Positions 1-64,000 of a stretch of DNA of 64,000 nucleotides are shown piece by piece. The notes under the pieces were generated by a model. It did no database searches. It was given only the letters and a program-made list of their open reading frames with translations, and was not told where the DNA came from. Position 1 is the stretch's first letter. Each line of letters begins with the position of its first letter. The stretch comes from Bacillota bacterium (GTDB lineage Bacteria; Bacillota; Desulfotomaculia; Desulfotomaculales; Desulfohalotomaculaceae): NCBI GenBank assembly GCA_009711615.1, contig VENI01000006.1:62001-126000 (forward strand). Direction: 5' to 3'. Both the position numbers and the translations under genes were made by a program.

Positions 1-51
1 GTGCAGGACTTTAGCATTAAAAAAAGAAAACATAAAAAAATTGTAATTACG

Positions 52-70
52 TAGGAGTTAGGAGTTAGAA
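52..70. repeat. Heptamer repeat (AGGAGTT)n
   Basis: Two tandem copies of a 7-bp unit AGGAGTT followed by AGAA. The same unit recurs after argC, argF, argG and leuA. The rest of bases 1-122 is A-rich; a ribosome binding site (GGGGTGA) for the first gene lies near 110. Confidence 0.6.
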
Positions 71-122
71 GAAAAGAACTTAAAACATTTTGAGACTACG
101 TTAATAGAAGGGGTGATCTATT

Positions 123-1532
123 TTGAGTATAGTACAATGTGGTGTTCTACCTCACCCACCAATAGCGGTACCGGAAGTGGGAAAAGGAGAAGATGAGAAG
201 GTTAAAGATACTCAGCAAGCGGCCTTAGAATTAGGGCGTCGTATTAAAGATAGCGGGGCCGAAGTTTTGGTGATTATATCCCCCCACAGCCCCTTGTTTG
301 CTGATGCAATAGCTTTAAATAAAGCCAAACAGTTAAAGGGTAGTCTGGCCAACTTTGGCGCGCCATCACCGGTGTTTGAGTTCAATAATGCCCCCTCTTT
401 ATTAAACGAAATTGTTGTTGAAAGTGAGAAACATAATCTCGTAGCAGTGGGATTAGATCAAGAATTGGCCGAGGACCTTGATGTCGACTTATCACTTGAT
501 CACGGGGTAACGGTGCCACTATATTTTCTGCAGCAAGCAGGAGTGGAACTTCCGTTAGTGGTGTCATCCATGTCAATGTTTTCCTTTGAGCAATTGTATC
601 GCTTTGGGTCGGCGGTTGCAAATGCAGCAAATAAACTAAATAAGAAGGTGGCATTATTGGCCAGTGCGGATTTGTCCCACCGCTTAACCCCTGATGCCCC
701 GGCAGGGTACGAACCCAGTGCCGCCCAGTTTGACAAGGAATTGGTAAGTTTGGTTCAGTCGGTCGATGTAATGGGCTTAATGAACTTGGATAAAGACAGA
801 ATTGAACGGGCTGGGGAGTGTGGCCTGCGTCCCATTATTATGATGATGGGTGCACTGGACGGTAAAGATGTACAATCTGAAGTATTATCCTATGAAGGAC
901 CGTTTGGAGTGGGGTACATGGTGGCCTCCCTTAAACCAGGTGCAGATAATAACAGCCGTAGGCTGCTTGAGCAAATAGAGAAGCAGCGCCAATCCAAGGT
1001 CAAAAACAAAAGGAAAAACGAGAGTTTTATAGTAACTGTGGCCAGGAGTACGCTAGAAAATTATGTGCTGGGAAAGACACCTCCGAAAATAACACCCATT
1101 GAGACTCCAGATGAGTTCAAAGGAGCAGCGGGTACCTTTGTATCTATCAAGAAAGAAGGACAACTGCGCGGTTGCATTGGATCGGTATTTCCTCAGCAAA
1201 AAAATATAGTGCAGGAAGTGATGCATAATGCCATCAACGCCGGAATCCATGACCCCCGTTTTTACCCGGTAGGGCCGGAAGAACTAGATGAACTGACCTA
1301 TTCAGTGGACGTGCTGACAAACCCGGAACTGGTAACTGATATCAGTAAACTAGACCCCAAAAAACATGGTGTAATAGTTAAACAAGACGATAAAAGCGGT
1401 CTGCTACTGCCCGACCTGGAGGGTATAGAAACCGTGGGTGAACAAGTGAAAATAGCAAAGGAAAAGGCCGGAATCAACCCCCAGGACGAAAATATACAAT
1501 TGGAGAGTTTTGAAGTGATTCGCTATTTATAA
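123..1532 (+). CDS. Memo-like / AMMECR1 two-domain protein (AmmeMemoRadiSam system)
   Basis: 469 residues in two domains. The first about 270 residues resemble the Memo/class III extradiol dioxygenase (LigB) fold, with histidines in LPHPPIAVP near the start, SPHSPLF near residue 55 and SADLSHR near 185. From about residue 300 the protein is an AMMECR1 domain with the typical GCIGS motif. In many bacteria and archaea these two families and a radical SAM enzyme occur together; here the first two are fused and the third follows directly, which supports the call. The biochemical role of the trio is not settled, so no reaction is claimed. The start is a TTG preceded by GGGGTGA at good spacing. It lies upstream of the arginine genes but shows no obvious functional link to them. 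Confidence 0.85.
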   Translation: MSIVQCGVLPHPPIAVPEVGKGEDEKVKDTQQAALELGRRIKDSGAEVLVIISPHSPLFADAIALNKAKQLKGSLANFGAPSPVFEFNNAPSLLNEIVVESEKHNLVAVGLDQELAEDLDVDLSLDHGVTVPLYFLQQAGVELPLVVSSMSMFSFEQLYRFGSAVANAANKLNKKVALLASADLSHRLTPDAPAGYEPSAAQFDKELVSLVQSVDVMGLMNLDKDRIERAGECGLRPIIMMMGALDGKDVQSEVLSYEGPFGVGYMVASLKPGADNNSRRLLEQIEKQRQSKVKNKRKNESFIVTVARSTLENYVLGKTPPKITPIETPDEFKGAAGTFVSIKKEGQLRGCIGSVFPQQKNIVQEVMHNAINAGIHDPRFYPVGPEELDELTYSVDVLTNPELVTDISKLDPKKHGVIVKQDDKSGLLLPDLEGIETVGEQVKIAKEKAGINPQDENIQLESFEVIRYL

Positions 1533-1603
1533 GAGGATGTTCGAAAAGTCCGCGCGAGATCCACTTTGAACACTTATTATAAGCATAATAGGGAGGAAGT
1601 AAA
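1533..1603. other. Short spacer with imperfect hairpin
   Basis: Between the AMMECR1 gene and the radical SAM gene, an imperfect inverted repeat (TGTTCGAAAAGT facing ACTTTGAACA) surrounds a CG-rich loop. It is not followed by a T run and so is probably not a terminator; the two genes may be co-transcribed. A GGGAGGA ribosome binding site precedes the next gene. Confidence 0.35.
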
Positions 1604-2599
1604 ATGCAAGAAGCTATGTTTTGGCATGCCAAAGATGATAATCTAGTGCACTGCGAATTATGCCCCCAATACTGCACCATCCGCCCCGGAAAAACTGGGT
1701 TTTGCCGGGTGCGAAAGAATATAGATGGTAAATTGTACAGCCTAAACTTTAACCGGGTGGCAGCCCATGCCACAGACCCAATGGAGAAAAAACCCCTTTA
1801 CCATTATTACCCTGGAAAATACATCCTGTCACTGGGCACATCGGGCTGTAATTTGCGATGCGGCTTTTGCCAGAATTGGAGCATTGCCCAGGATGACCCA
1901 GAAACCATTGAGGTGACCCCGGAACATGTGGCAGAAGTGGCAGCCAACCAAGACCCTTATCCCAACGTTGGTGTGGCTTATACCTACTCAGAACCTTTTA
2001 TGTGGTACGAATTTATCTTTCATACCGCCCGGCTGGTGAGGGATAAGGGTTATAAAAATGTTTTAGTGACAAACGGATATATTAATGAAGAACCATTAAA
2101 GGCGCTACTTCCTTACATAGATGCCATGAATATTGATGTAAAAGCCTTTACCGATGAATTTTATCAAGAAAACTGTAAAGGTCACTTAGAACCGGTAAAA
2201 AGAACAGTGGAACTGGTGCATAAAAAATGCCATCTGGAGTTGACCACCCTACTGATACCGGGCCTGAATGATTCAGATGAAGAAATATCAAAATTGGTTG
2301 ATTGGGTGGCGGATATAAGCCCCGAAATACCGATTCATTTTAGCCGTTACTTCCCCAATTTTGAATTTGAATTGGATGCCACGCCACCGGAAAGATTACA
2401 ACGGGCTAGAGAAATTGCGCTGGAAAAACTGAATTATGTATATATAGGTAACCTGGGCGATCCTAAATCAATGAATACATACTGCCCGCAGTGCGGCAAA
2501 TTATTAGTCAACCGCACCTGGCACAACGGTAAAACGGTGGGAGTGGATGAGGAAAACAACTGTAAACAGTGCGGTAGAAAAATTTATGTTATTCGCTAA
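1604..2599 (+). CDS. amrS: AmmeMemoRadiSam system radical SAM enzyme
   Basis: 331 residues. A CxxxCxxC cluster at C82, C86 and C89 (GCNLRCGFCQNW) is the radical SAM iron-sulfur site; the YTYSEP motif near residue 127 is typical of the pyruvate formate-lyase activating enzyme-like branch. An N-terminal group of cysteines (C17, C20, C24, C34) and a C-terminal zinc-ribbon-like pair (CPQCGK and CKQCGRK) are also present. The family is named after its constant neighbours, AMMECR1 and Memo, which are fused in the gene just upstream. The substrate is unknown. The ATG start is preceded by GGGAGGAAG. The family assignment is firm from motif and context; the function is not. Confidence 0.88.
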   Translation: MQEAMFWHAKDDNLVHCELCPQYCTIRPGKTGFCRVRKNIDGKLYSLNFNRVAAHATDPMEKKPLYHYYPGKYILSLGTSGCNLRCGFCQNWSIAQDDPETIEVTPEHVAEVAANQDPYPNVGVAYTYSEPFMWYEFIFHTARLVRDKGYKNVLVTNGYINEEPLKALLPYIDAMNIDVKAFTDEFYQENCKGHLEPVKRTVELVHKKCHLELTTLLIPGLNDSDEEISKLVDWVADISPEIPIHFSRYFPNFEFELDATPPERLQRAREIALEKLNYVYIGNLGDPKSMNTYCPQCGKLLVNRTWHNGKTVGVDEENNCKQCGRKIYVIR

Positions 2600-2616
2600 A
2601 AGTTACTAAATACCCA

Positions 2617-2654
2617 TTGATTTTTATACAATTTAATGTATAATTATTAATATT
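2617..2654 (+). promoter_or_regulatory. argC promoter with ArgR (ARG) box
   Basis: TTGATT at 2617-2622 and TATAAT at 2639-2644, 16 bp apart. Overlapping the -10 element, AATGTATAATTATTAATA (2635-2652) matches the arginine repressor consensus WNTGAATWWWWATTCANW at all but two defined positions. ArgR bound here would cover the -10 and block the arginine operon when arginine is plentiful. The argR gene is not in the window. Confidence 0.7.
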
Positions 2655-2685
2655 AGTTAGTTAGTATTCGCTAGGAGTGATCTTA

Positions 2686-3726
2686 ATGATTAGAGTAGCA
2701 ATTATTGGAGCCACCGGTTATACCGGTGCTGAATTGGTAAGAATATTATCCCGACATCCAAAAGTGGAATTGGTGGCGTTAACATCCCGAAGCTACGCGG
2801 GTAGACCTTATTATGAGGTATATCCGCATCTATATAAATACATTAAGTTAGAATGTGAACAACTAAATATAAATGAACTGGTGGCCAGTGCAGATATAAT
2901 ATTCACAGCCTTGCCCCATGGCCATTCCATGGATATTGCTGCTGAAGTGGTAAAGCAGGGCAAAAAACTGGTGGATTTAGGTGCAGACTTCCGGCTTAAC
3001 AGTACTGAACAGTACCAAGAATGGTACAACGTAGAACATACCCAAGCCGAACTACTATCTCAAGCAGTTTACGGACTGCCCGAGTTATATCGAAATAATA
3101 TTGCTGAAAGTACACTGGTGGCCAACCCCGGTTGTTACCCTACAACCGCCATTCTTGGGTTGGCCCCACTTATTAAAAACAACTTGATAGATACAAATAC
3201 AATCATCATAGATAGTAAGTCAGGTGCAAGTGGTGCCGGCCGCAGCGTATCATTAAAAACCCACTTTGCAGAGGTTAATGAAAACTTCAAGGCCTACGGA
3301 GTGGCTACCCACCGGCATACACCAGAAATAGAGCAGGAATTAAGTAACCTGGCCGGTAATGACGTAACCATCAGTTTCACCCCTCACCTGGTACCGATGA
3401 CCAGGGGAATGCTCAGTACAATATATGGGCAACTACAAGAAAAGATAGATAGTGAGCAGTTGAACCAGCTTTACCAAGAGCATTATGCTGATGAGTACTT
3501 TGTACGGGTACTGCCTCCTGGCATGCTGCCCCAGACCAAGGCGCTGGCATCCAGCAACTTTTGTGATATTGCAGTAACGTCAGACCCTAGAACCGGCAGA
3601 GTGATTGTATTATCAGCCATTGACAACCTGGTAAAAGGAGCCTCAGGCCAAGCAGTACAGAATATGAACGTAATTTTTGGATTGGATGAGAACACAGGTC
3701 TTGATGTAGTGGGGATATATCCTTAA
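2686..3726 (+). CDS. argC: N-acetyl-gamma-glutamyl-phosphate reductase
   Basis: Catalyses the NADPH-dependent reduction of N-acetylglutamyl phosphate to the semialdehyde, third step of arginine synthesis. The N-terminus has the NAD(P)-binding signature (IIGATGYTGAELVRIL); the active-site cysteine is in VANPGCYPTTA near residue 147, and the family motif SGASGAGRS follows. About 346 residues is the usual length. The reading frame is open from a GTG at 2677, but that codon overlaps the AGGAG ribosome binding site; the ATG at 2686 is spaced correctly and starts at the conserved MIRVAIIGA. First gene of argC-argJ-argB-argD-carB-argF. Confidence 0.95.
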   Translation: MIRVAIIGATGYTGAELVRILSRHPKVELVALTSRSYAGRPYYEVYPHLYKYIKLECEQLNINELVASADIIFTALPHGHSMDIAAEVVKQGKKLVDLGADFRLNSTEQYQEWYNVEHTQAELLSQAVYGLPELYRNNIAESTLVANPGCYPTTAILGLAPLIKNNLIDTNTIIIDSKSGASGAGRSVSLKTHFAEVNENFKAYGVATHRHTPEIEQELSNLAGNDVTISFTPHLVPMTRGMLSTIYGQLQEKIDSEQLNQLYQEHYADEYFVRVLPPGMLPQTKALASSNFCDIAVTSDPRTGRVIVLSAIDNLVKGASGQAVQNMNVIFGLDENTGLDVVGIYP

Positions 3727-3811
3727 GTGCAGGAGTTAGGAGTTAGAATAAATAATAAAAAAATAAAACGAATAATTAATTAAAATAGTAGTAAGGAGTC
3801 AGAAATTAGGG
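3727..3811. repeat. Heptamer repeat cluster after argC
   Basis: Right after the argC stop, GTGCAGGAGTTAGGAGTTAG (3727-3746) and a variant (AAGGAGTCAGAAATTAGGG) at 3793-3811. Same family as at 52, 11669, 13190 and 51343. Confidence 0.6.
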
Positions 3812-3848
3812 AGAGAAATGCAAGAATTGCTAAAAAGGAGTTAAAAAC

Positions 3849-5054
3849 ATGAAATTTAAGCATATATCTGGTGGAATTACTGCTGTGCCTGGTTTTTTGG
3901 CCAGTGGGGTTCACGCTGGGCTGAAAAAAGAGAAGTTGGATATGGCAGTAATTTATAACCCTAAACAATGCAGTGCAGCGGGGGTATTTACCACCAACGT
4001 TGTTAAAGCGGCACCACTGCTGCTAACCATGGATAGACTGGCAAAGGGATATTCCCACGGTGTGGTGGTCAATGCCGGTAATGCCAATGCCTGCAATGGC
4101 CCCAACGGAATGGAAGATGCCAAAGCCATGGCCAGTGCCGCAGCCAAGGAGCTGGGGATTGATGAAGAACAGATGCTGGTATCCTCCACCGGAGTTATTG
4201 GAGAACCAATGCCAATGGATATAGTACTACCCGGAGTAATTAAAGCTACCAAAGAACTAAGTAAAGACGGCGGTCAAGCCGCTGCAGAAGCGATCATGAC
4301 TACCGATTTAGTCCTAAAAGAATCTGCAGTAAAGCTACAGTTGGCAGGTAAAACAGTAACCATTGGCGGCCTAGCCAAAGGTTCAGGAATGATACACCCC
4401 AATATGGCTACCATGCTGGGCTTTATAGCCACAGATGCCGTTATAGGGCCTGAAACACTAAAAAAGGCCCTAAAAGAAGTGGTGGACAGCACCTATAACA
4501 TGATCACCGTAGATGGTGACACCAGCACCAACGACAGTGTAGTGATGCTGGCCAGTGGTGACGCCGGTAATACATCAATAGAACACGGTACCGAAGAATA
4601 TAATGTTTTTCTGCAAGGGTTAACAGAGGTGTGCACCAAACTGGCCCAAGACATAGCAAAAGATGGTGAAGGGGCTACCACCCTGTTGGAAGTGGTTGTA
4701 AAGAATGCACCAACAATAATAGATGCCCGTAAAGCAGCTAAGGCTGTTGTGGGCTCTAACCTATTCAAATGTGCAGTGTACGGAAGGGATGCCAACTGGG
4801 GACGGATATTATGTGCCGTCGGATATTCCGGAGCTCAGTTTAACCCCAACGAAGTTGATATATATATTGGTGAACTACAGGTGGCAGAGAATGGTGGAGC
4901 ATTACCCTTCGACGAAGAAAAAGCCTCAGCCATACTAGGCAAAGATAAAGTGACAGTAACAGTTGATTTAAAGACCGGAGACCATTCAGCCACAGCCTGG
5001 GGCTGTGACCTTACCTATAAATACGTAGAAATTAATGGGAGTTATAGAACGTAA
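3849..5054 (+). CDS. argJ: Bifunctional glutamate N-acetyltransferase / ornithine acetyltransferase
   Basis: 401 residues. ArgJ moves the acetyl group from N-acetylornithine to glutamate, recycling acetyl groups in arginine synthesis; the Firmicute form often can also use acetyl-CoA. The protein cleaves itself into two chains at the conserved ATMLG motif; here T188 is the new N-terminal nucleophile. The GDTSTNDS segment (DGDTSTNDS) is also typical. The ATG start follows AAAAGGAG. No argA or argE is seen in the window, consistent with the cyclic pathway. Confidence 0.95.
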   Translation: MKFKHISGGITAVPGFLASGVHAGLKKEKLDMAVIYNPKQCSAAGVFTTNVVKAAPLLLTMDRLAKGYSHGVVVNAGNANACNGPNGMEDAKAMASAAAKELGIDEEQMLVSSTGVIGEPMPMDIVLPGVIKATKELSKDGGQAAAEAIMTTDLVLKESAVKLQLAGKTVTIGGLAKGSGMIHPNMATMLGFIATDAVIGPETLKKALKEVVDSTYNMITVDGDTSTNDSVVMLASGDAGNTSIEHGTEEYNVFLQGLTEVCTKLAQDIAKDGEGATTLLEVVVKNAPTIIDARKAAKAVVGSNLFKCAVYGRDANWGRILCAVGYSGAQFNPNEVDIYIGELQVAENGGALPFDEEKASAILGKDKVTVTVDLKTGDHSATAWGCDLTYKYVEINGSYRT

Positions 5055-5182
5055 TTTAATGAAAAATGTAAAATGAATAATTAAAAATGGGTGCATGTAA
5101 TCATGCATGCTTGGGATCGGGGTTCGATTCATCGAACCCTACCTCAATTATTCATTATTCATTTTTAATTTTTCATTCGCTT
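5055..5182. repeat. AT-rich inverted repeat element between argJ and argB
   Basis: The 5' arm (GAAAAATGTAAAATGAATAA, 5060-5079) reappears inverted around 5148-5178 (TTATTCATTATTCATTTTTA then TTTTTCATTC). The interior has GGGTGCATGTAATCATGCA (5089-5107), found with two changes at 10577-10595, and a small hairpin (GGGTTCGATTCATCGAACCC). It looks like a small MITE-like dispersed element. No gene is seen. Confidence 0.5.
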
Positions 5183-5245
5183 TACCTACACACGTTTTAA
5201 TATACATATTAAATTTCGGTATAAAAAAGTCTTACGAGAAAGAAG

Positions 5246-6166
5246 ATGATAACAGTGCTTGCTGCGTTGGAGAAAGCGGGGATTTTGGTTGAAGCCCTGC
5301 CTTATATAAAAAAATTCTACGGCTCAACAGTGGTGATTAAATACGGCGGCCATGCCATGGTTAACTGGGAACTTAAGAAAGCGGTTATTACCGATTTAAT
5401 TCTGATGAAGTATGTTGGTATTAACCCGGTGGTGGTGCACGGCGGTGGGCCGGAAATTACCACTATGCTGAAGAAAGTGGGCAAAGAGAGTACCTTTGTG
5501 GGCGGTTTACGGGTAACAGATGAAGAAACCATGGAAATAGTGGAAATGGTACTGGCCGGTAAATTAAATAAGGAAATTGTGGCACTGGCCAATAAACTGG
5601 GGGGCAAGGCAGTAGGCATATCCGGAAAGGATGCCAGCCTTATTGAGGCAGCTAAAAAAATGGGCACTGTGCGCCATCCCGACGGCCACGTGGAAAGCTG
5701 CGACATTGGCTATGTTGGTGAAGTGAACCAGATAAACCCGGCCATTGTACATACGCTAATTGGTGAAGGATACATTCCCGTCATCTCCCCCCTGGGAGTT
5801 GGTGAAGATGGCCAAAGCTATAACATTAATGCCGATACAGTGGCGGGGAAACTGGCCGAATCGCTACAGGCGGCCAAACTAATGATACTTACTGATGTGG
5901 AAGGAATACTTAAAGACAAAGATGATAGTTCCACACTGTTATCCATTATCCATACCAATGAAATAGATCAACTTATTAATCAGGATATTATAGCCGGGGG
6001 TATGATCCCAAAGGTAGAGTGCTGTGTTTCCGCCATTACCAATGGGGTCAAATCCACACACATCTTGGATGGCAGGGTGCCCCATTCCCTGCTGTTGGAA
6101 GTATTCACGGACAAGGGTGTTGGTACCATGGTGGTACCTGAAAAAAAGGAGGTTGAAGCCCAGTGA
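5246..6166 (+). CDS. argB: Acetylglutamate kinase
   Basis: 306 residues of the amino acid kinase family. It phosphorylates N-acetylglutamate, the usual point of arginine feedback. Visible family motifs are [10 protein letters not shown] near residue 31, VVHGGGPEI near 62, and [10 protein letters not shown] near 250. The C-terminal half and an N-terminal helix ([21 protein letters not shown]) resemble the arginine-sensitive type that carries a mobile N-terminal helix; this is inference. The ATG at 5246 has only a weak upstream AGAAAG; a GTG three codons later is an alternative. The end overlaps argD by 4 bases. Confidence 0.93.
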
Positions 6167-7347
6167 AGACTAACGAAATAATGGAAACAACCAGTAAATA
6201 TGTGATGAATACCTATGGTCGCCTGCCAGTGGCGCTGGTAAAGGGAAAGGGTACTAAAGTTTGGGACGCTGAAGGCAAAGAATATCTGGATTTTATCAGT
6301 GGCTTGGCGGTTAACTCACTGGGTCACAGCCATCCCCGGGTGGTAAAAGCCATTTGGCGGCAGGCAGATACACTGATGCACGTTTCTAACCTATATCATA
6401 TAGAACCTCAAGGTCAACTGGCCAAACTGCTGGTGGAAAACTCCAGTGCAGATAAAGTTTTCTTCTGCAATAGCGGGGCAGAGGCTAACGAGGCAGCCAT
6501 TAAACTGACTCGCAAATACGCCAAACAAAACCTGGGTAAAGACAAATACGAAATTATCACCGCCAAGCAGTCTTTCCATGGGCGTACACTGGCCACCATT
6601 ACAGCAACCGGACAGGAAAAATTCCAACAGGGTTATGATCCACTGCCAGAAGGGTTTAAATACGTACCCTTCAATGATTTGGAAGCACTGAAAAAGGCTA
6701 TTGGCCCCCAAACCTGTGCAGTGATGCTGGAACCCGTGCAAGGTGAAGGTGGTGTTTACCCAGCCAGCAAGGAATATCTAAAAGGGGTTAAAGATTTGTG
6801 CCAGCAGCAAAATTTACTGCTGATATTCGATGAAGTACAGTGTGGGCTGGGTCGTACCGGTGAATTTTTGGCCAGCCAACTGTACCAAGTGGAACCGGAC
6901 ATTACCACACTGGCCAAGGCTTTGGGTAATGGGTTCCCCATTGGGGCAATGATGGCTAAGGAAGATGTAGCAGTTTTCAAGCCAGGGGATCACGCAACCA
7001 CCTTCGGCGGCAACCCCTTGGCCTCGACAGCTGCTCTAGCAACCATGCAGGTGATGCTGGATGAAGGTGTAATTAATAACGCCCGGGAGATGGGGCGATA
7101 CTTTAAAGATAAACTAAACTCTTTGGCGGAAAAGCACAGCCAGATAAAAGAAATCAGGGGAGCAGGGTTAATGATAGGCGTTGAACTGGAAACAGAAGGG
7201 CAAAGCATTGTTAATTACTGCCGGGAGCAAGGGCTCTTGATAAACTGTGTTGGTAGCAGCATACTGCGCTTTTTACCTCCGTTAACAGTGAAAGAGAAGG
7301 AAATAGATACAGCAATAGACATACTGGATAAAGCAATGGGAGGCTAA
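6163..7347 (+). CDS. argD: Acetylornithine aminotransferase
   Basis: 394 residues, class III PLP-dependent aminotransferase that converts N-acetylglutamate semialdehyde to N-acetylornithine using glutamate. The [15 protein letters not shown] segment near residue 105, the [14 protein letters not shown] segment near 220 and the lysine in [15 protein letters not shown] near 250 (PLP Schiff base) are all present. The GTG start overlaps the argB stop (GTGA), with GGAGG upstream inside argB, indicating translational coupling. Confidence 0.93.
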
Positions 7348-7351
7348 CAAC

Positions 7352-10300
7352 ATGCCTGTAAAAAAAGGTATTAACAAAGTAATGGTAATTGGGTCGGGCC
7401 CAATTATAATCGGCCAGGCAGCGGAATTTGACTACGCTGGGACGCAGGCTTGCAAGGCGTTAAGGGAAGAGGGCATGTCGGTGGTACTGGTGAACTCCAA
7501 TCCGGCCACCATCATGACCGATGCAGACATTGCTGACCAGATATATATTGAACCGCTTACCTGGCAAAACATAGAGAGAATAATTAAGCAAGAAAAACCT
7601 GATGGTCTACTACCCACATTGGGCGGCCAAACTGGCCTTAACATGGCGGTGGAATTGGCAGAGAAGGGCATCTTGGAAAAATATAATGTTGCACTGCTAG
7701 GTACATCGCTAGATACCATTAAGCGGGCGGAAGACCGGGAAATGTTTAAAGATACCATGCTAGCCATTGATGAACCAGTGCCGGAAAGCACCATTATTGC
7801 CACAGTGGAAGAGGCACTTGAATTTGCTAATAAAATCGGCTACCCCATTATAGTGCGCCCGGCGTACACACTGGGAGGTACCGGCGGTGGTGTGGTGGAA
7901 AATGAAGAGCAATTAAAAGCAACAGTACATCGCGGTCTAAAAATGAGCATGATCGGCCAGGCACTTTTAGAACGCAGTGTGGCTGGTTGGAAGGAAATAG
8001 AGTATGAAGTGATGCGGGACAGTGCCGGGAACTGTATTACCATTTGCAACATGGAAAACATCGATCCCGTTGGCATTCATACCGGAGACAGTATTGTGGT
8101 GGCACCATCCCAAACACTATCCGATAAAGAGTACCAATTGTTGCGTACCGCTGCCATTAAAATTATCCGGGCATTGGGTGTTGAGGGTGGTTGTAACATC
8201 CAGTATGCATTAGATCCATATAGCTACCAGTATTACGTTATTGAAGTTAACCCCCGGGTAAGTCGTTCATCGGCATTGGCATCAAAAGCAACCGGTTACC
8301 CAATTGCTAAGATTGCAGCTAAAATAGCCATTGGTTTAACGTTGGATGAAATGACCAACCCGGTTACCGGTAAAACCAGTGCCTGCTTTGAACCGGCCTT
8401 AGATTATGTGGTTACCAAAATTCCCCGTTGGCCATTTGACAAGTTCAGCACTGGAGACAGGGTGCTGGGCACCCAGATGAAGGCCACCGGGGAGGTAATG
8501 GCCATTGACCGCTGCCTTGAAGGTTCATTAATGAAAGCACTGCGCTCATTAGAGATAGGTGTAGACAGCATGCAGCTGAAAGGTTCCAACAGTTGGTCAG
8601 AAATGGAACTGGAAAATAAATTGGAAAAAGCTGATGATGAACGCATCTTTGCAGTGGCCGAAGCCTTCAGACGCTACTGGACATTGCGGGAAGTTCATCA
8701 ATTAACTAAAATAGATTACTTTTTTCTGGAGAAAATTAAAGATATTATCGTACTGGAAGACGAATTGCGCTCGGCTGGTTCCGGCCCAGACCCAGAATTA
8801 CTCTGGCGGGCAAAAAGCTGGGGCTTTGCTGACAGCTATATCAGTCGCCTGATTGGTCTTGATGAACTGGAAGTAAGGGAATTACGCCAGCAGTTTGGTA
8901 TTTACCCCACCTATAAAGTGGTGGATACCTGTGCCGCTGAATTTGAATCGGCCACCCCTTATTACTACTCCTGCTATGATCAGGAAGATGAAGTATCGGT
9001 CAGCCAGCGGAAAAAAGTGCTAGTGCTAGGTTCCGGCCCCATTCGCATTGGCCAGGGTATAGAATTTGACTACTGTTCAGTGCATTCGGTTTGGGGCTTA
9101 CAGCAGGAGAATATTGAAGCCATTATTATTAACAACAACCCGGAAACGGTAAGTACCGATTTCGACACTGCAGATAAACTATACTTTGAACCATTAACCT
9201 TAGAAGATGTATTAAATGTAATAGATAAGGAACAGCCCATGGGCGTGGTGGTACAGTTTGGTGGGCAAACTGCCATTAACCTGGTGGATAAACTGCATCA
9301 ACTGGGTATCAAAGTGCTGGGCACCCCGGTGGAAAGTATAGATGCTGCCGAAGATCGTAAAAAGTTTGAACAACTACTTCGGGACTTAGACATCCCTCAA
9401 ACAGAAGGTAAGACAGCCACCACCGTAAAAGAGGCCCGAGTAATAGCAGAAGAATTAGGTTACCCGGTACTGGTGCGCCCCTCTTATGTATTGGGCGGCC
9501 GGGCCATGGAGATAGTATATAACACCAGCCAGTTACTTAAATACATGGAAAGTGCGGTTCAGGTTTCCCCTAAGCACCCCGTACTGGTTGATAAATATAT
9601 TCGCGGAAAAGAAGTTGAAGTGGATGCCATTGGTGATGGCGAAAATGTTTTTATACCGGGCATTATGGAACACGTGGAACGGGCCGGGGTACATTCCGGA
9701 GACAGTATTGCCGTCTATCCACCCCAATCATTAACCAAAGAACAAAAGCATCGTCTGGTTGATTACACCGTACGTATTGGCAAGGCATTAAAGGTATGCG
9801 GTTTAATCAACATTCAATATGTAGTTGCCGAAGAAGGGGTGTTCGTGCTGGAGGTAAACCCTCGGGCATCCCGCACGGTACCCATTTTAAGTAAGGTCAC
9901 AGGAGTACCAATGGTGCAGACTGCTACCCGAGCTATGTTGGGTAGCACACTACCTCAGCAGGGCTATACCAGTAAGCTAGGTCCTGAACCAAACTTCATT
10001 GCTGTAAAAGCTCCGGTATTTTCCTTTGAAAAACTAGGTCTAGTAGAAACATCCCTGGGCCCAGAAATGAAATCCACCGGTGAAGTAATGGGTGTAGATC
10101 AGTCCTTTGCCTATGCCTTTTACAAGGCCATTACCTCTGCCGGCATGCAGATTACCAACTCAGGCAAAGTTCTGATATCGGTGGCCGAGCGGGATAAACT
10201 GGAGGCAGTGCCAGTGGCCAGGCATTATGCCCAGTTGGGTTATCAACTGGTGGCCACTGAAAACACGGCCAATGCCCTGAACGCAGCCGGATTACAGGCA

Positions 10301-10588
10301 GAGTGCTTGCAAGATCCACTACAGGCAGTACGGGATGGTAAGGTACAGTTAGTTATCAACACCCCCACAAAAGGGAAAATTCCCGCCCGTAGCGGCTTTA
10401 AATTACGCCGGACAGCCTCGGAGTACAAAGTACCCTGCTTAACGTCATTGGACACTGCCAGATCACTGGCAATAGCATTAAACAGCTTGCAGCAGGGAGC
10501 AGAGTTAAAACCAGTTAGCTTACAAGAATACGGAACTAAAGAGAATGAAAAATTAAGAGTTAAGAATGAAAAATTTGGGTGCCTGTGA
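7352..10588 (+). CDS. carB: Carbamoyl-phosphate synthase large subunit
   Basis: 1078 residues with the internal duplication typical of CarB: two ATP-grasp halves, each starting with a VxGSGPIxIGQ motif (near residues 12 and 555) and each with a GGQTxxN motif (near 92 and 640), then a C-terminal MGS-like allosteric domain. It makes carbamoyl phosphate for citrulline (ArgF) and pyrimidines with ammonia from the CarA glutaminase. No carA lies beside it. The last about 16 residues (from about [11 protein letters not shown]) are encoded by a dispersed AT-rich repeat, which also supplies the TGA stop. The start follows AGGCTAACAAC, 4 bases after argD. Confidence 0.94.
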
Positions 10589-10630
10589 TCATGCAAGAAT
10601 GGTGTAGGGGACGGTTTCCACGCCGCCCCG
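10547..10630. repeat. Dispersed repeats at the 3' end of carB
   Basis: GAATGAAAAATT-type repeats (10547-10576), then GGGTGCCTGTGATCATGCA (10577-10595), which matches 5089-5107 at 17 of 19 bases. Next, a 27-nt hairpin-forming unit at 10604-10630 (starts GTAGGGGACGG, ends CCGCCCCG) matches 59695-59721 at 25 of 27 bases. Confidence 0.6.
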
Positions 10631-10722
10631 TTCATAAATTAAAATAGGAGCAGATAGGGATATATTTATATTTAAAACCCTGACTCCTGAATACTTATGA
10701 CTTTACAAAGTGAGGTAACCTA
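10631..10722. other. Gap between carB and argF
   Basis: AT-rich. It carries an inverted copy of the heptamer repeat (CTGACTCCTGA near 10679-10689) and the GTGAGG ribosome binding site of argF. No convincing promoter or terminator is seen. Confidence 0.4.
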
Positions 10723-11667
10723 ATGCTTACATTACATGATAGATTTAAAGGTCGTGACTTTTTGACACTGGCCGATTACAATAGTGATGAAATTCAAACC
10801 ATATTAACCAATGCAATGAATTTAAAGCAAAAACAAAAATGCAACACCCCAACACCGTACCTTCAAGGTAAAACCCTAGGGATGATTTTTCAAAAATCAT
10901 CAACCAGAACCAGGGTCTCCTTTGAAGTTGGAATGTATCAATTGGGTGGACAGGGTTTGTTTTTATCCAATAATGACATTCAGTTGGGTAGAGGGGAAAC
11001 GGTGGCCGATACCGCCCGGGTGTTGTCCCGGTTTGTGGATGGCATTATGATTCGGACCTTTGAACAAAGTGATGTAGAAGAATTGGCGGAACATGCTGAT
11101 ATACCAGTAATAAATGGATTAACCGACCTCACCCACCCCTGCCAGATACTTGCAGATTTGCTGACCATTGAAGAGTACAAAGGTAAATTGGCGGGATTAA
11201 AACTGGCTTACGTGGGAGACGGTAACAACATTGCCCACTCACTACTGCTGGGTTGTACTAAAGTAGGCATGCATGTGGCAGTGGCCTCACCAGCCAACTA
11301 CCAACCCAAAGATATGATTGTGCAAGTGGCTAAGGAAGCAGGGAAGGAAAGTGGAGGCCAGGTGGAGATTCTTACCGACCCGGTGGCGGCAGTAGCAAAT
11401 GCCGATGTAGTGGTAACCGATGTGTGGGCCAGTATGGGCCAAGAACAAGAAGCACAGCAACGCCTAAAGGTATTTAAGGACTATCAAGTAAACAGCCAAC
11501 TGGTGTCCCATGCTAAACCAGACTACATATTCCTGCACTGTCTACCCGCCCACCGCGGGGAGGAAGTAACAGCTGAAATAATAGACGGACCCCACTCGGC
11601 AGTTTGGGACGAAGCAGAAAACCGCCTTCATGCCCAAAAAGCAGTAATGGCTCTTTTGATGGGCTGA
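10723..11667 (+). CDS. argF: Ornithine carbamoyltransferase
   Basis: 314 residues. Joins carbamoyl phosphate and ornithine to citrulline. The carbamoyl-phosphate motif SSTRTR (near residue 55), the HPCQ motif (LTHPCQILADL near 132) and the HCLPAHRGEEV motif near 270 that binds ornithine are intact, which separates it from aspartate carbamoyltransferase. An ATG with GTGAGG upstream gives the standard length. It follows carB, the source of its substrate. Confidence 0.95.
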   Translation: MLTLHDRFKGRDFLTLADYNSDEIQTILTNAMNLKQKQKCNTPTPYLQGKTLGMIFQKSSTRTRVSFEVGMYQLGGQGLFLSNNDIQLGRGETVADTARVLSRFVDGIMIRTFEQSDVEELAEHADIPVINGLTDLTHPCQILADLLTIEEYKGKLAGLKLAYVGDGNNIAHSLLLGCTKVGMHVAVASPANYQPKDMIVQVAKEAGKESGGQVEILTDPVAAVANADVVVTDVWASMGQEQEAQQRLKVFKDYQVNSQLVSHAKPDYIFLHCLPAHRGEEVTAEIIDGPHSAVWDEAENRLHAQKAVMALLMG

Positions 11668-11668
11668 G

Positions 11669-11707
11669 TTCAGGAGTCAGAAGTCAGGAGTCAGGAGTCA
11701 GAATGAG
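11669..11707. repeat. Heptamer repeat array after argF
   Basis: Starts 1 base after the argF stop: several copies of CAGGAGT/CAGAAGT in a row (AGGAGTCAGAAGTCAGGAGT, then again). Confidence 0.65.
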
Positions 11708-11744
11708 ATATAATATCAGCCAAGGTATTTACCGTAGAAAACGG

Positions 11745-11905
11745 TAGCCGGCCCATTCAAAGAACGACGCAGCCGGAGGAAAAGCGCCGAGTATGTTTGA
11801 GCGACAGCGAGATTCGCAGGCGCCCGGAGGCTAAGGAGTTCGTACACTTATATGTGCCGGCGTGTTTTCGGAGCGTAAATTCCTTGGCGGTGTTCAACAA
11901 AAATC
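11745..11905 (+). other. GC-rich structured intergenic element upstream of argG
   Basis: In the 330-base gap before argG a GC-rich block stands out from AT-rich flanks. CTAAGGAGTT (11831-11840) can pair over 10 positions with a segment of AAATTCCTTGG near 11877-11887, two of the pairs being G-U. Between them TACACTTATATGTGCCGG gives a smaller hairpin. It resembles a dispersed structured repeat or RNA element. It has no reading frame. Strand is uncertain. Confidence 0.4.
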
Positions 11906-11941
11906 TTTTAGCAAGATGTAGGAATTTAGCCTTTTTTGTAG

Positions 11942-11975
11942 TATAATTTATACTTGTTGTGAATTTTTATTAACT
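11942..11975 (+). promoter_or_regulatory. argG promoter -10 and ArgR box
   Basis: TATAAT at 11942-11947 (no good -35 recognised). TGTGAATTTTTATTAACT at 11958-11975 fits WNTGAATWWWWATTCANW with a single mismatch at defined positions and lies at about +1 to +20, a repression position. It indicates that argG-argH have their own ArgR-controlled promoter. Confidence 0.7.
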
Positions 11976-11997
11976 CTTAGGTAGGGGAGAGAGAAAA

Positions 11998-13200
11998 ATG
12001 GAAAAAGTGGTATTGGCTTACTCAGGAGGCCTTGACACCTCTATAATTATTAGTTGGTTAAAAGAAACATACGGTTATGAAGTTATTGCCGTGACTGCTG
12101 ACTTGGGACAAGGAGAAGAACTGGACCCGGTGGAAGAAAAGGCAAAACAAAGTGGTGCCAGTAAAGTTTATATAGAGGATTTAAAAGAGGAATTTGTAAC
12201 AGATTATATTTACCCAACCTTAAAGGCCGGGGCTGTGTACGAAAGCAAATACTTATTGGGAACATCAATGGCCAGGCCGCTTATTTCCAAAAAACTGGTG
12301 GAAATTGCCGAAAAAGAGGGTGCAGTGGCCATTGCCCATGGTGCCACCGGCAAAGGAAACGACCAGGTTCGCTTTGAACTGGGTATAAAAGCATTAAACC
12401 CTAACTTGAAAATAATTGCCCCTTGGCGGGAATGGGACATTCGCTCCCGGGAAGATGCCATCGACTATGCTGAGTCCCGCGGCATTCCGGTACCCGTTAC
12501 CAAAAAGAGTATTTACAGCCGGGATCGTAACATGTGGCACATCAGCCATGAGGGTGGCGATTTGGAAGACCCCTGGAACGCTGCTTCAGATGAAATGCTA
12601 ATGCTTACTGTACCGCCGGAAAAAGCACCAGACCAACCAACTTATATTGAGTTGGAGTTTGACAAGGGAATTCCGGTTAAACTAAATGGTGAAGTCTTAG
12701 ACCCAGTAACCATGTTGGAGAAACTTAACGATATCGGTGGTGCTAACGGTATTGGTGTAATAGATATGGTGGAAAACCGTCTGGTAGGCATGAAATCCCG
12801 TGGTGTGTATGAAACTCCTGGTGGCACTATTTTAGTTGCTGCCCACAGGGAACTGGAACTGCTAACAATGGATCGGGCAACAATGCACCACAAGGAACTG
12901 AATGCCCTTAAGTATGCAGAACTGGTTTATGACGGTCTGTGGTTTACTCCACTTAGAGAAGCACTGGATGCCTTTATTGATGTAACCCAGCAAAATGTAA
13001 CCGGTAAGGTTAAGATGAAGTTGTACAAGGGTAACATTACACCAGCCGGTGCCCAGTCACCTTATTCACTTTATAACGAAGACTTCTCCACCTTCGGAGA
13101 AGATGAAGTATACAATCAGGCTGATGCAGAAGGTTTCATAAACCTGTTTGGCCTACCGCTTACTGTAAAGGCATTAATGGAGAAGAAAAACAGGAGTTAG
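11998..13200 (+). CDS. argG: Argininosuccinate synthase
   Basis: 400 residues. Condenses citrulline with aspartate using ATP. The N-terminal PP-loop AYSGGLDTS is at residues 7-15, and the family segments [14 protein letters not shown] (near 118) and [11 protein letters not shown] (near 184) are intact. The start follows GTAGGGGAGAGAG. The final codons (Arg-Ser-stop) lie inside the heptamer repeat AGGAGTTAG, just like leuA in this window. Confidence 0.95.
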
Positions 13201-13246
13201 GAGATATAAAATCAGGAGACAGTAGTCAGGAGTCAGAATAAAAACC
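13190..13246. repeat. Heptamer repeat cluster overlapping the argG stop
   Basis: AGGAGTTAGGAG overlaps the stop codon, followed by CAGGAGACAGTAGTCAGGAG and CAGAATAAAA. Same family as after argC, argF and leuA. Confidence 0.6.
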
Positions 13247-13274
13247 TTAAAAGAATAAAAATCTATAAATAATA

Positions 13275-13300
13275 TAAGGGCTTGATTAATCAAGCCCTTA
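13275..13300. other. Perfect 26-bp palindrome before argH
   Basis: TAAGGGCTTGATT is followed directly by its exact complement, with no loop. It may form an RNA hairpin in the argG-argH gap. Only a weak T stretch follows, so termination would be partial at best; a DNA operator is the alternative. Confidence 0.6.
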
Positions 13301-13327
13301 AGTTATATGGAAGTGAGGTAAAGCATA

Positions 13328-14695
13328 ATGAAGCTTTGGGGTGGTCGGTTTCAGAAAAGTACTGACCAATTGATGGAAGATTTTCATTCCTCCATTTCCT
13401 TTGACCAGCGACTGTATAAATACGATATCACAGGCAGTGTTGCCCATGCCAAAATGCTGGCCAAGGTGGGAGTAATATCAGTGCAGGATGCAGAGAAAAT
13501 AGTGGCTGGTTTAAAAGAAATACTTGCAGACATAGAGGCAGGTAAAGTGGAATTTGATGTGGCCGCTGAAGATATACATATGAACATAGAACAACTGCTT
13601 ATTCAACGCATTGGTGATGTGGGGAAAAAACTGCACACCGCCCGGAGCCGGAATGATCAGGTGGCCCTTGATATCCGCATGTTTATGAAGGATGAAATAA
13701 ATCAAGTGGCTGAACTTTTAAAAGAGTTACACAACACACTCTTGGATGTGGCAGAACAAAACAAGGAAACAGTAATGCCTGGCTACACCCATTTACAGCG
13801 GGCCCAGCCGGTTACTTTAGCCCATCACCTGCTGGCATACGTGCAGATGTTTGAACGGGATAGCGATAGGTTAAAGGACTGTTACAAACGCACCGATGTA
13901 ATGCCACTTGGTTCAGGGGCCCTGGCAGGAACAACCTTTCCGCTGGACAGGAAATTTGTGGCAAGTGAGCTGGGTTTTAGCAAGGTAAGCGAAAACTCCA
14001 TGGATGCAGTCAGTGACCGGGACTTTGCAGTGGAATTTTGTGCTGCGGCCTCAATGATAATGATGCATTTAAGTCGTTTCTGCGAAGAAATTATTCTTTG
14101 GTCCTCAGCGGAATTTAATTTTATAGAGTTGGACGATTCCTACAGTACCGGTTCCAGCATTATGCCCCAAAAGAAAAACCCCGACCCGGCAGAACTGATT
14201 AGAGGAAAAACTGGTAGGGTATATGGAGACCTAACAGCATTGTTAACTGTACTAAAAGGCTTACCCATGGCATACAACAAAGACATGCAGGAAGACAAGG
14301 AAGCACTTTTTGATGCAGTGGATACAGTGAAAAAATGCTTGATGGTATTCCGACCAATGGTGGCCAGCATGAAAGTGAAAAAAGAGAGTATGGCCAGTGC
14401 GGCCCGAGGCGGCTTTACCAATGCCACCGACCTGGCAGACTATTTGGTACAAAAAGACATCCCCTTCCGTCAAGCCCATGAAATAGTAGGAAAGGCAGTA
14501 CTATACTGCATCCAGCAGGGCAAAACATTGGAGGAAATGTCACTGGAAGAATATAAAGAGTTGAACAGCAGCATTGAAGAAGACGTATATAAAGCCATTA
14601 GTGTAGAACAGTGTGTCAATGCTCGTAAAGTAGAGGGTGCTCCTGCTCCTGAAGCAGTACAGCAGGCTATTGAAGCAGCCCGTAAAAAACAATAA
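13328..14695 (+). CDS. argH: Argininosuccinate lyase
   Basis: 455 residues, fumarase/aspartase superfamily. Splits argininosuccinate into arginine and fumarate. The superfamily signature GSSIMPQKKNPD is near residue 278, and the TARSRNDQ motif near 103 is typical of ArgH. The ATG follows GAAGTGAGG. Last gene of the arginine cluster; a terminator follows at once. Confidence 0.95.
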   Translation: MKLWGGRFQKSTDQLMEDFHSSISFDQRLYKYDITGSVAHAKMLAKVGVISVQDAEKIVAGLKEILADIEAGKVEFDVAAEDIHMNIEQLLIQRIGDVGKKLHTARSRNDQVALDIRMFMKDEINQVAELLKELHNTLLDVAEQNKETVMPGYTHLQRAQPVTLAHHLLAYVQMFERDSDRLKDCYKRTDVMPLGSGALAGTTFPLDRKFVASELGFSKVSENSMDAVSDRDFAVEFCAAASMIMMHLSRFCEEIILWSSAEFNFIELDDSYSTGSSIMPQKKNPDPAELIRGKTGRVYGDLTALLTVLKGLPMAYNKDMQEDKEALFDAVDTVKKCLMVFRPMVASMKVKKESMASAARGGFTNATDLADYLVQKDIPFRQAHEIVGKAVLYCIQQGKTLEEMSLEEYKELNSSIEEDVYKAISVEQCVNARKVEGAPAPEAVQQAIEAARKKQ

Positions 14696-14706
14696 TAATA
14701 AGTAAA

Positions 14707-14746
14707 AGGCGCGTGGATCGGAATAAATGATCTCACGCGCCTCTTT
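14707..14746. terminator. Terminator between argH and the convergent ABC operon
   Basis: AGGCGCGT ... ACGCGCCT stem with an inner GATC/GATC pairing, followed on the + strand by CTTTAATATT. It separates two convergent units and may act both ways. Confidence 0.75.
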
Positions 14747-14768
14747 AATATTCGTATTGGAATATCGA

Positions 14769-15758
14769 TTATTCAATCACCTGTGCTGCTTTATCAATTA
14801 TCTCCTGGGGTACCTCTACGCCCATGGCTTGAGCAGCTTTTAAGTTAACCACAATGTCAGATCCTTCTTGGCTTTGAATAGGCATTTCCGTAGGTGCTTT
14901 ACCATCAATTATTTCAAGTGCCATCTCACCGGTGGTGCGGCCTAACTCGTAATAATTGATACCAATGGTTGCCAAAGCACCATTTTCCACCGAGTTACTT
15001 TCACCGGCCACTACTGGTATTTGGTTTTCTTCAGCAACCTTTAGCACAGCTGGCAGGGAAGAGATAACCATGTTATCTGTGGGTAAATAAATGGCATCTA
15101 CTTTACCAACTAGAGATTGAGCAGCTTGCATTACCTCACTGCTGGCAGTTATAGTTACTTTAACCAATTCTAATCCAAGTTCCGGGGCTGCTTTATCAGC
15201 CATATCAACCTGTACCTGGGAATTAATTTCGCTGGAGTTATAAATAATACCCACTTTTTCCACATCACCAACAATGTCTTGGATTAAAGCTAATTGATCT
15301 TTAACCGGGTTCATGTCGGTGGTTCCGGTTACGTTGGTGCCTGGTTTTTCCAAACTGTCCACCAGTTTAGCACTTACCGGGTCGGTAACTGCGGTAATTA
15401 AGATAGGAATTTCACTGGTCTCGTTTGCCATGGTCATTGCCGATGGAGTGGCAATGGCCAGTACCAAGTCACTTTCATCCTGTACCAACTTACGGGCGAT
15501 GGTTTGCAAATTGCCTTGGTCGTTTTGAGCATTTTGATAATCCACAACCAATTTTTCACCATCTGCGTAACCGTTTTCTTCTAGTACATCCAGAAAACCT
15601 TCACGGGCTGCATCCAATGCCGGGTGCTCAACAATTTGAATAATACCCAGATTTACTTGATCCGCCCCCTGGGTGTCAGCTGACTCCTCGCCGCCTCCGC
15701 AACCAGCCAAGCCCACAACCAACGTCAGAGCCATCAGAGCTACTAATATCCTTTTCAT
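14769..15758 (-). CDS. ABC transporter substrate-binding lipoprotein
   Basis: 329 residues, ABC_sub_bind family (TrpX-like). The N-terminus is a lipoprotein signal: a hydrophobic stretch ending in LAGC with the lipidated cysteine at 20. The body alternates short beta segments and helices as in periplasmic-binding-protein type 1 folds (NLGIIQIVEHPALDAAREG; GTTDMNPVKDQL). Last gene of a three-gene - strand operon whose permease and ATPase are encoded just upstream. The family includes importers for tryptophan, tyrosine and other small molecules; the substrate here cannot be told from sequence. AGGAGG-like site (CAGGAGG) before the ATG. Confidence 0.85.
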   Translation of the reverse strand: MKRILVALMALTLVVGLAGCGGGEESADTQGADQVNLGIIQIVEHPALDAAREGFLDVLEENGYADGEKLVVDYQNAQNDQGNLQTIARKLVQDESDLVLAIATPSAMTMANETSEIPILITAVTDPVSAKLVDSLEKPGTNVTGTTDMNPVKDQLALIQDIVGDVEKVGIIYNSSEINSQVQVDMADKAAPELGLELVKVTITASSEVMQAAQSLVGKVDAIYLPTDNMVISSLPAVLKVAEENQIPVVAGESNSVENGALATIGINYYELGRTTGEMALEIIDGKAPTEMPIQSQEGSDIVVNLKAAQAMGVEVPQEIIDKAAQVIE

Positions 15759-15777
15759 TTTCTAACCTCCTGGTTAT

Positions 15778-16584
15778 TTAATTGGCCAACAACATTCTAT
15801 CATTGGCCATTTCCCGACCGCTGGCTTTTCTAAACATCTCAAGCAGGTCTGGAATAGTGGTATTCTCACGCTTGCTGCCGCTAATGTCCAAGATAATATT
15901 TCCGTCATGCATCATTATGGTTCGATTACCGATGCGCAGGGCATCTTCCATATTGTGAGTGACCATCAGCGTAGTTAAGTTATTGTTTGCAATAATTTTT
16001 TCGGTAAGGTCCAACACCTTTTGCCCGGTGTTGGGGTCCAATGCTGCAGTGTGTTCATCCAACAGCAGCAGTTTCGGAGTTACCAGTGTGGCCATTAATA
16101 AGGTTAAAGCCTGACGCTGGCCACCGGATAATAAACCAACCCTGGTGGTGAGCCGATTTTCCAAACCTAACCCCAGAAGGCTTAGCTTTTCCCGGAAGAA
16201 ATCCCGGTCATTTCTTTTAATACCCCGGAGCAACTTGCGTTTGCCACCGCGTTTTAAGGCCATGGCCAGGTTTTCTTCAATGGACATTGAGGCAGCGGTG
16301 CCCATCATTGGGTCTTGAAACACTCTACCGATGTAAGATGCCCTTACATGCTCTGGAAACATTTCAATCCGCTGGCCGTCTATGGATATTTTACCTTCAT
16401 CCGGTGGGAAAACCCCGGCAACCATGTTCAGTAGCGTGGATTTACCAGCGCCGTTTCCGCCAATTACCGTAACTACGTCGCCCGGTTCCAGCTCCAGTGA
16501 AACACCAGACAATGCCAGCCGTTCATTGACACTGCCGGGATTAAAGGTTTTACTAAGGTCTACCACTGATAGCACTCTCACCAC
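15778..16584 (-). CDS. ABC transporter ATP-binding protein
   Basis: 268 residues. Walker A GGNGAGKST near residue 42, signature LLSGGQRQAL near 153, Walker B LLLLDEHTAALDP near 176 and the switch histidine in VTHNMEDAL. The glutamate/histidine pattern DEHTAALD is that of the branch which works with TrpX-type binding proteins. The GTG start lies 32 bases inside the end of the permease gene, with GGAGAG upstream, so the two are translationally coupled. Confidence 0.9.
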   Translation of the reverse strand: MVRVLSVVDLSKTFNPGSVNERLALSGVSLELEPGDVVTVIGGNGAGKSTLLNMVAGVFPPDEGKISIDGQRIEMFPEHVRASYIGRVFQDPMMGTAASMSIEENLAMALKRGGKRKLLRGIKRNDRDFFREKLSLLGLGLENRLTTRVGLLSGGQRQALTLLMATLVTPKLLLLDEHTAALDPNTGQKVLDLTEKIIANNNLTTLMVTHNMEDALRIGNRTIMMHDGNIILDISGSKRENTTIPDLLEMFRKASGREMANDRMLLAN

Positions 16585-17476
16585 TCTCCTTTCCCCGGGC
16601 TTGTCGAGCCGAAAATTTTTCTTTAATGATTGGTGAAGACATGGCCAGTATTACCAGCGCTGCGGTAAACAATTTCAAGTCAGTGGTGGGTAGACCCATA
16701 CGCATTACCAGTGCTATAACTGCCCGATAAACAATAGAGCCAATAACCACGGCAATTAGCGTCCGCAGTAGGGTTTTAGTGCCAAATAAAACCTCACCCA
16801 CAATAACTGAAGCCAAACCAACTACAATCATGCCGATACCCATGCCAACATCACTGAAGCTTTGGTACTGGGCCACCAGAGCGCCAGACAGTGCCACCAG
16901 TCCGTTACCCAGTGCCAGCCCCATAATTTTAGAGGTGTTAGTGTTGACACCCAGGCTTCTAATCATTTGTTCATTGTCACCGGTTGCCCTTAGGGCCAAA
17001 CCAATTTCTGTTTGTAAGAAGGTGTACAGTAAGTAACAGGTTAGAACTACTGCTGCCAAACCCAAAGTAACTACAGCCAGGTTGGCGGACACTCCTAGGT
17101 GAGTGACATCGGTATAAATTGTGTCCATACGCAGCAGTGACAGCATAGATTTACTGCCCATCACCCTTAAGTTTATAGAATAAAGGGCAATCATCATTAA
17201 AATACCAGACAGCAGGGGGGCGATTCTCAATTTGGTGTTTAAAAACCCGGTTACACAACCGGCCATCACTCCGCAAACCAGAGCTAAAGCCGTTCCCAGC
17301 CATGGGTCATAACCTTCGAAAATAAAGCGAGCGGCAACCGCTGCCCCTAAGGTGAAACTGCCGTCCACAGTTAAATCCGGGAAGTCCAGCACCCGAAAAG
17401 TAATGTAAACGCCCAGTACCATAACACCCCATAATAACCCTTGTTCCAGTACACCCAACCAAACACTCGCACTCAT
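16553..17476 (-). CDS. ABC transporter permease
   Basis: 307 residues with about eight hydrophobic spans; BPD_transp_2-type permease as in branched-chain amino acid and TrpXYZ-like importers. The segment FRVLDFPDLTVDGSFTLGAA near residue 28 is typical of this family. First gene of the operon permease-ATPase-binding protein. A long leader with promoter, repeats and terminator lies upstream. Confidence 0.85.
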   Translation of the reverse strand: MSASVWLGVLEQGLLWGVMVLGVYITFRVLDFPDLTVDGSFTLGAAVAARFIFEGYDPWLGTALALVCGVMAGCVTGFLNTKLRIAPLLSGILMMIALYSINLRVMGSKSMLSLLRMDTIYTDVTHLGVSANLAVVTLGLAAVVLTCYLLYTFLQTEIGLALRATGDNEQMIRSLGVNTNTSKIMGLALGNGLVALSGALVAQYQSFSDVGMGIGMIVVGLASVIVGEVLFGTKTLLRTLIAVVIGSIVYRAVIALVMRMGLPTTDLKLFTAALVILAMSSPIIKEKFSARQARGKESGESAISGRP

Positions 17477-17511
17477 GTCACATCATCCTATTCTGTTATA
17501 AGTATAAAAAA

Positions 17512-17702
17512 ATAAAACTCCCTTTCAGGCGGGAGTTTTGTGCGATAAGTGGCTAAATAATTAAAAAAGATACAGTTATCCCATACTGCCATAACTACCG
17601 TCCTAACCTGTATTCTACCGTTAATATTTAATTTTAAATTCTTGTACAAAGTACCCATTCTACCGTTGAATTTATGTTAATACACAGACTACTAACTGTC
17701 AA
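17512..17702 (-). promoter_or_regulatory. Promoter, repeated motifs and attenuator-like terminator before the ABC operon
   Basis: Read on the - strand: TTGACA (17702-17697), a 17-bp gap, TAACAT (17679-17674), then AACGGTAGAAT twice (17667-17657 and 17622-17612) and a diverged copy (GACGGTAGTTA, 17602-17592). A rho-independent terminator (AAAACTCCC/GGGAGTTTT, 17539-17514) with a T tract follows about 35 bases before the permease start. A terminator inside the leader means expression depends on read-through. No T-box signature (GGGTGGNACCGCG) is present. The repeat at the start site could instead be a protein operator. Confidence 0.6.
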
Positions 17703-17856
17703 GTAATTTAAACAATAACAAAACTAACTAATTTTTCCTATTATAACAGGTAAATTTTTGTTAATAAGGAAATATTAATATTGTATGAGTTCGGGTTAAA
17801 TTTGGATCTGGATCTTAAGCATTTTCTTATAAAAAGTTGTAAGAAAGGTGGATAAT
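17703..17856. other. Upstream region of the hydroxyacid dehydrogenase
   Basis: AT-rich divergent spacer. Only the AGAAAGGTGG ribosome binding site of the next gene is clear; a confident promoter for it is not seen. Confidence 0.3.
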
Positions 17857-18831
17857 ATGAAACCAAAAGTTTTCATTACTAGGAAAATTCCTGCCGAGGC
17901 ACTGGAGAAAATTAAAGAAGTTTGCGAAGTATCCATTTGGAATAATGAAGATGTACCCGTTCCCCGGGATGTGTTAGAGAAAGAAGTGGTTGAAGTGGAT
18001 GCTTTATACAGCATGCTTACCGATGCTGTAGACGAACAGTTAATGGAAAAAGCTAAGAATTTGAAAGTAGTAAGTAACATGGCGGTTGGTTTTAACAATA
18101 TAGATTTAAAAGTTGCCACCAAGAGGGGGATAAAAGTAACCAATACCCCCGGCGTTCTGTCAGAAACTACTGCCGATCTCACATTCACCTTAATGCTGGC
18201 CACTTCCCGTAGACTGTTAGAGGCTTCAGATTTCTTGCGCCAGGGTGAATGGAAAACCTGGTCACCAATGTTACTTACTGGCCAGGATGTTTACGGTGCC
18301 ACTCTAGGTATTATTGGTATGGGTAGAATTGGGGAGGCAGTGGCCCGCCGGGCCAAAGGCTTTGATATGAACATTCTTTACCACAACCGCAGCCGTAAGC
18401 CGGGAACAGAAGAAGAACTGGGCGCTCAATATACAGATATGGAGACTTTACTAAAAGAGTCAGATTTCATCTGCATCATGACCCCATATACCCCAGAAAC
18501 CCATGGCTTAATAGGGGAAAAAGAACTGCAACTGATGAAGAAAACAGCAATACTAATAAATACCGCCCGGGGCGGCATAGTAAACGAAGATGCCCTTTAT
18601 AAAGCACTAAAAAACGAAGATATATATGCTGCTGGTCTAGATGTTTTTGAAAACGAACCAATACCAACGGACCACCAACTACTGAAGTTACCAAACCTAG
18701 TGGCATTACCCCATATCGGCAGCGCCAGCATAAAAACCAGAACCACCATGGCTAATTTAGCCGTAGAAAACATGCTTCAAGCACTAAACGGCAAAGTACC
18801 ACCAAACCTAGTAAACACCGATGTGATGTAG
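17857..18831 (+). CDS. D-2-hydroxyacid dehydrogenase (glyoxylate/hydroxypyruvate reductase-like)
   Basis: About 324 residues. NAD(P)-binding loop GMGRIGEAVARRA near residue 150, catalytic arginine in NTARGGIVNE, glutamate in DVFENEP and histidine in LPHIGSAS, in the order of the D-isomer-specific dehydrogenases. The closest feel is glyoxylate/hydroxypyruvate reductase; a glycerate kinase is encoded further along at 42175-41039, which would suit such a role, but the genes are not linked. The frame is open from a GTG at 17848, inside the ribosome binding site; the ATG at 17857 is preferred. Confidence 0.85.
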   Translation: MKPKVFITRKIPAEALEKIKEVCEVSIWNNEDVPVPRDVLEKEVVEVDALYSMLTDAVDEQLMEKAKNLKVVSNMAVGFNNIDLKVATKRGIKVTNTPGVLSETTADLTFTLMLATSRRLLEASDFLRQGEWKTWSPMLLTGQDVYGATLGIIGMGRIGEAVARRAKGFDMNILYHNRSRKPGTEEELGAQYTDMETLLKESDFICIMTPYTPETHGLIGEKELQLMKKTAILINTARGGIVNEDALYKALKNEDIYAAGLDVFENEPIPTDHQLLKLPNLVALPHIGSASIKTRTTMANLAVENMLQALNGKVPPNLVNTDVM

Positions 18832-18836
18832 GAGAC

Positions 18837-18861
18837 AAGGGGACGTTTCGAGTGTCCCCTT
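18837..18861. terminator. Hairpin between convergent genes
   Basis: AAGGGGAC, 9-base loop, GTCCCCTT. Followed by a weakly T-rich stretch (18880-18890). Lies between two convergent genes. Confidence 0.5.
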
Positions 18862-18895
18862 TGTTCCTGTACCCTTTATTTTTCATTCCGGTCAA

Positions 18896-20026
18896 CTACT
18901 TTGGAGTTGGCCTCCAGTGAGCCATTACCAATGAACCTAGTCCGGCAACAATTACAAACAATTTGAAGATGAAACCGGCCACTGGTATATAACCTATTGC
19001 ACTGATCACCACTAGACCCAGCAGTACAGCCCAGGTTCCTTTGTGTTTTTTAGCCCAATCATATTTATTAGCTAAAAACAAACCTATTACTGATGCAGCT
19101 ACAATTTTAGCGATATATATGGAAACACCATAAGTTAAACCAAGAATAACACCAATTGGCGCTCCCACAATGGTAATCATTGAAACAACTGCTATTAATG
19201 GCACCAAAATCAAAGCCAGAAAACCGGCACCCAAAGCTTTAAGTGAATGGTCCATTAAGGGGCTGGCAGTTTTAGTCCAAAAGCCAGGACGCCAGAATGT
19301 AATAACCAGCCATAGCAGCAGTGCGCTGATAATACTAAGTAATATAGAAGAGAAACCGTCAAAGGGAGATTCCTGAACTTCCTTTTTAGGTTCTGTCTTT
19401 TGCCAATTGCTGTTTCCAGTAATTTGAGCAGTATTGTCTATTGTTGCTTTGTTAGGGCTATGATAGTTTAAGTCACCTTTTATGGTGGCTGTATCGGTAA
19501 CCTTTAAACGGCCAACCTCCAACCTAACGTCATCATTAACACTACCCAAAATGCCAATATTCTCGGCTCCAGCAAACAACTGACGTTGTATCTGCCCCAT
19601 GTGTACTAGTTCAGAGGCAACCATCATTGCATCTCGGTTAATTACGGCATTTTTACCAACGGAAATTCGCTCTGCAGCAACTCTGGCATCATCCAATACA
19701 TTGCCGTTAATATCAATTTTCTGGGAAGCACTGTGCAAATCTCCCTCAACAGTGCCGTTTACTATTATTTTTCGCGAGGCACTAAAAACATCTCCTTTGA
19801 TAGTCCCGTTAATAATAACTTCTCTGGCTGCCACAAACAATGCCCCATCAATAGTTCCGTCAATTTTTACAGTATCACCACTGTAAAACCCTGGGCCTTT
19901 AACTACTTCATCAGATAGAATAACAGTTGCACTCTGGTCGTTTTGAATATCCACTGCCAGAGCAGTGGATGGAATAATTACCAGCATTAAAAGAATAATT
20001 GATAATCGCTTTAACATTAGCTTCAC
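18896..20026 (-). CDS. Bactofilin-like polymer-forming membrane protein
   Basis: 376 residues. A signal peptide (ILLMLVIIPSTALA) leads into a region of repeated beta-strand turns (IDGTIDGALFVAAREVIING, then INGTIKGDVFSASRKI, then VNGTVEGDLHSASQKI), the right-handed beta-helix style of bactofilin/polymer-forming proteins. From about residue 225 there are four hydrophobic spans. The architecture points to an exported beta-solenoid tethered by a membrane domain; a role in the envelope is inference. GGAGGGG precedes the ATG. Apparently monocistronic. Confidence 0.75.
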   Translation of the reverse strand: MKLMLKRLSIILLMLVIIPSTALAVDIQNDQSATVILSDEVVKGPGFYSGDTVKIDGTIDGALFVAAREVIINGTIKGDVFSASRKIIVNGTVEGDLHSASQKIDINGNVLDDARVAAERISVGKNAVINRDAMMVASELVHMGQIQRQLFAGAENIGILGSVNDDVRLEVGRLKVTDTATIKGDLNYHSPNKATIDNTAQITGNSNWQKTEPKKEVQESPFDGFSSILLSIISALLLWLVITFWRPGFWTKTASPLMDHSLKALGAGFLALILVPLIAVVSMITIVGAPIGVILGLTYGVSIYIAKIVAASVIGLFLANKYDWAKKHKGTWAVLLGLVVISAIGYIPVAGFIFKLFVIVAGLGSLVMAHWRPTPK

Positions 20027-20220
20027 CCCTCCTTTGATATCTTGATTACTATTTTGACATTAAAAAAAATATACCTTTTCTAACTAATAATTTGTGACAT
20101 AATACTTAGACTTATATACAGAAGTTAACACACTGAGAGCTGAATAATAATAACTGTTACAGGAAAGTATATAATTGGCATATTTTGTTTAAAATATTAA
20201 GAAAGGAAGGTGGTGAAAAA

Positions 20221-20436
20221 ATGGATACTTTAAAGAATATTTCTCTTGCACTAATTATTGTTGGAGCTCTTAATTGGTTATTGGTAGGACTATTTCAGTA
20301 CGATTTGGTAGCATCATTATTTGGTGGACAGGCCGCTATGCTAAGCCGCATTGTTTACACATTGGTGGGCATAGCTGGCATTTACGCCATTACATTCTTC
20401 TTTACCAGAGAAGAAGCAGAAGCCGAAGCCAAATAA
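20221..20436 (+). CDS. DUF378 family small membrane protein
   Basis: 71 residues with two hydrophobic spans (IALIIVGALNWLLVGLF-like and LVGIAGIYAITFFF) and the family motif ALNWLLVG. Function unknown. The frame extends upstream to 20185, but the GGAAGGTGGTG ribosome binding site lies directly before the ATG at 20221. A strong terminator follows. Confidence 0.85.
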   Translation: MDTLKNISLALIIVGALNWLLVGLFQYDLVASLFGGQAAMLSRIVYTLVGIAGIYAITFFFTREEAEAEAK

Positions 20437-20440
20437 CCAA

Positions 20441-20475
20441 AAGAGGAAAGCCGTTTAAAGGCTTTCCTCTTTTTT
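20441..20475 (+). terminator. Rho-independent terminator after the DUF378 gene
   Basis: AAGAGGAAAGCC, 7-base loop, GGCTTTCCTCTT, then a run of T. Confidence 0.9.
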
Positions 20476-20478
20476 GTC

Positions 20479-20690
20479 TTACAACAAAGTCTTAAAGAGA
20501 TAGAATGCACTGCCCCACATAATAATAGCAGATATTCTGTTAAAAACTACAAGCGTTTTGTTTCCCAGGTTTCTAATAACCCTTCCTAATAATACGAGAA
20601 AGAAAAACCAAGCAAAAGAAACAAGAATAGTTGCAGATGTAAACACAATCTTATCAATCCCGCTGTGCTGTAATGAACTAATACCAATAA
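20479..20690 (-). pseudogene. 3' fragment of a lysE-like gene (left direct repeat)
   Basis: 20494-20690 matches 37287-37483 at about 193 of 197 bases. On the - strand it encodes the last about 66 residues of the LysE-like exporter present in full at 37868-37269, in the same frame, but ending LFKTLL-stop instead of the intact terminus. The homology stops abruptly at 20690; no start or N-terminal half is present. Together with the copy at the right edge it brackets the whole CRISPR-Cas island. Confidence 0.85.
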
Positions 20691-20858
20691 GGGATATGAA
20701 TTCTTATTTAATTCTAAATAGGAAGGAATTTATAACCTATATGGAAAAATGTTATTAATATGGCTACTACTAAAAGGTTCTTGGGAAAAGAAACGCTGTT
20801 TAATATAACGGCAGGTAGGTTAAACATCCCCTAAGGTTGTAACGAGGTGGGTGATATT
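20691..20858. other. Left junction of the CRISPR island
   Basis: AT-rich unique sequence between the lysE fragment and the membrane-anchored protein. Only a GAGGTGGG ribosome binding site at the right end is recognised. Confidence 0.3.
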
Positions 20859-21428
20859 ATGACTAGAAATGATAAATATATTTTTTTGCTTCTAGGACTA
20901 ATATTCATCATTGGTCTGTTTGTGGTGTTTATAAAGGAAGAAACAGTTAAGACAATTCAACGGGTAGAGAGTGTGACAACCAGGGACCTTACCCTCCTAG
21001 AAAGAAAGTATGAAGATGTAGATAGTGATAACAAAAAAGAAAGTATTGAATTATATAACTCAGCCCAATGGCAACCAGATGGTTCGATGGGATGGGATAC
21101 TGGTCATAATTGGCTTTTGATTGTAAGAAAGGATGAAACAGTTTATCCCCTTTTTGATGACTGGGTTCAACATGGTGAATTAAATTTTTGGATAGTTGCG
21201 TTTAACAAATCTCAAGTTGAGGGTCCTGAAAGTACAGATTTAGAAAGACATATATATGTAATGGAAACACGAGGTATCAAATTATTTGATTATCATTGGG
21301 ACAAACAAAGTCTTTGTTATAAAAAAGAAATTGTTTTTAATCCTCCCAATCAATGGTATGGAAGGTCTTCAAGTAAATATTCTTCTTACAGCCCAACTAT
21401 GATTGAACCCCAGGTCCTAAAAGACTGA
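20859..21428 (+). CDS. Membrane-anchored hypothetical protein
   Basis: About 189 residues. One N-terminal membrane span (YIFLLLGLIFIIGLFVVFI) is followed by a soluble, extracellular-type domain rich in aromatic residues (SAQWQPDGSMGWDTGHNWLL). I do not recognise the family. The domain has the look of a small secreted beta-rich protein. It lies inside the direct-repeat-bounded island, just before the leader of array 1, so it may have travelled with the CRISPR locus. ATG at 20859 is chosen over a GTG four codons earlier because GAGGTGGG lies just before it. Confidence 0.65.
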   Translation: MTRNDKYIFLLLGLIFIIGLFVVFIKEETVKTIQRVESVTTRDLTLLERKYEDVDSDNKKESIELYNSAQWQPDGSMGWDTGHNWLLIVRKDETVYPLFDDWVQHGELNFWIVAFNKSQVEGPESTDLERHIYVMETRGIKLFDYHWDKQSLCYKKEIVFNPPNQWYGRSSSKYSSYSPTMIEPQVLKD

Positions 21429-21502
21429 CACGTAGATTCAGATGAAGGTTGTTTTATACAAAATATTAAAATTTAGGTACAGAAAAATGTCATTTAAATT
21501 AT

Positions 21503-21690
21503 GTTGTCGATCCCAGGTGAAACATAAAACCCAGGAGATTGACAACACATCATATTAAGAAAAAAACTCTGGAAAACAGCAATAAATTGAACAAACAAGA
21601 GGGTTTAGGTGTTTTTTAGAATTGGAGCATAAGTATTGACTGCATATTGCAAAATGATACGATACCCCCCAAATACCACTGGTTCTTGGG
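21503..21690 (+). promoter_or_regulatory. Leader of CRISPR array 1
   Basis: An inverted repeat (GTTGTCGATC 21503-21512 and GATTGACAAC 21537-21546, 24-nt loop) recurs in the leader of array 2 with changes that keep pairing. A likely pre-crRNA promoter is TTGACT (21636-21641), 16 bp, TACGAT (21658-21663) with an extended TGA just before it. The end CTTGGG next to the first repeat is also shared by both leaders. Confidence 0.75.
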
Positions 21691-24175
21691 GTTACCATCT
21701 TACCTATAAGGAATTGAAACCTTGTTCAAGAAGATCGTCTATGATATTCATAATATCGTTACCATCTTACCTATAAGGAATTGAAACCTGATGTACCGCG
21801 CTTAATTAAGTAGGTATATCCGTGTTACCATCTTACCTATAAGGAATTGAAACACACCTATAAAAGCTATTTCTTTTTCTTCATCATTGTTACCATCTTA
21901 CCTATAAGGAATTGAAACATGACTAACTCTTTTGCATGGTTTTTTGGTTGTCTTGGTTACCATCTTACCTATAAGGAATTGAAACTGCAGAAGTATTTGA
22001 ATTATCTTTTGAGTCTATTCGTTACCATCTTACCTATAAGGAATTGAAACTTAAATGTCTGCCCATATGAAATATTTTCAGATCAAGTTACCATCTTACC
22101 TATAAGGAATTGAAACTGCTATTAAAGAATTAAAGAAAATCAAAGAGGAGTTACCAGTTACCATCTTACCTATAAGGAATTGAAACAATGCAGAAGTCGC
22201 AGCAAACAATGTACAAACTTACGTTACCATCTTACCTATAAGGAATTGAAACTGATAAAACTTTATTGCTGTGGTTGTAGCAGGAAAAGTTACCATCTTA
22301 CCTATAAGGAATTGAAACTTGGTTATCTCTGTCCAATCTTTTGACAAGTCAGTTGTTACCATCTTACCTATAAGGAATTGAAACCTTACCCTACTAACGA
22401 AAACAAGATTGAGGGTTTTATGTTACCATCTTACCTATAAGGAATTGAAACAACTGTCCTCTAACGGTTGACGGAGTTGACCATGTTACGTTACCATCTT
22501 ACCTATAAGGAATTGAAACACCTGTATAGTCTTGCTGTCACCCTGCTCGTCGAATGTTACCATCTTACCTATAAGGAATTGAAACCTGTTTAGTTGGTTC
22601 GGTGCTATTGACATGTATTTTGGTTACCATCTTACCTATAAGGAATTGAAACGTGCTTTTTCCGCTCATCCCCTTTCCCTCCTTCCAGTTACCATCTTAC
22701 CTATAAGGAATTGAAACTCATAATAACTACTTTCAAACTTTAAATTTTTAGCAGTTACCATCTTACCTATAAGGAATTGAAACTCATAACTACCAGTTAA
22801 CGAGCCAGTTGTCAAACTAGTTACCATCTTACCTATAAGGAATTGAAACATTAAAATAGTGGCCAAAATTGAAAATATCTGCAAAGGGTTACCATCTTAC
22901 CTATAAGGAATTGAAACCCGTAATTAAATCCGTTCTGCCCTGCTCAGTTAAGGTTACCATCTTACCTATAAGGAATTGAAACAGGCTATGGTAAATTCGT
23001 CAACTTCATTTAACCCACCGTTACCATCTTACCTATAAGGAATTGAAACCAGCAATAGCAGCCACAGCACCAAGAGTAGCAACAACGGTTACCATCTTAC
23101 CTATAAGGAATTGAAACTCGGTCTCTGCAACCTCATCCTGGGCAATGGTTATAGTTACCATCTTACCTATAAGGAATTGAAACCAAGGCTGTTTGTCGGG
23201 TGGACCGCTGGCCCATTTAAGTTACCATCTTACCTATAAGGAATTGAAACTTCTAAGTGTGTCAGCGTCATTCTCTTGTACCGGTGGTTACCATCTTACC
23301 TATAAGGAATTGAAACTGCGTTAGCTTCACTTGCTCCTTCTCAGTGCTTTTTGTTACCATCTTACCTATAAGGAATTGAAACTAATATTTTGGTCTATGT
23401 CTACAAACTTATTATCTCTGTTACCATCTTACCTATAAGGAATTGAAACTTAGTTACATCTTCAACATTCGAGCATTGATTACAGTTACCATCTTACCTA
23501 TAAGGAATTGAAACAAGAACGATGGCCGGAAAGTAAACGGTACAAAATTGTTACCATCTTACCTATAAGGAATTGTAACATTCTTTTTGATGTTGGTTTA
23601 ATTCTTGCTACTATAGTTACCATCTTACCTATAAGGAATTGAAACTAGTGTTTGCGGATATAAACATATACCCAGCTAGTCAGTTACCATCTTACCTATA
23701 AGGAATTGAAACCATAATATAAAGATAAGGAGCTGGTACGAATGCAAGTTACCATCTTACCTATAAGGAATTGAAACTTGAAAATGTACAAAATATCCCT
23801 GCATTGGTAAATAGTTACCTTCTTACCTATAAGGAATTGAAACTTCGGTATCTTAATAAGGTCGGACGCGCTAAAGTTGGTTACCATCTTACCTATAAGG
23901 AATTGAAACTAGTTTTTATATTTTTTAGGCAGCAGCCAACGGGCCGGTTACCATCTTACCTATAAGGAATTGAAACAAAAACAAGATGTAATTACTATAA
24001 GTCAAAAAGTTAGTTACCATCTTACCTATAAGGAATTGAAACAAGATAGCACACACCATGCAATCTATCGTGTGCGGCCAGTTACCATCTTACCTATAAG
24101 GAATTGAAACAAACTATACCGGTTTTTAAATATGAAGACACTGAAGTTACCATCTTACCTATAAGGAATTGAAGT
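21691..24175 (+). CRISPR. CRISPR array 1: 38 repeats, 37 spacers
   Basis: 30-nt repeats beginning GTTACCATCTTACC and ending AAGGAATTGAAAC, spacers mostly 35-38 nt (one of 40 at 22117-22156). Repeat starts were counted one by one from 21691 to 24146. The leader is on the left. The last repeat is degenerate at its 3' end (GAAGT instead of GAAAC), which marks the old end of the array. Single-base variants occur at 23550 (GTAAC end) and 23814 (CCTTC). The last eight bases, ATTGAAAC, give the crRNA 5' handle usual for type I-B. One spacer here has a diverged relative in array 2 at 34652, another at 36303. Confidence 0.98.
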
Positions 24176-24264
24176 TTGTGACCTTGAGAAACTGTAGTCA
24201 AAGCAGTTACTAGGGAAGATTGTATATTGAGATAAAAAAACTCGCTGTAATAGTATAGTCTTGA

Positions 24265-24292
24265 TTGTTATGTGTAACTATATTATTATAAT
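24265..24292 (+). promoter_or_regulatory. Promoter of the mini-CRISPR RNA
   Basis: TTGTTA (24265-24270), 16 bp, TATAAT (24287-24292). A start near 24299 would fall inside the first degenerate repeat, so that only its conserved 3' part is transcribed in full. Confidence 0.5.
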
Positions 24293-24293
24293 G

Positions 24294-24414
24294 GTTACCG
24301 TAACCTGCTAAAGGGATTGAAACGATTAAAAATGAAAGATGTTGTTTATCTTACCTAAAAGGGATATAAAATATAAGTCAACTTACCCAGAATATGGTTG
24401 ACTTATTTTTTATA
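24294..24414 (+). ncRNA. CreR-like mini-CRISPR RNA (two degenerate repeats, 18-nt guide)
   Basis: Degenerate repeat 1 (24294-24323) matches the array repeat at 19 of 30 bases but keeps the whole 5' handle ATTGAAAC. Degenerate repeat 2 (24342-24371) matches at 20 of 30 and keeps the middle block ATCTTACCTA. The 18-nt pseudo-spacer GATTAAAAATGAAAGATG (24324-24341) matches 15 of 18 bases at 24434-24451, at the start of cas transcription. A terminator (TAAGTCAAC ... GTTGACTTA, then ATTTTTTAT) follows at about 24374-24413. Cas-regulating RNAs (CreR) and the related CreA antitoxin RNA of type I-B systems have this structure: Cascade carrying such a short guide binds a promoter without cutting. That it works here is inference. 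Confidence 0.75.
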
Positions 24415-24451
24415 GGGTGATACTATCTCTTTAGATTATAAGTGAAAGATA
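24398..24451 (+). promoter_or_regulatory. cas operon promoter with overlapping mini-crRNA target
   Basis: TTGACT (24398-24403), 17 bp, TACTAT (24421-24426) with extended TGA before it; the -35 lies in the 3' arm of the preceding terminator. The target GATTATAAGTGAAAGATA (24434-24451) starts at about +1, with TTA just 5' of it in the PAM position. The AGGAG ribosome binding site begins at 24451. Confidence 0.7.
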
Positions 24452-24454
24452 GGA

Positions 24455-25234
24455 GTGATTGTAATACCAGTTATACATATTTCCATGAAATTAAATAAAC
24501 CGTTGACGCTACCTGTCCAATATAATCATCTACTTCAATCCTTCATATATAGTATTTTCCCACAAGAAGAAGCTACTTTTCTACATGATATTGGATTTAA
24601 ACATCAAAAACGAGTTTATAAGCTGTTTAGCTTTTCCCAACTTCAGGGACGCTCAAATTATGATAAAAAAAATAAAACTATCACATTTGCTGACGAAGTA
24701 GTACTAACTGTTAGCTCTATTTTACAAAACTTAATTGAGAAAACGGCAAATAATGTGTTATTATCAAAAAATTTACAAATTAATGGCCAGAAGGTAAATA
24801 TTCAGGGAATAGAATTTAGAGATTTTACTATCCCAGAGGATGGGGTTATTCACATTAGAGCAGTTTCTCCCATTACGGTATACTCTACCTATAAAAGGCG
24901 AGATGGAAGAAAGGCAACACATTATTTTAAACCAGAGGATAGGGGGGTTTTTGAGCACTTAATAGAAGAAAACTTTGTGCGGAAGTATGAAACATTTACT
25001 GGGGAGAAACTGCCTCAGCAATCCCTTGTTGGTTTAAAACCTGTACGTGTAACCGAACGAGATAAGGTGGTTACAAGGTATAAGGGAACGTGGATTACCG
25101 GTTGGCTTGGTGAATATGAGCTTTCCGGGAGGCCAGAACATTTGCATTTTTTGCTCAGTGTAGCGCTTGGAATGAAGAACTCTATCGGCATGGGGTTATG
25201 TCTACCGAAGGATATCTTACCTAAGAGGGATTAA
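24455..25234 (+). CDS. cas6: CRISPR pre-crRNA endonuclease Cas6
   Basis: 259 residues, RAMP superfamily. Cas6 cuts pre-crRNA in each repeat, leaving the 8-nt handle. The glycine-rich loop near the C-terminus (LGMKNSIGMGLCLP, about 240-253) and the N-terminal KLNKPLTLPVQYNHLLQSFIY segment are typical. First gene of the cas operon, directly after array 1 and the mini-CRISPR RNA. The start is uncertain: the GTG at 24455 overlaps the AGGAG site, while the next in-frame ATG (24485) has no site and would shorten the first beta strand. Confidence 0.92.
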   Translation: MIVIPVIHISMKLNKPLTLPVQYNHLLQSFIYSIFPQEEATFLHDIGFKHQKRVYKLFSFSQLQGRSNYDKKNKTITFADEVVLTVSSILQNLIEKTANNVLLSKNLQINGQKVNIQGIEFRDFTIPEDGVIHIRAVSPITVYSTYKRRDGRKATHYFKPEDRGVFEHLIEENFVRKYETFTGEKLPQQSLVGLKPVRVTERDKVVTRYKGTWITGWLGEYELSGRPEHLHFLLSVALGMKNSIGMGLCLPKDILPKRD

Positions 25235-25253
25235 TTATAAAGGGGGTGAAAAG

Positions 25254-27254
25254 ATGCTTCTAAAACAAATTGTACAAATTGGAAAATCTATTGTATCCAG
25301 CACTATGTCTATGGAAGAGAGAATTCAATTGCTCACAGATGTTAATAATGAACAAACAAAAAATTTCTATAACAATGTCTTCATGGTAGAAGTAGACGCA
25401 AAAAAGGGTGTAGATTTACAATTTTTTAGTTTGCAAAGCGGTGATGGTAAAGTTGATTTAGCAAAAGCAACTGCCATTCCCATTACATTGCCAGCAGGTG
25501 GTAACCCGTTACATGCCCAAGGTGTTTACCCTATTCCGTGTTACCCCTTATACGAACGCCACATTAATGAATTTGCTGATGCACAGAAAACAGAAAAAAT
25601 GATATATGATCGATTGTTGAAAACTATACCTTTTTTTCATTTGCCCAAAGATCAATTGAAAGAAAAAGCAGCTACCATAGCTAGGATACTAAACACAGAA
25701 GGAACTGCTTACGTTACAGAGGAGAAACAACTAGGGGTTCTAGTGATAATAGATCATTCACTTGAGTTATATTGTGATGCACCGAATGACGATTGCTTGG
25801 CAATACGTCAAAGTCCGTTCACTCACCAACCTATATATATTCAAGCGAACAAGGTGATTGCCAATATTGCTGAAGCCCGTTTTCAGGAAGCTAAGGAATT
25901 GGGAGAAGAAGCAAATGCTGTATCTACAATATCTAATCAGCAGTCATCGGAAGTGGTTTCTGCCTATAATAAAGGGTGGTTGTTTTTGTCGCCCACTTGG
26001 GAGGCACCAAAATCAATTTATTGGGGAAAAACTGATTGGACAAAGGGCATTAAATTAAATCGTGAGGAATATGAAGCCTATTTTTACGGCACTCAATTTT
26101 TGAAAATGGTGCAAACCCCAATTCGGGCAGGCTTATTGAAAGAAATGTTTGCTCCCATATCCAGTGCAGAAGCAAAACAGCATATGAACGCCACAAGTTT
26201 TGAACCCATCTACGCCATTCCCTTTATATTGCCCATAATAAATGATTATCGAGAAGAAACTTATCGTCATTTCCAGGTATTGTCCCAAAAATATGAAGAT
26301 GAAAATATTTCTCCCACGGATTTACAGCTAAAAATTATCGGTGGGTTGGAGAAAAGAATTATATCTAACCCCAAGGACGAATACCGCTTGACAATTTTAT
26401 ATTATTCAGGGGAACTGGGTCGAGGCAATATTCATGTTCGGGCAATGATAGAAGACGTTGTTCCAAGTGTGGCTATGAATGTGCAAAAAATCATTCGAAA
26501 ACTAAATGGGCGAGAGTTGGCTTTAATTGCAGATGCTTTGTCTGCTTCCAATACAAACTACCTTTCATTTAAGCTTAATCATTTACCTTCATTATTATCT
26601 AATGCTTACGGCCCGGGATATTTATGGACAAGTTTGCAAGCTGTTTTACATCGTGAACAAATACAACTGGACCGTGTTATTAAACAAACGGCAAGAAGGT
26701 TGAATGAACTGGCCAATAAAGAAGATCACTGGAACCTAGTAAATGAATTGCTATTTTATCATGGGTTTCGCTATTTTTATAGTGGTTATTTCCAAAAAAT
26801 TCTTCAACAAAAGGAGGGATGTTTAACCATGACAGAGTGGAAAGGGTTATTAGACCGTTATATAGACGAACAGTTAACCGAAGCAGATCTTGACACCACC
26901 GAAAAAATTGGTTTTTTATCAGGTTGTCTTTTAAAACAGTTTGAAAGGTCTTACTATGCTATAACCAATAAAAAATTTGTTAAAACTAGGGTTATGCGCT
27001 TTGGCAGTAAACTGACTCCCGAAATGATCTGGAAAAATGGTTTATTAAAACTAATGGAATTAGAGCAACAGCGAGAGATGGGGATAAAAGGCAATTTTTA
27101 TAAAGCATTGCCACTTGTTCTAACGTCAGTTAATGATTTAGAGCAAAAACAGTTATTGAAAAAGGAAAAAGATCAATTTATGACTATGTTTTGGTCGGGC
27201 TATTTAATGATGCCCAGTTTGAAAAAAGGAGATGAAAAAAATGACCATCAATAA
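25254..27254 (+). CDS. cas8b: Cascade large subunit Cas8b (TM1802/Csh1-like)
   Basis: 666 residues. By position (between cas6 and cas7), size and overall character this is the type I-B large subunit, which recognises the PAM and helps load Cas3. The sequence is diverged as usual for Cas8; I recognise the TM1802/Csh1 style of N-terminus (LLKQIVQIGKSIV, then FYNNVFMVEVD) rather than a sharp motif. AAGGGGGTG precedes the ATG. The 3' end overlaps cas7. No Cas10 (GGDD) features, which excludes type III. Confidence 0.85.
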   Translation: MLLKQIVQIGKSIVSSTMSMEERIQLLTDVNNEQTKNFYNNVFMVEVDAKKGVDLQFFSLQSGDGKVDLAKATAIPITLPAGGNPLHAQGVYPIPCYPLYERHINEFADAQKTEKMIYDRLLKTIPFFHLPKDQLKEKAATIARILNTEGTAYVTEEKQLGVLVIIDHSLELYCDAPNDDCLAIRQSPFTHQPIYIQANKVIANIAEARFQEAKELGEEANAVSTISNQQSSEVVSAYNKGWLFLSPTWEAPKSIYWGKTDWTKGIKLNREEYEAYFYGTQFLKMVQTPIRAGLLKEMFAPISSAEAKQHMNATSFEPIYAIPFILPIINDYREETYRHFQVLSQKYEDENISPTDLQLKIIGGLEKRIISNPKDEYRLTILYYSGELGRGNIHVRAMIEDVVPSVAMNVQKIIRKLNGRELALIADALSASNTNYLSFKLNHLPSLLSNAYGPGYLWTSLQAVLHREQIQLDRVIKQTARRLNELANKEDHWNLVNELLFYHGFRYFYSGYFQKILQQKEGCLTMTEWKGLLDRYIDEQLTEADLDTTEKIGFLSGCLLKQFERSYYAITNKKFVKTRVMRFGSKLTPEMIWKNGLLKLMELEQQREMGIKGNFYKALPLVLTSVNDLEQKQLLKKEKDQFMTMFWSGYLMMPSLKKGDEKNDHQ

Positions 27255-28200
27255 TGGTGAATTACTATTTATAAAATCAGTGAAAGATGGAATCCCTAAT
27301 CGCGATCCACTGAACGATAGTGATGCTCGCCGGTTATTTCCCGAAGAGGATGGACGGATATCACTTTCAGATGTCAGCATAAAACGTGATGCGCGGGATT
27401 TTGTAATTTCTTTATATCCCGAAGGGGGAGAAGAACAACGTAATTATGTGTTTGTACAGGCTGTTGAAAATGATAAAGGGAAGTTGTTGGGAAGAAAATC
27501 TTTGGCAGAAGCAATTGCCGAAAAAGTAGGTAAAAAGTCAGAAGCTAAAAACAATATGAAAGATGTATTGTTAGACCATGCCTTTGATGTACGCACATTC
27601 GGTATTGTCTATTCTGAAAAGCCCAAGTTTAATCTCACAGGGCCAGTACAGTTTTCCTGGGCACATTCCATGCATCCTGTAGATACACAATATATACAAG
27701 GAACAGTGACCATGCCCAGTAAAGATGCCACAGAGAGTGGAGAAGGAAACACCCAAGGAACCATTTGGACATCCTACACATTGCCATTTGCGGTTTTTGC
27801 TATGCCAGGCATTATTAATGCTTCCAGTGCCAAGCATACCAGAATGACAGAAGAGGACCAAGAATTGCTATTAAAAAGCTTGTGGCAAGGGACTAGAAAC
27901 CGTCATGCCCGGGGTAGAGGGCAGCAAGAACCGTTATTTTTAATGCATGTAGAATACAACGATCCGTTTTTTAGAATAGGGTTTTTGGATGAAATGGTAA
28001 AATTGTTACCAGAAGCTGAAGCATGGCGTCAAAGTGATCAAACTCCATCTAAACTAAGTGATATTACGATGGATGTTACTGAACTGGCCAATACATTAAA
28101 TAAATATAAAGATAAAATTAAACACTGCCGTATTTGGAAGCATTCGCTATTAGCTACTAGAGGGGAAATAAATCAATACTTGGAAGAGAACTCCTGGTAA
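27241..28200 (+). CDS. cas7: Cascade backbone subunit Cas7 (Csh2-like)
   Basis: About 319 residues, RAMP fold. Multiple Cas7 copies form the helical backbone that holds the crRNA guide. The N-terminal LLFIKSVKDGIPNRDPLNDSD segment and DVSIKRDARDFV are typical of the Csh2 branch of type I-B. An ATG at 27232 is in frame, but AAAGGAG directly precedes it; the ATG at 27241 has proper spacing. Overlaps the cas8b end by 14 bases. Confidence 0.92.
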   Translation: MTINNGELLFIKSVKDGIPNRDPLNDSDARRLFPEEDGRISLSDVSIKRDARDFVISLYPEGGEEQRNYVFVQAVENDKGKLLGRKSLAEAIAEKVGKKSEAKNNMKDVLLDHAFDVRTFGIVYSEKPKFNLTGPVQFSWAHSMHPVDTQYIQGTVTMPSKDATESGEGNTQGTIWTSYTLPFAVFAMPGIINASSAKHTRMTEEDQELLLKSLWQGTRNRHARGRGQQEPLFLMHVEYNDPFFRIGFLDEMVKLLPEAEAWRQSDQTPSKLSDITMDVTELANTLNKYKDKIKHCRIWKHSLLATRGEINQYLEENSW

Positions 28201-28216
28201 AAGGAGGCTAACAATA

Positions 28217-28903
28217 ATGAAAGTTGTCGCGTTTGATGTTAAAAGTTCCATTGCACACTTTCGCAGGCCTGATACGACAGCGACACAATTAACTTACCCG
28301 TTTATGCCTCCCACTGCTGCTAAAGGATTAGTAGGGGCAATTTTAGGAATAGAAGATTTTGTCACCCGAGATCAGGTTGGCATTCAACTCCTTTCTCCAG
28401 TTAAAGTGGTAAGTCAACAGTTATCTTTATTGGGTAAGGGTGGGGGTAATGTGTTTAATCGACCAACTACCATTCAATTACTCATTCGACCGGCTTATCG
28501 CATTTATTATGGGGGAGAAGAATATGTGGACAAACTGGAAGAGTATTTAAAATCTGGTTGTGCTGTTTATCCCACGTACTTAGGGTCTTGTTTCGCCTTA
28601 ACAAAACCGAAATATGTCAATACATGGCATGCCACTGATATATCTTTGCAAAACAACTTAACAACCCGCACAGTGATTCCGGCATCAGTTATAAAGGAAC
28701 TTGAATTGCAACCAAACCACCATTTTCAACGTGCATACGGATTTTTTAAAAACTATTTAGGAGATCGTACATTTGAACAGTCTATTGACTATATTTATGA
28801 AGAAAATTCAAACCCAACATCATTTTTACCTAAACCAGAAGTGAAAGAACTAAATATAGCAATTTTAGAAACTAAAGCGGGTGAAACTATATGTCTGGTT
28901 TAA
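28217..28903 (+). CDS. cas5b: Cascade subunit Cas5 (type I-B)
   Basis: 228 residues. Cas5 caps the crRNA 5' handle in Cascade. The N-terminus (VVAFDVKSSIAHFRRPDTTATQLTY, with the following PFMPPTAAKGLVGAILG) is characteristic of the Cas5h/Cas5b family. AAGGAGG lies 9 bases before the ATG. The gene overlaps cas3 by 13 bases. Confidence 0.92.
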   Translation: MKVVAFDVKSSIAHFRRPDTTATQLTYPFMPPTAAKGLVGAILGIEDFVTRDQVGIQLLSPVKVVSQQLSLLGKGGGNVFNRPTTIQLLIRPAYRIYYGGEEYVDKLEEYLKSGCAVYPTYLGSCFALTKPKYVNTWHATDISLQNNLTTRTVIPASVIKELELQPNHHFQRAYGFFKNYLGDRTFEQSIDYIYEENSNPTSFLPKPEVKELNIAILETKAGETICLV

Positions 28904-31272
28904 AACCTTTTGATCAATGTATTGCGAGACCATCCACAAAAGAGCAAGATTTTTTACTGACGGATCATCTTATGGGAGTGCGTAATTTGGCGCACTCCTT
29001 TTTTCAAAATTCAAGCGGTACAGTTAAGATGCTAATTGAGTTGGTAGCTATATCACATGACATTGGGAAAGCTCATATTAAATGGCAAAAGTATATTTCA
29101 GGAAAAGCAAAGGAGAGGGTTAATCATTCCTCTGTTGGTGCAATATTTTTTTCCTATCTTGCTTATCATTATTTAGTTATTAAGGAAAGCTGGGACAATT
29201 ACCAATGGCTGTGGCTATCGTTAACTCGGGACATTGCTGACCATCATGGTATATTAAAAAATCTCAACTTAAATGAAAATGGTTTAGAATATGCCGATTT
29301 AGAGAAAATGGACATAGACGGTATTGAGAGGTTTATAAAAACTACTTTTCCCTTTTTCAAACAACAAAGCATATCTGTTAATATTGATGTTTTAAATGAT
29401 TGGCAAGAAGACGGTCTCGATGAACTGGTTGATAAAGTTATAGAGCGGATTATAGAAACAAATATGAATGATAAGAAATCATCCACAGAAATGATGAAGG
29501 TTTTACAGGAATTGCGTGCTTTTACAACAATATTAATTGCTTCAGACCGTTTTGATATCAAATTGATAAAAGACCATCGTTTTTCTGATGGTTCCCAACA
29601 ATTACATAACAATATTAAAAGTTTTTGTGAAGAAGGGAAAAGTCACCCATTGGCTTCGGTTCGAAACGCCGCACAAACTAGTATTTTAGATCAATGGCAG
29701 CAGCAAAAGGTATCCCGGTTTTTTACTTTGCAGATGCCTACTGGTTATGGAAAAACTTTAACTGCTCTCAAATTAGCCGTTGAAATGTATCAGCAGCAAT
29801 CATTGACAAAAATTGTTTATGTGGCCCCTTACTTATCTATCTTAGAACAAAACGCAAAGGCGATAGAAGATGCACTAAAAATAATCCCTTTGGAACATCA
29901 TTCAATGGCTATATTAAATCAGGATGTAATTGATGAAAAAGATGACGATCTTTCATCTTTAATTACACAATCTTGGTCAAATCCAGTTGTATGTACAAGT
30001 TTTGTTCAGTTTATGAAGGCCATCTTTCCAAAAAGAGCACAAGAAACACTGCGACGAGTTTACCTGTCTAATAGTGTTATTTTAATTGATGAGCCGCAAA
30101 TTATGGATGCAGAAATATGGAATTTGTTTTTAACAGGTTTACAAGCAATCACTGAACAATATAATTGCCGAGTAATTTTTATTTCTGCAACTATGCCTTC
30201 CTTTGAACACGGTTTAACTGAGAAGCCCCAAAATTTACATATCCAATCTAATATGGACAATAATCGCTATGTGCTACGGCAAGTGAAAGAAATGAATGAG
30301 AAGAATTGTGCTGAGATGTTGGCAGATCAATCTGTTCCCAGCAGTGCTGTAATAGTAAATACCATAAAAGATGCAATAAAAGTATATAATGAAATACATT
30401 TATCAAGTGATTCAGAAAAATATTTAATTCACGGACTAATGATCCCTATTCATAAAAAAGCAAAGTTAAATGAAATTAATTTTGCTTTAAATAAACTGAA
30501 GAATAAACCCAGTTCTCAAAATATTAAAGTAGTATCAACGCAGATTATTGAAGCAGGGGCAGATCTAAGTTTCCACTACATGTATCGTGCTAGGGCAGTA
30601 TTACCTTCTATGTTGCAGGCTGCTGGAAGAATAAACCGTCACAAAGAGTTAACATTAGGGATTATCGAAACAGGACCCTTTATAAGGGAAGAAACAGAAA
30701 TAGAAAGTAGAAAATATATTTATGATAGTAACTTATGCCGGATTACCGATGAACTATTAATGAAAAAAGCTGAATGGAAAGAATGTCAGTTGGAGCAGCT
30801 AGTAAAGCAGTATTATCAAATAATGTTTCAAGAGAATTCATATGAAGCTGTTTTACAAGATATTGCATCTGCCTATGTTGGGCATTGGCAGGTACTATCT
30901 AAACATGAAGTATTTAAAAGTGAAGTTGCTCGGTTACCCATTTTTATACCTTGGGATTGGAATTATTACAGCGATTATATTCCCCAACCGTTTTTGAAAT
31001 TGCTGCATGAGTTTAACGTTAATCATCCCAACCAATTATATAACCTGTTTACAAATTCAAATCGAAAAAAATGGTCTTATCAAAAACAAAAGCTATTCTC
31101 AACTTTATTTAATCAATTCGTATTAAGAGTTCCGGCGAAACAAGCGTTAAAAATGGTGAGTAAAGAAGACTTTTTGCAATATAAAATTCCCATGCTGATG
31201 GACGATCATGTTTATGACATGCAAGATGGCTTAATCTTAGGTGCCAATGATATAGGTGACTCTATCATTTAG
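28891..31272 (+). CDS. cas3: CRISPR nuclease-helicase Cas3
   Basis: 793 residues, HD nuclease fused to a superfamily 2 helicase. HD residues: H26, H56-D57 in ISHDIGKAH and the later DHHGI. Helicase motifs: Walker A MPTGYGKT near residue 283, motif II as LIDEPQ (DEPQ rather than DEAH), motif III FISATMPS, then STQIIEAGADLSF and QAAGRINRH. Cas3 is recruited by target-bound Cascade and degrades the displaced strand. All expected motifs are intact, so interference should be possible if expressed. Confidence 0.95.
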   Translation: MSGLKPFDQCIARPSTKEQDFLLTDHLMGVRNLAHSFFQNSSGTVKMLIELVAISHDIGKAHIKWQKYISGKAKERVNHSSVGAIFFSYLAYHYLVIKESWDNYQWLWLSLTRDIADHHGILKNLNLNENGLEYADLEKMDIDGIERFIKTTFPFFKQQSISVNIDVLNDWQEDGLDELVDKVIERIIETNMNDKKSSTEMMKVLQELRAFTTILIASDRFDIKLIKDHRFSDGSQQLHNNIKSFCEEGKSHPLASVRNAAQTSILDQWQQQKVSRFFTLQMPTGYGKTLTALKLAVEMYQQQSLTKIVYVAPYLSILEQNAKAIEDALKIIPLEHHSMAILNQDVIDEKDDDLSSLITQSWSNPVVCTSFVQFMKAIFPKRAQETLRRVYLSNSVILIDEPQIMDAEIWNLFLTGLQAITEQYNCRVIFISATMPSFEHGLTEKPQNLHIQSNMDNNRYVLRQVKEMNEKNCAEMLADQSVPSSAVIVNTIKDAIKVYNEIHLSSDSEKYLIHGLMIPIHKKAKLNEINFALNKLKNKPSSQNIKVVSTQIIEAGADLSFHYMYRARAVLPSMLQAAGRINRHKELTLGIIETGPFIREETEIESRKYIYDSNLCRITDELLMKKAEWKECQLEQLVKQYYQIMFQENSYEAVLQDIASAYVGHWQVLSKHEVFKSEVARLPIFIPWDWNYYSDYIPQPFLKLLHEFNVNHPNQLYNLFTNSNRKKWSYQKQKLFSTLFNQFVLRVPAKQALKMVSKEDFLQYKIPMLMDDHVYDMQDGLILGANDIGDSII

Positions 31273-31290
31273 TAATTGGGAGGGAATAAA

Positions 31291-31803
31291 GTGGATCATT
31301 ATCGACTACCTGTGACAGGAACGGATATATGGTATTACTTTATATGCAGACGAGAACTGTGGCTAATGGCACATAAAATTGCACCGAATCAAGAAGATGA
31401 AAATGTGGAGATTGGACGCTTTCTACAAGATTACTATGGAACGAGAGGTAAAGAAGAAGTAGATATAGGATCTGGAAAGATTGATCGTATTAAAAAAGTT
31501 AAGGGTCAGCTTATTGTACAAGAGATTAAAAAAAGTTCTAAGTATAGGGAAAGTAGTAGATTTCAATTATTGTTTTATCTTTATGAATTAGAAAAAATGG
31601 GGGTACAAGCAGTTGGCGAATTAACTTTTTCTGAAGAACGGAGAAAGGAAAAAGTTGAACTAACAGAGAAGGACAGGCAGCACTTAATTGAAGCAATAGA
31701 AGATATTAGTGAAATTGTCAAGGAATCAGTCCCTTCAGCTCCAAAGAAAACCAAATTTTGTCGACAATGTGCATACAGAGAATATTGTTGGGCAGGTGAA
31801 TAG
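31291..31803 (+). CDS. cas4: CRISPR exonuclease Cas4
   Basis: About 171 residues. RecB-like nuclease with an iron-sulfur cluster: one cysteine near residue 19 (FICRREL) and three near the C-terminus (FCRQCAYREYCW). The nuclease core shows IVQEIKKSSKY, the D/E-x-K type motif. Cas4 trims prespacers and enforces the PAM together with Cas1-Cas2. The GTG at 31291 follows GGGAGGG; an upstream TTG at 31276 lies before that site and is not used. Confidence 0.92.
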   Translation: MDHYRLPVTGTDIWYYFICRRELWLMAHKIAPNQEDENVEIGRFLQDYYGTRGKEEVDIGSGKIDRIKKVKGQLIVQEIKKSSKYRESSRFQLLFYLYELEKMGVQAVGELTFSEERRKEKVELTEKDRQHLIEAIEDISEIVKESVPSAPKKTKFCRQCAYREYCWAGE

Positions 31804-31805
31804 AA

Positions 31806-32816
31806 TTGAAAAAATCAATTTATATATTTCAAAATGGACAACTAAGAAGGAAAGACAATACCTTGTTTTTTCTTAATGAAGAAGGGAAACGCAATTTTAT
31901 TCCGGTAGAAGATATAAATGATATCTTCATATTTTCTGAAACGCAGCTAAATACTAAACTGCTAGACTTTCTAAGTCAAAAACATATTTGTGTGCATTTT
32001 TTTAATTACTACGGATATTATTCAGGTACATATTATCCACGGGAGCATCTAAACTCAGGACAAGTTATTTTAAAGCAGGCTGAACATTATATTAACTTAG
32101 AAAAAAGGCTAGATCTTGCTAAGCGTTTTATTAAAGGATCAATTCAACAAATGAAAAAAGTTGTTTATTATTATCTTAAACGCCGGGAAGATAAATTAGT
32201 TTTAACAAAGTCGGTGGTTAAAGATTTAGATGCCATTTTAGAAGATTTCTCTAATGCAAAATCCATAGAAGAATTAATGTCCTTTGAAGGTCATGCCAGA
32301 GAAAAATACTACAGTTGTTTTGATGAAATCCTTAATAATGAAAACTTCAAATTTGAAAAAAGATCTAAACGCCCACCTCTTAATCAGTTAAATGCACTAA
32401 TTAGCTTTGGTAATGCCATATGTTACACAATTGTTTTAAGCGAATTATATAAAACCTATTTGGACCCACGAATCGGTTTTTTACATACAACTAACTTTAG
32501 GAGATTTTCCTTAAATCTTGATTTAGCAGAAATATTTAAACCAATTATGGTTGATAGACTTATCTTTATGATGATTAACAAAAAAATAATTACTAAAAAA
32601 GATTTTGAACATGAACATGGCGGAGGCATTCTGCTTAATAAATCGGGTAAACGTAAGTTTATTGAACAACTAGAAAAAAGAATGCGTACTACTGTAAAAC
32701 ATAGGCGCCTGGAAAAAAATGTATCCTATCGGCGTTTAATACGTCTAGAAGCATATAAAATACAAAAGCATGTTCTCGGTGAAAGAGAGTATGAACCATA
32801 TCAGGCTTTATGGTAA
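31806..32816 (+). CDS. cas1: CRISPR integrase Cas1
   Basis: 336 residues. Metal-binding active-site residues are visible: E161 in SFEGHARE, H227 in FLHTTNFR and E242 in LAEIFKP. This is the type I-B branch. With Cas2 it inserts new spacers at the leader end. The TTG start lies 2 bases after the cas4 stop, behind AGGTG. The gene appears intact, so both arrays should be able to grow. Confidence 0.95.
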   Translation: MKKSIYIFQNGQLRRKDNTLFFLNEEGKRNFIPVEDINDIFIFSETQLNTKLLDFLSQKHICVHFFNYYGYYSGTYYPREHLNSGQVILKQAEHYINLEKRLDLAKRFIKGSIQQMKKVVYYYLKRREDKLVLTKSVVKDLDAILEDFSNAKSIEELMSFEGHAREKYYSCFDEILNNENFKFEKRSKRPPLNQLNALISFGNAICYTIVLSELYKTYLDPRIGFLHTTNFRRFSLNLDLAEIFKPIMVDRLIFMMINKKIITKKDFEHEHGGGILLNKSGKRKFIEQLEKRMRTTVKHRRLEKNVSYRRLIRLEAYKIQKHVLGEREYEPYQALW

Positions 32817-32831
32817 TTGGGGGGTGTTTTT

Positions 32832-33095
32832 ATGTTTTTAATATTAGTGTATGATTTCGGCGAAAAACGGGTGGCTAAGGCATTAAAAATATCTAGAAAA
32901 TATTTAAACTGGGTACAAAATTCAGTGTTTGAAGGAGAAATTTCTAAAGCAAATTATGTTAAACTGAAAAAGGAACTAGAATGCTTAATGGATTCTGAAG
33001 AAGACTCAGTTATTTTTTATACGTTTAGAAGTAAAAAGTATTCAAAGCGTGAAATTTTAGGCGTAGAAAAAGGAAATATAGATAATATAATTTAA
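32832..33095 (+). CDS. cas2: CRISPR adaptation protein Cas2
   Basis: About 87 residues, ferredoxin-like fold. The conserved aspartate is in LVYDFGEKRV after the first strand, and the basic segment RKYLNWVQNSVFEGEIS is typical. It is the structural partner of Cas1. The ATG at 32832 follows GGGGGGTG; a TTG at 32817 lies before the site. The leader stem-loop of array 2 begins 6 bases after its stop. Confidence 0.93.
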   Translation: MFLILVYDFGEKRVAKALKISRKYLNWVQNSVFEGEISKANYVKLKKELECLMDSEEDSVIFYTFRSKKYSKREILGVEKGNIDNII

Positions 33096-33100
33096 ATAGT

Positions 33101-33286
33101 GTTGTCGGTCTCAAGTGAGACATCAAACACGGGGGATCGACAACAAATATTATTAAGACAAAATCGCTAGAAAAATCTAGTTAATAAGTGAAATAAGATT
33201 GTCTTGCAGTTTTTAGTCTAGATAGTATTATTGACCATGAGCAGTGGTAAATGATACCATTACTTGAAATACTAATGACTTTTGGG
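33101..33286 (+). promoter_or_regulatory. Leader of CRISPR array 2
   Basis: Stem GTTGTCGGTC (33101-33110) with GATCGACAAC (33135-33144), 24-nt loop, homologous to the stem in leader 1. Likely promoter TTGACC (33231-33236), 18 bp, TACCAT (33255-33260) with extended TGA. Ends TTTTGGG at the first repeat. Confidence 0.75.
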
Positions 33287-36200
33287 GTTACCATCTTACC
33301 TATAAGGAATTGAAACTCACATCCAATATTGTGTAAAGCACCAGCAAACCAGTGTTACCATCTTACCTATAAGGAATTGAAACTTATTCCAGTTTCCTTC
33401 AACCAACGCCCAATGTAATATGTTACCATCTTACCTATAAGGAATTGAAACACTTTTTTCTTTTCCACCACTAAACGGCATCCTCCGTTACCATCTTACC
33501 TATAAGGAATTGAAACAGCAACAAGAAAAAGAAGCATGGAAAGGCACGAGTTGGTTACCATCTTACCTATAAGGAATTGAAACAGGTAATCGGGGTTGCC
33601 TGCGAAAAATAGCCTTGTGGTTACCATCTTACCTATAAGGAATTGAAACTTAGCAAGTATATTACCTTTCATATTATCATCCTTTAGTTACCATCTTACC
33701 TATAAGGAATTGAAACTAATTATTCTTCCACTTCTTCAATTTTCGCCCCACAGTTACCATCTTACCTATAAGGAATTGAAACTATGAAGGGATTAAGCAT
33801 ATAACCCCTCCCTGTTAAGTTACCATCTTACCTATAAGGAATTGAAACACCGGTCTGCTGGTGAGGTATCATTCAGTACAGCACGTTACCATCTTACCTA
33901 TAAGGAATTGAAACGCGGTAAACATACATTTCCAACCAACACTGGAACGCGTTACCATCTTACCTATAAGGAATTGAAACCGCTTCATTTGCGCCTGTCT
34001 GCGCTCTATCTCGGCCTGTTACCATCTTACCTATAAGGAATTGAAACAGTTTCAACTCTACTCCTGGCTTAATGCCGAATCCAGTTACCATCTTACCTAT
34101 AAGGAATTGAAACCGGTATTCGTTTAACTGCCGTTGGAACTCAACTGTGTTACCATCTTACCTATAAGGAATTGAAACCCTTGATAGCGATATTGATATA
34201 TTTAGCATTGGAGTTGTTACCATCTTACCTATAAGGAATTGAAACGTGTTTATGGCACATGCAAAAGCAGTAAAAGTAGACAGGTTACCATCTTACCTAT
34301 AAGGAATTGAAACTATGAAGCTCTTTGCTTTTAGTGAAGTGAATTTATCGTTACCATCTTACCTATAAGGAATTGAAACCATGAAAAGTTATAATACATA
34401 TAATAAATAATTGGGTTACCATCTTACCTATAAGGAATTGAAACTAGCGATGTTGAGAGGTTACGGAAGGAGGTAGCGCGTGAACTGGTTACCATCTTAC
34501 CTATAAGGAATTGAAACGTCTGTGACGTAACATAAGCATCCCTGCCGCCGAAGTTACCATCTTACCTATAAGGAATTGAAACACCGCTGTGCTTCTTCTG
34601 CTATCTCAAACGTCAGCGCGTGTTACCATCTTACCTATAAGGAATTGAAACAACTGTCCTCTGACTGTTGATGGTGTACTCCACGTCACGTTACCATCTT
34701 ACCTATAAGGAATTGAAACCCGAAACTCCTGAAAAAGGCTATCCTGTGTGCACTGTTACCATCTTACCTATAAGGAATTGAAACCACATAAACTCTGCAG
34801 TGTTCTTGCTCCAGGGATTTCGTTACCATCTTACCTATAAGGAATTGAAACTACTATAGTATATGCTTGCTTGCAAGCAGAATATAGTTACCATCTTACC
34901 TATAAGGAATTGAAACCGCTTCATTTGCGCCATTCTGCGCTCTATCTCGTCAGTTACCATCTTACCTATAAGGAATTGAAACTGAAATAACTAGAAAAAC
35001 GCTGAAACTCCACGAATGTTACCATCTTACCTATAAGGAATTGAAACCTACTAGTGCCATCTCTAAACATTTTTTTAGTCTCGGTTACCATCTTACCTAT
35101 AAGGAATTGAAACACAAAATTTGTTAAATATTAAACTGTAATACCTTCGTTACCATCTTACCTATAAGGAATTGAAACAATGTTATTTGGGCGCTCAACC
35201 TCTCTCTTATTACTGGTTACCATCTTACCTATAAGGAATTGAAACAAAGCTACTGAGGATATAAAAAAATGTACTAAGCTAGTTACCATCTTACCTATAA
35301 GGAATTGAAACTTGGATTGCAAAAAGATTTGATAATAACGCAGCATTGGTTACCATCTTACCTATAAGGAATTGAAACGGAGAAACACCTGTACATATTC
35401 CTGTGCCATCTGAGTTACCATCTTACCTATAAGGAATTGAAACATCAATCCCATCAACCAAACCAAATGGCACGAACTGTTACCATCTTACCTATAAGGA
35501 ATTGAAACATAAATGACCAGAAAACAACTAACAGAAGTATTACAAGTTACCATCTTACCTATAAGGAATTGAAACATGTTAATCTGGTCAGGTGTTACCG
35601 ATATATTGACAGTTACCATCTTACCTATAAGGAATTGAAACAAATTAAAAATCAGACATAATACCACCAACATATACTGTTACCATCTTACCTATAAGGA
35701 ATTGAAACGTAACCAGGAACCATGGGGGCGATGCTAAAAAGTAGTGGAAGGTTACCATCTTACCTATAAGGAATTGAAACCCGGTATCGGACATAAAATG
35801 TATCTGTAGCAAATGTTACCATCTTACCTATAAGGAATTGAAACTCGGGATTGCCGCCACGTTTTGAGTTATCCCAATAGTTACCATCTTACCTATAAGG
35901 AATTGAAACACGGTTATACTTACTTGATTAAGCGCGGTACTGCGGGTTACCATCTTACCTATAAGGAATTGAAACGCGTTAGATGCCTTTTTCATCGGTC
36001 TAATATAATCGTTACCATCTTACCTATAAGGAATTGAAACTTATAAACTCCTGCCGCTTGTCCGATGCGTGTAGTTGTTACCATCTTACCTATAAGGAAT
36101 TGAAACCTTGTTAAATTAGGATTTTCATCTTCACAAAGAATGGTTACCATCTTACCTATAAGGAATTGAAACTGTTCTCTGGCTAGTTCAACTTTGTATT

Positions 36201-37234
36201 TTCCCAGTTACCATCTTACCTATAAGGAATTGAAACCTGGTAAAGGCGTTAAAATTGCGGTTTTTGAATGTGGTTACCATCTTACCTATAAGGAATTGAA
36301 ACATACAAACAGTAGCCAATATTGAAAAATATTGCAAAGGTTACCATCTTACCTATAAGGAATTGAAACATACAAACAGTAGCCAATATTGAAAAATATT
36401 GCAAAGGTTACCATCTTACCTATAAGGAATTGAAACTTTGCTTCACACTAACCACCACAGCAGGGTAATTGGTTACCATCTTACCTATAAGGAATTGAAA
36501 CGAGACAAAGCCTGGAACGAGCAAGTTGACGGCATAGTTACCATCTTACCTATAAGGAATTGAAACAGAACTAACTCAAAGGTAAAAGCCTACGGAACTA
36601 CACAAGTTACCATCTTACCTATAAGGAATTGAAACAGGCGGCCTGTGTGCCGTTAAAATTGCACTCACCACGTTACCATCTTACCTATAAGGAATTGAAA
36701 CTTATCTTCAAGTTTTTGCATTACTGGTGGCTTAAGGTTACCATCTTACCTATAAGGAATCGAAACCAAAAAGCTAGAAATTAACCGCGAGGGTGGCAGT
36801 TAGTTACCATCTTACCTATAAGGAATTGAAACTCTAATATAATAAGTGTAGCTTTGCAACCGTCTTCAGTTACCATCTTACCTATAAGGAATTGAAACAC
36901 CGTAGCAAAGAAATCCCACACTGGCTGCAACGCAGTTACCATCTTACATATAAGGAATTGAAACAAAATTGAAAAGGAGAATCCGGTAATAAATCAATAA
37001 CAGTTACCATCTTACCTATAAGGAATTGAAACCCATGAGGATAGGCTGATACTGGTTGTTTGGTATGGCAAAGGTTACCATCTTACCTATAAGGAATTGA
37101 AACTCATTTGTTGGTAGTTGTAAACCTGCCCTGTTAAAGTTACCATCTTACCTATAAGGAATTGAAACGTGGTTAATTATGAAAATGTTGATCCGCAGTA
37201 TTCTGTTACCATCTTACCTATAAGGAATTGAAAC
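33287..37234 (+). CRISPR. CRISPR array 2: 60 repeats, 59 spacers
   Basis: Same 30-nt repeat and orientation as array 1. Repeat starts counted from 33287 to 37205. Spacers are mostly 34-38 nt; longer ones occur at 34445-34487 (43 nt), 35709-35750 (42 nt) and 37033-37073 (41 nt). Repeat variants: 36737 (AATCG) and 36935 (TTACATA). One spacer is present twice in a row (36303-36339 and 36370-36406). Two others (33981-34017, 34917-34952) are near-identical. The final repeat is intact. Confidence 0.98.
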
Positions 37235-37268
37235 TTTGCCTAGGTAGAGGCGGGAGCCGGCCACTTGA

Positions 37269-37868
37269 CTACTTTAAAAAGTTTAGAAAGAGATAGAATG
37301 CACTGCCCCACATAATAATAGCAGATATTCTGTTAAAAACTACAAGCGTTTTGTTTCCCAGGTTTCTAATAACCCTTCCTAATAATACGAGAAAGAAAAA
37401 CCAAGCAAAAGAAACAAGAATAGTTGCAGATGTAAACACAATCTTGTCAATTCCGCTATACTGTAATGAACTAATACCAATAACTCCTATGATATCCATG
37501 ACGGCATGGGGGTTAAATATAGATACAGATGAAGCAAATAGAATTTGCTTTTTAATAGTAAACACATTATTAAAGTGGTTCGTTTCTGCGCTGGTACTTT
37601 TCCAGGTTAAAATCCCCATATAAATTAAAAAAATAATTCCTACCACTAGTACCAAGTATGTAACTGCACTAAACTTAAAAATAACAACAGACACACCTGA
37701 TACTGCAAGTAGAATTAATAAAGTGTCACATATACCAGCGGCAATAACAACGGGCAAAGCATTTAAAAATTTTGGTTGAACAGCACCTTGATTAAATATT
37801 AAAGTATTCTGAGGGCCAAGGGGTAGAATTAATCCCAAAGCAAGTATAAAGCCGTGTAAAAAAGCCAT
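37269..37868 (-). CDS. LysE-type amino acid exporter
   Basis: About 199 residues with six hydrophobic spans and the family start FILALGLILPLGPQNTLIFNQG. LysE/ArgO proteins export basic or other amino acids; the substrate is not known here. The frame extends to a TTG at 37886, but that codon is part of the GGAGG site, so the ATG at 37868 is used. Divergent from a MocR-type regulator that probably controls it. The 3' part (37287-37483) is duplicated at 20494-20690 on the other side of the CRISPR island. Confidence 0.88.
   Translation of the reverse strand: MAFLHGFILALGLILPLGPQNTLIFNQGAVQPKFLNALPVVIAAGICDTLLILLAVSGVSVVIFKFSAVTYLVLVVGIIFLIYMGILTWKSTSAETNHFNNVFTIKKQILFASSVSIFNPHAVMDIIGVIGISSLQYSGIDKIVFTSATILVSFAWFFFLVLLGRVIRNLGNKTLVVFNRISAIIMWGSAFYLFLNFLK
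37287..37483. repeat. Right 197-bp direct repeat bounding the CRISPR island
   Basis: Same orientation and about 98% identity with 20494-20690; four differences were found, clustered at the distal end (37444-37461). Lies within the intact lysE-like gene. Confidence 0.9.
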
Positions 37869-37934
37869 GATATTTTTATCCTCCAATATATTATTAAAGT
37901 CTTTTAATTTTAGTAAATAATTGATAAAATGTCT

Positions 37935-37968
37935 CCAACCAATTGGATGGTATTATAACCAACCAATT
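37935..37968. promoter_or_regulatory. Direct-repeat operator between lysE and mocR
   Basis: CCAACCAATT occurs at 37935-37944 and 37959-37968, 24 bp apart (same helix face region), in the divergent promoter gap. Such direct repeats are the usual binding sites of MocR/PdxR-type regulators. Confidence 0.5.
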
Positions 37969-37989
37969 AATATAAAGCTGGTGATTAAA

Positions 37990-39459
37990 ATGAAAAGATC
38001 CAAATATTTTTTAGAAGATTGGCAGCCCAACAGAAAATCATCATTGCCGTTGTACCTTCAGATTATGGAGTATTTAAAAGAAAAAATAATTAATGGAGAA
38101 TGGCCAGTGGGCAGCAGAATTCCTGCTCAGCGGCAATTGGCTCAAGTGCTCGGAGTCAATAGAAGTACCGTAGTTACGGCATTGGAAGAGCTACAAGCAG
38201 AAGGTTTAATTGAAGGAAAGCAGGGTAGGGGAACTAGGGTTGCAAACAACACATGGACTTTAATGGCAGCTACACCTTTGCCAGACTGGAATGCCTATAT
38301 TAAAGCAGGCATGTACAAACCCAACCTAACTACTATTCAAGAAATAAATCAGGCAGAAATTAATACCGATATCATACGCCTGGGTACAGGAGAACTTTCC
38401 CCTCAGTTATACCCAAAAAATAAAATGCAGCGGGTGTTAATGAGCTTGTCGGACCGCCTGGAGTCTCTTGGATATGAACAACCAAAGGGATTATTAGCCC
38501 TGCGGGAGGAACTGCGTAGATACTTTAAATCAATTGGTATAAACACTTCTCCTTCTTCGATATTAATTGTTTCCGGTGCATTACAAGCACTGCAGCTAAT
38601 TTCGGTTGGGCTGCTGCACCAGGGTTCAACTATTTTCCTAGAAAAACCATCCTATCCTTATTCATTACAGATCTTTCAATCGGCAGGGATGAAACTTTTT
38701 GGTTTACCGATGGATGAAAACGGGTTAAAACCAGAAGCTGTTCACTGGCACCAAAAACAAGGTAAAAGAGGAATTCTATATACCATTCCCTCCTTTCATA
38801 ATCCAACGGGAATGTTGATGTCAGAGCAAAGGCGGGAAGAACTGCTTCTAACATGCGAGAAAGAACAACTACCAATTATTGAGGATGATATTTATCGTGA
38901 ATTATGGATTGATGCACCTACACCAAAGCCCTTAAAGGCTGCAGATAAAAATGGCCTTGTTTTGTACCTAGGCAGCCTTTCGAAATCTTTATCACCTGGC
39001 TTGAGAATTGGGTGGATTGTTGGTCCAGAGCCCGTCATTGAACGACTGGCCGATATAAAAATGCAGACCGATTATGGGGCCAGCTCCTTATCCCAGTGGG
39101 CGGCTGCAGAATGGTTGTCCAGCGGTCTATACTATAGTTACTTGGAAGAAGTGAGGCAGCAACTTAGAATACGCCGGGAAGTTACCATTACTGCATTAGA
39201 GAAATATTTTAAAGATATTGCTTCCTGGCAGGTTCCCAAAGGCGGGTTTTACATCTGGCTAAAAATCATCCCTGATATCTCCATGAAAAAATTATTTGAG
39301 CAGGCGCTCTCAGAAGGTATCTTGCTAAATCCAGGAAATATATATAATCAAAATATTGATCAATATATTAGATTATCATACTCCTATGCATCACTATCTG
39401 ACATTGAAAAAGGCATTTGCCTATTGTCTGAAATAGTTAAAGAGCTTGCACTACAATAA
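37990..39459 (+). CDS. MocR-type transcriptional regulator (GntR HTH + aminotransferase-like domain)
   Basis: About 489 residues. A winged helix GntR domain at about 15-85 (SLPLYLQIMEYLKEKIING then AQVLGVNRSTVVTALEEL) joins an aminotransferase class I fold. The PLP lysine is in LGSLSKSLSPGLRIGW near residue 332, and the PLP-ring asparagine is in PSFHNPTGM. The divergent partner is the LysE-type exporter, suggesting that it senses an amino acid or pyridoxal compound to control export. The ATG at 37990 is preferred to the far upstream TTG at 37921. Confidence 0.88.
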   Translation: MKRSKYFLEDWQPNRKSSLPLYLQIMEYLKEKIINGEWPVGSRIPAQRQLAQVLGVNRSTVVTALEELQAEGLIEGKQGRGTRVANNTWTLMAATPLPDWNAYIKAGMYKPNLTTIQEINQAEINTDIIRLGTGELSPQLYPKNKMQRVLMSLSDRLESLGYEQPKGLLALREELRRYFKSIGINTSPSSILIVSGALQALQLISVGLLHQGSTIFLEKPSYPYSLQIFQSAGMKLFGLPMDENGLKPEAVHWHQKQGKRGILYTIPSFHNPTGMLMSEQRREELLLTCEKEQLPIIEDDIYRELWIDAPTPKPLKAADKNGLVLYLGSLSKSLSPGLRIGWIVGPEPVIERLADIKMQTDYGASSLSQWAAAEWLSSGLYYSYLEEVRQQLRIRREVTITALEKYFKDIASWQVPKGGFYIWLKIIPDISMKKLFEQALSEGILLNPGNIYNQNIDQYIRLSYSYASLSDIEKGICLLSEIVKELALQ

Positions 39460-39486
39460 GCCCATAAATATAATACTTAATAATGA

Positions 39487-39650
39487 ACTGGAAAACTGTA
39501 GCTAGGGTTCCGCCAGTAAAAATGGGTCTGTGACCGAGGGCTACATCTTTTACTAGATGTAAAAGGCACCTATTGACATAAAAGGTCCGAGGGGAAAGGT
39601 TCAGCGTATTTGTGATGCGTTGAAACCGTTTCTCTCGGGCCTTTTTATTT
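39487..39650 (+). promoter_or_regulatory. ykkC-class riboswitch (probably subtype 2c) with terminator
   Basis: Conserved ykkC blocks: CTAGGGTTCCG (39502-39512), GGTCTGTGACCGAGGG (39525-39540) and the 3' block GACATAAAAGGTCCGAGG (39575-39592). Between them is a variable hairpin (ACATCTTTTACTAGATGT). The 3' block is also the 5' arm of a long terminator stem (39584-39603 with 39622-39641) followed by CTTTTTATTTT, the standard off-switch design. Downstream is a NUDIX gene. Subtype 2c ykkC RNAs are known to sense nucleoside diphosphates and to sit before nucleotide hydrolases, so 2c is favoured over guanidine-I; the ligand is inference. Confidence 0.8.
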
Positions 39651-39675
39651 TAACTCAGAGGAGGCGTTATATTTA

Positions 39676-40116
39676 ATGCAATACATTGATGAAATTAGAC
39701 CGGGAGTTGCAGTAATAGTATTAGATGAAAAGAATCGAGTGTTATTACAAAAACGTTCTGATGTAGGCCTGTGGGGAATACCATCTGGCCATGTTGAGCC
39801 AGGGGAGACTGTAACTGAAGCGGCTATTAGAGAAGTTCAAGAAGAAACAAACTTGTACATTGGTATAAAAAAACTAATTGGTGTTTATTCGGAACCAAAT
39901 TCTCAAGTTTTTGAATACCCAAATGGCCGAACTGTCCATTTTATTACAACATGTTTCTTAGCGGAAATATTGGGGGGAAAACTAAGGTGCAACTCTTCAG
40001 AATCATTAGATGTTAGATTTTTTCCGATAACCGAATTGCCCCCAGATCTATTAACAATGCATCCCAAATGGTTGGAGGATGCACTGGCTAATAAGGAATT
40101 GTCTTTTATACGTTAA
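39676..40116 (+). CDS. NUDIX hydrolase
   Basis: 146 residues. NUDIX box G38-x5-E44-x7-REVQEET (GHVEPGETVTEAAIREVQEE) is intact except that the glycine near its end is N59. The family hydrolyses nucleoside diphosphate derivatives; substrate unknown. Its position behind a ykkC-class riboswitch suggests a nucleotide substrate linked to the sensed ligand. AGAGGAGG lies 11-12 bases upstream of the ATG. Confidence 0.9.
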   Translation: MQYIDEIRPGVAVIVLDEKNRVLLQKRSDVGLWGIPSGHVEPGETVTEAAIREVQEETNLYIGIKKLIGVYSEPNSQVFEYPNGRTVHFITTCFLAEILGGKLRCNSSESLDVRFFPITELPPDLLTMHPKWLEDALANKELSFIR

Positions 40117-40131
40117 GATTAAAAAGGGGAG

Positions 40132-40419
40132 CTATGTATAAATAGTTTTTAAAACTGCAAGTCCCAATAATACTAAAAAGGCCAGGCTGGTGGCATAATC
40201 TACGATTTTTGAGTACAGTTCTTTGTCATCGGATGAAAATGAAGGGGATTTTTTAATGAAAGCAATTAATAAGTCCTCCAGTGGCCCGGCAGTGATAATA
40301 GCTAGACCAATATAAAGTGGAATTATTTCCTTTGTTACGTAATAAATGCAAAAAGATGCTACCACTACAGCGGTTCCCAGTAAATAATTTAATATTTTAA
40401 AAATTTTTAGTATACCCAA
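40132..40419 (-). CDS. Small membrane protein of unknown function
   Basis: About 95 residues with three hydrophobic spans (LLGTAVVVASFCIYYV; LYIGLAIITAGPLEDLLIAF; SLAFLVLLGLAVL). No family recognised. The TTG at 40419 is chosen because AGGCAGGTG lies just before it; the frame is open to an ATG at 40458 with no ribosome binding site. Convergent with the NUDIX gene, only 16 bases apart. Confidence 0.55.
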   Translation of the reverse strand: MGILKIFKILNYLLGTAVVVASFCIYYVTKEIIPLYIGLAIITAGPLEDLLIAFIKKSPSFSSDDKELYSKIVDYATSLAFLVLLGLAVLKTIYT

Positions 40420-40787
40420 TTTTTTCACACCTGCCTTACTTAAATATAAAATGATCATATTGCTATACCATCTTATATATGTTTTGGATTCGAAGATATT
40501 TAGTTCTTATCCGGAAATAAATTATTGGTTTCCAAAACACACGAAGGAACTTTTAGAATTACATGGAAGTAATTGCATATATTTATTGACCCAACTTATA
40601 GATATTGTCACAAAACGAATGCTAACTAAGCGTAGCTAGCTGGCTATTACTTTTTAGGGATTGGTTTTCCTGTATTAATGCAAATTAGTATTTAGCTTAT
40701 CTCTTGACTATGGTAAAGGTGATAACCTAATAGATTACTGGTTTAAGTTACAAGTAAAGGAATATTAGTATAATGATAGAGGGAACT
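40420..40787. other. Gap without recognisable genes
   Basis: AT-rich sequence. A 62-codon frame at 40451-40639 has no ribosome binding site and no protein-like pattern. No RNA gene or repeat is recognised. Confidence 0.4.
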
Positions 40788-40907
40788 ATGAATTGTAAAA
40801 ATGGCTATAAAAACTTAATAACAGGTAGTGCAGCCTTATTAGCTGTGATATCCTTACCACAATTTTTCTATGCACATATTGAAGTTGTTCAAATTAGTAT
40901 GGATTGA
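40788..40907 (+). CDS. Possible 39-residue membrane peptide
   Basis: ATG behind AGAGGGAACT and a TATAAT at 40769-40774. The peptide has a hydrophobic core (LITGSAALLAVISLPQFF) flanked by lysines at the N-terminal side, as in small membrane peptides or a signal sequence. No family recognised. It could be a remnant of a longer gene. Confidence 0.3.
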   Translation: MNCKNGYKNLITGSAALLAVISLPQFFYAHIEVVQISMD

Positions 40908-40996
40908 ACTTGGTTATTGTGCTTTTTAAGCTATGTCTCTACTATTTTATTTCGCATGCATTGATGGAACAGGCATTATCAGAAGGGTTACACCAA

Positions 40997-41021
40997 GGGA
41001 CAGGTGAAACATCCCTGTCCC
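40997..41021. terminator. GGGACAGG/CCTGTCCC hairpin downstream of glycerate kinase
   Basis: 8-bp stem, 8-base loop, 17 bases beyond the stop of the - strand glycerate kinase. No strong T run follows on the - strand; the + strand has TTTTTATT 10 bases on. Possible terminator or dispersed hairpin repeat. Confidence 0.4.
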
Positions 41022-41038
41022 CCAAAGCCTTTTTATTC

Positions 41039-42175
41039 CTAGATGTTTTTAGCAGTTCTTAATAATCTAAAGGTTCGTTCAGTGGCATCGGCGGTTAAAT
41101 TGGCGGCATTTTCCATGGCATCTTTTAAGCTGGTGGGGCCGTTGACGATGGTTACCACTGAACCAATTCCCAGTTCATAAAGCTTTTCCAGGCCAGTGCC
41201 GATGCTGCCGGCAATGGCGATTACAGGCTTGTCATACTTGGCCGCCCTAACTGCTACACCCATTGGTACTTTGCCGTAGGCGGATTGACTATCTATTTGA
41301 CCTTCACCGGTAATAACCAGGTCTACCTGTTCCATTAAACTATCAATGTTAATGGTGTCCGACACCAATTCCACGCCGGACTTTAATTCTGCACCGGTGA
41401 AGGCTATTAACCCTGCCCCCAGCCCTCCGGCGGCACCGGCGCCGGGCACTTCTGCCACGTCTATGTTCAATTGTTCTTTAAATTGCTCGGCAAAGTAACT
41501 AAGCTTATTATCCAATTCTTTTACCATTTCTGGAGTGGCGCCCTTTTGTGGGCCGTATATCGCTGAGGCTCCAGTAGGGCCGCATAGCGGGTTTTGCACG
41601 TCGCAAGCCACTTGAATTTTTACATCTTTAATTCTAGGGTCCAGGCCGGTCATGTCAATGCGTTGTAGTTTATCCAACTGGCTACCGCCGTAACTTAAAT
41701 CTTTTTCCTCTGCATCAAGCAAACGCACTCCCAGCGCCTGGGCCATGCCAGCACCGCAGTCGTTAGTGGCACTACCCCCAATGCCCATTACAATGTTGGT
41801 GGCACCGTGGTCAAGAGCCAGTTTAATTAATTCCCCGGTGCCATAGGTGGTGGTTATTCTGGGGTCTCGCTGATCTTCTGGTACCAGGGTTAAGCCTGAG
41901 GCTTCTGCCATTTCCAGCACCGCGGTGCCGTCAGGCAGTAACCCAAAACGGGCTTTTACCGGAGTGCCTAGCGGCCCGGTTACTTCTTTAGTAATAAATT
42001 TGCCGCCGGTGGCTATTACCATTGCTTCTACCGTGCCTTCGCCACCGTCAGCCATCGGTATAGTTAGAACTTCCATGTCAGGTGAAACACGATGAATACC
42101 TGCTTTTATTGCTTCGGCCACTTCGATACTGGAGAGACTTCCTTTAAAAGAATCAACTGCTGCTAAAATTTTCAT
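41039..42175 (-). CDS. glxK: Glycerate kinase (type II, GlxK family)
   Basis: About 378 residues. Phosphorylates glycerate to 2- or 3-phosphoglycerate. The N-terminal KILAAVDSFKGSLSS segment, VMGIGGSATNDCGAGMAQALG near residue 125 and ITGEGQIDSQSAYGK near 285 identify the family. The frame runs upstream to 42250, but the ATG at 42175 follows TGGAGGTG and begins the conserved start. A triple CCATAAT motif lies upstream. Related in pathway to the hydroxypyruvate-reductase-like gene at 17857. Confidence 0.92.
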   Translation of the reverse strand: MKILAAVDSFKGSLSSIEVAEAIKAGIHRVSPDMEVLTIPMADGGEGTVEAMVIATGGKFITKEVTGPLGTPVKARFGLLPDGTAVLEMAEASGLTLVPEDQRDPRITTTYGTGELIKLALDHGATNIVMGIGGSATNDCGAGMAQALGVRLLDAEEKDLSYGGSQLDKLQRIDMTGLDPRIKDVKIQVACDVQNPLCGPTGASAIYGPQKGATPEMVKELDNKLSYFAEQFKEQLNIDVAEVPGAGAAGGLGAGLIAFTGAELKSGVELVSDTINIDSLMEQVDLVITGEGQIDSQSAYGKVPMGVAVRAAKYDKPVIAIAGSIGTGLEKLYELGIGSVVTIVNGPTSLKDAMENAANLTADATERTFRLLRTAKNI

Positions 42176-42222
42176 TTGCTTACACCTCCAGGCCAAGTAT
42201 AACATTCTGCAATTATTATTTG

Positions 42223-42253
42223 CCATAATTATGCCATAATATAGCACCATAAT
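42223..42253. promoter_or_regulatory. Triple CCATAAT repeat upstream of glxK
   Basis: CCATAAT at 42223-42229, 42234-42240 and 42247-42253 (spacings 11 and 13). On the - strand these lie upstream of a TATACT-like -10. Likely a regulator site. Confidence 0.4.
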
Positions 42254-42306
42254 TATTGCAAAAAATTATGACTATTTTTGCTAACGGTTTTTTAACTAAA
42301 ACATTA

Positions 42307-42335
42307 TTGACACTCTAACAATCAATAAGTATACT
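42307..42335 (+). promoter_or_regulatory. Promoter P1 of the ilv-leu operon
   Basis: TTGACA (42307-42312), 17 bp, TATACT (42330-42335). Transcripts from here must pass both T-boxes. Confidence 0.8.
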
Positions 42336-42354
42336 AAGTAGTAACTTGATAAAA

Positions 42355-42650
42355 GAACGGCATTGATAGGGATATTTGCTTTTGAAACTGGGCTACAGAG
42401 AGCTGGAGTAGCTGGGAACCGGCGCCAAAGACAAGCAATGATCACCCTGGAGCTGCACGCTGAAAGGCAATCCCAAGTAGGCGGTGCCGGGTTAATAGGA
42501 ACCCGTTAACAAATCCAAGCTTATTTAATAGGCATACCAAGGCGGCATCCGTGTGGGTGCAAGCAGGGTGGTAACGCGCAAGGAAATAATTCCTCTCGTC
42601 CCTGGCAGTGATATAACTGCAGGCGAGGGGATTTTTATTTTATTTAACAA
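42355..42650 (+). promoter_or_regulatory. T-box leader 1, specifier AUC (isoleucine)
   Basis: The T-box sequence AGGGTGGTAACGCG is at 42565-42578. The specifier ATC (42441-42443) is read in the context ATGATCACCCTG; the same ACCCTG follows the specifier of leader 2. A terminator (42591-42640, stem CCTCTCG.../CGAGGGG) and ATTTTTATTTT follow. Uncharged tRNA-Ile pairing would stabilise the antiterminator. Confidence 0.85.
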
Positions 42651-42658
42651 ACTTTTTG

Positions 42659-42687
42659 TTGACACTTACATCATCAGCAAGTATACT
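42659..42687 (+). promoter_or_regulatory. Promoter P2 between the two T-boxes
   Basis: TTGACA (42659-42664), 17 bp, TATACT (42682-42687). Same -10 and spacing as P1. P2 transcripts meet only the second T-box. Confidence 0.8.
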
Positions 42688-42699
42688 AATTATTAAATT

Positions 42700-42995
42700 T
42701 TTAAACGGTAATGGTGATGAAAGGGAAAGTGTCTAATGCGTAAGCCACAGAGAACCGGGGTTGCTGTGAGCCCGGTGCTTGACTTTAGTCATATCTCACC
42801 CTGAAACTGCCCCGCTGAACGGTAAAACCTAGTAGGTGTGGCCGGGTTTAAAGGAACCCGTTAATATTCCTGCCTGTTAAATAGGTACATGAGGCGGCAC
42901 CCGTATGGGTGTTAGCAGGGTGGTAACGCGCAAGGAAATAATTCCTCTCGTCCCTGGCAGTTGGATAACTGCAGGGGCGAGAGGTTTTTTGATTT
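42700..42995 (+). promoter_or_regulatory. T-box leader 2, specifier CUC (leucine)
   Basis: T-box sequence AGGGTGGTAACGCG at 42917-42930. Specifier CTC (42795-42797) in ATATCTCACCCTG. Terminator 42945-42985 followed by TTTTTTGATTTT. The 3' halves of the two leaders are nearly identical, so they probably arose by duplication with a change of specifier. Confidence 0.85.
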
Positions 42996-43099
42996 TATAC
43001 TAAAATAGATACATTTCGATAACTGTACAAATGTGGGATTCTAAATATTCTTAACTGGGAAATGTTCAATAAACTGACAGTAAATAGGAGTGAGAAAAC

Positions 43100-44761
43100 A
43101 TGCGCAGTGATGCAATGAAAAAAGGGTTGGAAAAAGCACCCCACCGCAGCTTATTTAAAGCCCTTGGTTTAGTAGACGATGAAATTAATCGCCCTCTTAT
43201 TGGGGTGGTGAACTCACAAAACGATATCGTTCCTGGACACTTGGATCTGGATAAAGTGGCGGATGCAGTAAAGGCAGGCATTAGAATGGCCGGCGGTACA
43301 CCCTTTGAATTTAACACCATTGCGGTATGTGATGGTATTGCCATGGGGCACAGCGGTATGCGCTACTCACTGGCCAGCCGAGAAATAATTGCCGACAGCG
43401 TTGAAGTGATGGCCCAAGCCCATCCCTTTGATGGACTGGTGTTCATTCCCAACTGCGATAAAGTAGTACCGGGAATGCTAATGGCAGCAGCAAGGCTAAA
43501 CATTCCGGCAGTGGTGGTTAGCGGTGGCCCGATGATGGCCGGTAAGCACGGTGACCGGGCGGTATCGGTAACCAACATCTTTGAAGCAGTGGGTGCGGTA
43601 CAGTCTGGCAAAATGACTGATGGTGAGCTAAAGGAACTGGAAGAAAAAGCTTGCCCGGGCTGTGGTTCTTGCTCTGGCATGTTCACTGCTAATTCTATGA
43701 ACTGTCTATCCGAAGTATTGGGTTTAGCACTGCCCGGTAATGGTACTATTCCGGCGGTATCAGCAGCCAGAACCAGGTTGGCCAAACAGGCCGGGATAAA
43801 AGTGATGGAACTGGTGGAAAAGGATATTAAACCAACAGACATCATTAACGAAAGATCCATCACCAATGCCCTTACGGTAGATATGGCATTGGGATGTTCC
43901 ACAAACACCGTGCTACACCTGCCAGCCATTGCCCATGAGGCCGGAGTAAGTGTGGATCTGGATAAAATCAATGAAATTAGTACCAAAACCCCCAACCTAT
44001 GTCGGTTGGCACCGGCAGGGGGGCACCATATTGAAGACCTGGATGCCGCCGGTGGCATTCCAGCGGTGATGGCAGAGTTAGCTGCCAAAGGGTTGCTGGA
44101 GGAAGATGCACAAACGGTAACCGGAGACACAGTGAGCCAAAATATTAACGGTAAAAGACCCACTAAAAATGACGTTATTCGCAGTATAGAAGACCCATAT
44201 GCCACCAGCGGAGGTATTGCCGTACTGCGGGGCAATCTGGCACCGGAGGGGGCAGTGGTAAAACGCTCGGCAGTGGCTAAAGAGATGCTGCAACACAGCG
44301 GTCCGGCCCGGGTGTTTAACTCTGAAGAAGAAGCCCAAGAGTCTTTAATGCAGGGGCAAATACAAAAGGGTGACGTAATAGTAATTCGCTACGAAGGGCC
44401 TAAAGGTGGCCCTGGGATGAGAGAGATGCTTTCACCAACTGCGACAGTGGCAGGTTTAGGTTTAGATAAAGATGTAGCACTGTTGACAGACGGGCGCTTT
44501 TCCGGCGCCACCCGGGGAGCTTCCATTGGTCATGTTTCCCCGGAAGCAGCAGAGGGCGGTCCTATTGGTCTGTTGCAGGATGGCGATATTATTAATATTG
44601 ATCTAGAGAAATGTAAATTAAATGTTGATCTAAGTGACGTTGAACTTGAACAAAGAAAGAAAAACTGGCAGCCACTGGAGCCGAAAGTTAAAAAAGGTTA
44701 CTTAACCAGATACGCTAAATTGGTAACTTCGGCTAGTACCGGGGCAGTTTTTAAAAAATAA
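43100..44761 (+). CDS. ilvD: Dihydroxy-acid dehydratase
   Basis: 553 residues. Dehydrates dihydroxyisovalerate and dihydroxymethylvalerate, the step before the final transamination of valine and isoleucine. Iron-sulfur cysteines appear in [12 protein letters not shown] near residue 118 and in [16 protein letters not shown] near 188; the C-terminal [15 protein letters not shown] motif is intact. TAGGAGTGAG precedes the ATG. First gene behind the two T-boxes. Confidence 0.96.
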
Positions 44762-44778
44762 GTCGGGAGTGAGTAGAA

Positions 44779-46440
44779 GTGAAGCTTACCGGAGCACAAG
44801 CGTTAATAAAGGCTATACAGGATGAAGGGGTAGACACTGTCTTTGGTTACCCAGGGGGACAGGTGCTGCCGATATACGATGCACTCTATGACTCAGGCTT
44901 AAAACATATCCTCTGCAGGCATGAGCAAGGGGCAGCCCATGCTGCAGATGGCTATGCACGGGCCACTGGTAGACCGGGGGTATGCATTGCCACATCTGGC
45001 CCAGGGGCTACTAATTTAGTTACCGGTATCGCCAACGCCTATATGGATTCGGTGCCGCTGGTGGCTTTCACTGGTCAGGTGCCAACTCCTCTTTTAGGGA
45101 GAGATTCCTTTCAAGAGGCGGACATTACCGGGATCACCATGCCAATAACCAAACATAACTACCTGGTGGAAGATCCGGCAGACCTGACCCAAATTGTACG
45201 GGAAGCATTTTATGTGGCTACCACCGGTCGGCCGGGTCCGGTACTGGTGGATGTTCCCAAAGATATTTCCTCTGGGGAAACAGAGTATCATCAACCGGGA
45301 CCGCTATGCATGCCGGGTTACAAACCACCAACCAGCGGAGATGCTGAAAGGGTTGATGCTGCTGTTAAAGCAATTATGGCCAGTGAACGGCCGGTAATCT
45401 ACGCTGGCGGTGGGGTAATCAGTTCCAATGCTCATCAAGAACTAAAGAGGCTGGCTGAAATGACAGTAGCCCCGGTAACCACCACACTAATGGGCTTGGG
45501 CGGTTTCCCAGGTGATCATCCGCTATCGCTGGGAATGCTGGGTATGCACGGTTCTAGATACGCCAATTATGCCATTACAGATTGTGATCTACTACTGGCA
45601 GTGGGAGTGCGTTTTGATGACCGGGTAACAGGAAAGATTGAAAGCTTTGCCCCCAATGCCAAAGTAATTCACATAGATATAGACCCGGCAGAGCTAAATA
45701 AAAACGTGCCGGTGGACATAGCCATTGTTGGTAATTTGAAATATGTCCTCACTCAAATGTTAGAACAGCTTACTACCAAGCTGCCAGGGGCTTGGTTGGA
45801 TAAAGTAAAGAAGTGGAAAAAAGAATATCCATTAAAATATGCATCTAAAGAGGGTGCCATAAAACCCCAACAGGTAATTGAAGAGATCTACAATGTTACC
45901 GGTGGTAAAGCCCGCATTACCACTGAGGTAGGGCAGCACCAGATGTGGGCGGCCCAGTACTACACCTATAACAACCCCCGCTCCTTTATTTCTTCAGGTG
46001 GCCTGGGAACCATGGGTTACGGTTTCCCGGCAGCCATTGGAGTGCAGGTGGGTTGCCCGGATGAAGTGGTCTTTGATATAGCCGGTGACGGCAGTATTCA
46101 AATGAATATTCAGGAATTGGGCACAGCGGTGCAGCACCAACTGCCGGTTAACGTGGCCATTATGAATAACGGCTATCTGGGTATGGTAAGACAGTGGCAG
46201 GAACTTTTCTACAACCGCCGCTACTCCCACACCGAAATGCCCAACCCGGACTTTGTAAAACTGGCTGAATCCTATGGGGCTGAAGGCTACCGGGTGGAAA
46301 GTGCTTCAGATATCAGGCCGGTACTGGAACAGGCAGTTAAAAGCAAAAAACCAGTGCTGATGGATTTTGTAGTGGAACAGGAAGAAAACGTAGTACCCAT
46401 GGTGCCCCCCGGCGGGGCAATAAATAAAATGTTAGATTAG
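44779..46440 (+). CDS. ilvB: Acetolactate synthase large subunit (copy 1)
   Basis: 553 residues, thiamine-diphosphate enzyme. Condenses pyruvate with pyruvate or 2-oxobutyrate. The catalytic glutamate is in [16 protein letters not shown] near residue 47; the ThDP/Mg motif is [15 protein letters not shown] near 435. Followed after 10 bases by ilvN, its likely regulatory subunit. GTG start behind GGGAGTGAG. Confidence 0.95.
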
Positions 46441-46450
46441 GGGGGATCAC

Positions 46451-46945
46451 ATGCTGCATACAGTGGCGGTGTTGGTAGAAAATAATCCAGGGGTACTGGC
46501 CAGAGTGGCGGGGCTTTTCAGCCGTCGGGGCTTTAACATAGACAGCCTGGCGGTAGGACGTACCGACGACCCGGCCATATCTCGCATGACTATAGTGGTG
46601 GAAGGTGACCACCGCACCCTAGAGCAGGTAACAAAGCAGTTGCACAAGCTAGTGGATGTAATAAAAATTAATGACATTACCGAGGAGGCCCATGTAGAAA
46701 GGGAACTGGTAATGATTAAAGTAATAGCTGACAGAACCACCAAGCTAGAAATAATGCAGATTGCAGACGTGTTTAGGGCTAAAATTGTAGACTTTGGGCC
46801 CAAAACACTGACTCTGGAGGCCACCGGAACAGAAGATAAAGTTAACGCATTGGAAGAAGCATTACGCCCTTATTCCATTAAAGAATTAATGAGAACAGGT
46901 AAAATTGCTATGTTACGGGGCGCCAAATATACATCATTAAAATAA
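46451..46945 (+). CDS. ilvN: Acetolactate synthase small subunit
   Basis: 164 residues. An N-terminal ACT domain (TVAVLVENNPGVLARVAGLFSRRGFNIDSL, positions 4-33) binds valine for feedback; the C-terminal domain (KIVDFGPKTLTLEATG) contacts the large subunit. Only one small subunit gene accompanies two large subunit genes. GGGGGATCAC precedes the ATG. Confidence 0.95.
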   Translation: MLHTVAVLVENNPGVLARVAGLFSRRGFNIDSLAVGRTDDPAISRMTIVVEGDHRTLEQVTKQLHKLVDVIKINDITEEAHVERELVMIKVIADRTTKLEIMQIADVFRAKIVDFGPKTLTLEATGTEDKVNALEEALRPYSIKELMRTGKIAMLRGAKYTSLK

Positions 46946-46968
46946 ACAACTTCAAGGAGGAATTATAA

Positions 46969-47961
46969 ATGGCAAAAGTTTTTTATGATCAAGATGGAAA
47001 CTTAGATTTACTACAGGGTAAAAAGATTGCAGTGTTAGGTTACGGTAGCCAGGGGCATGCCCAGGCATTAAACCTAAAGGATAGCGGTTTAGATGTGGTG
47101 GTGGGTCTGCGCAAAAGCAGTTCCAGCTGGCCACAAGCCGAAGAAGCAGGCCTAGAGGTTAATACAGTATCTGAAGCCTGTGCCAAGGCCGACGTTATTC
47201 AAGTACTACTGCCGGACGAAATTCAGGGTCAGGTATACGCCGAGGAAATTAAGCCTCACCTAACCGCAGGCAAGGTACTGATGTTCTCCCACGGTTTCAA
47301 CATTCAATTTAGCCAAATTGTGCCGTCCGGTGATGTGGATGTGGTTATGGTGGCACCAAAGAGTCCGGGACACTTAGTGCGCCGGATGTACGAAGAAGGA
47401 AACGGCGTACCAGGGCTAGTGGCTGTACACCAGGATGCAACCGGTAAAGCCAGAGACTTAGCACTGGCCTATGCCAAAGCTATTGGCTGCACCAGAGCGG
47501 GTGTATTTGAAACCACATTCAAAGAAGAGACTGAAACAGACCTCTTTGGTGAGCAGGCAGTGCTATGTGGCGGTCTCACCGGACTGATGCAAGCAGGCTT
47601 TGAAACATTGGTGGAAGCAGGTTACGCTCCGGAAATGGCTTACTTTGAATGCTTGCATGAAGTGAAGCTGATTGTAGACCTAATTTACGAGGGTGGCTTG
47701 GAGATGATGCGGTATTCAGTGAGTAACACCTGTGAATACGGCGATTATACCCGTGGGCCCAGAGTTATAACTGAAGAAACTAAAAAAGAAATGAAAAAGA
47801 TATTGGAAGAAGTTCAAAACGGACAATTTGCTAAAGAGTGGATGCTGGAAAATCAAGCCAAGCAGCCTATGTTTAGAGCTATGAGAGCCAAAGGGCGGGA
47901 ACACCAAGTGGAAAAAGTTGGTAAAGAACTAAGAGAAATGATGCCCTGGCTTAAAAAATAG
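46969..47961 (+). CDS. ilvC: Ketol-acid reductoisomerase
   Basis: 330 residues, the short class I form. NADPH loop [13 protein letters not shown] at residues 25-37, with RKSSSSW just after strand 2. The metal-binding region [12 protein letters not shown] near 191 and [13 protein letters not shown] near 227 are intact. Converts acetolactate or acetohydroxybutyrate to the dihydroxy acid. AAGGAGG before the ATG. Confidence 0.96.
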
Positions 47962-48059
47962 TTTATAAATGAAAAATTTAAAATGTAAAATGAAAAATGA
48001 AATTAGTAATTTAATTAAAGTAAAATTATTTACGAAATAAGTTATGGGGGGTTTTTGCT
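47962..48059. repeat. AATGAAAAAT-type repeat between ilvC and ilvB copy 2
   Basis: ATGAAAAATTTAAAATGTAA then ATGAAAAATG, same family as at 5060 and 10547. GGGGGG ribosome binding site follows. Confidence 0.5.
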
Positions 48060-49718
48060 TTGGAAATTACCGTTGCCGAAGCGCTGGTGCGCTGCCTGGA
48101 GATGGAAGATGTTGACCTAGTTTTCGGTTACCCAGGTGGTTCCATCCTCCCTGTTTACGATGCCCTATACAATTCAGAAAACATAAAGCACATATTAACG
48201 CGCCATGAACAGGGGGCGGCCCATGCTGCCAGCGGTTATTCACGGGCCACCGGCAAAGTGGCTGTTTGTATGTCCACATCCGGTCCCGGAGCCACTAACT
48301 TGGTAACCGGCATTGCCAATGCCTATATGGACTCCATTCCAATGGTGTGTATCACTGGGCAGGTGTCCACATTACAGGTAGGCACCGATGCCTTTCAAGA
48401 AGTGGATATCACCGGTATAACCATGCCAATTGTAAAACACAGTTACCTGCTGAAAGATCCAAAGCAGCTGCCCAGTGTGATAAAAAAGGCCTTTCACATT
48501 GCTTCCACCGGGCGGCCTGGGCCGGTTGTAATTGACTTGCCCCGGGATGTGCAGGATGTAAAAATAAACTTTGAGTACCCGAAACAGACGGAACTGTCAG
48601 GTTATAACCCCACCTATAAGGGTCATCCTTCCCAGGTGGCTAAAGCTGCAAAACTTATTAAAAACAGCAAGCGCCCGGTAATATACGCCGGTGGTGGCGT
48701 TATTAACTCCGGGGCTTCTGAAACGCTGCTACAACTGGCGGAAACTATATCTGCCCCGGTGGTTAACACCTTGATGGGTCTCGGTACCATTCCCGGTGAC
48801 CATCCATTGTCATTGGGGATGTTGGGGTTACATGGTGCTCGCTATGCCAACCTAGCGGTAACTAACTGTGACCTGCTTATTGCAGTGGGAGCCAGATTTG
48901 ACGATCGAGTTACCGGTAAAATAGCTGCCTTTGCGCCGGATGCCGAAGTGATTCACATCGATATAGACCCGGCGGAGATTGGTAAAAACGTCATCTCTCA
49001 CCTGCCGATAGTTGGGGATACTAAAACAGTTCTGCAGGCATTACTAAAGAAGATTGAGCCCCAGGAAAACAAGGGTTGGTTTGAGCAAGTACAAAACTGG
49101 AAGAAAGAACATCCAATAACATATAGTAGACGTACTGAGAACTTAAAACCACAGCGTGTAGTGGAAAGGGTATATCAATATACCAATGGCCAGTCGGTGG
49201 TGGCCACTGATGTTGGCCAGCACCAAATGTGGGCAGTGCAGTACTACAAATTTAACCGCCCCAGAGGGCTTGTTACCTCCGGTGGCTTGGGTTGCATGGG
49301 ATTTGGGCTACCCGGCGCCATTGGTGCACAAATTGGCAGGCCCAATGAATCGGTGGTATTGATAAGCGGTGACGGCAGTTTTCAAATGAGCATGAATGAG
49401 CTGGCCACTGCTGCCGAACAGAATCTGCCGCTGAAAATATTCATCTTAAATAACCATCGTTTGGGTATGGTACGCCAGCTACAGGAATTTTACTGTGATA
49501 AACGCTACATGGCGGTGGACTTTCAATTTAACCTGGACTTTGCCGCTCTGGCAGAACTGTATGGTATGCGGGGCTACAAAGTAACCAGTGAAGATGAGTT
49601 GGAAGAAGTACTACCCAAAGTCTTTGATCAGCCGGGGGCAGTTATCGTAAACTGCCTCATCGATGAACAAGAAAACGTGATGCCCATGGTAAGGGCCGGT
49701 AAGGGCATTGGCGAATAG
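48060..49718 (+). CDS. ilvB: Acetolactate synthase large subunit (copy 2)
   Basis: 552 residues, full length with [16 protein letters not shown] (catalytic glutamate) and GDGSFQMSMNELATA (ThDP motif). Clearly related to copy 1 but diverged along its whole length, so an old duplication rather than an assembly artefact. No second ilvN is present; it may share IlvN or work alone. TTG start behind TGGGGGG. Confidence 0.93.
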   Translation: MEITVAEALVRCLEMEDVDLVFGYPGGSILPVYDALYNSENIKHILTRHEQGAAHAASGYSRATGKVAVCMSTSGPGATNLVTGIANAYMDSIPMVCITGQVSTLQVGTDAFQEVDITGITMPIVKHSYLLKDPKQLPSVIKKAFHIASTGRPGPVVIDLPRDVQDVKINFEYPKQTELSGYNPTYKGHPSQVAKAAKLIKNSKRPVIYAGGGVINSGASETLLQLAETISAPVVNTLMGLGTIPGDHPLSLGMLGLHGARYANLAVTNCDLLIAVGARFDDRVTGKIAAFAPDAEVIHIDIDPAEIGKNVISHLPIVGDTKTVLQALLKKIEPQENKGWFEQVQNWKKEHPITYSRRTENLKPQRVVERVYQYTNGQSVVATDVGQHQMWAVQYYKFNRPRGLVTSGGLGCMGFGLPGAIGAQIGRPNESVVLISGDGSFQMSMNELATAAEQNLPLKIFILNNHRLGMVRQLQEFYCDKRYMAVDFQFNLDFAALAELYGMRGYKVTSEDELEEVLPKVFDQPGAVIVNCLIDEQENVMPMVRAGKGIGE

Positions 49719-49748
49719 TGAAAAATGTAGAAAACTAAGAAAAAAATG

Positions 49749-49774
49749 GGTTTGAGCCGATTACGGCTCAAACC
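49749..49774. other. Hairpin between ilvB copy 2 and leuA
   Basis: GGTTTGAGCC, 6-base loop, GGCTCAAACC. No T run follows, so it is more likely an mRNA processing or stability element than a terminator. Confidence 0.5.
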
Positions 49775-49823
49775 AGGATACAAAAAGTTGGAATTCAAAC
49801 TATTGTGAAAGGGGTGGACCTTC

Positions 49824-51365
49824 TTGTCCAACCGAGTATACTTATTCGATACCACCTTGCGGGATGGAGAGCAGTCTCCTGGGGTGAGTTTAAATGTCGC
49901 TGAAAAAGTACAAATTGGCCGCCAGTTGGCTAAAATGGGTATTGACGTGATAGAAGCGGGTTTTCCTGTCACTTCCCAGGGGGATTTTAACGCGGTGCAG
50001 GCGGTGGCCAGGGAAGTTAAGGGTTCCTCGGTGGCGGCACTGGCCAGGGCCAACCCCAAAGATATTGACCGGGCCTGGGAAGCAGTGCAAGATGCCGAAC
50101 AGCCGCGCATTCATACATTTATAGCTACCTCCGATATTCACCTGCAGCATAAACTGCGAAAAGACCGCCAACAGGTGTTAGAAGCAGCGGTGGCAGCGGT
50201 GAAACACGCTTACAAATACACATCCGACGTGGAGTTCTCGGCGGAAGATGCCTCCCGTTCAGACCTTGATTATCTGTGTCAGGTACTGGAGGCGGTAATT
50301 AATGCCGGGGCTAATGTAGTAAACATTCCAGACACAGTGGGCTACACCATGCCGGAAGAGTTTAAAGAGTTCATTGAACAAATTGTAAAACGAGTGCCCA
50401 ACATTGATAAAGCCACCATCAGTATCCACTGCCATGACGATCTGGGTCTGGCGGTGGCCAACTCACTGGCGGCAGTGGCGGGTGGTGCCCGTCAAGTGGA
50501 AGGAACCATCAACGGCATTGGCGAGCGGGCCGGTAACGCAGCCTTGGAAGAAGTGGTTATGGGCCTCTACACCAGAAAAGACACCTACAACCTAACCACC
50601 AACGTCACCACCGAAGAGATATACCGCACCAGCCGTCTGGTTTCCAGCCTTACCGGCATGATGGTGCAGCCCAATAAGGCGGTGGTTGGTAAAAACGCCT
50701 TTGCCCATGAGTCCGGCATTCACCAGGACGGGGTGCTGAAAGAACGCACCACCTACGAAATTATGAATCCGTCCATGCTGGGTATTACCACAAGCAATAT
50801 CGTGTTGGGTAAACACTCCGGACGCCACGCCTTTAGAGACCGACTGATGCAGTTGGGCTTTAACCTTGCTGAAGATGAGGTTAACAAAGCCTTTGGTCGC
50901 TTTAAAGACCTGGCAGACAAAAAGAAGGAAATTAGCGATCACGATTTGGAAGCCATTGTGGATGAGGAAATTAGGGAACTGCCCAATACTTATGACCTAA
51001 GTTACCTGCATATTTCCAGTGGCACCACCGTGGTGCCCACAGCCACAGTGGGCATGAAAATTGGCGATGAAACAATGGAAGAGGCTTCCTGCGGCGATGG
51101 TCCGGTGGATGCCATCTATAAAGCGATAGATAAAATAACCAACCTGCACCTGGTGCTGGAGGAATATGTGATCAACGCCGTCACCGGTGGTAAAGATGCC
51201 TTGGGTGACGTTACAGTAAAGCTTCGCCAAGCAGATAATGGCAAAACCTACATTGGCCGAGGGGTAAGCACAGACGTTTTAGAAGCCAGCGCCAAGGCCT
51301 ATGTTAACGCAGCCAATAAGCTGGCCTATGAGCAAAAAGTGCAGGAGTTAGGAGATAGGAGTTAG
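49824..51365 (+). CDS. leuA: 2-isopropylmalate synthase
   Basis: 513 residues. DRE-TIM metallolyase: [16 protein letters not shown] at residues 8-23, then [16 protein letters not shown] near 200 (metal-binding histidines), and a C-terminal LeuA regulatory domain (about 390-505) for leucine feedback. First committed step of leucine synthesis. TTG start behind AAAGGGGTGG. The last codons (GDRS-stop) lie in the heptamer repeat. Confidence 0.95.
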
Positions 51366-51378
51366 GAGTTAGAATAAA
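51343..51378. repeat. Heptamer repeat overlapping the leuA stop
   Basis: GTGCAGGAGTTAGGAGATAG then GAGTTAGGAGTTAG. Identical opening (GTGCAGGAGTTAGGAG) to the copy after argC at 3727. Confidence 0.65.
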
Positions 51379-51483
51379 AAAACTAAAAACCAGACAAATT
51401 CTGATTCTTAGGAGAATTTTGGATGAATTGATGAAACAAATCTCTAATTGTGACTACTGACTACTAAAGAAAGGGTGACAACT

Positions 51484-52746
51484 ATGGGTATGACATTGGC
51501 AGAAAAAATCTTGGCTGCCAACTCAGGCCGGGATCACGTACAACCCGGTGAGCTGGTTAACGCCAAAGTGGATATGGTTTTAGGAAACGATATCACTGCT
51601 CCGGTTGCCATAAGAGAATTCAATAAAATCGGAGTAGATAAAGTTTTTAATAAAGATTGTATTGCCTTAGTACCTGACCACTTTGCACCAAACAAAGACA
51701 TTAAATCAGCAGAGCAGGCTAAAGTAATGCGGGAATTTGCCAAAGAACACAACCTCACCAACTACTTTGAAGTGGGTAAAATGGGTATCGAACACTGTCT
51801 GTTACCGGAACAAGGCCTGGTAGCCCCCGGCAACGTAGTTATCGGGGCCGACTCACACACCTGCACCTATGGTGCAATGGGAGCCTTTGCCACCGGTGTA
51901 GGTAGCACCGACTTGGCTGCAGCCATGGCACTGGGTGAAACATGGTTTAAAGTGCCGGAAAGCATTAAATTTGTCTTTCACGGAAAACTTAACCCTTGGG
52001 TGGGTGGAAAAGATTTAATCCTTTACACCATTGGCAAAATTGGTGTGGACGGAGCACTTTATAAGGCGATGGAATTTACCGGCCCGGTAATAAAAGAACT
52101 TTCCATGGATGGACGGTTTACCATGTGTAACATGGCCATTGAGGCAGGCGGTAAAGTTGGCCTGATTGAGCCCGACGAAACAACGCTGGCCTATGTAAAG
52201 GGTAGGGTAAAAGTGCCCGCTACTTTCTATAAAAGTGATGAAGATGCCCAGTATAGTGAAGTATATGAGTTTGACGTTAGTGAAATAGAACCCCAGGTGG
52301 CATTTCCCCATCTTCCGGAAAACACCAAACCGTTAAGTGATGCCACCGGAGTAAAAATAGATCAGTCGGTGATTGGCTCCTGCACCAACGGGCGCATAGA
52401 AGATCTAAGGCTGGCCGCTGAAGTATTAAAGGGTAATAAGGTAGACCCCAATGTGCGCTGCATCATCTTCCCTGGAACTCAGGAAATTTACCTACAGGCC
52501 ATGAAAGAAGGCTTGGTGGAAATATTTATTAAAGCAGGTGCTGCTGTTAGCACACCAACATGCGGCCCTTGCCTGGGCGGACACATGGGTATTTTGGCCA
52601 AAGGCGAACGTGCCATTGCCACCACCAACCGCAACTTTGTCGGTCGCATGGGACATCCGGAAAGCGAAGTCTATTTGTCCAACCCGGCGGTGGCGGCAGC
52701 ATCAGCAGTAAAAGGGCAGATTGCAAAACCAGAGGAGGTGGTTTAG
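51484..52746 (+). CDS. leuC: 3-isopropylmalate dehydratase large subunit
   Basis: About 420 residues, aconitase family. Cluster cysteines are in SCTNGR near residue 301 and [10 protein letters not shown] near 361-364. Isomerises isopropylmalate; with LeuD it also handles citramalate for isoleucine synthesis. ATG at 51484 behind AGAAAGGGTG; the GTG at 51475 overlaps that site. Confidence 0.95.
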
Positions 52747-53247
52747 GTGAAACTAAACGGAGCAGCTTGGAAATTTGGTAACGACATTGACACAGATGTA
52801 ATTATTCCGGCCCGGCACCTAAACACATCTGACCCGGAAGAACTGGCCAAACATTGCATGGAAGATGGTGACCCGGAGTTTTATCAAAAGATTAACGGCG
52901 GTGACGTAATAGTTGCCGGTAAAAACTTTGGTTGTGGCAGCTCTCGGGAACATGCCCCCATTGCCATTAAAGCGGCAGGTATATCTTGTGTAATAGCTAA
53001 ATCCTTTGCCCGCATCTTTTATAGAAATGCATTTAACATTGGTCTACCCATCTTTGAATGTCCAGAAGCGGCAGAAAAAATTCAACCTGGCGATAAGCTG
53101 GAGGTTGATGTAGATAGCGGCGAAATTGTTAATACTACCAAAAACGAAACCTATCAGGCTACACCGGTGCCGGAGTTTATGCAACAGATTATTGCCGCCG
53201 GTGGGCTTATCAATTACGTATCAAAAAGGGTGAAAAATAATGAATAA
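52747..53247 (+). CDS. leuD: 3-isopropylmalate dehydratase small subunit
   Basis: 166 residues, swivel domain partner of LeuC. Typical segments [15 protein letters not shown] near the start and [14 protein letters not shown] near residue 58. The GTG start follows the leuC stop with no gap, behind GAGGAGGTGG; the end overlaps leuB by 8 bases. The length fits the LeuD/HacB type common in Firmicutes and archaea. Confidence 0.95.
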
Positions 53248-54310
53248 AATTGCAGTGCTTCCAGGTGATGGCATTGGAGCGGAAATAGTGCCACCAGCCC
53301 TTGAAGCAGTAAAAGAAGCAGGTAGAAAATACGGCTATCGATTTGATTTTAAGCACGGGCTTATTGGTGGTGCCGCCTATGATGAAACAGGGCATCCGCT
53401 GCCGGAAGAGACACTAAAATTATGTAAAGAAAGTGATGCGGTAATTCTAGGGGCAGTGGGCGGTCCCAAGTGGGAGAACCTACCGGTACACCTACGCCCG
53501 GAAGTGGGAGCGCTATTACCAATTAGAAAGCACTTAGGTTTATTCGCTAACCTGCGCCCGGTACAGGTATTTCCGCAATTAGCCGATGCATCTACCTTGA
53601 AAACTGAATTGGTATCCGGCCTGGATATAATGATAGTGCGAGAACTAACCGGGGGACTATATTTCGGTGACAAGAAAAAAGAGCCTATTGATGGAGGATA
53701 CCGGGTTGTAGACACACTGGTTTACACCACCCCGGAAATTGACCGGGTGGCCCGTCTATCATTTGAACTGGCCCAAAAACGCGGTGGCAGATTAACTTCT
53801 GTTGACAAAGCCAACGTACTTGAAACTTCCCGGCATTGGCGGGAAGTGGTGGTAAATCTGGCCCAGGAGTACTCCGATGTGGAACTAAGCCACATCTACG
53901 TAGATAACTGTGCCATGCAGCTGGTGCGAGATCCAAAGCAGTTTGATGTAATGGTTACTGAAAATATGTTTGGCGATATCCTGACAGACCTGGCGGCCCA
54001 GCTGACCGGTTCAATTGGGATGCTGCCCTCAGCCAGCATTGGTGGAGATGTGGCGCTGTATGAGCCCATTCACGGTTCTGCACCGGACATTGCCGGTAAA
54101 GATCTAGCCAATCCACTGGCCACCATTCTGTCTGCCGCCATGATGCTGCGCATCACCTATAACATGGAACAAGCAGCGGCTGATATTGAAAAGGCGGTAA
54201 CAAAAGTGCTGGAAGACGGTTATCGTACCGGTGATATTATGCAGCCGGGAATGAAACAAGTGGGTACCAAAGAAATGGGTGAACTTGTATTACAACACCT
54301 TCGGGGGTGA
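53240..54310 (+). CDS. leuB: 3-isopropylmalate dehydrogenase
   Basis: 356 residues. Oxidative decarboxylation of isopropylmalate with NAD; the same enzyme usually serves methylmalate in the citramalate route. [11 protein letters not shown] at the start, the substrate loop LRPVQVFP with following arginines, and the NAD site [18 protein letters not shown] near 270 are intact. Confidence 0.96.
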
Positions 54311-54314
54311 TGAG

Positions 54315-55886
54315 ATGCTGCCAGCAGTAAAAATATATGACACCACCCTACGGGATGGCACCCAGGGCGAGGGAATCTCGCTGTCGGTGGATGATAAAAT
54401 AAAAATAGCCTTAAAATTAGATGCCATGGGTTTTCACTACATTGAAGGCGGTTGGCCTGGTTCCAACCCTAAAGACATGGAATTCTTTAAACGAATTGCT
54501 GAATGTGATTTAAACCAGGCCATTATCACTGCCTTTGGCAGCACCCGCAAACCCGGTGTGGCGGTAGAACATGATGCCAACCTAAAGGCGTTGATAGAAT
54601 CTGGGGTAAAAGCAGCGGCTATCTTCGGCAAATCATGGGATTTTCATGTTACCCATGCTTTAAATACCACATTGGAAGAAAACTTGGCCATGATTGAGCA
54701 ATCAGTAAATTACCTAAAGAAAAACGGACTGGAAGTTATTTATGATGCTGAACACTTTTTCGACGGGTATAAGGCTAATCAAGAGTACGCACTGGCCACG
54801 CTAGCAGCAGCCCAGCGGGGTGGGGCAGATACAGTGGTACTGTGCGATACCAACGGTGGTACTATGCCCTATGAAGTGCAGGAGATATTGGAAGACGTGC
54901 AAAACACCATTCATCTGCCGATGGGAATACATGCCCACAATGACTGTGAAATGGCAGTGGCCAATTCCATGATGGCTGTTCGAGCCGGTGCGGCCCAAGT
55001 TCAGGGCACAGTTAATGGTTACGGTGAACGGTGTGGTAATGCCAACCTGTGTTCAATAATACCTAACCTAGAGTTTAAATACAAGGTGGAGAGTATTCCC
55101 GGAGACAATCTGGTGCACCTTACTGAAGTATCCCGCTACGTCAGTGAAGTGGCCAACGTTAATCCCAATTCCCACCAGCCCTATGTGGGAGCCAGTGCCT
55201 TTGCTCATAAGGGTGGCATCCATGTCAGTGCACTAATGAAGAATGCATCCACCTATGAACATATTCAGCCGGAGCAGGTGGGCAACAAACGCAGGGTTTT
55301 AGTATCGGAACTTTCCGGTGCATCTAACCTCTTGTATAAATTTAAAGAAACCGATTCAGACATAGATGCCAAAAAACCAGAAACCCGCAGACTGCTGGAA
55401 GAAGTAAAAAATCTAGAAAACAAGGGTTACCAGTTTGAGGGTGCCGAAGGTTCCTTTGAACTATTAATGCGCAAAACCTTTAACGGCTACAAAGAACCCT
55501 TTTCATTACAAAACATGCGCATTATATTAGAACTGAGAGAAGACCAACCGGTCCATTCCGAAGCTGTTATTAAAATGAAAGTTAAAGATAACCTAGTGCA
55601 CACAGCAGCAGAAGGAAACGGTCCGGTTAACGCCCTGGATAACGCCCTAAGAAAGGCGTTGGAAGAAGCATATCCCGCTGTCAATAAAATGAAGTTAAAC
55701 GACTATAAAGTACGGGTGCTGGATGAAAAAGCCGGTACCGAAGCGGTGGTACGGGTACTGATAGAAACCGGCGACGGCAAACGTTCCTGGAGTACAGTGG
55801 GCGTATCATCAAACATTATCGAAGCCAGCTGGCAAGCACTGGTAGACAGTATGGCTTACGGATTAATAAAAAACGAAGAACAATAA
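54315..55886 (+). CDS. cimA: (R)-citramalate synthase
   Basis: About 523 residues, DRE-TIM metallolyase with [17 protein letters not shown] near the start, a catalytic [13 protein letters not shown] motif near 208 and a LeuA-type C-terminal domain. The TQGEG variant and placement after leuB fit CimA, which joins pyruvate and acetyl-CoA to start threonine-independent isoleucine synthesis through LeuCD and LeuB. No ilvA lies in the operon, in agreement. The ATG at 54315 behind GGGGGTGATGAG is used; the earlier frame start at 54279 lies inside leuB. Confidence 0.9.
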
Positions 55887-55888
55887 AA

Positions 55889-55924
55889 CCGGTACAAAAA
55901 AACTGTACCGGCTTTATTTTTTTA
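55889..55924 (+). terminator. Terminator of the ilv-leu operon
   Basis: CCGGTACA, 7-base loop, TGTACCGG, then CTTTATTTTTTT. Confidence 0.92.
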
Positions 55925-56037
55925 TTCTGAATTCTGATTCATTTTTTCCTCCCGGTGAAATTTCCAGCAGGTATATTAATAGATAAAATAGAATAACTTA
56001 CAAAAGATTACCGTTGTCTTCAGTTAGGGGGTGCACC

Positions 56038-56871
56038 TTGTTAGATCAGTTACGCGCGTTAAATTTAAATTTGTCACCTTTCTCTGTAATTAGTATTTTC
56101 GACATTATTATAGTAGCCTTGGTATTGTACAAGCTAATGCTGGTTATCCGGGGCACCCGGGCGGTACAGTTAATCAAAGGTATTGTGGTACTACTGGTGG
56201 CCACCACCATCAGTAGCTGGCTGAACCTATACACCATCAATTGGCTGCTTCGCCAGACCATGACCGCCTTGGTGGTGGCACTGCCCATTGTTTTTCAGCC
56301 CGAACTGCGTCGGGCGTTAGAACAGTTGGGCCGGGGCAAATTTTTTGCCCGGTCAGTTACCAACCTGGGTGAAGAAGACAGATCACGCATGATAAATGAA
56401 GTGGTACGGGCAGTGCAAGTGTTGTCTAAGAACGACATCGGTGCCCTAATCGTGATAGAACGGGTAACAGGGCTGGAAGAATACATAGATACAGGGATTA
56501 GAATAGACGGCATTGTAACATCAGAATTTCTAATCAACCTGTTCATACCAAAATCACCGCTGCATGATGGTGCATGTATAATCAGGGGAGACCGGGTAAC
56601 GGCAGCTTCATGTTTTTTGCCCCTAACCGATGCTCCGCTTAAACACGATTTGGGCACCAGGCATCGGGCTGGGGTGGGCGTCACCGAGTATTCAGACGCC
56701 CTTACGGTTATTGTATCAGAGGAAACAGGAGCCATTTCATTGGCCGAAGATGGTGAAATAATACAAATGATAGATGAAACAACCCTTAAGCAGCGGCTGA
56801 TAGATGACCTACAGCCCAAATCTTCGCCTTCATTGTCAAACATTTGGAATAAGAGTGGTGACAGCCAGTGA
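56038..56871 (+). CDS. cdaA: Diadenylate cyclase (c-di-AMP synthase)
   Basis: About 278 residues. Three N-terminal membrane helices (IFDIIIVALVLYKLMLVI; IVVLLVATTISSWL; TMTALVVALPIVF) precede a DisA_N domain with the DGA motif (SPLHDGACII) and the RHR motif (GTRHRAGVGV). It makes c-di-AMP from two ATP. The TTG at 56038 behind AGGGGGTG is chosen; the frame opens at 56014. The order cdaA-ybbR-glmM is the classic Firmicute arrangement, where YbbR and GlmM control the cyclase. Confidence 0.95.
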   Translation: MLDQLRALNLNLSPFSVISIFDIIIVALVLYKLMLVIRGTRAVQLIKGIVVLLVATTISSWLNLYTINWLLRQTMTALVVALPIVFQPELRRALEQLGRGKFFARSVTNLGEEDRSRMINEVVRAVQVLSKNDIGALIVIERVTGLEEYIDTGIRIDGIVTSEFLINLFIPKSPLHDGACIIRGDRVTAASCFLPLTDAPLKHDLGTRHRAGVGVTEYSDALTVIVSEETGAISLAEDGEIIQMIDETTLKQRLIDDLQPKSSPSLSNIWNKSGDSQ

Positions 56872-57863
56872 ACTTTTTTAATTTTAACCTTACATCCTGG
56901 CGCCGTTACTCACTGATGATATTATCCCTATTTATTGCCGTTCTACTGTGGCTATATGTTACCAACCTGCAGAGCCCACTCAGAGAACAGGAATTCAGAG
57001 TTTCCTTACAGCCCAGTGGTCTGCCCGATGGAATGGTTGTTGAAGAGCTGCCCGATCGCGTTAGTATCAGAGTAAAAACAATTGATATTAAGGTTGGCGG
57101 GTTGGAAGCAGGAGACTTCAACGCAAACATTGATTTGTCAGAGGCTAAGTTGGGAGAAAACAACCTACCGGTTAATGTTAAAGCACCCCCCGGGGTGGAC
57201 ATTTCCAGAGTGATTCCCAATGAAGTGACGGTTCAGGTGGATAAGCTGGTGCAAAAGCAGGTGCCGGTTAAAGTGTTCTTGCGTGGCACACCAGAACCGG
57301 GATATTCCGTTGGGGAAGCGGTATTGGTACCGAACGCTGTACTTGCCAGGGGACCAAGCAGAGCACTAAATACAATAGAGCAAGTGCCGGTAACGGTGGA
57401 TGTGGAAGGTGCCAGCCAAAACTTGGACTACACTCTGCCACTGTCACTACAGCAGCCAGGAATAAGCCTTTCCCCGGAAGTAGTTCGGGTGGTGGTGCCG
57501 GTAAACATTACCGTGCCATATAAAGCAGTACCTGTGCGCATAAACGTCACTGGCAAACCTGCCAGTGAATACCAGATAGATCAAATGACAGCCGAACCGG
57601 CGGTGGTAAAGATGTATGCACCATCAGACATCCTATCTGAAATAAATGAGGTAAGTACTAAACAAATTAACCTAAACGGGGTTAGCGGCAATCTTAAACG
57701 TTCTGTCGAGTTAAACCTGCCAGAGGGTGTAGTTCTGTTGCAACCCGATAATGTAGAAGTAACAATAAGCGTAGTACAAAAACCAACACCAGAAACCGAA
57801 CCTGAATCACCTAATGAAGAGACAGAAACCGATGCTAATAATGATCTAAAGGAAAGCCAATAA
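56868..57863 (+). CDS. ybbR: YbbR-domain cyclase regulator (CdaR)
   Basis: 331 residues. One N-terminal membrane helix (LMILSLFIAVLLWLYV) and repeated YbbR domains outside the membrane (recurring pattern of P-x-x-V and strand pairs at about 40-115, 120-200, 205-290), then an acidic low-complexity tail (TPETEPESPNEETETD). Binds and regulates CdaA in other Firmicutes. GTG start overlaps the cdaA stop by 4 bases. Confidence 0.9.
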   Translation: MNFFNFNLTSWRRYSLMILSLFIAVLLWLYVTNLQSPLREQEFRVSLQPSGLPDGMVVEELPDRVSIRVKTIDIKVGGLEAGDFNANIDLSEAKLGENNLPVNVKAPPGVDISRVIPNEVTVQVDKLVQKQVPVKVFLRGTPEPGYSVGEAVLVPNAVLARGPSRALNTIEQVPVTVDVEGASQNLDYTLPLSLQQPGISLSPEVVRVVVPVNITVPYKAVPVRINVTGKPASEYQIDQMTAEPAVVKMYAPSDILSEINEVSTKQINLNGVSGNLKRSVELNLPEGVVLLQPDNVEVTISVVQKPTPETEPESPNEETETDANNDLKESQ

Positions 57864-57866
57864 CAG

Positions 57867-57899
57867 TTGGGGGCTAGATTAAGCCTCCAACATTTTTAT
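57867..57899 (+). terminator. Hairpin with T run after ybbR
   Basis: TTGGGGGCT, 6-base loop, AGCCTCCAA with one mismatch, then CATTTTTAT. A moderate terminator. Confidence 0.6.
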
Positions 57900-57955
57900 G
57901 TAAAAAACAGGTATTAACGTTGATTTCGCAGGCAACATATACTATCATAAGGTGT

Positions 57956-57985
57956 TTGACATTAACAAAAGAATAAAAGTATAAT
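57956..57985 (+). promoter_or_regulatory. glmM promoter
   Basis: TTGACA (57956-57961), 18 bp, TATAAT (57980-57985). GlmM can therefore be expressed apart from cdaA-ybbR. Confidence 0.75.
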
Positions 57986-58016
57986 TATTATGGATTTTTC
58001 CGAAAGGAGATAACGT

Positions 58017-59354
58017 ATGGCGAAGCTTTTCGGTACAGACGGAGTAAGAGGTGTGGCTAATCGGGAACTAACCGCAGAATTAGCATTTAAACTTGGTCAG
58101 GCAGGGGCCTGTGTGCTTACCGACCAAGGAGAGGCCAAGAAAATAGTGATTGGCCGGGATACCAGAATATCTGGAGATATGCTGGAAGCAGCCCTGGTGG
58201 CTGGAATTTGTTCAGTGGGGGTGGACGTCTATAAAGTGGGTGTGATGCCCACACCGGCGATAGCTTACCTAACCAGGGAACTGGGTGCGGCAGCAGGAGT
58301 GGTGATCTCTGCATCCCATAACCCTGTAGAGGACAACGGCATAAAATTTTTTGGTCCCAGCGGTTATAAACTTACCGACCAGGTGGAAGAAAAAATTGAA
58401 ACCATGGTATTGGATAACAGCTTAGAATACCCATCCCCGGTGGGCGGTGACTTGGGTTGCACTTTTAAAATAGATGACGCTTTAGATAGGTATGTAAACT
58501 TTGCCCGCCAGACAATAAACACAGACTTAAAAGGTTTAAAAATTGTTGTGGACTGCGCCAACGGGGCGGCATATCAAGTGGCACCCCGGGTGTTAAGTGA
58601 ACTGGGTGCTGAAGTAATACCAGTCTTTAACTTCCCTGATGGCGTTAACATTAATAAAGATTGTGGATCTACCCATCCGGAAACATTGATGAAGAAAGTT
58701 GTTGAACACGGCGCAGACATAGGTTTAGCCCATGATGGTGATGCCGACCGAGTGCTGGCGGTGGATGGCAACGGCAAACTGGTGGATGGTGACCAAATTA
58801 TGGTAATATGCGCCAAGCATTTAAAACAGCAGGGCCAACTGCCGCTGGATACCTTGGTGGTTACCGTAATGAGTAATTTGGGACTACATACCGTCTTAAA
58901 ACAAAGCGGTATTAACGTATTGCAAACTAAGGTGGGCGACCGCTATGTAATGGAGAAACTGCTGGAAAGTGGTGTTACACTGGGCGGAGAACAATCCGGG
59001 CACATCATTTTCCTAGACCATAACAGTACCGGAGACGGCATTATTACCGCCTTGCAACTGCTGGCTGTAATGAAAGAAACAGGGCATTCCCTAAACAAAT
59101 TGGCAGCACAAATGGAGCACTACCCGCAGCTTTTGAAAAACGTTCGGGTGGAAGATAAAGAGAAGGTAATGAACAGTAGCCAAGTGAAAAAGGCCATCGC
59201 CCAAGTAGAAAAAGACCTACAGGGTGAGGGCAGAGTATTAGTGCGCCCTTCCGGCACAGAGCCATTGGTAAGAGTAATGGCAGAAGCCAAGGACCCAAAT
59301 AAATTAAACGAAGTGGTGAACAAACTGGTGGGTATAATAGAGCAGTTAGAATAA
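58017..59354 (+). CDS. glmM: Phosphoglucosamine mutase
   Basis: 445 residues. Converts glucosamine-6-phosphate to glucosamine-1-phosphate for cell wall precursors. The phosphoserine loop is [15 protein letters not shown] near residue 99, the metal loop is DGDADR near 240, and [12 protein letters not shown] is near the C-terminus. GGAGATAAC precedes the ATG. Follows cdaA-ybbR and precedes glmS, which makes its substrate. Confidence 0.96.
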
Positions 59355-59437
59355 CTATTGCATATTATGACCTTAAGAGGGGGTGAGGCCTGCAGGAAAT
59401 TATCTAGAATAACTATCTAATTAAAACTTAATAACAA

Positions 59438-59605
59438 TAGCGCCTGGGCCAGGCTAGTAAGCCTGGTTGACGAGGAGGAGGTTTATCGAGTTATCGGCGG
59501 ATGCCTCCCGGTGTAATCACCACCGAAAACAATACTACAAAATCACAGGCAACTGTGGTACAAAAGGTATTAGGTGATGTATGCATAACCTAAAGGATAT
59601 ATAAA
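59438..59605 (+). ncRNA. glmS ribozyme (GlcN6P-activated self-cleaving RNA)
   Basis: Core sequences in order: TAGCGCCTGGGCC (cleavage expected between A59439 and G59440), GTTGACGAGGAGGAGGTTTA, TCGGCGGATGCCTCCCGG, TGTAATCACC and CAGGCAACTGTGG. These are the conserved parts of the glmS class. It lies 5' of glmS, about 180 bases from the start codon. Rising glucosamine-6-phosphate would cleave and destabilise the glmS mRNA. Confidence 0.93.
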
Positions 59606-59620
59606 GTGAAAAATGTCACA

Positions 59621-59645
59621 AATGCCGTAGGGATGCCACGGCATT
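59621..59645 (+). other. Hairpin between ribozyme and glmS
   Basis: AATGCCGT, 9-base loop, ACGGCATT, followed by ATTATTGG. Weak terminator-like structure in the glmS 5' region. Confidence 0.4.
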
Positions 59646-59694
59646 ATTATTGGTACAATAATAGTTAATAGCATTATATTGGGACAATAACCAG

Positions 59695-59721
59695 GTAGGG
59701 GGCGGTTTCCACGTCGCCCCG
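59695..59721. repeat. 27-nt hairpin repeat, second copy
   Basis: Begins GTAGGGGGCGG and ends TCGCCCCG. 25 of 27 bases identical to 10604-10630. Confidence 0.65.
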
Positions 59722-59782
59722 CAAAGAGCTTTATGTTGGTCGATTAACTTAATAAGTCCTTGTTTTAAGGGAGGAAACTCAC

Positions 59783-61612
59783 ATGTGCGGTATAGTAGGT
59801 TACGTGGGCGGCAATTCCGCTGCTCCAATTTTAATAGAGGGTTTAAGTAAATTAGAATATAGAGGTTACGATTCTGCAGGTATAGTTGTTTGGGAAGAAA
59901 ACCAGTTAAAACTGGAAAAGAAATTGGGCAGACTTTCAACCCTGCAGGAATCACTACAGGGTATTGAGTTAAATGCCAAAACAGGAATTGGTCACACCCG
60001 CTGGGCCACCCATGGGCGCCCATCTGATGTTAATGCCCACCCACACAGCGATTGCACCGGCCGTTTTGCGGTGGTGCATAACGGTATCATTGAAAACTAT
60101 ATGGAATTAAGAGAGTGGCTGCAAGAACAGGGGCACCGGTTTGTTTCAGAAACAGATACCGAAGTGCTTCCCCACCTGGTGGAACAATATTACCAAGGTG
60201 ATTTAAAGGAAGCAGTATATAAAGTGATAGAGAAGTTGGAAGGTTCCTACGCCATGGTGGTAATCTCCAAAGACGAACCAGGCCGCCTGGTGGCAGCTCG
60301 TCAGGACAGCCCGCTGGTGGTTGGTCTGGGAGAAGGAGAAAACTTCCTGGCTTCAGACATCCCAGCATTGTTAAAACACACCCGCAATACACTGATTATA
60401 GATGATGGGGAAATAGTAGACTTAACAGCAGAGAATGTGGAAATAAGTAACGGTACCGGCAGACCGGTAGAAAAACAGATATTCGAAGTGACGTGGGAAG
60501 AAAGCCAAGCCGAAAAAGGCGGCTATGAGCACTTTATGCTAAAAGAAATCTATGAGCAACCAAGGGCACTGCGAGATACATTAAGCGGCCGTCTGTCACC
60601 GGAAAGTGACCGGGTAGTTTTAAACGAACTAAATCTAGATGAAGAAACAGTTAAAAACATCAACCGCATATATGTAGTGGCCTGCGGTACAGCGTATCAC
60701 GCCGGGTTAGTTGGTAAGAGTGTAATAGAATCACTGGCCAAGATTCCGGTGGAAGTGGATATAGCATCAGAATTCCGCTACCGTAAACCACTGGTGGGGC
60801 CAGATAACCTGGTAATGGTGATCAGCCAGTCCGGAGAAACCGCCGACACCCTGGCAGCACTAAGAGAAGCAAAACGTTTAGGCGCCAAAACAGTGGCAGT
60901 AACAAACGTAGTGGGTAGCTCCGTAAGCCGGGAAGCAGACAATGTTATCTACACCTGGGCCGGCCCAGAAATAGCAGTGGCCTCGACCAAAGCCTACACC
61001 ACCCAACTGTTGTGCATGTATTTGCTGGGAATTTGGTTAGCCCAAGAAAAGGGAGCACTGGAGCAGCAAGAAATTACAGATCTGCTAAAAGAACTGCGTG
61101 AACTGTATGTTAAAGCAGAGGTAATACTGGATAATGATAGCACCATCCAAGAAGCATCCCGGCAGTTTGCCGATAAAGAAAATGCCTTCTTCATCGGCCG
61201 AGGGCTAGATTATGTGGTGGCAGAAGAAGGGTCACTGAAACTAAAAGAAATATCCTACATCCATGCCGAAGCATATGCCGCAGGGGAACTAAAACACGGT
61301 ACTCTGGCACTAATAGAAGAAAACGTGCCGGTAATCGCACTGGCCACCCAGCAGCATCTCTATGAAAAAATGGTAAGTAATATAAAAGAAGTTAATGCTA
61401 GGGATGCGTCAATTCTTGCACTGGCCATGGAAGGGAATAAGGGAATAGAAAAAGTGGCAGACCACACAATCTACATCCCAGCCACCCACCCAATGCTGGC
61501 GCCAATATTAACAGTAATACCACTACAACTACTGGCCTACCACGTAAGCGTGGCCAGAGGTTGTGACGTAGATAAGCCAAGGAATTTAGCTAAAAGTGTA
61601 ACTGTGGAGTAA
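59783..61612 (+). CDS. glmS: Glutamine-fructose-6-phosphate aminotransferase
   Basis: 609 residues. N-terminal glutaminase with Cys2 as nucleophile (MCGIVGYVGG), then two SIS domains with VACGTAYHAG near residue 298 and ISQSGETADT near 345, and the C-terminal DKPRNLAKSVTVE. Makes glucosamine-6-phosphate. Controlled by the ribozyme upstream. AGGGAGG precedes the ATG. Confidence 0.97.
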   Translation: MCGIVGYVGGNSAAPILIEGLSKLEYRGYDSAGIVVWEENQLKLEKKLGRLSTLQESLQGIELNAKTGIGHTRWATHGRPSDVNAHPHSDCTGRFAVVHNGIIENYMELREWLQEQGHRFVSETDTEVLPHLVEQYYQGDLKEAVYKVIEKLEGSYAMVVISKDEPGRLVAARQDSPLVVGLGEGENFLASDIPALLKHTRNTLIIDDGEIVDLTAENVEISNGTGRPVEKQIFEVTWEESQAEKGGYEHFMLKEIYEQPRALRDTLSGRLSPESDRVVLNELNLDEETVKNINRIYVVACGTAYHAGLVGKSVIESLAKIPVEVDIASEFRYRKPLVGPDNLVMVISQSGETADTLAALREAKRLGAKTVAVTNVVGSSVSREADNVIYTWAGPEIAVASTKAYTTQLLCMYLLGIWLAQEKGALEQQEITDLLKELRELYVKAEVILDNDSTIQEASRQFADKENAFFIGRGLDYVVAEEGSLKLKEISYIHAEAYAAGELKHGTLALIEENVPVIALATQQHLYEKMVSNIKEVNARDASILALAMEGNKGIEKVADHTIYIPATHPMLAPILTVIPLQLLAYHVSVARGCDVDKPRNLAKSVTVE

Positions 61613-61624
61613 AAAAAGAGTCGC

Positions 61625-61738
61625 CTGTTGGACTGAATAAAGTTTGAGAATAGCTGAATAAAGTTTGAGAATGAGAATTGAACAAAGTTTGAGAATGGAT
61701 ATTTATGCATTAATTATTGTATTGACGATGTCCAACAG
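61625..61738. mobile_element. Small inverted-repeat element with three internal direct repeats
   Basis: Bounded by CTGTTGGAC (61625-61633) and GTCCAACAG (61730-61738), perfect 9-bp inverted repeats. Inside, TGAATAAAGTTTGAGAAT occurs at 61634-61651 and 61655-61672 and with one change at 61679-61696. Multiple repeats near an end recall termini of IS21-type elements. No transposase is present, so it is a MITE-like remnant or a solo end. Confidence 0.5.
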
Positions 61739-61806
61739 TATAATGTATTGGTGCTTAAAGACATTTGATACTATATAACTTTAACGTCATCTCTCTGGTT
61801 ACTCAG

Positions 61807-61847
61807 AAGCCACTCTTTGGGAATAATCCAAGGAGTGGCTTATTTTT
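61807..61847 (+). terminator. Terminator before the phage remnant
   Basis: AAGCCACTCTTTGG, loop of 7, CCAAGGAGTGGCTT, then ATTTTT. Likely ends transcription from upstream. Confidence 0.8.
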
Positions 61848-61914
61848 AAGTTTCAGTTACTGTCGGTTCTCACAACTTGGGCTAATGGCATCTGAATAGT
61901 GAGGGGGTGCAGTG

Positions 61915-62226
61915 ATGGAGACACTACTTGTAAAGGTCAAAGAAAACTTAATATTAAACCATAATGAGGATGATAACCTGTTGCTTAGCTTCATCGCTGC
62001 TGCCATTGCTTATGCAGAAAGTTATCAACGAAAACCAGATGGGTTCTATTCTGAAAACCCTATGCATCCAACCACAGAACAAGCAGTCATCATGCTATCG
62101 TCCTACTTTTACGAAAGTCGGGATGGTAGCACTGGTGGCTTTTTTGCTGACAATGTAAAAGCCAGTAAGCAAGTGTGGAATGTAGTTAATATGCTCCTAC
62201 AGCTAAATAAGGATGTGGTCATATGA
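61915..62226 (+). CDS. Phage head-tail connector protein (gp6-like)
   Basis: About 103 residues, mainly helical (LLLSFIAAAIAYAESYQ, then TTEQAVIMLSSYFYES). The pattern and length fit gp6-like head-tail connector proteins of tailed phages. The next gene is a head closure protein, the normal phage order. GAGGGGGTG precedes the ATG at 61915; a GTG one codon earlier is possible. No capsid gene is present upstream, so this is a remnant of a prophage. Confidence 0.75.
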   Translation: METLLVKVKENLILNHNEDDNLLLSFIAAAIAYAESYQRKPDGFYSENPMHPTTEQAVIMLSSYFYESRDGSTGGFFADNVKASKQVWNVVNMLLQLNKDVVI

Positions 62227-62582
62227 GCTTTGGAAAGATGAATACTTTTATTGAGATTATTAAAGCTGAGCCCATAAAAGATGCAGAAGGGTTTATTACA
62301 GAGGGAGAGCATATTATCACTTCTATTAGAGCCTATAAAGAGGATCGGCATGGAAGTGAAGCTTGGAAAAATAGAGCTAGCTTCTCCACAGCCACTTCAC
62401 TCTTTCGTTTTAGGAAAATACCAGATATCAATATTACAACAGAGCTGTTTATTGTATGTTCTGATGAAAGATACAACATTTTGAGCGTAGAGGACGTTAA
62501 GGAAAAGGGCATGTATATTGAGGTGTTAGCTGAAAAAGTATCGGGATCAAAGGGTGGAGGCTATGGCAAAGACAACCTTTAA
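62223..62582 (+). CDS. Phage head closure protein
   Basis: 119 residues with the pattern of phage head-tail adaptor/closure proteins: an N-terminal FGKMNTFIEIIKAEPIKDAEGF strand pair, IRAYKEDRHGSEAWKNRASF, and late VCSDERYNILSVEDVKEKGMYIEV. Overlaps the connector gene by 4 bases. The start of the next morphogenesis gene overlaps its end. Confidence 0.75.
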   Translation: MSFGKMNTFIEIIKAEPIKDAEGFITEGEHIITSIRAYKEDRHGSEAWKNRASFSTATSLFRFRKIPDINITTELFIVCSDERYNILSVEDVKEKGMYIEVLAEKVSGSKGGGYGKDNL

Positions 62583-62604
62583 AATGCCGGATGATCTGAA
62601 GTAA
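62563..62604 (+). pseudogene. Truncated start of a phage HK97 gp10-like gene
   Basis: GGTGGAGG then ATG and 13 codons (MAKTTFKMPDDLK), followed by TAA. The peptide looks like the beginning of a gp10-type tail completion protein, the gene expected after head closure. The frame stops where a sequence (AAGATTTGAGAAC) slightly like the internal repeat of the element at 61625 begins, so a deletion or insertion probably cut the prophage here. Confidence 0.5.
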
Positions 62605-62902
62605 GATTTGAGAACATTAACACTGATACGGCATGAAAGGCGAAAACACGCATTTTTAAGCGGTTTTGATTTCGTGTTGGTGTTTGTTTGGTGTTTAAAG
62701 ATAGAATACAAGATTACAAAATACATAACGATAATGAGCAAGACATTATTCAATTTATGAACCTAGGTTTTCAACCTATTTTGTAATTCAAGCCACAGTT
62801 AGGTTTATCACCTTACACTAATGAAAGGTTTTCTCTATTTTTAGTTTGATAATGTGTTATAATATAATTGTCTTTTTTTTACACGGCTAAGGAGGACTTG
62901 GT
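62605..62902. other. Gap after the phage remnant
   Basis: No gene seen. AT-rich with T-rich stretches; TATAAT-like sequences near 62857-62866 may be the promoter of the following HTH gene, which has AAGGAGG before its start. Confidence 0.4.
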
Positions 62903-63106
62903 ATGGTTATAAGCTATGATAAGTTGTGGAAACTCTTGATTGACAAGAAAATGAATAAAACAGAGCTAAAGGAACAGGCTGGGATTACTTACAATATATT
63001 GGCTCGCCTTGGAAAACGCCAACCTGTAAATCTAGAGAGCTTATATAAAATTTGCAAGTGCCTCGACTGCAACATTGGAGATATTATGGAGTTTGAAATA
63101 AAATAA
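62903..63106 (+). CDS. Small HTH regulator (Cro/C1-type)
   Basis: 67 residues, almost entirely one helix-turn-helix domain: WKLLIDKKMNKTELKEQAGI then LARLGKRQPVNLESLYKICKCLDCNIGDIMEFE, typical of the single-domain HTH_26/XRE group. Such proteins are common beside prophages and restriction systems; here it lies before a restriction-type gene and may regulate it. AAGGAGG precedes the ATG. Confidence 0.85.
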   Translation: MVISYDKLWKLLIDKKMNKTELKEQAGITYNILARLGKRQPVNLESLYKICKCLDCNIGDIMEFEIK

Positions 63107-63394
63107 GCGTTTATCGAAAAATAAAAACGGCGTGAAGGGGCTGAGCTAATGGTAAGAGAAATTTATCTTTAAAAAATCAGGTTCTACTAGAATTAGCTTT
63201 TACTGTTGGGAGAATTATGCTTTGTAGAAATATTATTTCAAGGAAAAGCCTTTTTAAAATGGTTTGAGGCTAGAAATATGCTGGTTTTCACAACGCAGTC
63301 AGTCCAAAATACGGATTAATTTGTATGTCTTTCGCTCACTATTTGTTTTAATTCGTGGAGTACAAATTAATAAGTGTGATAAGGAGATAAAATT
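63107..63394. other. Gap between HTH gene and restriction-type gene
   Basis: No gene or RNA recognised. Several short frames broken by stops suggest decayed sequence. Ends in AAGGAGATAAAATT, the ribosome binding site of the next gene. Confidence 0.4.
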
Positions 63395-64000
63395 ATGTCA
63401 GAACAAACAATTCAGGATGATTTATATTCACAACCAATACAAATATTAGATAAATATACATGTCTTAGTTTAGGGGCAACAACTGTCAATGATTTAATAA
63501 AAACTGGAAAACTTAAAAATTTAAAATTAAGTAAGAACTTTGGAAAAAAGCCTGATGTGTTAATTGTTAACAAGAATAAAGAAGTTGTTGTATTTATGGA
63601 GTTTAAAAAACCAGAAGAATTTGATACTGAAACCAAGATACAAAAAGCTATTGACCAAGAAATCCATGTCGCAAAAGAAGTAAATGCAGAGATCTATATT
63701 GTTTCAGATGGGGATACCTTTATTTGGATAAATCCCAAGACTAAAAATAGAATTATAGATGAAAATGGAAATGAAGTAGATGTACAAATAATACCCAAAA
63801 AGGAAACAAAGAAACTAGCTGAATATATTGAAAAGGTTATATTCTCAATAGATGACACGAATGATAGTATTCTTAAGATAGAAGATATTGATCCAACAGA
63901 TTTAGCAAAAAAGAGTGCAGTCATCCTAAAGAAAATGACATTTGCCTCAGCTAAGATGGCATTATATACGTTCGTAGAACTATTCTTATTTAAATATCTT
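63395..64000 (+). CDS. Restriction-type protein with HsdR_N-like nuclease domain (partial)
   Basis: ATG behind AAGGAG; 202 codons to the window end with no stop, so the gene is incomplete here. Residues about 45-110 carry a PD-(D/E)xK-like pattern: KPDVLIVNKNKEVVVFMEFK with the D and E-x-K, then a QKAIDQEIHVAKEVNAEIYIVSDG helix-strand unit, as in N-terminal domains of type I restriction subunits and single-chain restriction-methylation enzymes. A methylase part would be expected beyond the window. AT-rich compared with the biosynthetic genes, as is usual for acquired defence genes. Confidence 0.65.
   Translation, partial: MSEQTIQDDLYSQPIQILDKYTCLSLGATTVNDLIKTGKLKNLKLSKNFGKKPDVLIVNKNKEVVVFMEFKKPEEFDTETKIQKAIDQEIHVAKEVNAEIYIVSDGDTFIWINPKTKNRIIDENGNEVDVQIIPKKETKKLAEYIEKVIFSIDDTNDSILKIEDIDPTDLAKKSAVILKKMTFASAKMALYTFVELFLFKYL

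Follow-up and report, generated by a model that had tools for sequence, protein, structure and literature searches.

A mini-CRISPR RNA that probably directs Cascade to its own cas promoter in a type I-B locus of a Desulfotomaculum relative

A mini-CRISPR unit lies upstream of the cas operon in the window, the 64 kb stretch of DNA analysed here. Judged from sequence, its RNA is likely to guide the type I-B Cascade of the same locus onto the cas promoter and to repress it, i.e. to act as a CreR; we place the probability of this reading at about 85%. CreRs are autorepressors described in types I-B, I-E and V-A (PMC13131331; PMC12737573). As the class is already published, the unit would be a well-supported further member and not a new mechanism. 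It adds a compact CreR, conserved in a sister species, in a relative of Desulfotomaculum. The added value lies in the survey and in the covariation, since the eleven units found allow the CreR rule for type I-B (TTA, mismatches at 6, 12 and 18, and covariation) to be tested from sequence alone. If the unit is functional, cas expression would report directly on anti-CRISPR attack or on an overload of crRNA.

The type I-B CRISPR-cas locus is arranged in the order array 1, cas6-8-7-5-3-4-1-2, array 2, and the mini-CRISPR unit (24294-24371) is placed between array 1 and cas6. The features are as follows.

21691..24175, + strand: CRISPR array 1, 38 repeats, directly 5′ of the mini-CRISPR unit
24265..24292, + strand: predicted mini-CRISPR promoter, TTGTTA-16-TATAAT, 10/12 match to consensus
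24294..24323, + strand: psiR1, degenerate repeat, 19/30 to the array repeat, 5′ handle ATTGAAAC 8/8
24316..24363, + strand: predicted mature RNA, 48 nt (8-nt handle, 18-nt guide and 22-nt 3′ handle), from the handle sizes given for CreA (PMC8501985)
24324..24341, + strand: pseudo-spacer (guide) of 18 nt, GATTAAAAATGAAAGATG, 15/18 to 24434-24451
24342..24371, + strand: psiR2, degenerate repeat, 20/30 to the array repeat, central ATCTTACCTA intact
24374..24413, + strand: predicted terminator, stem 24374-24405 and T run, -10.5 kcal/mol, z -3.63
24398..24426, + strand: predicted cas promoter, TTGACT-17-TACTAT with extended -10, 9/12 match with TG
24431..24433, + strand: TTA at the PAM position, preceding the target; TTA also in all other units counted
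24434..24451, + strand: guide target GATTATAAGTGAAAGATA, at the predicted +1 and spanning about +1 to +18, ending 3 nt 5′ of the cas6 start codon
24455..33095, + strand: cas operon with the putatively targeted promoter, NCBIfam matches except for the cas8-like gene
24455-25234, + strand: cas6 (NCBIfam)
25254-27254, + strand: cas8-like, without NCBIfam match, named from its position and its relatives, some of which match Cas_TM1802
27232-28200, + strand: cas7 (NCBIfam)
28217-28903, + strand: cas5 (NCBIfam)
28891-31272, + strand: cas3 (NCBIfam)
31276-31803, + strand: cas4 (NCBIfam)
31806-32816, + strand: cas1 (NCBIfam)
32817-33095, + strand: cas2 (NCBIfam)
33287..37234, + strand: CRISPR array 2, 60 repeats

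Comparison with the array repeat reproduced, base for base, the coordinates and the scores (19/30 and 20/30) that the first-pass annotation had given for two degenerate repeats, and these are the sole sites with at least 16/30 in 24180-24470. Such scores are unlike the near-identical repeats of an ordinary array, and the pseudo-spacer measures 18 nt as against 34-43 nt for the array spacers. It had also been claimed that repeat 1 keeps the whole 5′ handle and repeat 2 the middle block; the handle agrees at 8/8 positions and ATCTTACCTA is intact. The predicted mature RNA has an unremarkable fold (z -0.15), and the sole Rfam match, below threshold, was to the last repeat of the array.

The guide agrees with its target at 15/18 positions, with mismatches at 6, 9 and 18 and with TTA directly 5′ of the target, and the match starts exactly at the end of the 5′ handle. 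Anatomy, strand, PAM side and mismatch positions were all as the first-pass annotation had described them. Positions 6, 12 and 18 do not pair in type I guides. Dinucleotide shuffling of the 100-nt target region gave a match of at least 15/18 in 3 of 20,000 cases. Of the remaining + strand windows of 100 nt in the 64 kb, 2,546 in number, none reached it (best 14); seven overlapping - strand windows (two - strand sites) did. The pattern GATTAWAARTGAAAGATR, a degenerate form of the motif, occurs in the unit's own genome (92% complete) only at guide and target. The guide reads in the sense of the cas6 mRNA, which leaves the template strand of the DNA as the only possible partner of the RNA; a role as antisense to the cas6 mRNA was ruled out by strand.

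The transcription signals proposed earlier were recovered. A promoter-like match is present at exactly 24265-24292, where the promoter of the unit had been placed, and the TTGACT-17-TACTAT promoter at whose predicted +1 the target was said to start was found at 24398-24426. The terminator assigned to the unit corresponds to a terminator-like stem at 24374-24405 with a T run (z -3.63); its right arm contains the -35 box of the predicted cas promoter. A separate terminator scan reported no terminator here because its loop limit is 8 and the loop is 12. Around the unit there are 7 promoter-like sites versus 1.7 in shuffles.

Conservation was seen in a sister species of the same genus (G001), in which cas6 is 79% identical and ORFs match the operon in order and size. 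psiR1 agrees at 25/30 positions, psiR2 at 26/30 and the terminator at 32/40, and TTA is kept, while only 26 of the 65 nt 5′ of the unit agree. The first-pass annotation had held that independent drift of pseudo-spacer and promoter in relatives would speak against it. In G001 pseudo-spacer positions 1-17, read by eye, are identical (the alignment gives 16/17 owing to gap placement) and target positions 1-17 agree at 16/17; guide and target change together in G067 and G094 (see below). This check thus favours the CreR reading. The G001 guide mismatches its own target only at 6 and 18, and comparison of the two species places mismatch 9 of the window in the target, not in the guide. The spacing from handle to psiR2 core differs by 2 nt between the two, beyond the end of the match. 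Promoter-like matches occur in the same two places in G001, that for the cas promoter being of the same kind; the other scores 9/12 and stops 1 nt short of psiR1, in bases that align at only 13/29. In G001 the unit has no array beside it, and the draft assembly of that genome yielded no repeat of this type; drafts easily lose arrays.

A survey of relatives was carried out. Of 113 genomes of the order, 59 yielded cas6, in 67 places, and 17 yielded relatives of the cas8-like protein encoded in the window; 23 of 398 genomes sampled from the phylum yielded such relatives as well. A Cas6 scan of genome contigs gave no relative and a Cas7 scan gave two loci, L042 being left unused. In 88 stretches, units were searched for as a handle (at least 6/8) and the core TACCTATRAGG (at least 9/11) at a spacing of 14-26 nt; a target had to lie within 800 nt and to match at positions 1-5 and at a minimum of 12 of the 15 pairing positions. 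Nine loci lying inside larger ones (L003, L005, L008, L017, L020, L027, L030, L031 and L032) were excluded from the survey and the mismatch statistics, as were L043-L059 and L128-L146, most of them represented by larger stretches (none for L129 of G187).

Among the 80 repeat-spacer-repeat candidates in the 88 stretches, ten, the window and G001 included, have a local target under this rule. TTA is present in 10/10, where random stretches would give 1.5 targets, 0.05 of them with TTA. Mismatches in the ten fall at 6 (nine units), 12 (five), 18 (ten), 17 (four), 16 (two) and 9 (one, the window); none falls at 1-5, 7, 8, 10, 11 or 13-15. When the rule was relaxed to at least 13/18, without position or PAM rule, 25 of the 80 candidates had a local site, and at the other 15 of these the PAMs varied and the mismatches were scattered. 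Control 18-mers gave 13, 14 and 40 local sites, with TTA in 2, 0 and 0. An eleventh unit, in G041, has TTA and mismatches at 6, 9, 12 and 18; it comes from a larger stretch only and stands outside the statistics on the ten. By guide sequence and orthology the eleven form eight groups: the window with G001, G055, G067 with G094, G112, G020 with G021, G059, G113 and G041. In G055, psiR1 keeps the handle of its own genome, TTTGAAAC. Most of the type I-B loci surveyed have no such unit at the thresholds used, which counts against the CreR reading.

Two other kinds of candidate were set aside. Scans for the handle alone gave 17 matches versus 8-16 with shuffled handles, and 30 versus 8-22 with shuffled repeats, an excess too small for these to be used as numbers. 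A lone repeat in G006 (L063 8370-8399), far from the array and 188 nt upstream of the cas6 match, agrees with that genome's array repeat at 28/30; its spacer had no convincing match in the locus or the genome, and it was not counted.

At least three arrangements of the units can be distinguished. In the window and G001 the unit is in tandem with the operon and has its own predicted promoter and terminator; in G055, G067, G094 and G041 it is on the strand opposite the cas genes with the target between; and in G020, G021 and G059 it separates the target from the downstream cas gene. The target is immediately 5′ of cas6 in G055 and immediately 5′ of a divergent Cas_TM1802 (cas8) gene in G067 and G094, and it precedes a unit leading into cas8 in G020 and G021 and into cas6 in G059. 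Less clear cases are G112, where the target overlaps the start of a DUF3800 gene preceding cas6, G041, where it precedes a gene with a sub-threshold Cas match, and G113, where it is about 275 nt 5′ of cas6.

Changes in guide and target could be followed in two pairs of genomes. The G067 and G094 units are orthologous, having an AbiEii-like neighbour (75% identical) in the same order. Their guides are GATTGTTTTTATTGC and AATTGCTTCTGCTGT and their targets GATTGTTTTTATTGC and AATTGTTTCTGTTGT: guide and target co-vary at 1, 9, 11 and 15, and positions 6 and 12 differ in the guide alone. In G020 and G021, guide positions 1-17 are common to both and the targets differ only at 6, 12 and 18. Such a pattern is what pairing inside Cascade demands, and a protein operator would not give it.

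The neighbour in G067 and G094 is an AbiEii-type nucleotidyltransferase gene that follows the unit on the same strand, with cas8 divergent (L165 2389-3500 in G067; L068 11171-12496 in G094). A link of this toxin-like gene to Cascade control is possible.

The unit lies only about 120 nt past the last repeat of array 1 and in the same orientation, as would a decayed tail of that array with worn repeats, a shortened, functionless spacer and an accidental match to the promoter. Such an origin is very unlikely, given that G001 keeps the unit without an adjoining array, that decay has struck different parts of psiR1 and of psiR2 and left in each what Cas6 needs, that the spacer is 18 nt and not 34-43 nt, and that units of this sort, with TTA and the 6/12/18 pattern, recur in other genomes. 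The likeness of two 18-bp sites, each near a promoter, could also mean that both are copies of an operator, through which a protein regulator would control both the cas operon and the mini-CRISPR. An operator predicts neither a match beginning exactly at the handle, nor mismatches gathered at 6, 12 and 18, nor covariation of guide and target as in G067 and G094, and unrelated guides in other genomes follow the same rule; this explanation is highly improbable.

An addiction module of the CreTA type, in which the guide would repress a toxin RNA instead of the cas genes, would have an RNA of like anatomy. Haloarchaeal creTA is likewise found beside or within cas operons (PMC8501985), and the AbiEii-like gene after the unit in G067 and G094 would suit a module of this kind. 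The promoter targeted in the window is directly followed by cas6 and not by a toxin RNA, with nothing but the terminator and the promoter between unit and target. We regard an addiction module here as scarcely probable.

On the CreR reading, the mini-CRISPR would be transcribed from 24265-24292, Cas6 would cut the transcript to the 48-nt RNA, and this RNA would load into Cascade and pair through its guide with the template strand at 1-5, 7, 8 and 10-17. As the pairing would be too short to call in Cas3 cutting, Cascade at +1 would merely block RNA polymerase. By analogy with published CreR work, array crRNAs would compete for Cascade, so that plentiful crRNA, or an anti-CRISPR disabling Cascade, would relieve the repression and let Cas levels rise. 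According to PMC10551041, TTA is the most effective PAM in an I-B system of P. thermoglucosidasius (Parageobacillus); in that system, with Cas3 present, guides no longer than 26 nt bring about repression but no cutting.

In CreA of H. hubeiense, positions 1-5 and 7-11 are required, 6 and 12 are dispensable, and every tested single seed change abolished repression (PMC8501985). Pairing of this seed to the cas promoter region is 10/10 in G001 and 9/10 in the window, where the mismatch at 9 lies within the seed; the window copy is thus not a perfect guide. This counts against the CreR reading. The natural unit of G041 is also mismatched at 9, and pairing in the window extends to 17. The CreR assignment made in the first-pass annotation was right in kind, with the correction that mismatch 9 falls in the seed essential for haloarchaeal CreA.

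A repeat-like sequence is also present at the 3′ end of cas6. ATCTTACCTAAGAGGGATTAATTA (25214-25237) spans the cas6 stop codon, and agrees with the repeat at 17/24 and with psiR2 at 19/24. Outside the arrays and psiR2, no 24-nt stretch of the 64 kb resembles the repeat better; over the full 30 nt it reaches only 17/30 and does not stand out. It encodes part of a C-terminal tail short of which most aligned relatives end. In G001 it lies within an identical run of 28 nt, the longest in cas6; elsewhere in the operon 11 identical runs are longer. A score of 17/24 at the cas6 tail is found in 2 of 36 cas6 loci (the two sisters), the others having at most 15 in that place, and one other cas6 reaches 17/24 to the repeat in its body. 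Self-control could conceivably have two tiers, with CreR limiting the whole operon and Cas6 limiting itself alone by cutting its own mRNA, although we consider this unlikely. Cas6 would then cut its message within the final codon, which would take away the cas6 stop codon and leave cas8 with its ribosome site intact. Among the papers listed in literature searches, no title or abstract opening told of Cas6 acting on its own or cas mRNA.

The spacers of both arrays were compared with 50,697 phage records, in which the only match was repeat-like, in one phage, with no protospacer; three recurrent spacers had no match in viral contigs. As no protospacer was found, the PAM is not readable from the arrays' own targets; this, too, counts against the CreR reading. 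In array 2 one spacer occurs twice in succession (36303 and 36370), and variant pairs of spacers occur across or within arrays (22452/34652 and 33981/34917), as if the same viral genes had been sampled repeatedly. The CRISPR-cas locus is flanked by a 206-nt direct repeat, 96% identical, at 20494-20699 and 37287-37492 (16.8 kb apart), perhaps a trace of movement of the locus.

Mini-CRISPRs with the same repeat core are carried by viruses, at about 601-690 of L120 (Parageobacillus phage JGon-2020a, CP063417.1) and at 7227-7309 of L122 (an IMG/VR contig), the latter directly after an ORF resembling endolysin. Both have an intact psiR1 handle, a guide of about 22-23 nt, an altered psiR2 handle and then a terminator-like stem. 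Their guides gave only chance-level matches to the fetched cas loci; they could be RNA anti-CRISPRs, or guides turning host Cascade on host genes. A loose pattern of the window's guide, sought in viral contigs, was found in five contigs sharing one stretch without a second repeat and was taken as chance.

A natural short guide that turns an effector on its own promoter is also known from type II-A, as tracr-L, the long form of tracrRNA, with Cas9; that system consists of Cas9 and tracrRNA, and its RNA is unrelated to the window unit. The phage RNA anti-CRISPRs (Racr) are likewise solitary repeats outside arrays, processed by enzymes of the Cas6 family (PMC10651486). Racrs are viral-encoded, whereas the window unit belongs to a chromosomal cas locus, and its guide has its target at the cas promoter. 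CreA of Haloarcula hispanica and Halorubrum hubeiense resembles the unit in its two degenerate repeats, which yield 8-nt and 22-nt handles, and in its short pseudo-spacer; its PAM, its seed of 1-5 and 7-11 and its free positions 6 and 12 (PMC8501985) would have counterparts in the window, the seed at 9 of 10 positions. It differs in having a toxin RNA as target and TTC as PAM, as against the cas promoter and TTA in the window, where the match also extends to 17 with a mismatch at 9. The closest likeness is to CreR, described as a crRNA-like RNA beside the cas operon that is partly complementary to the cas promoter, without a toxin gene (PMC12737573; PMC13131331). The window has the unit at the cas operon, the target 3 nt before cas6 and no toxin gene under the targeted promoter. 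Judged from these class descriptions, the unit differs from CreR in nothing of kind, and the host group appears to be new.
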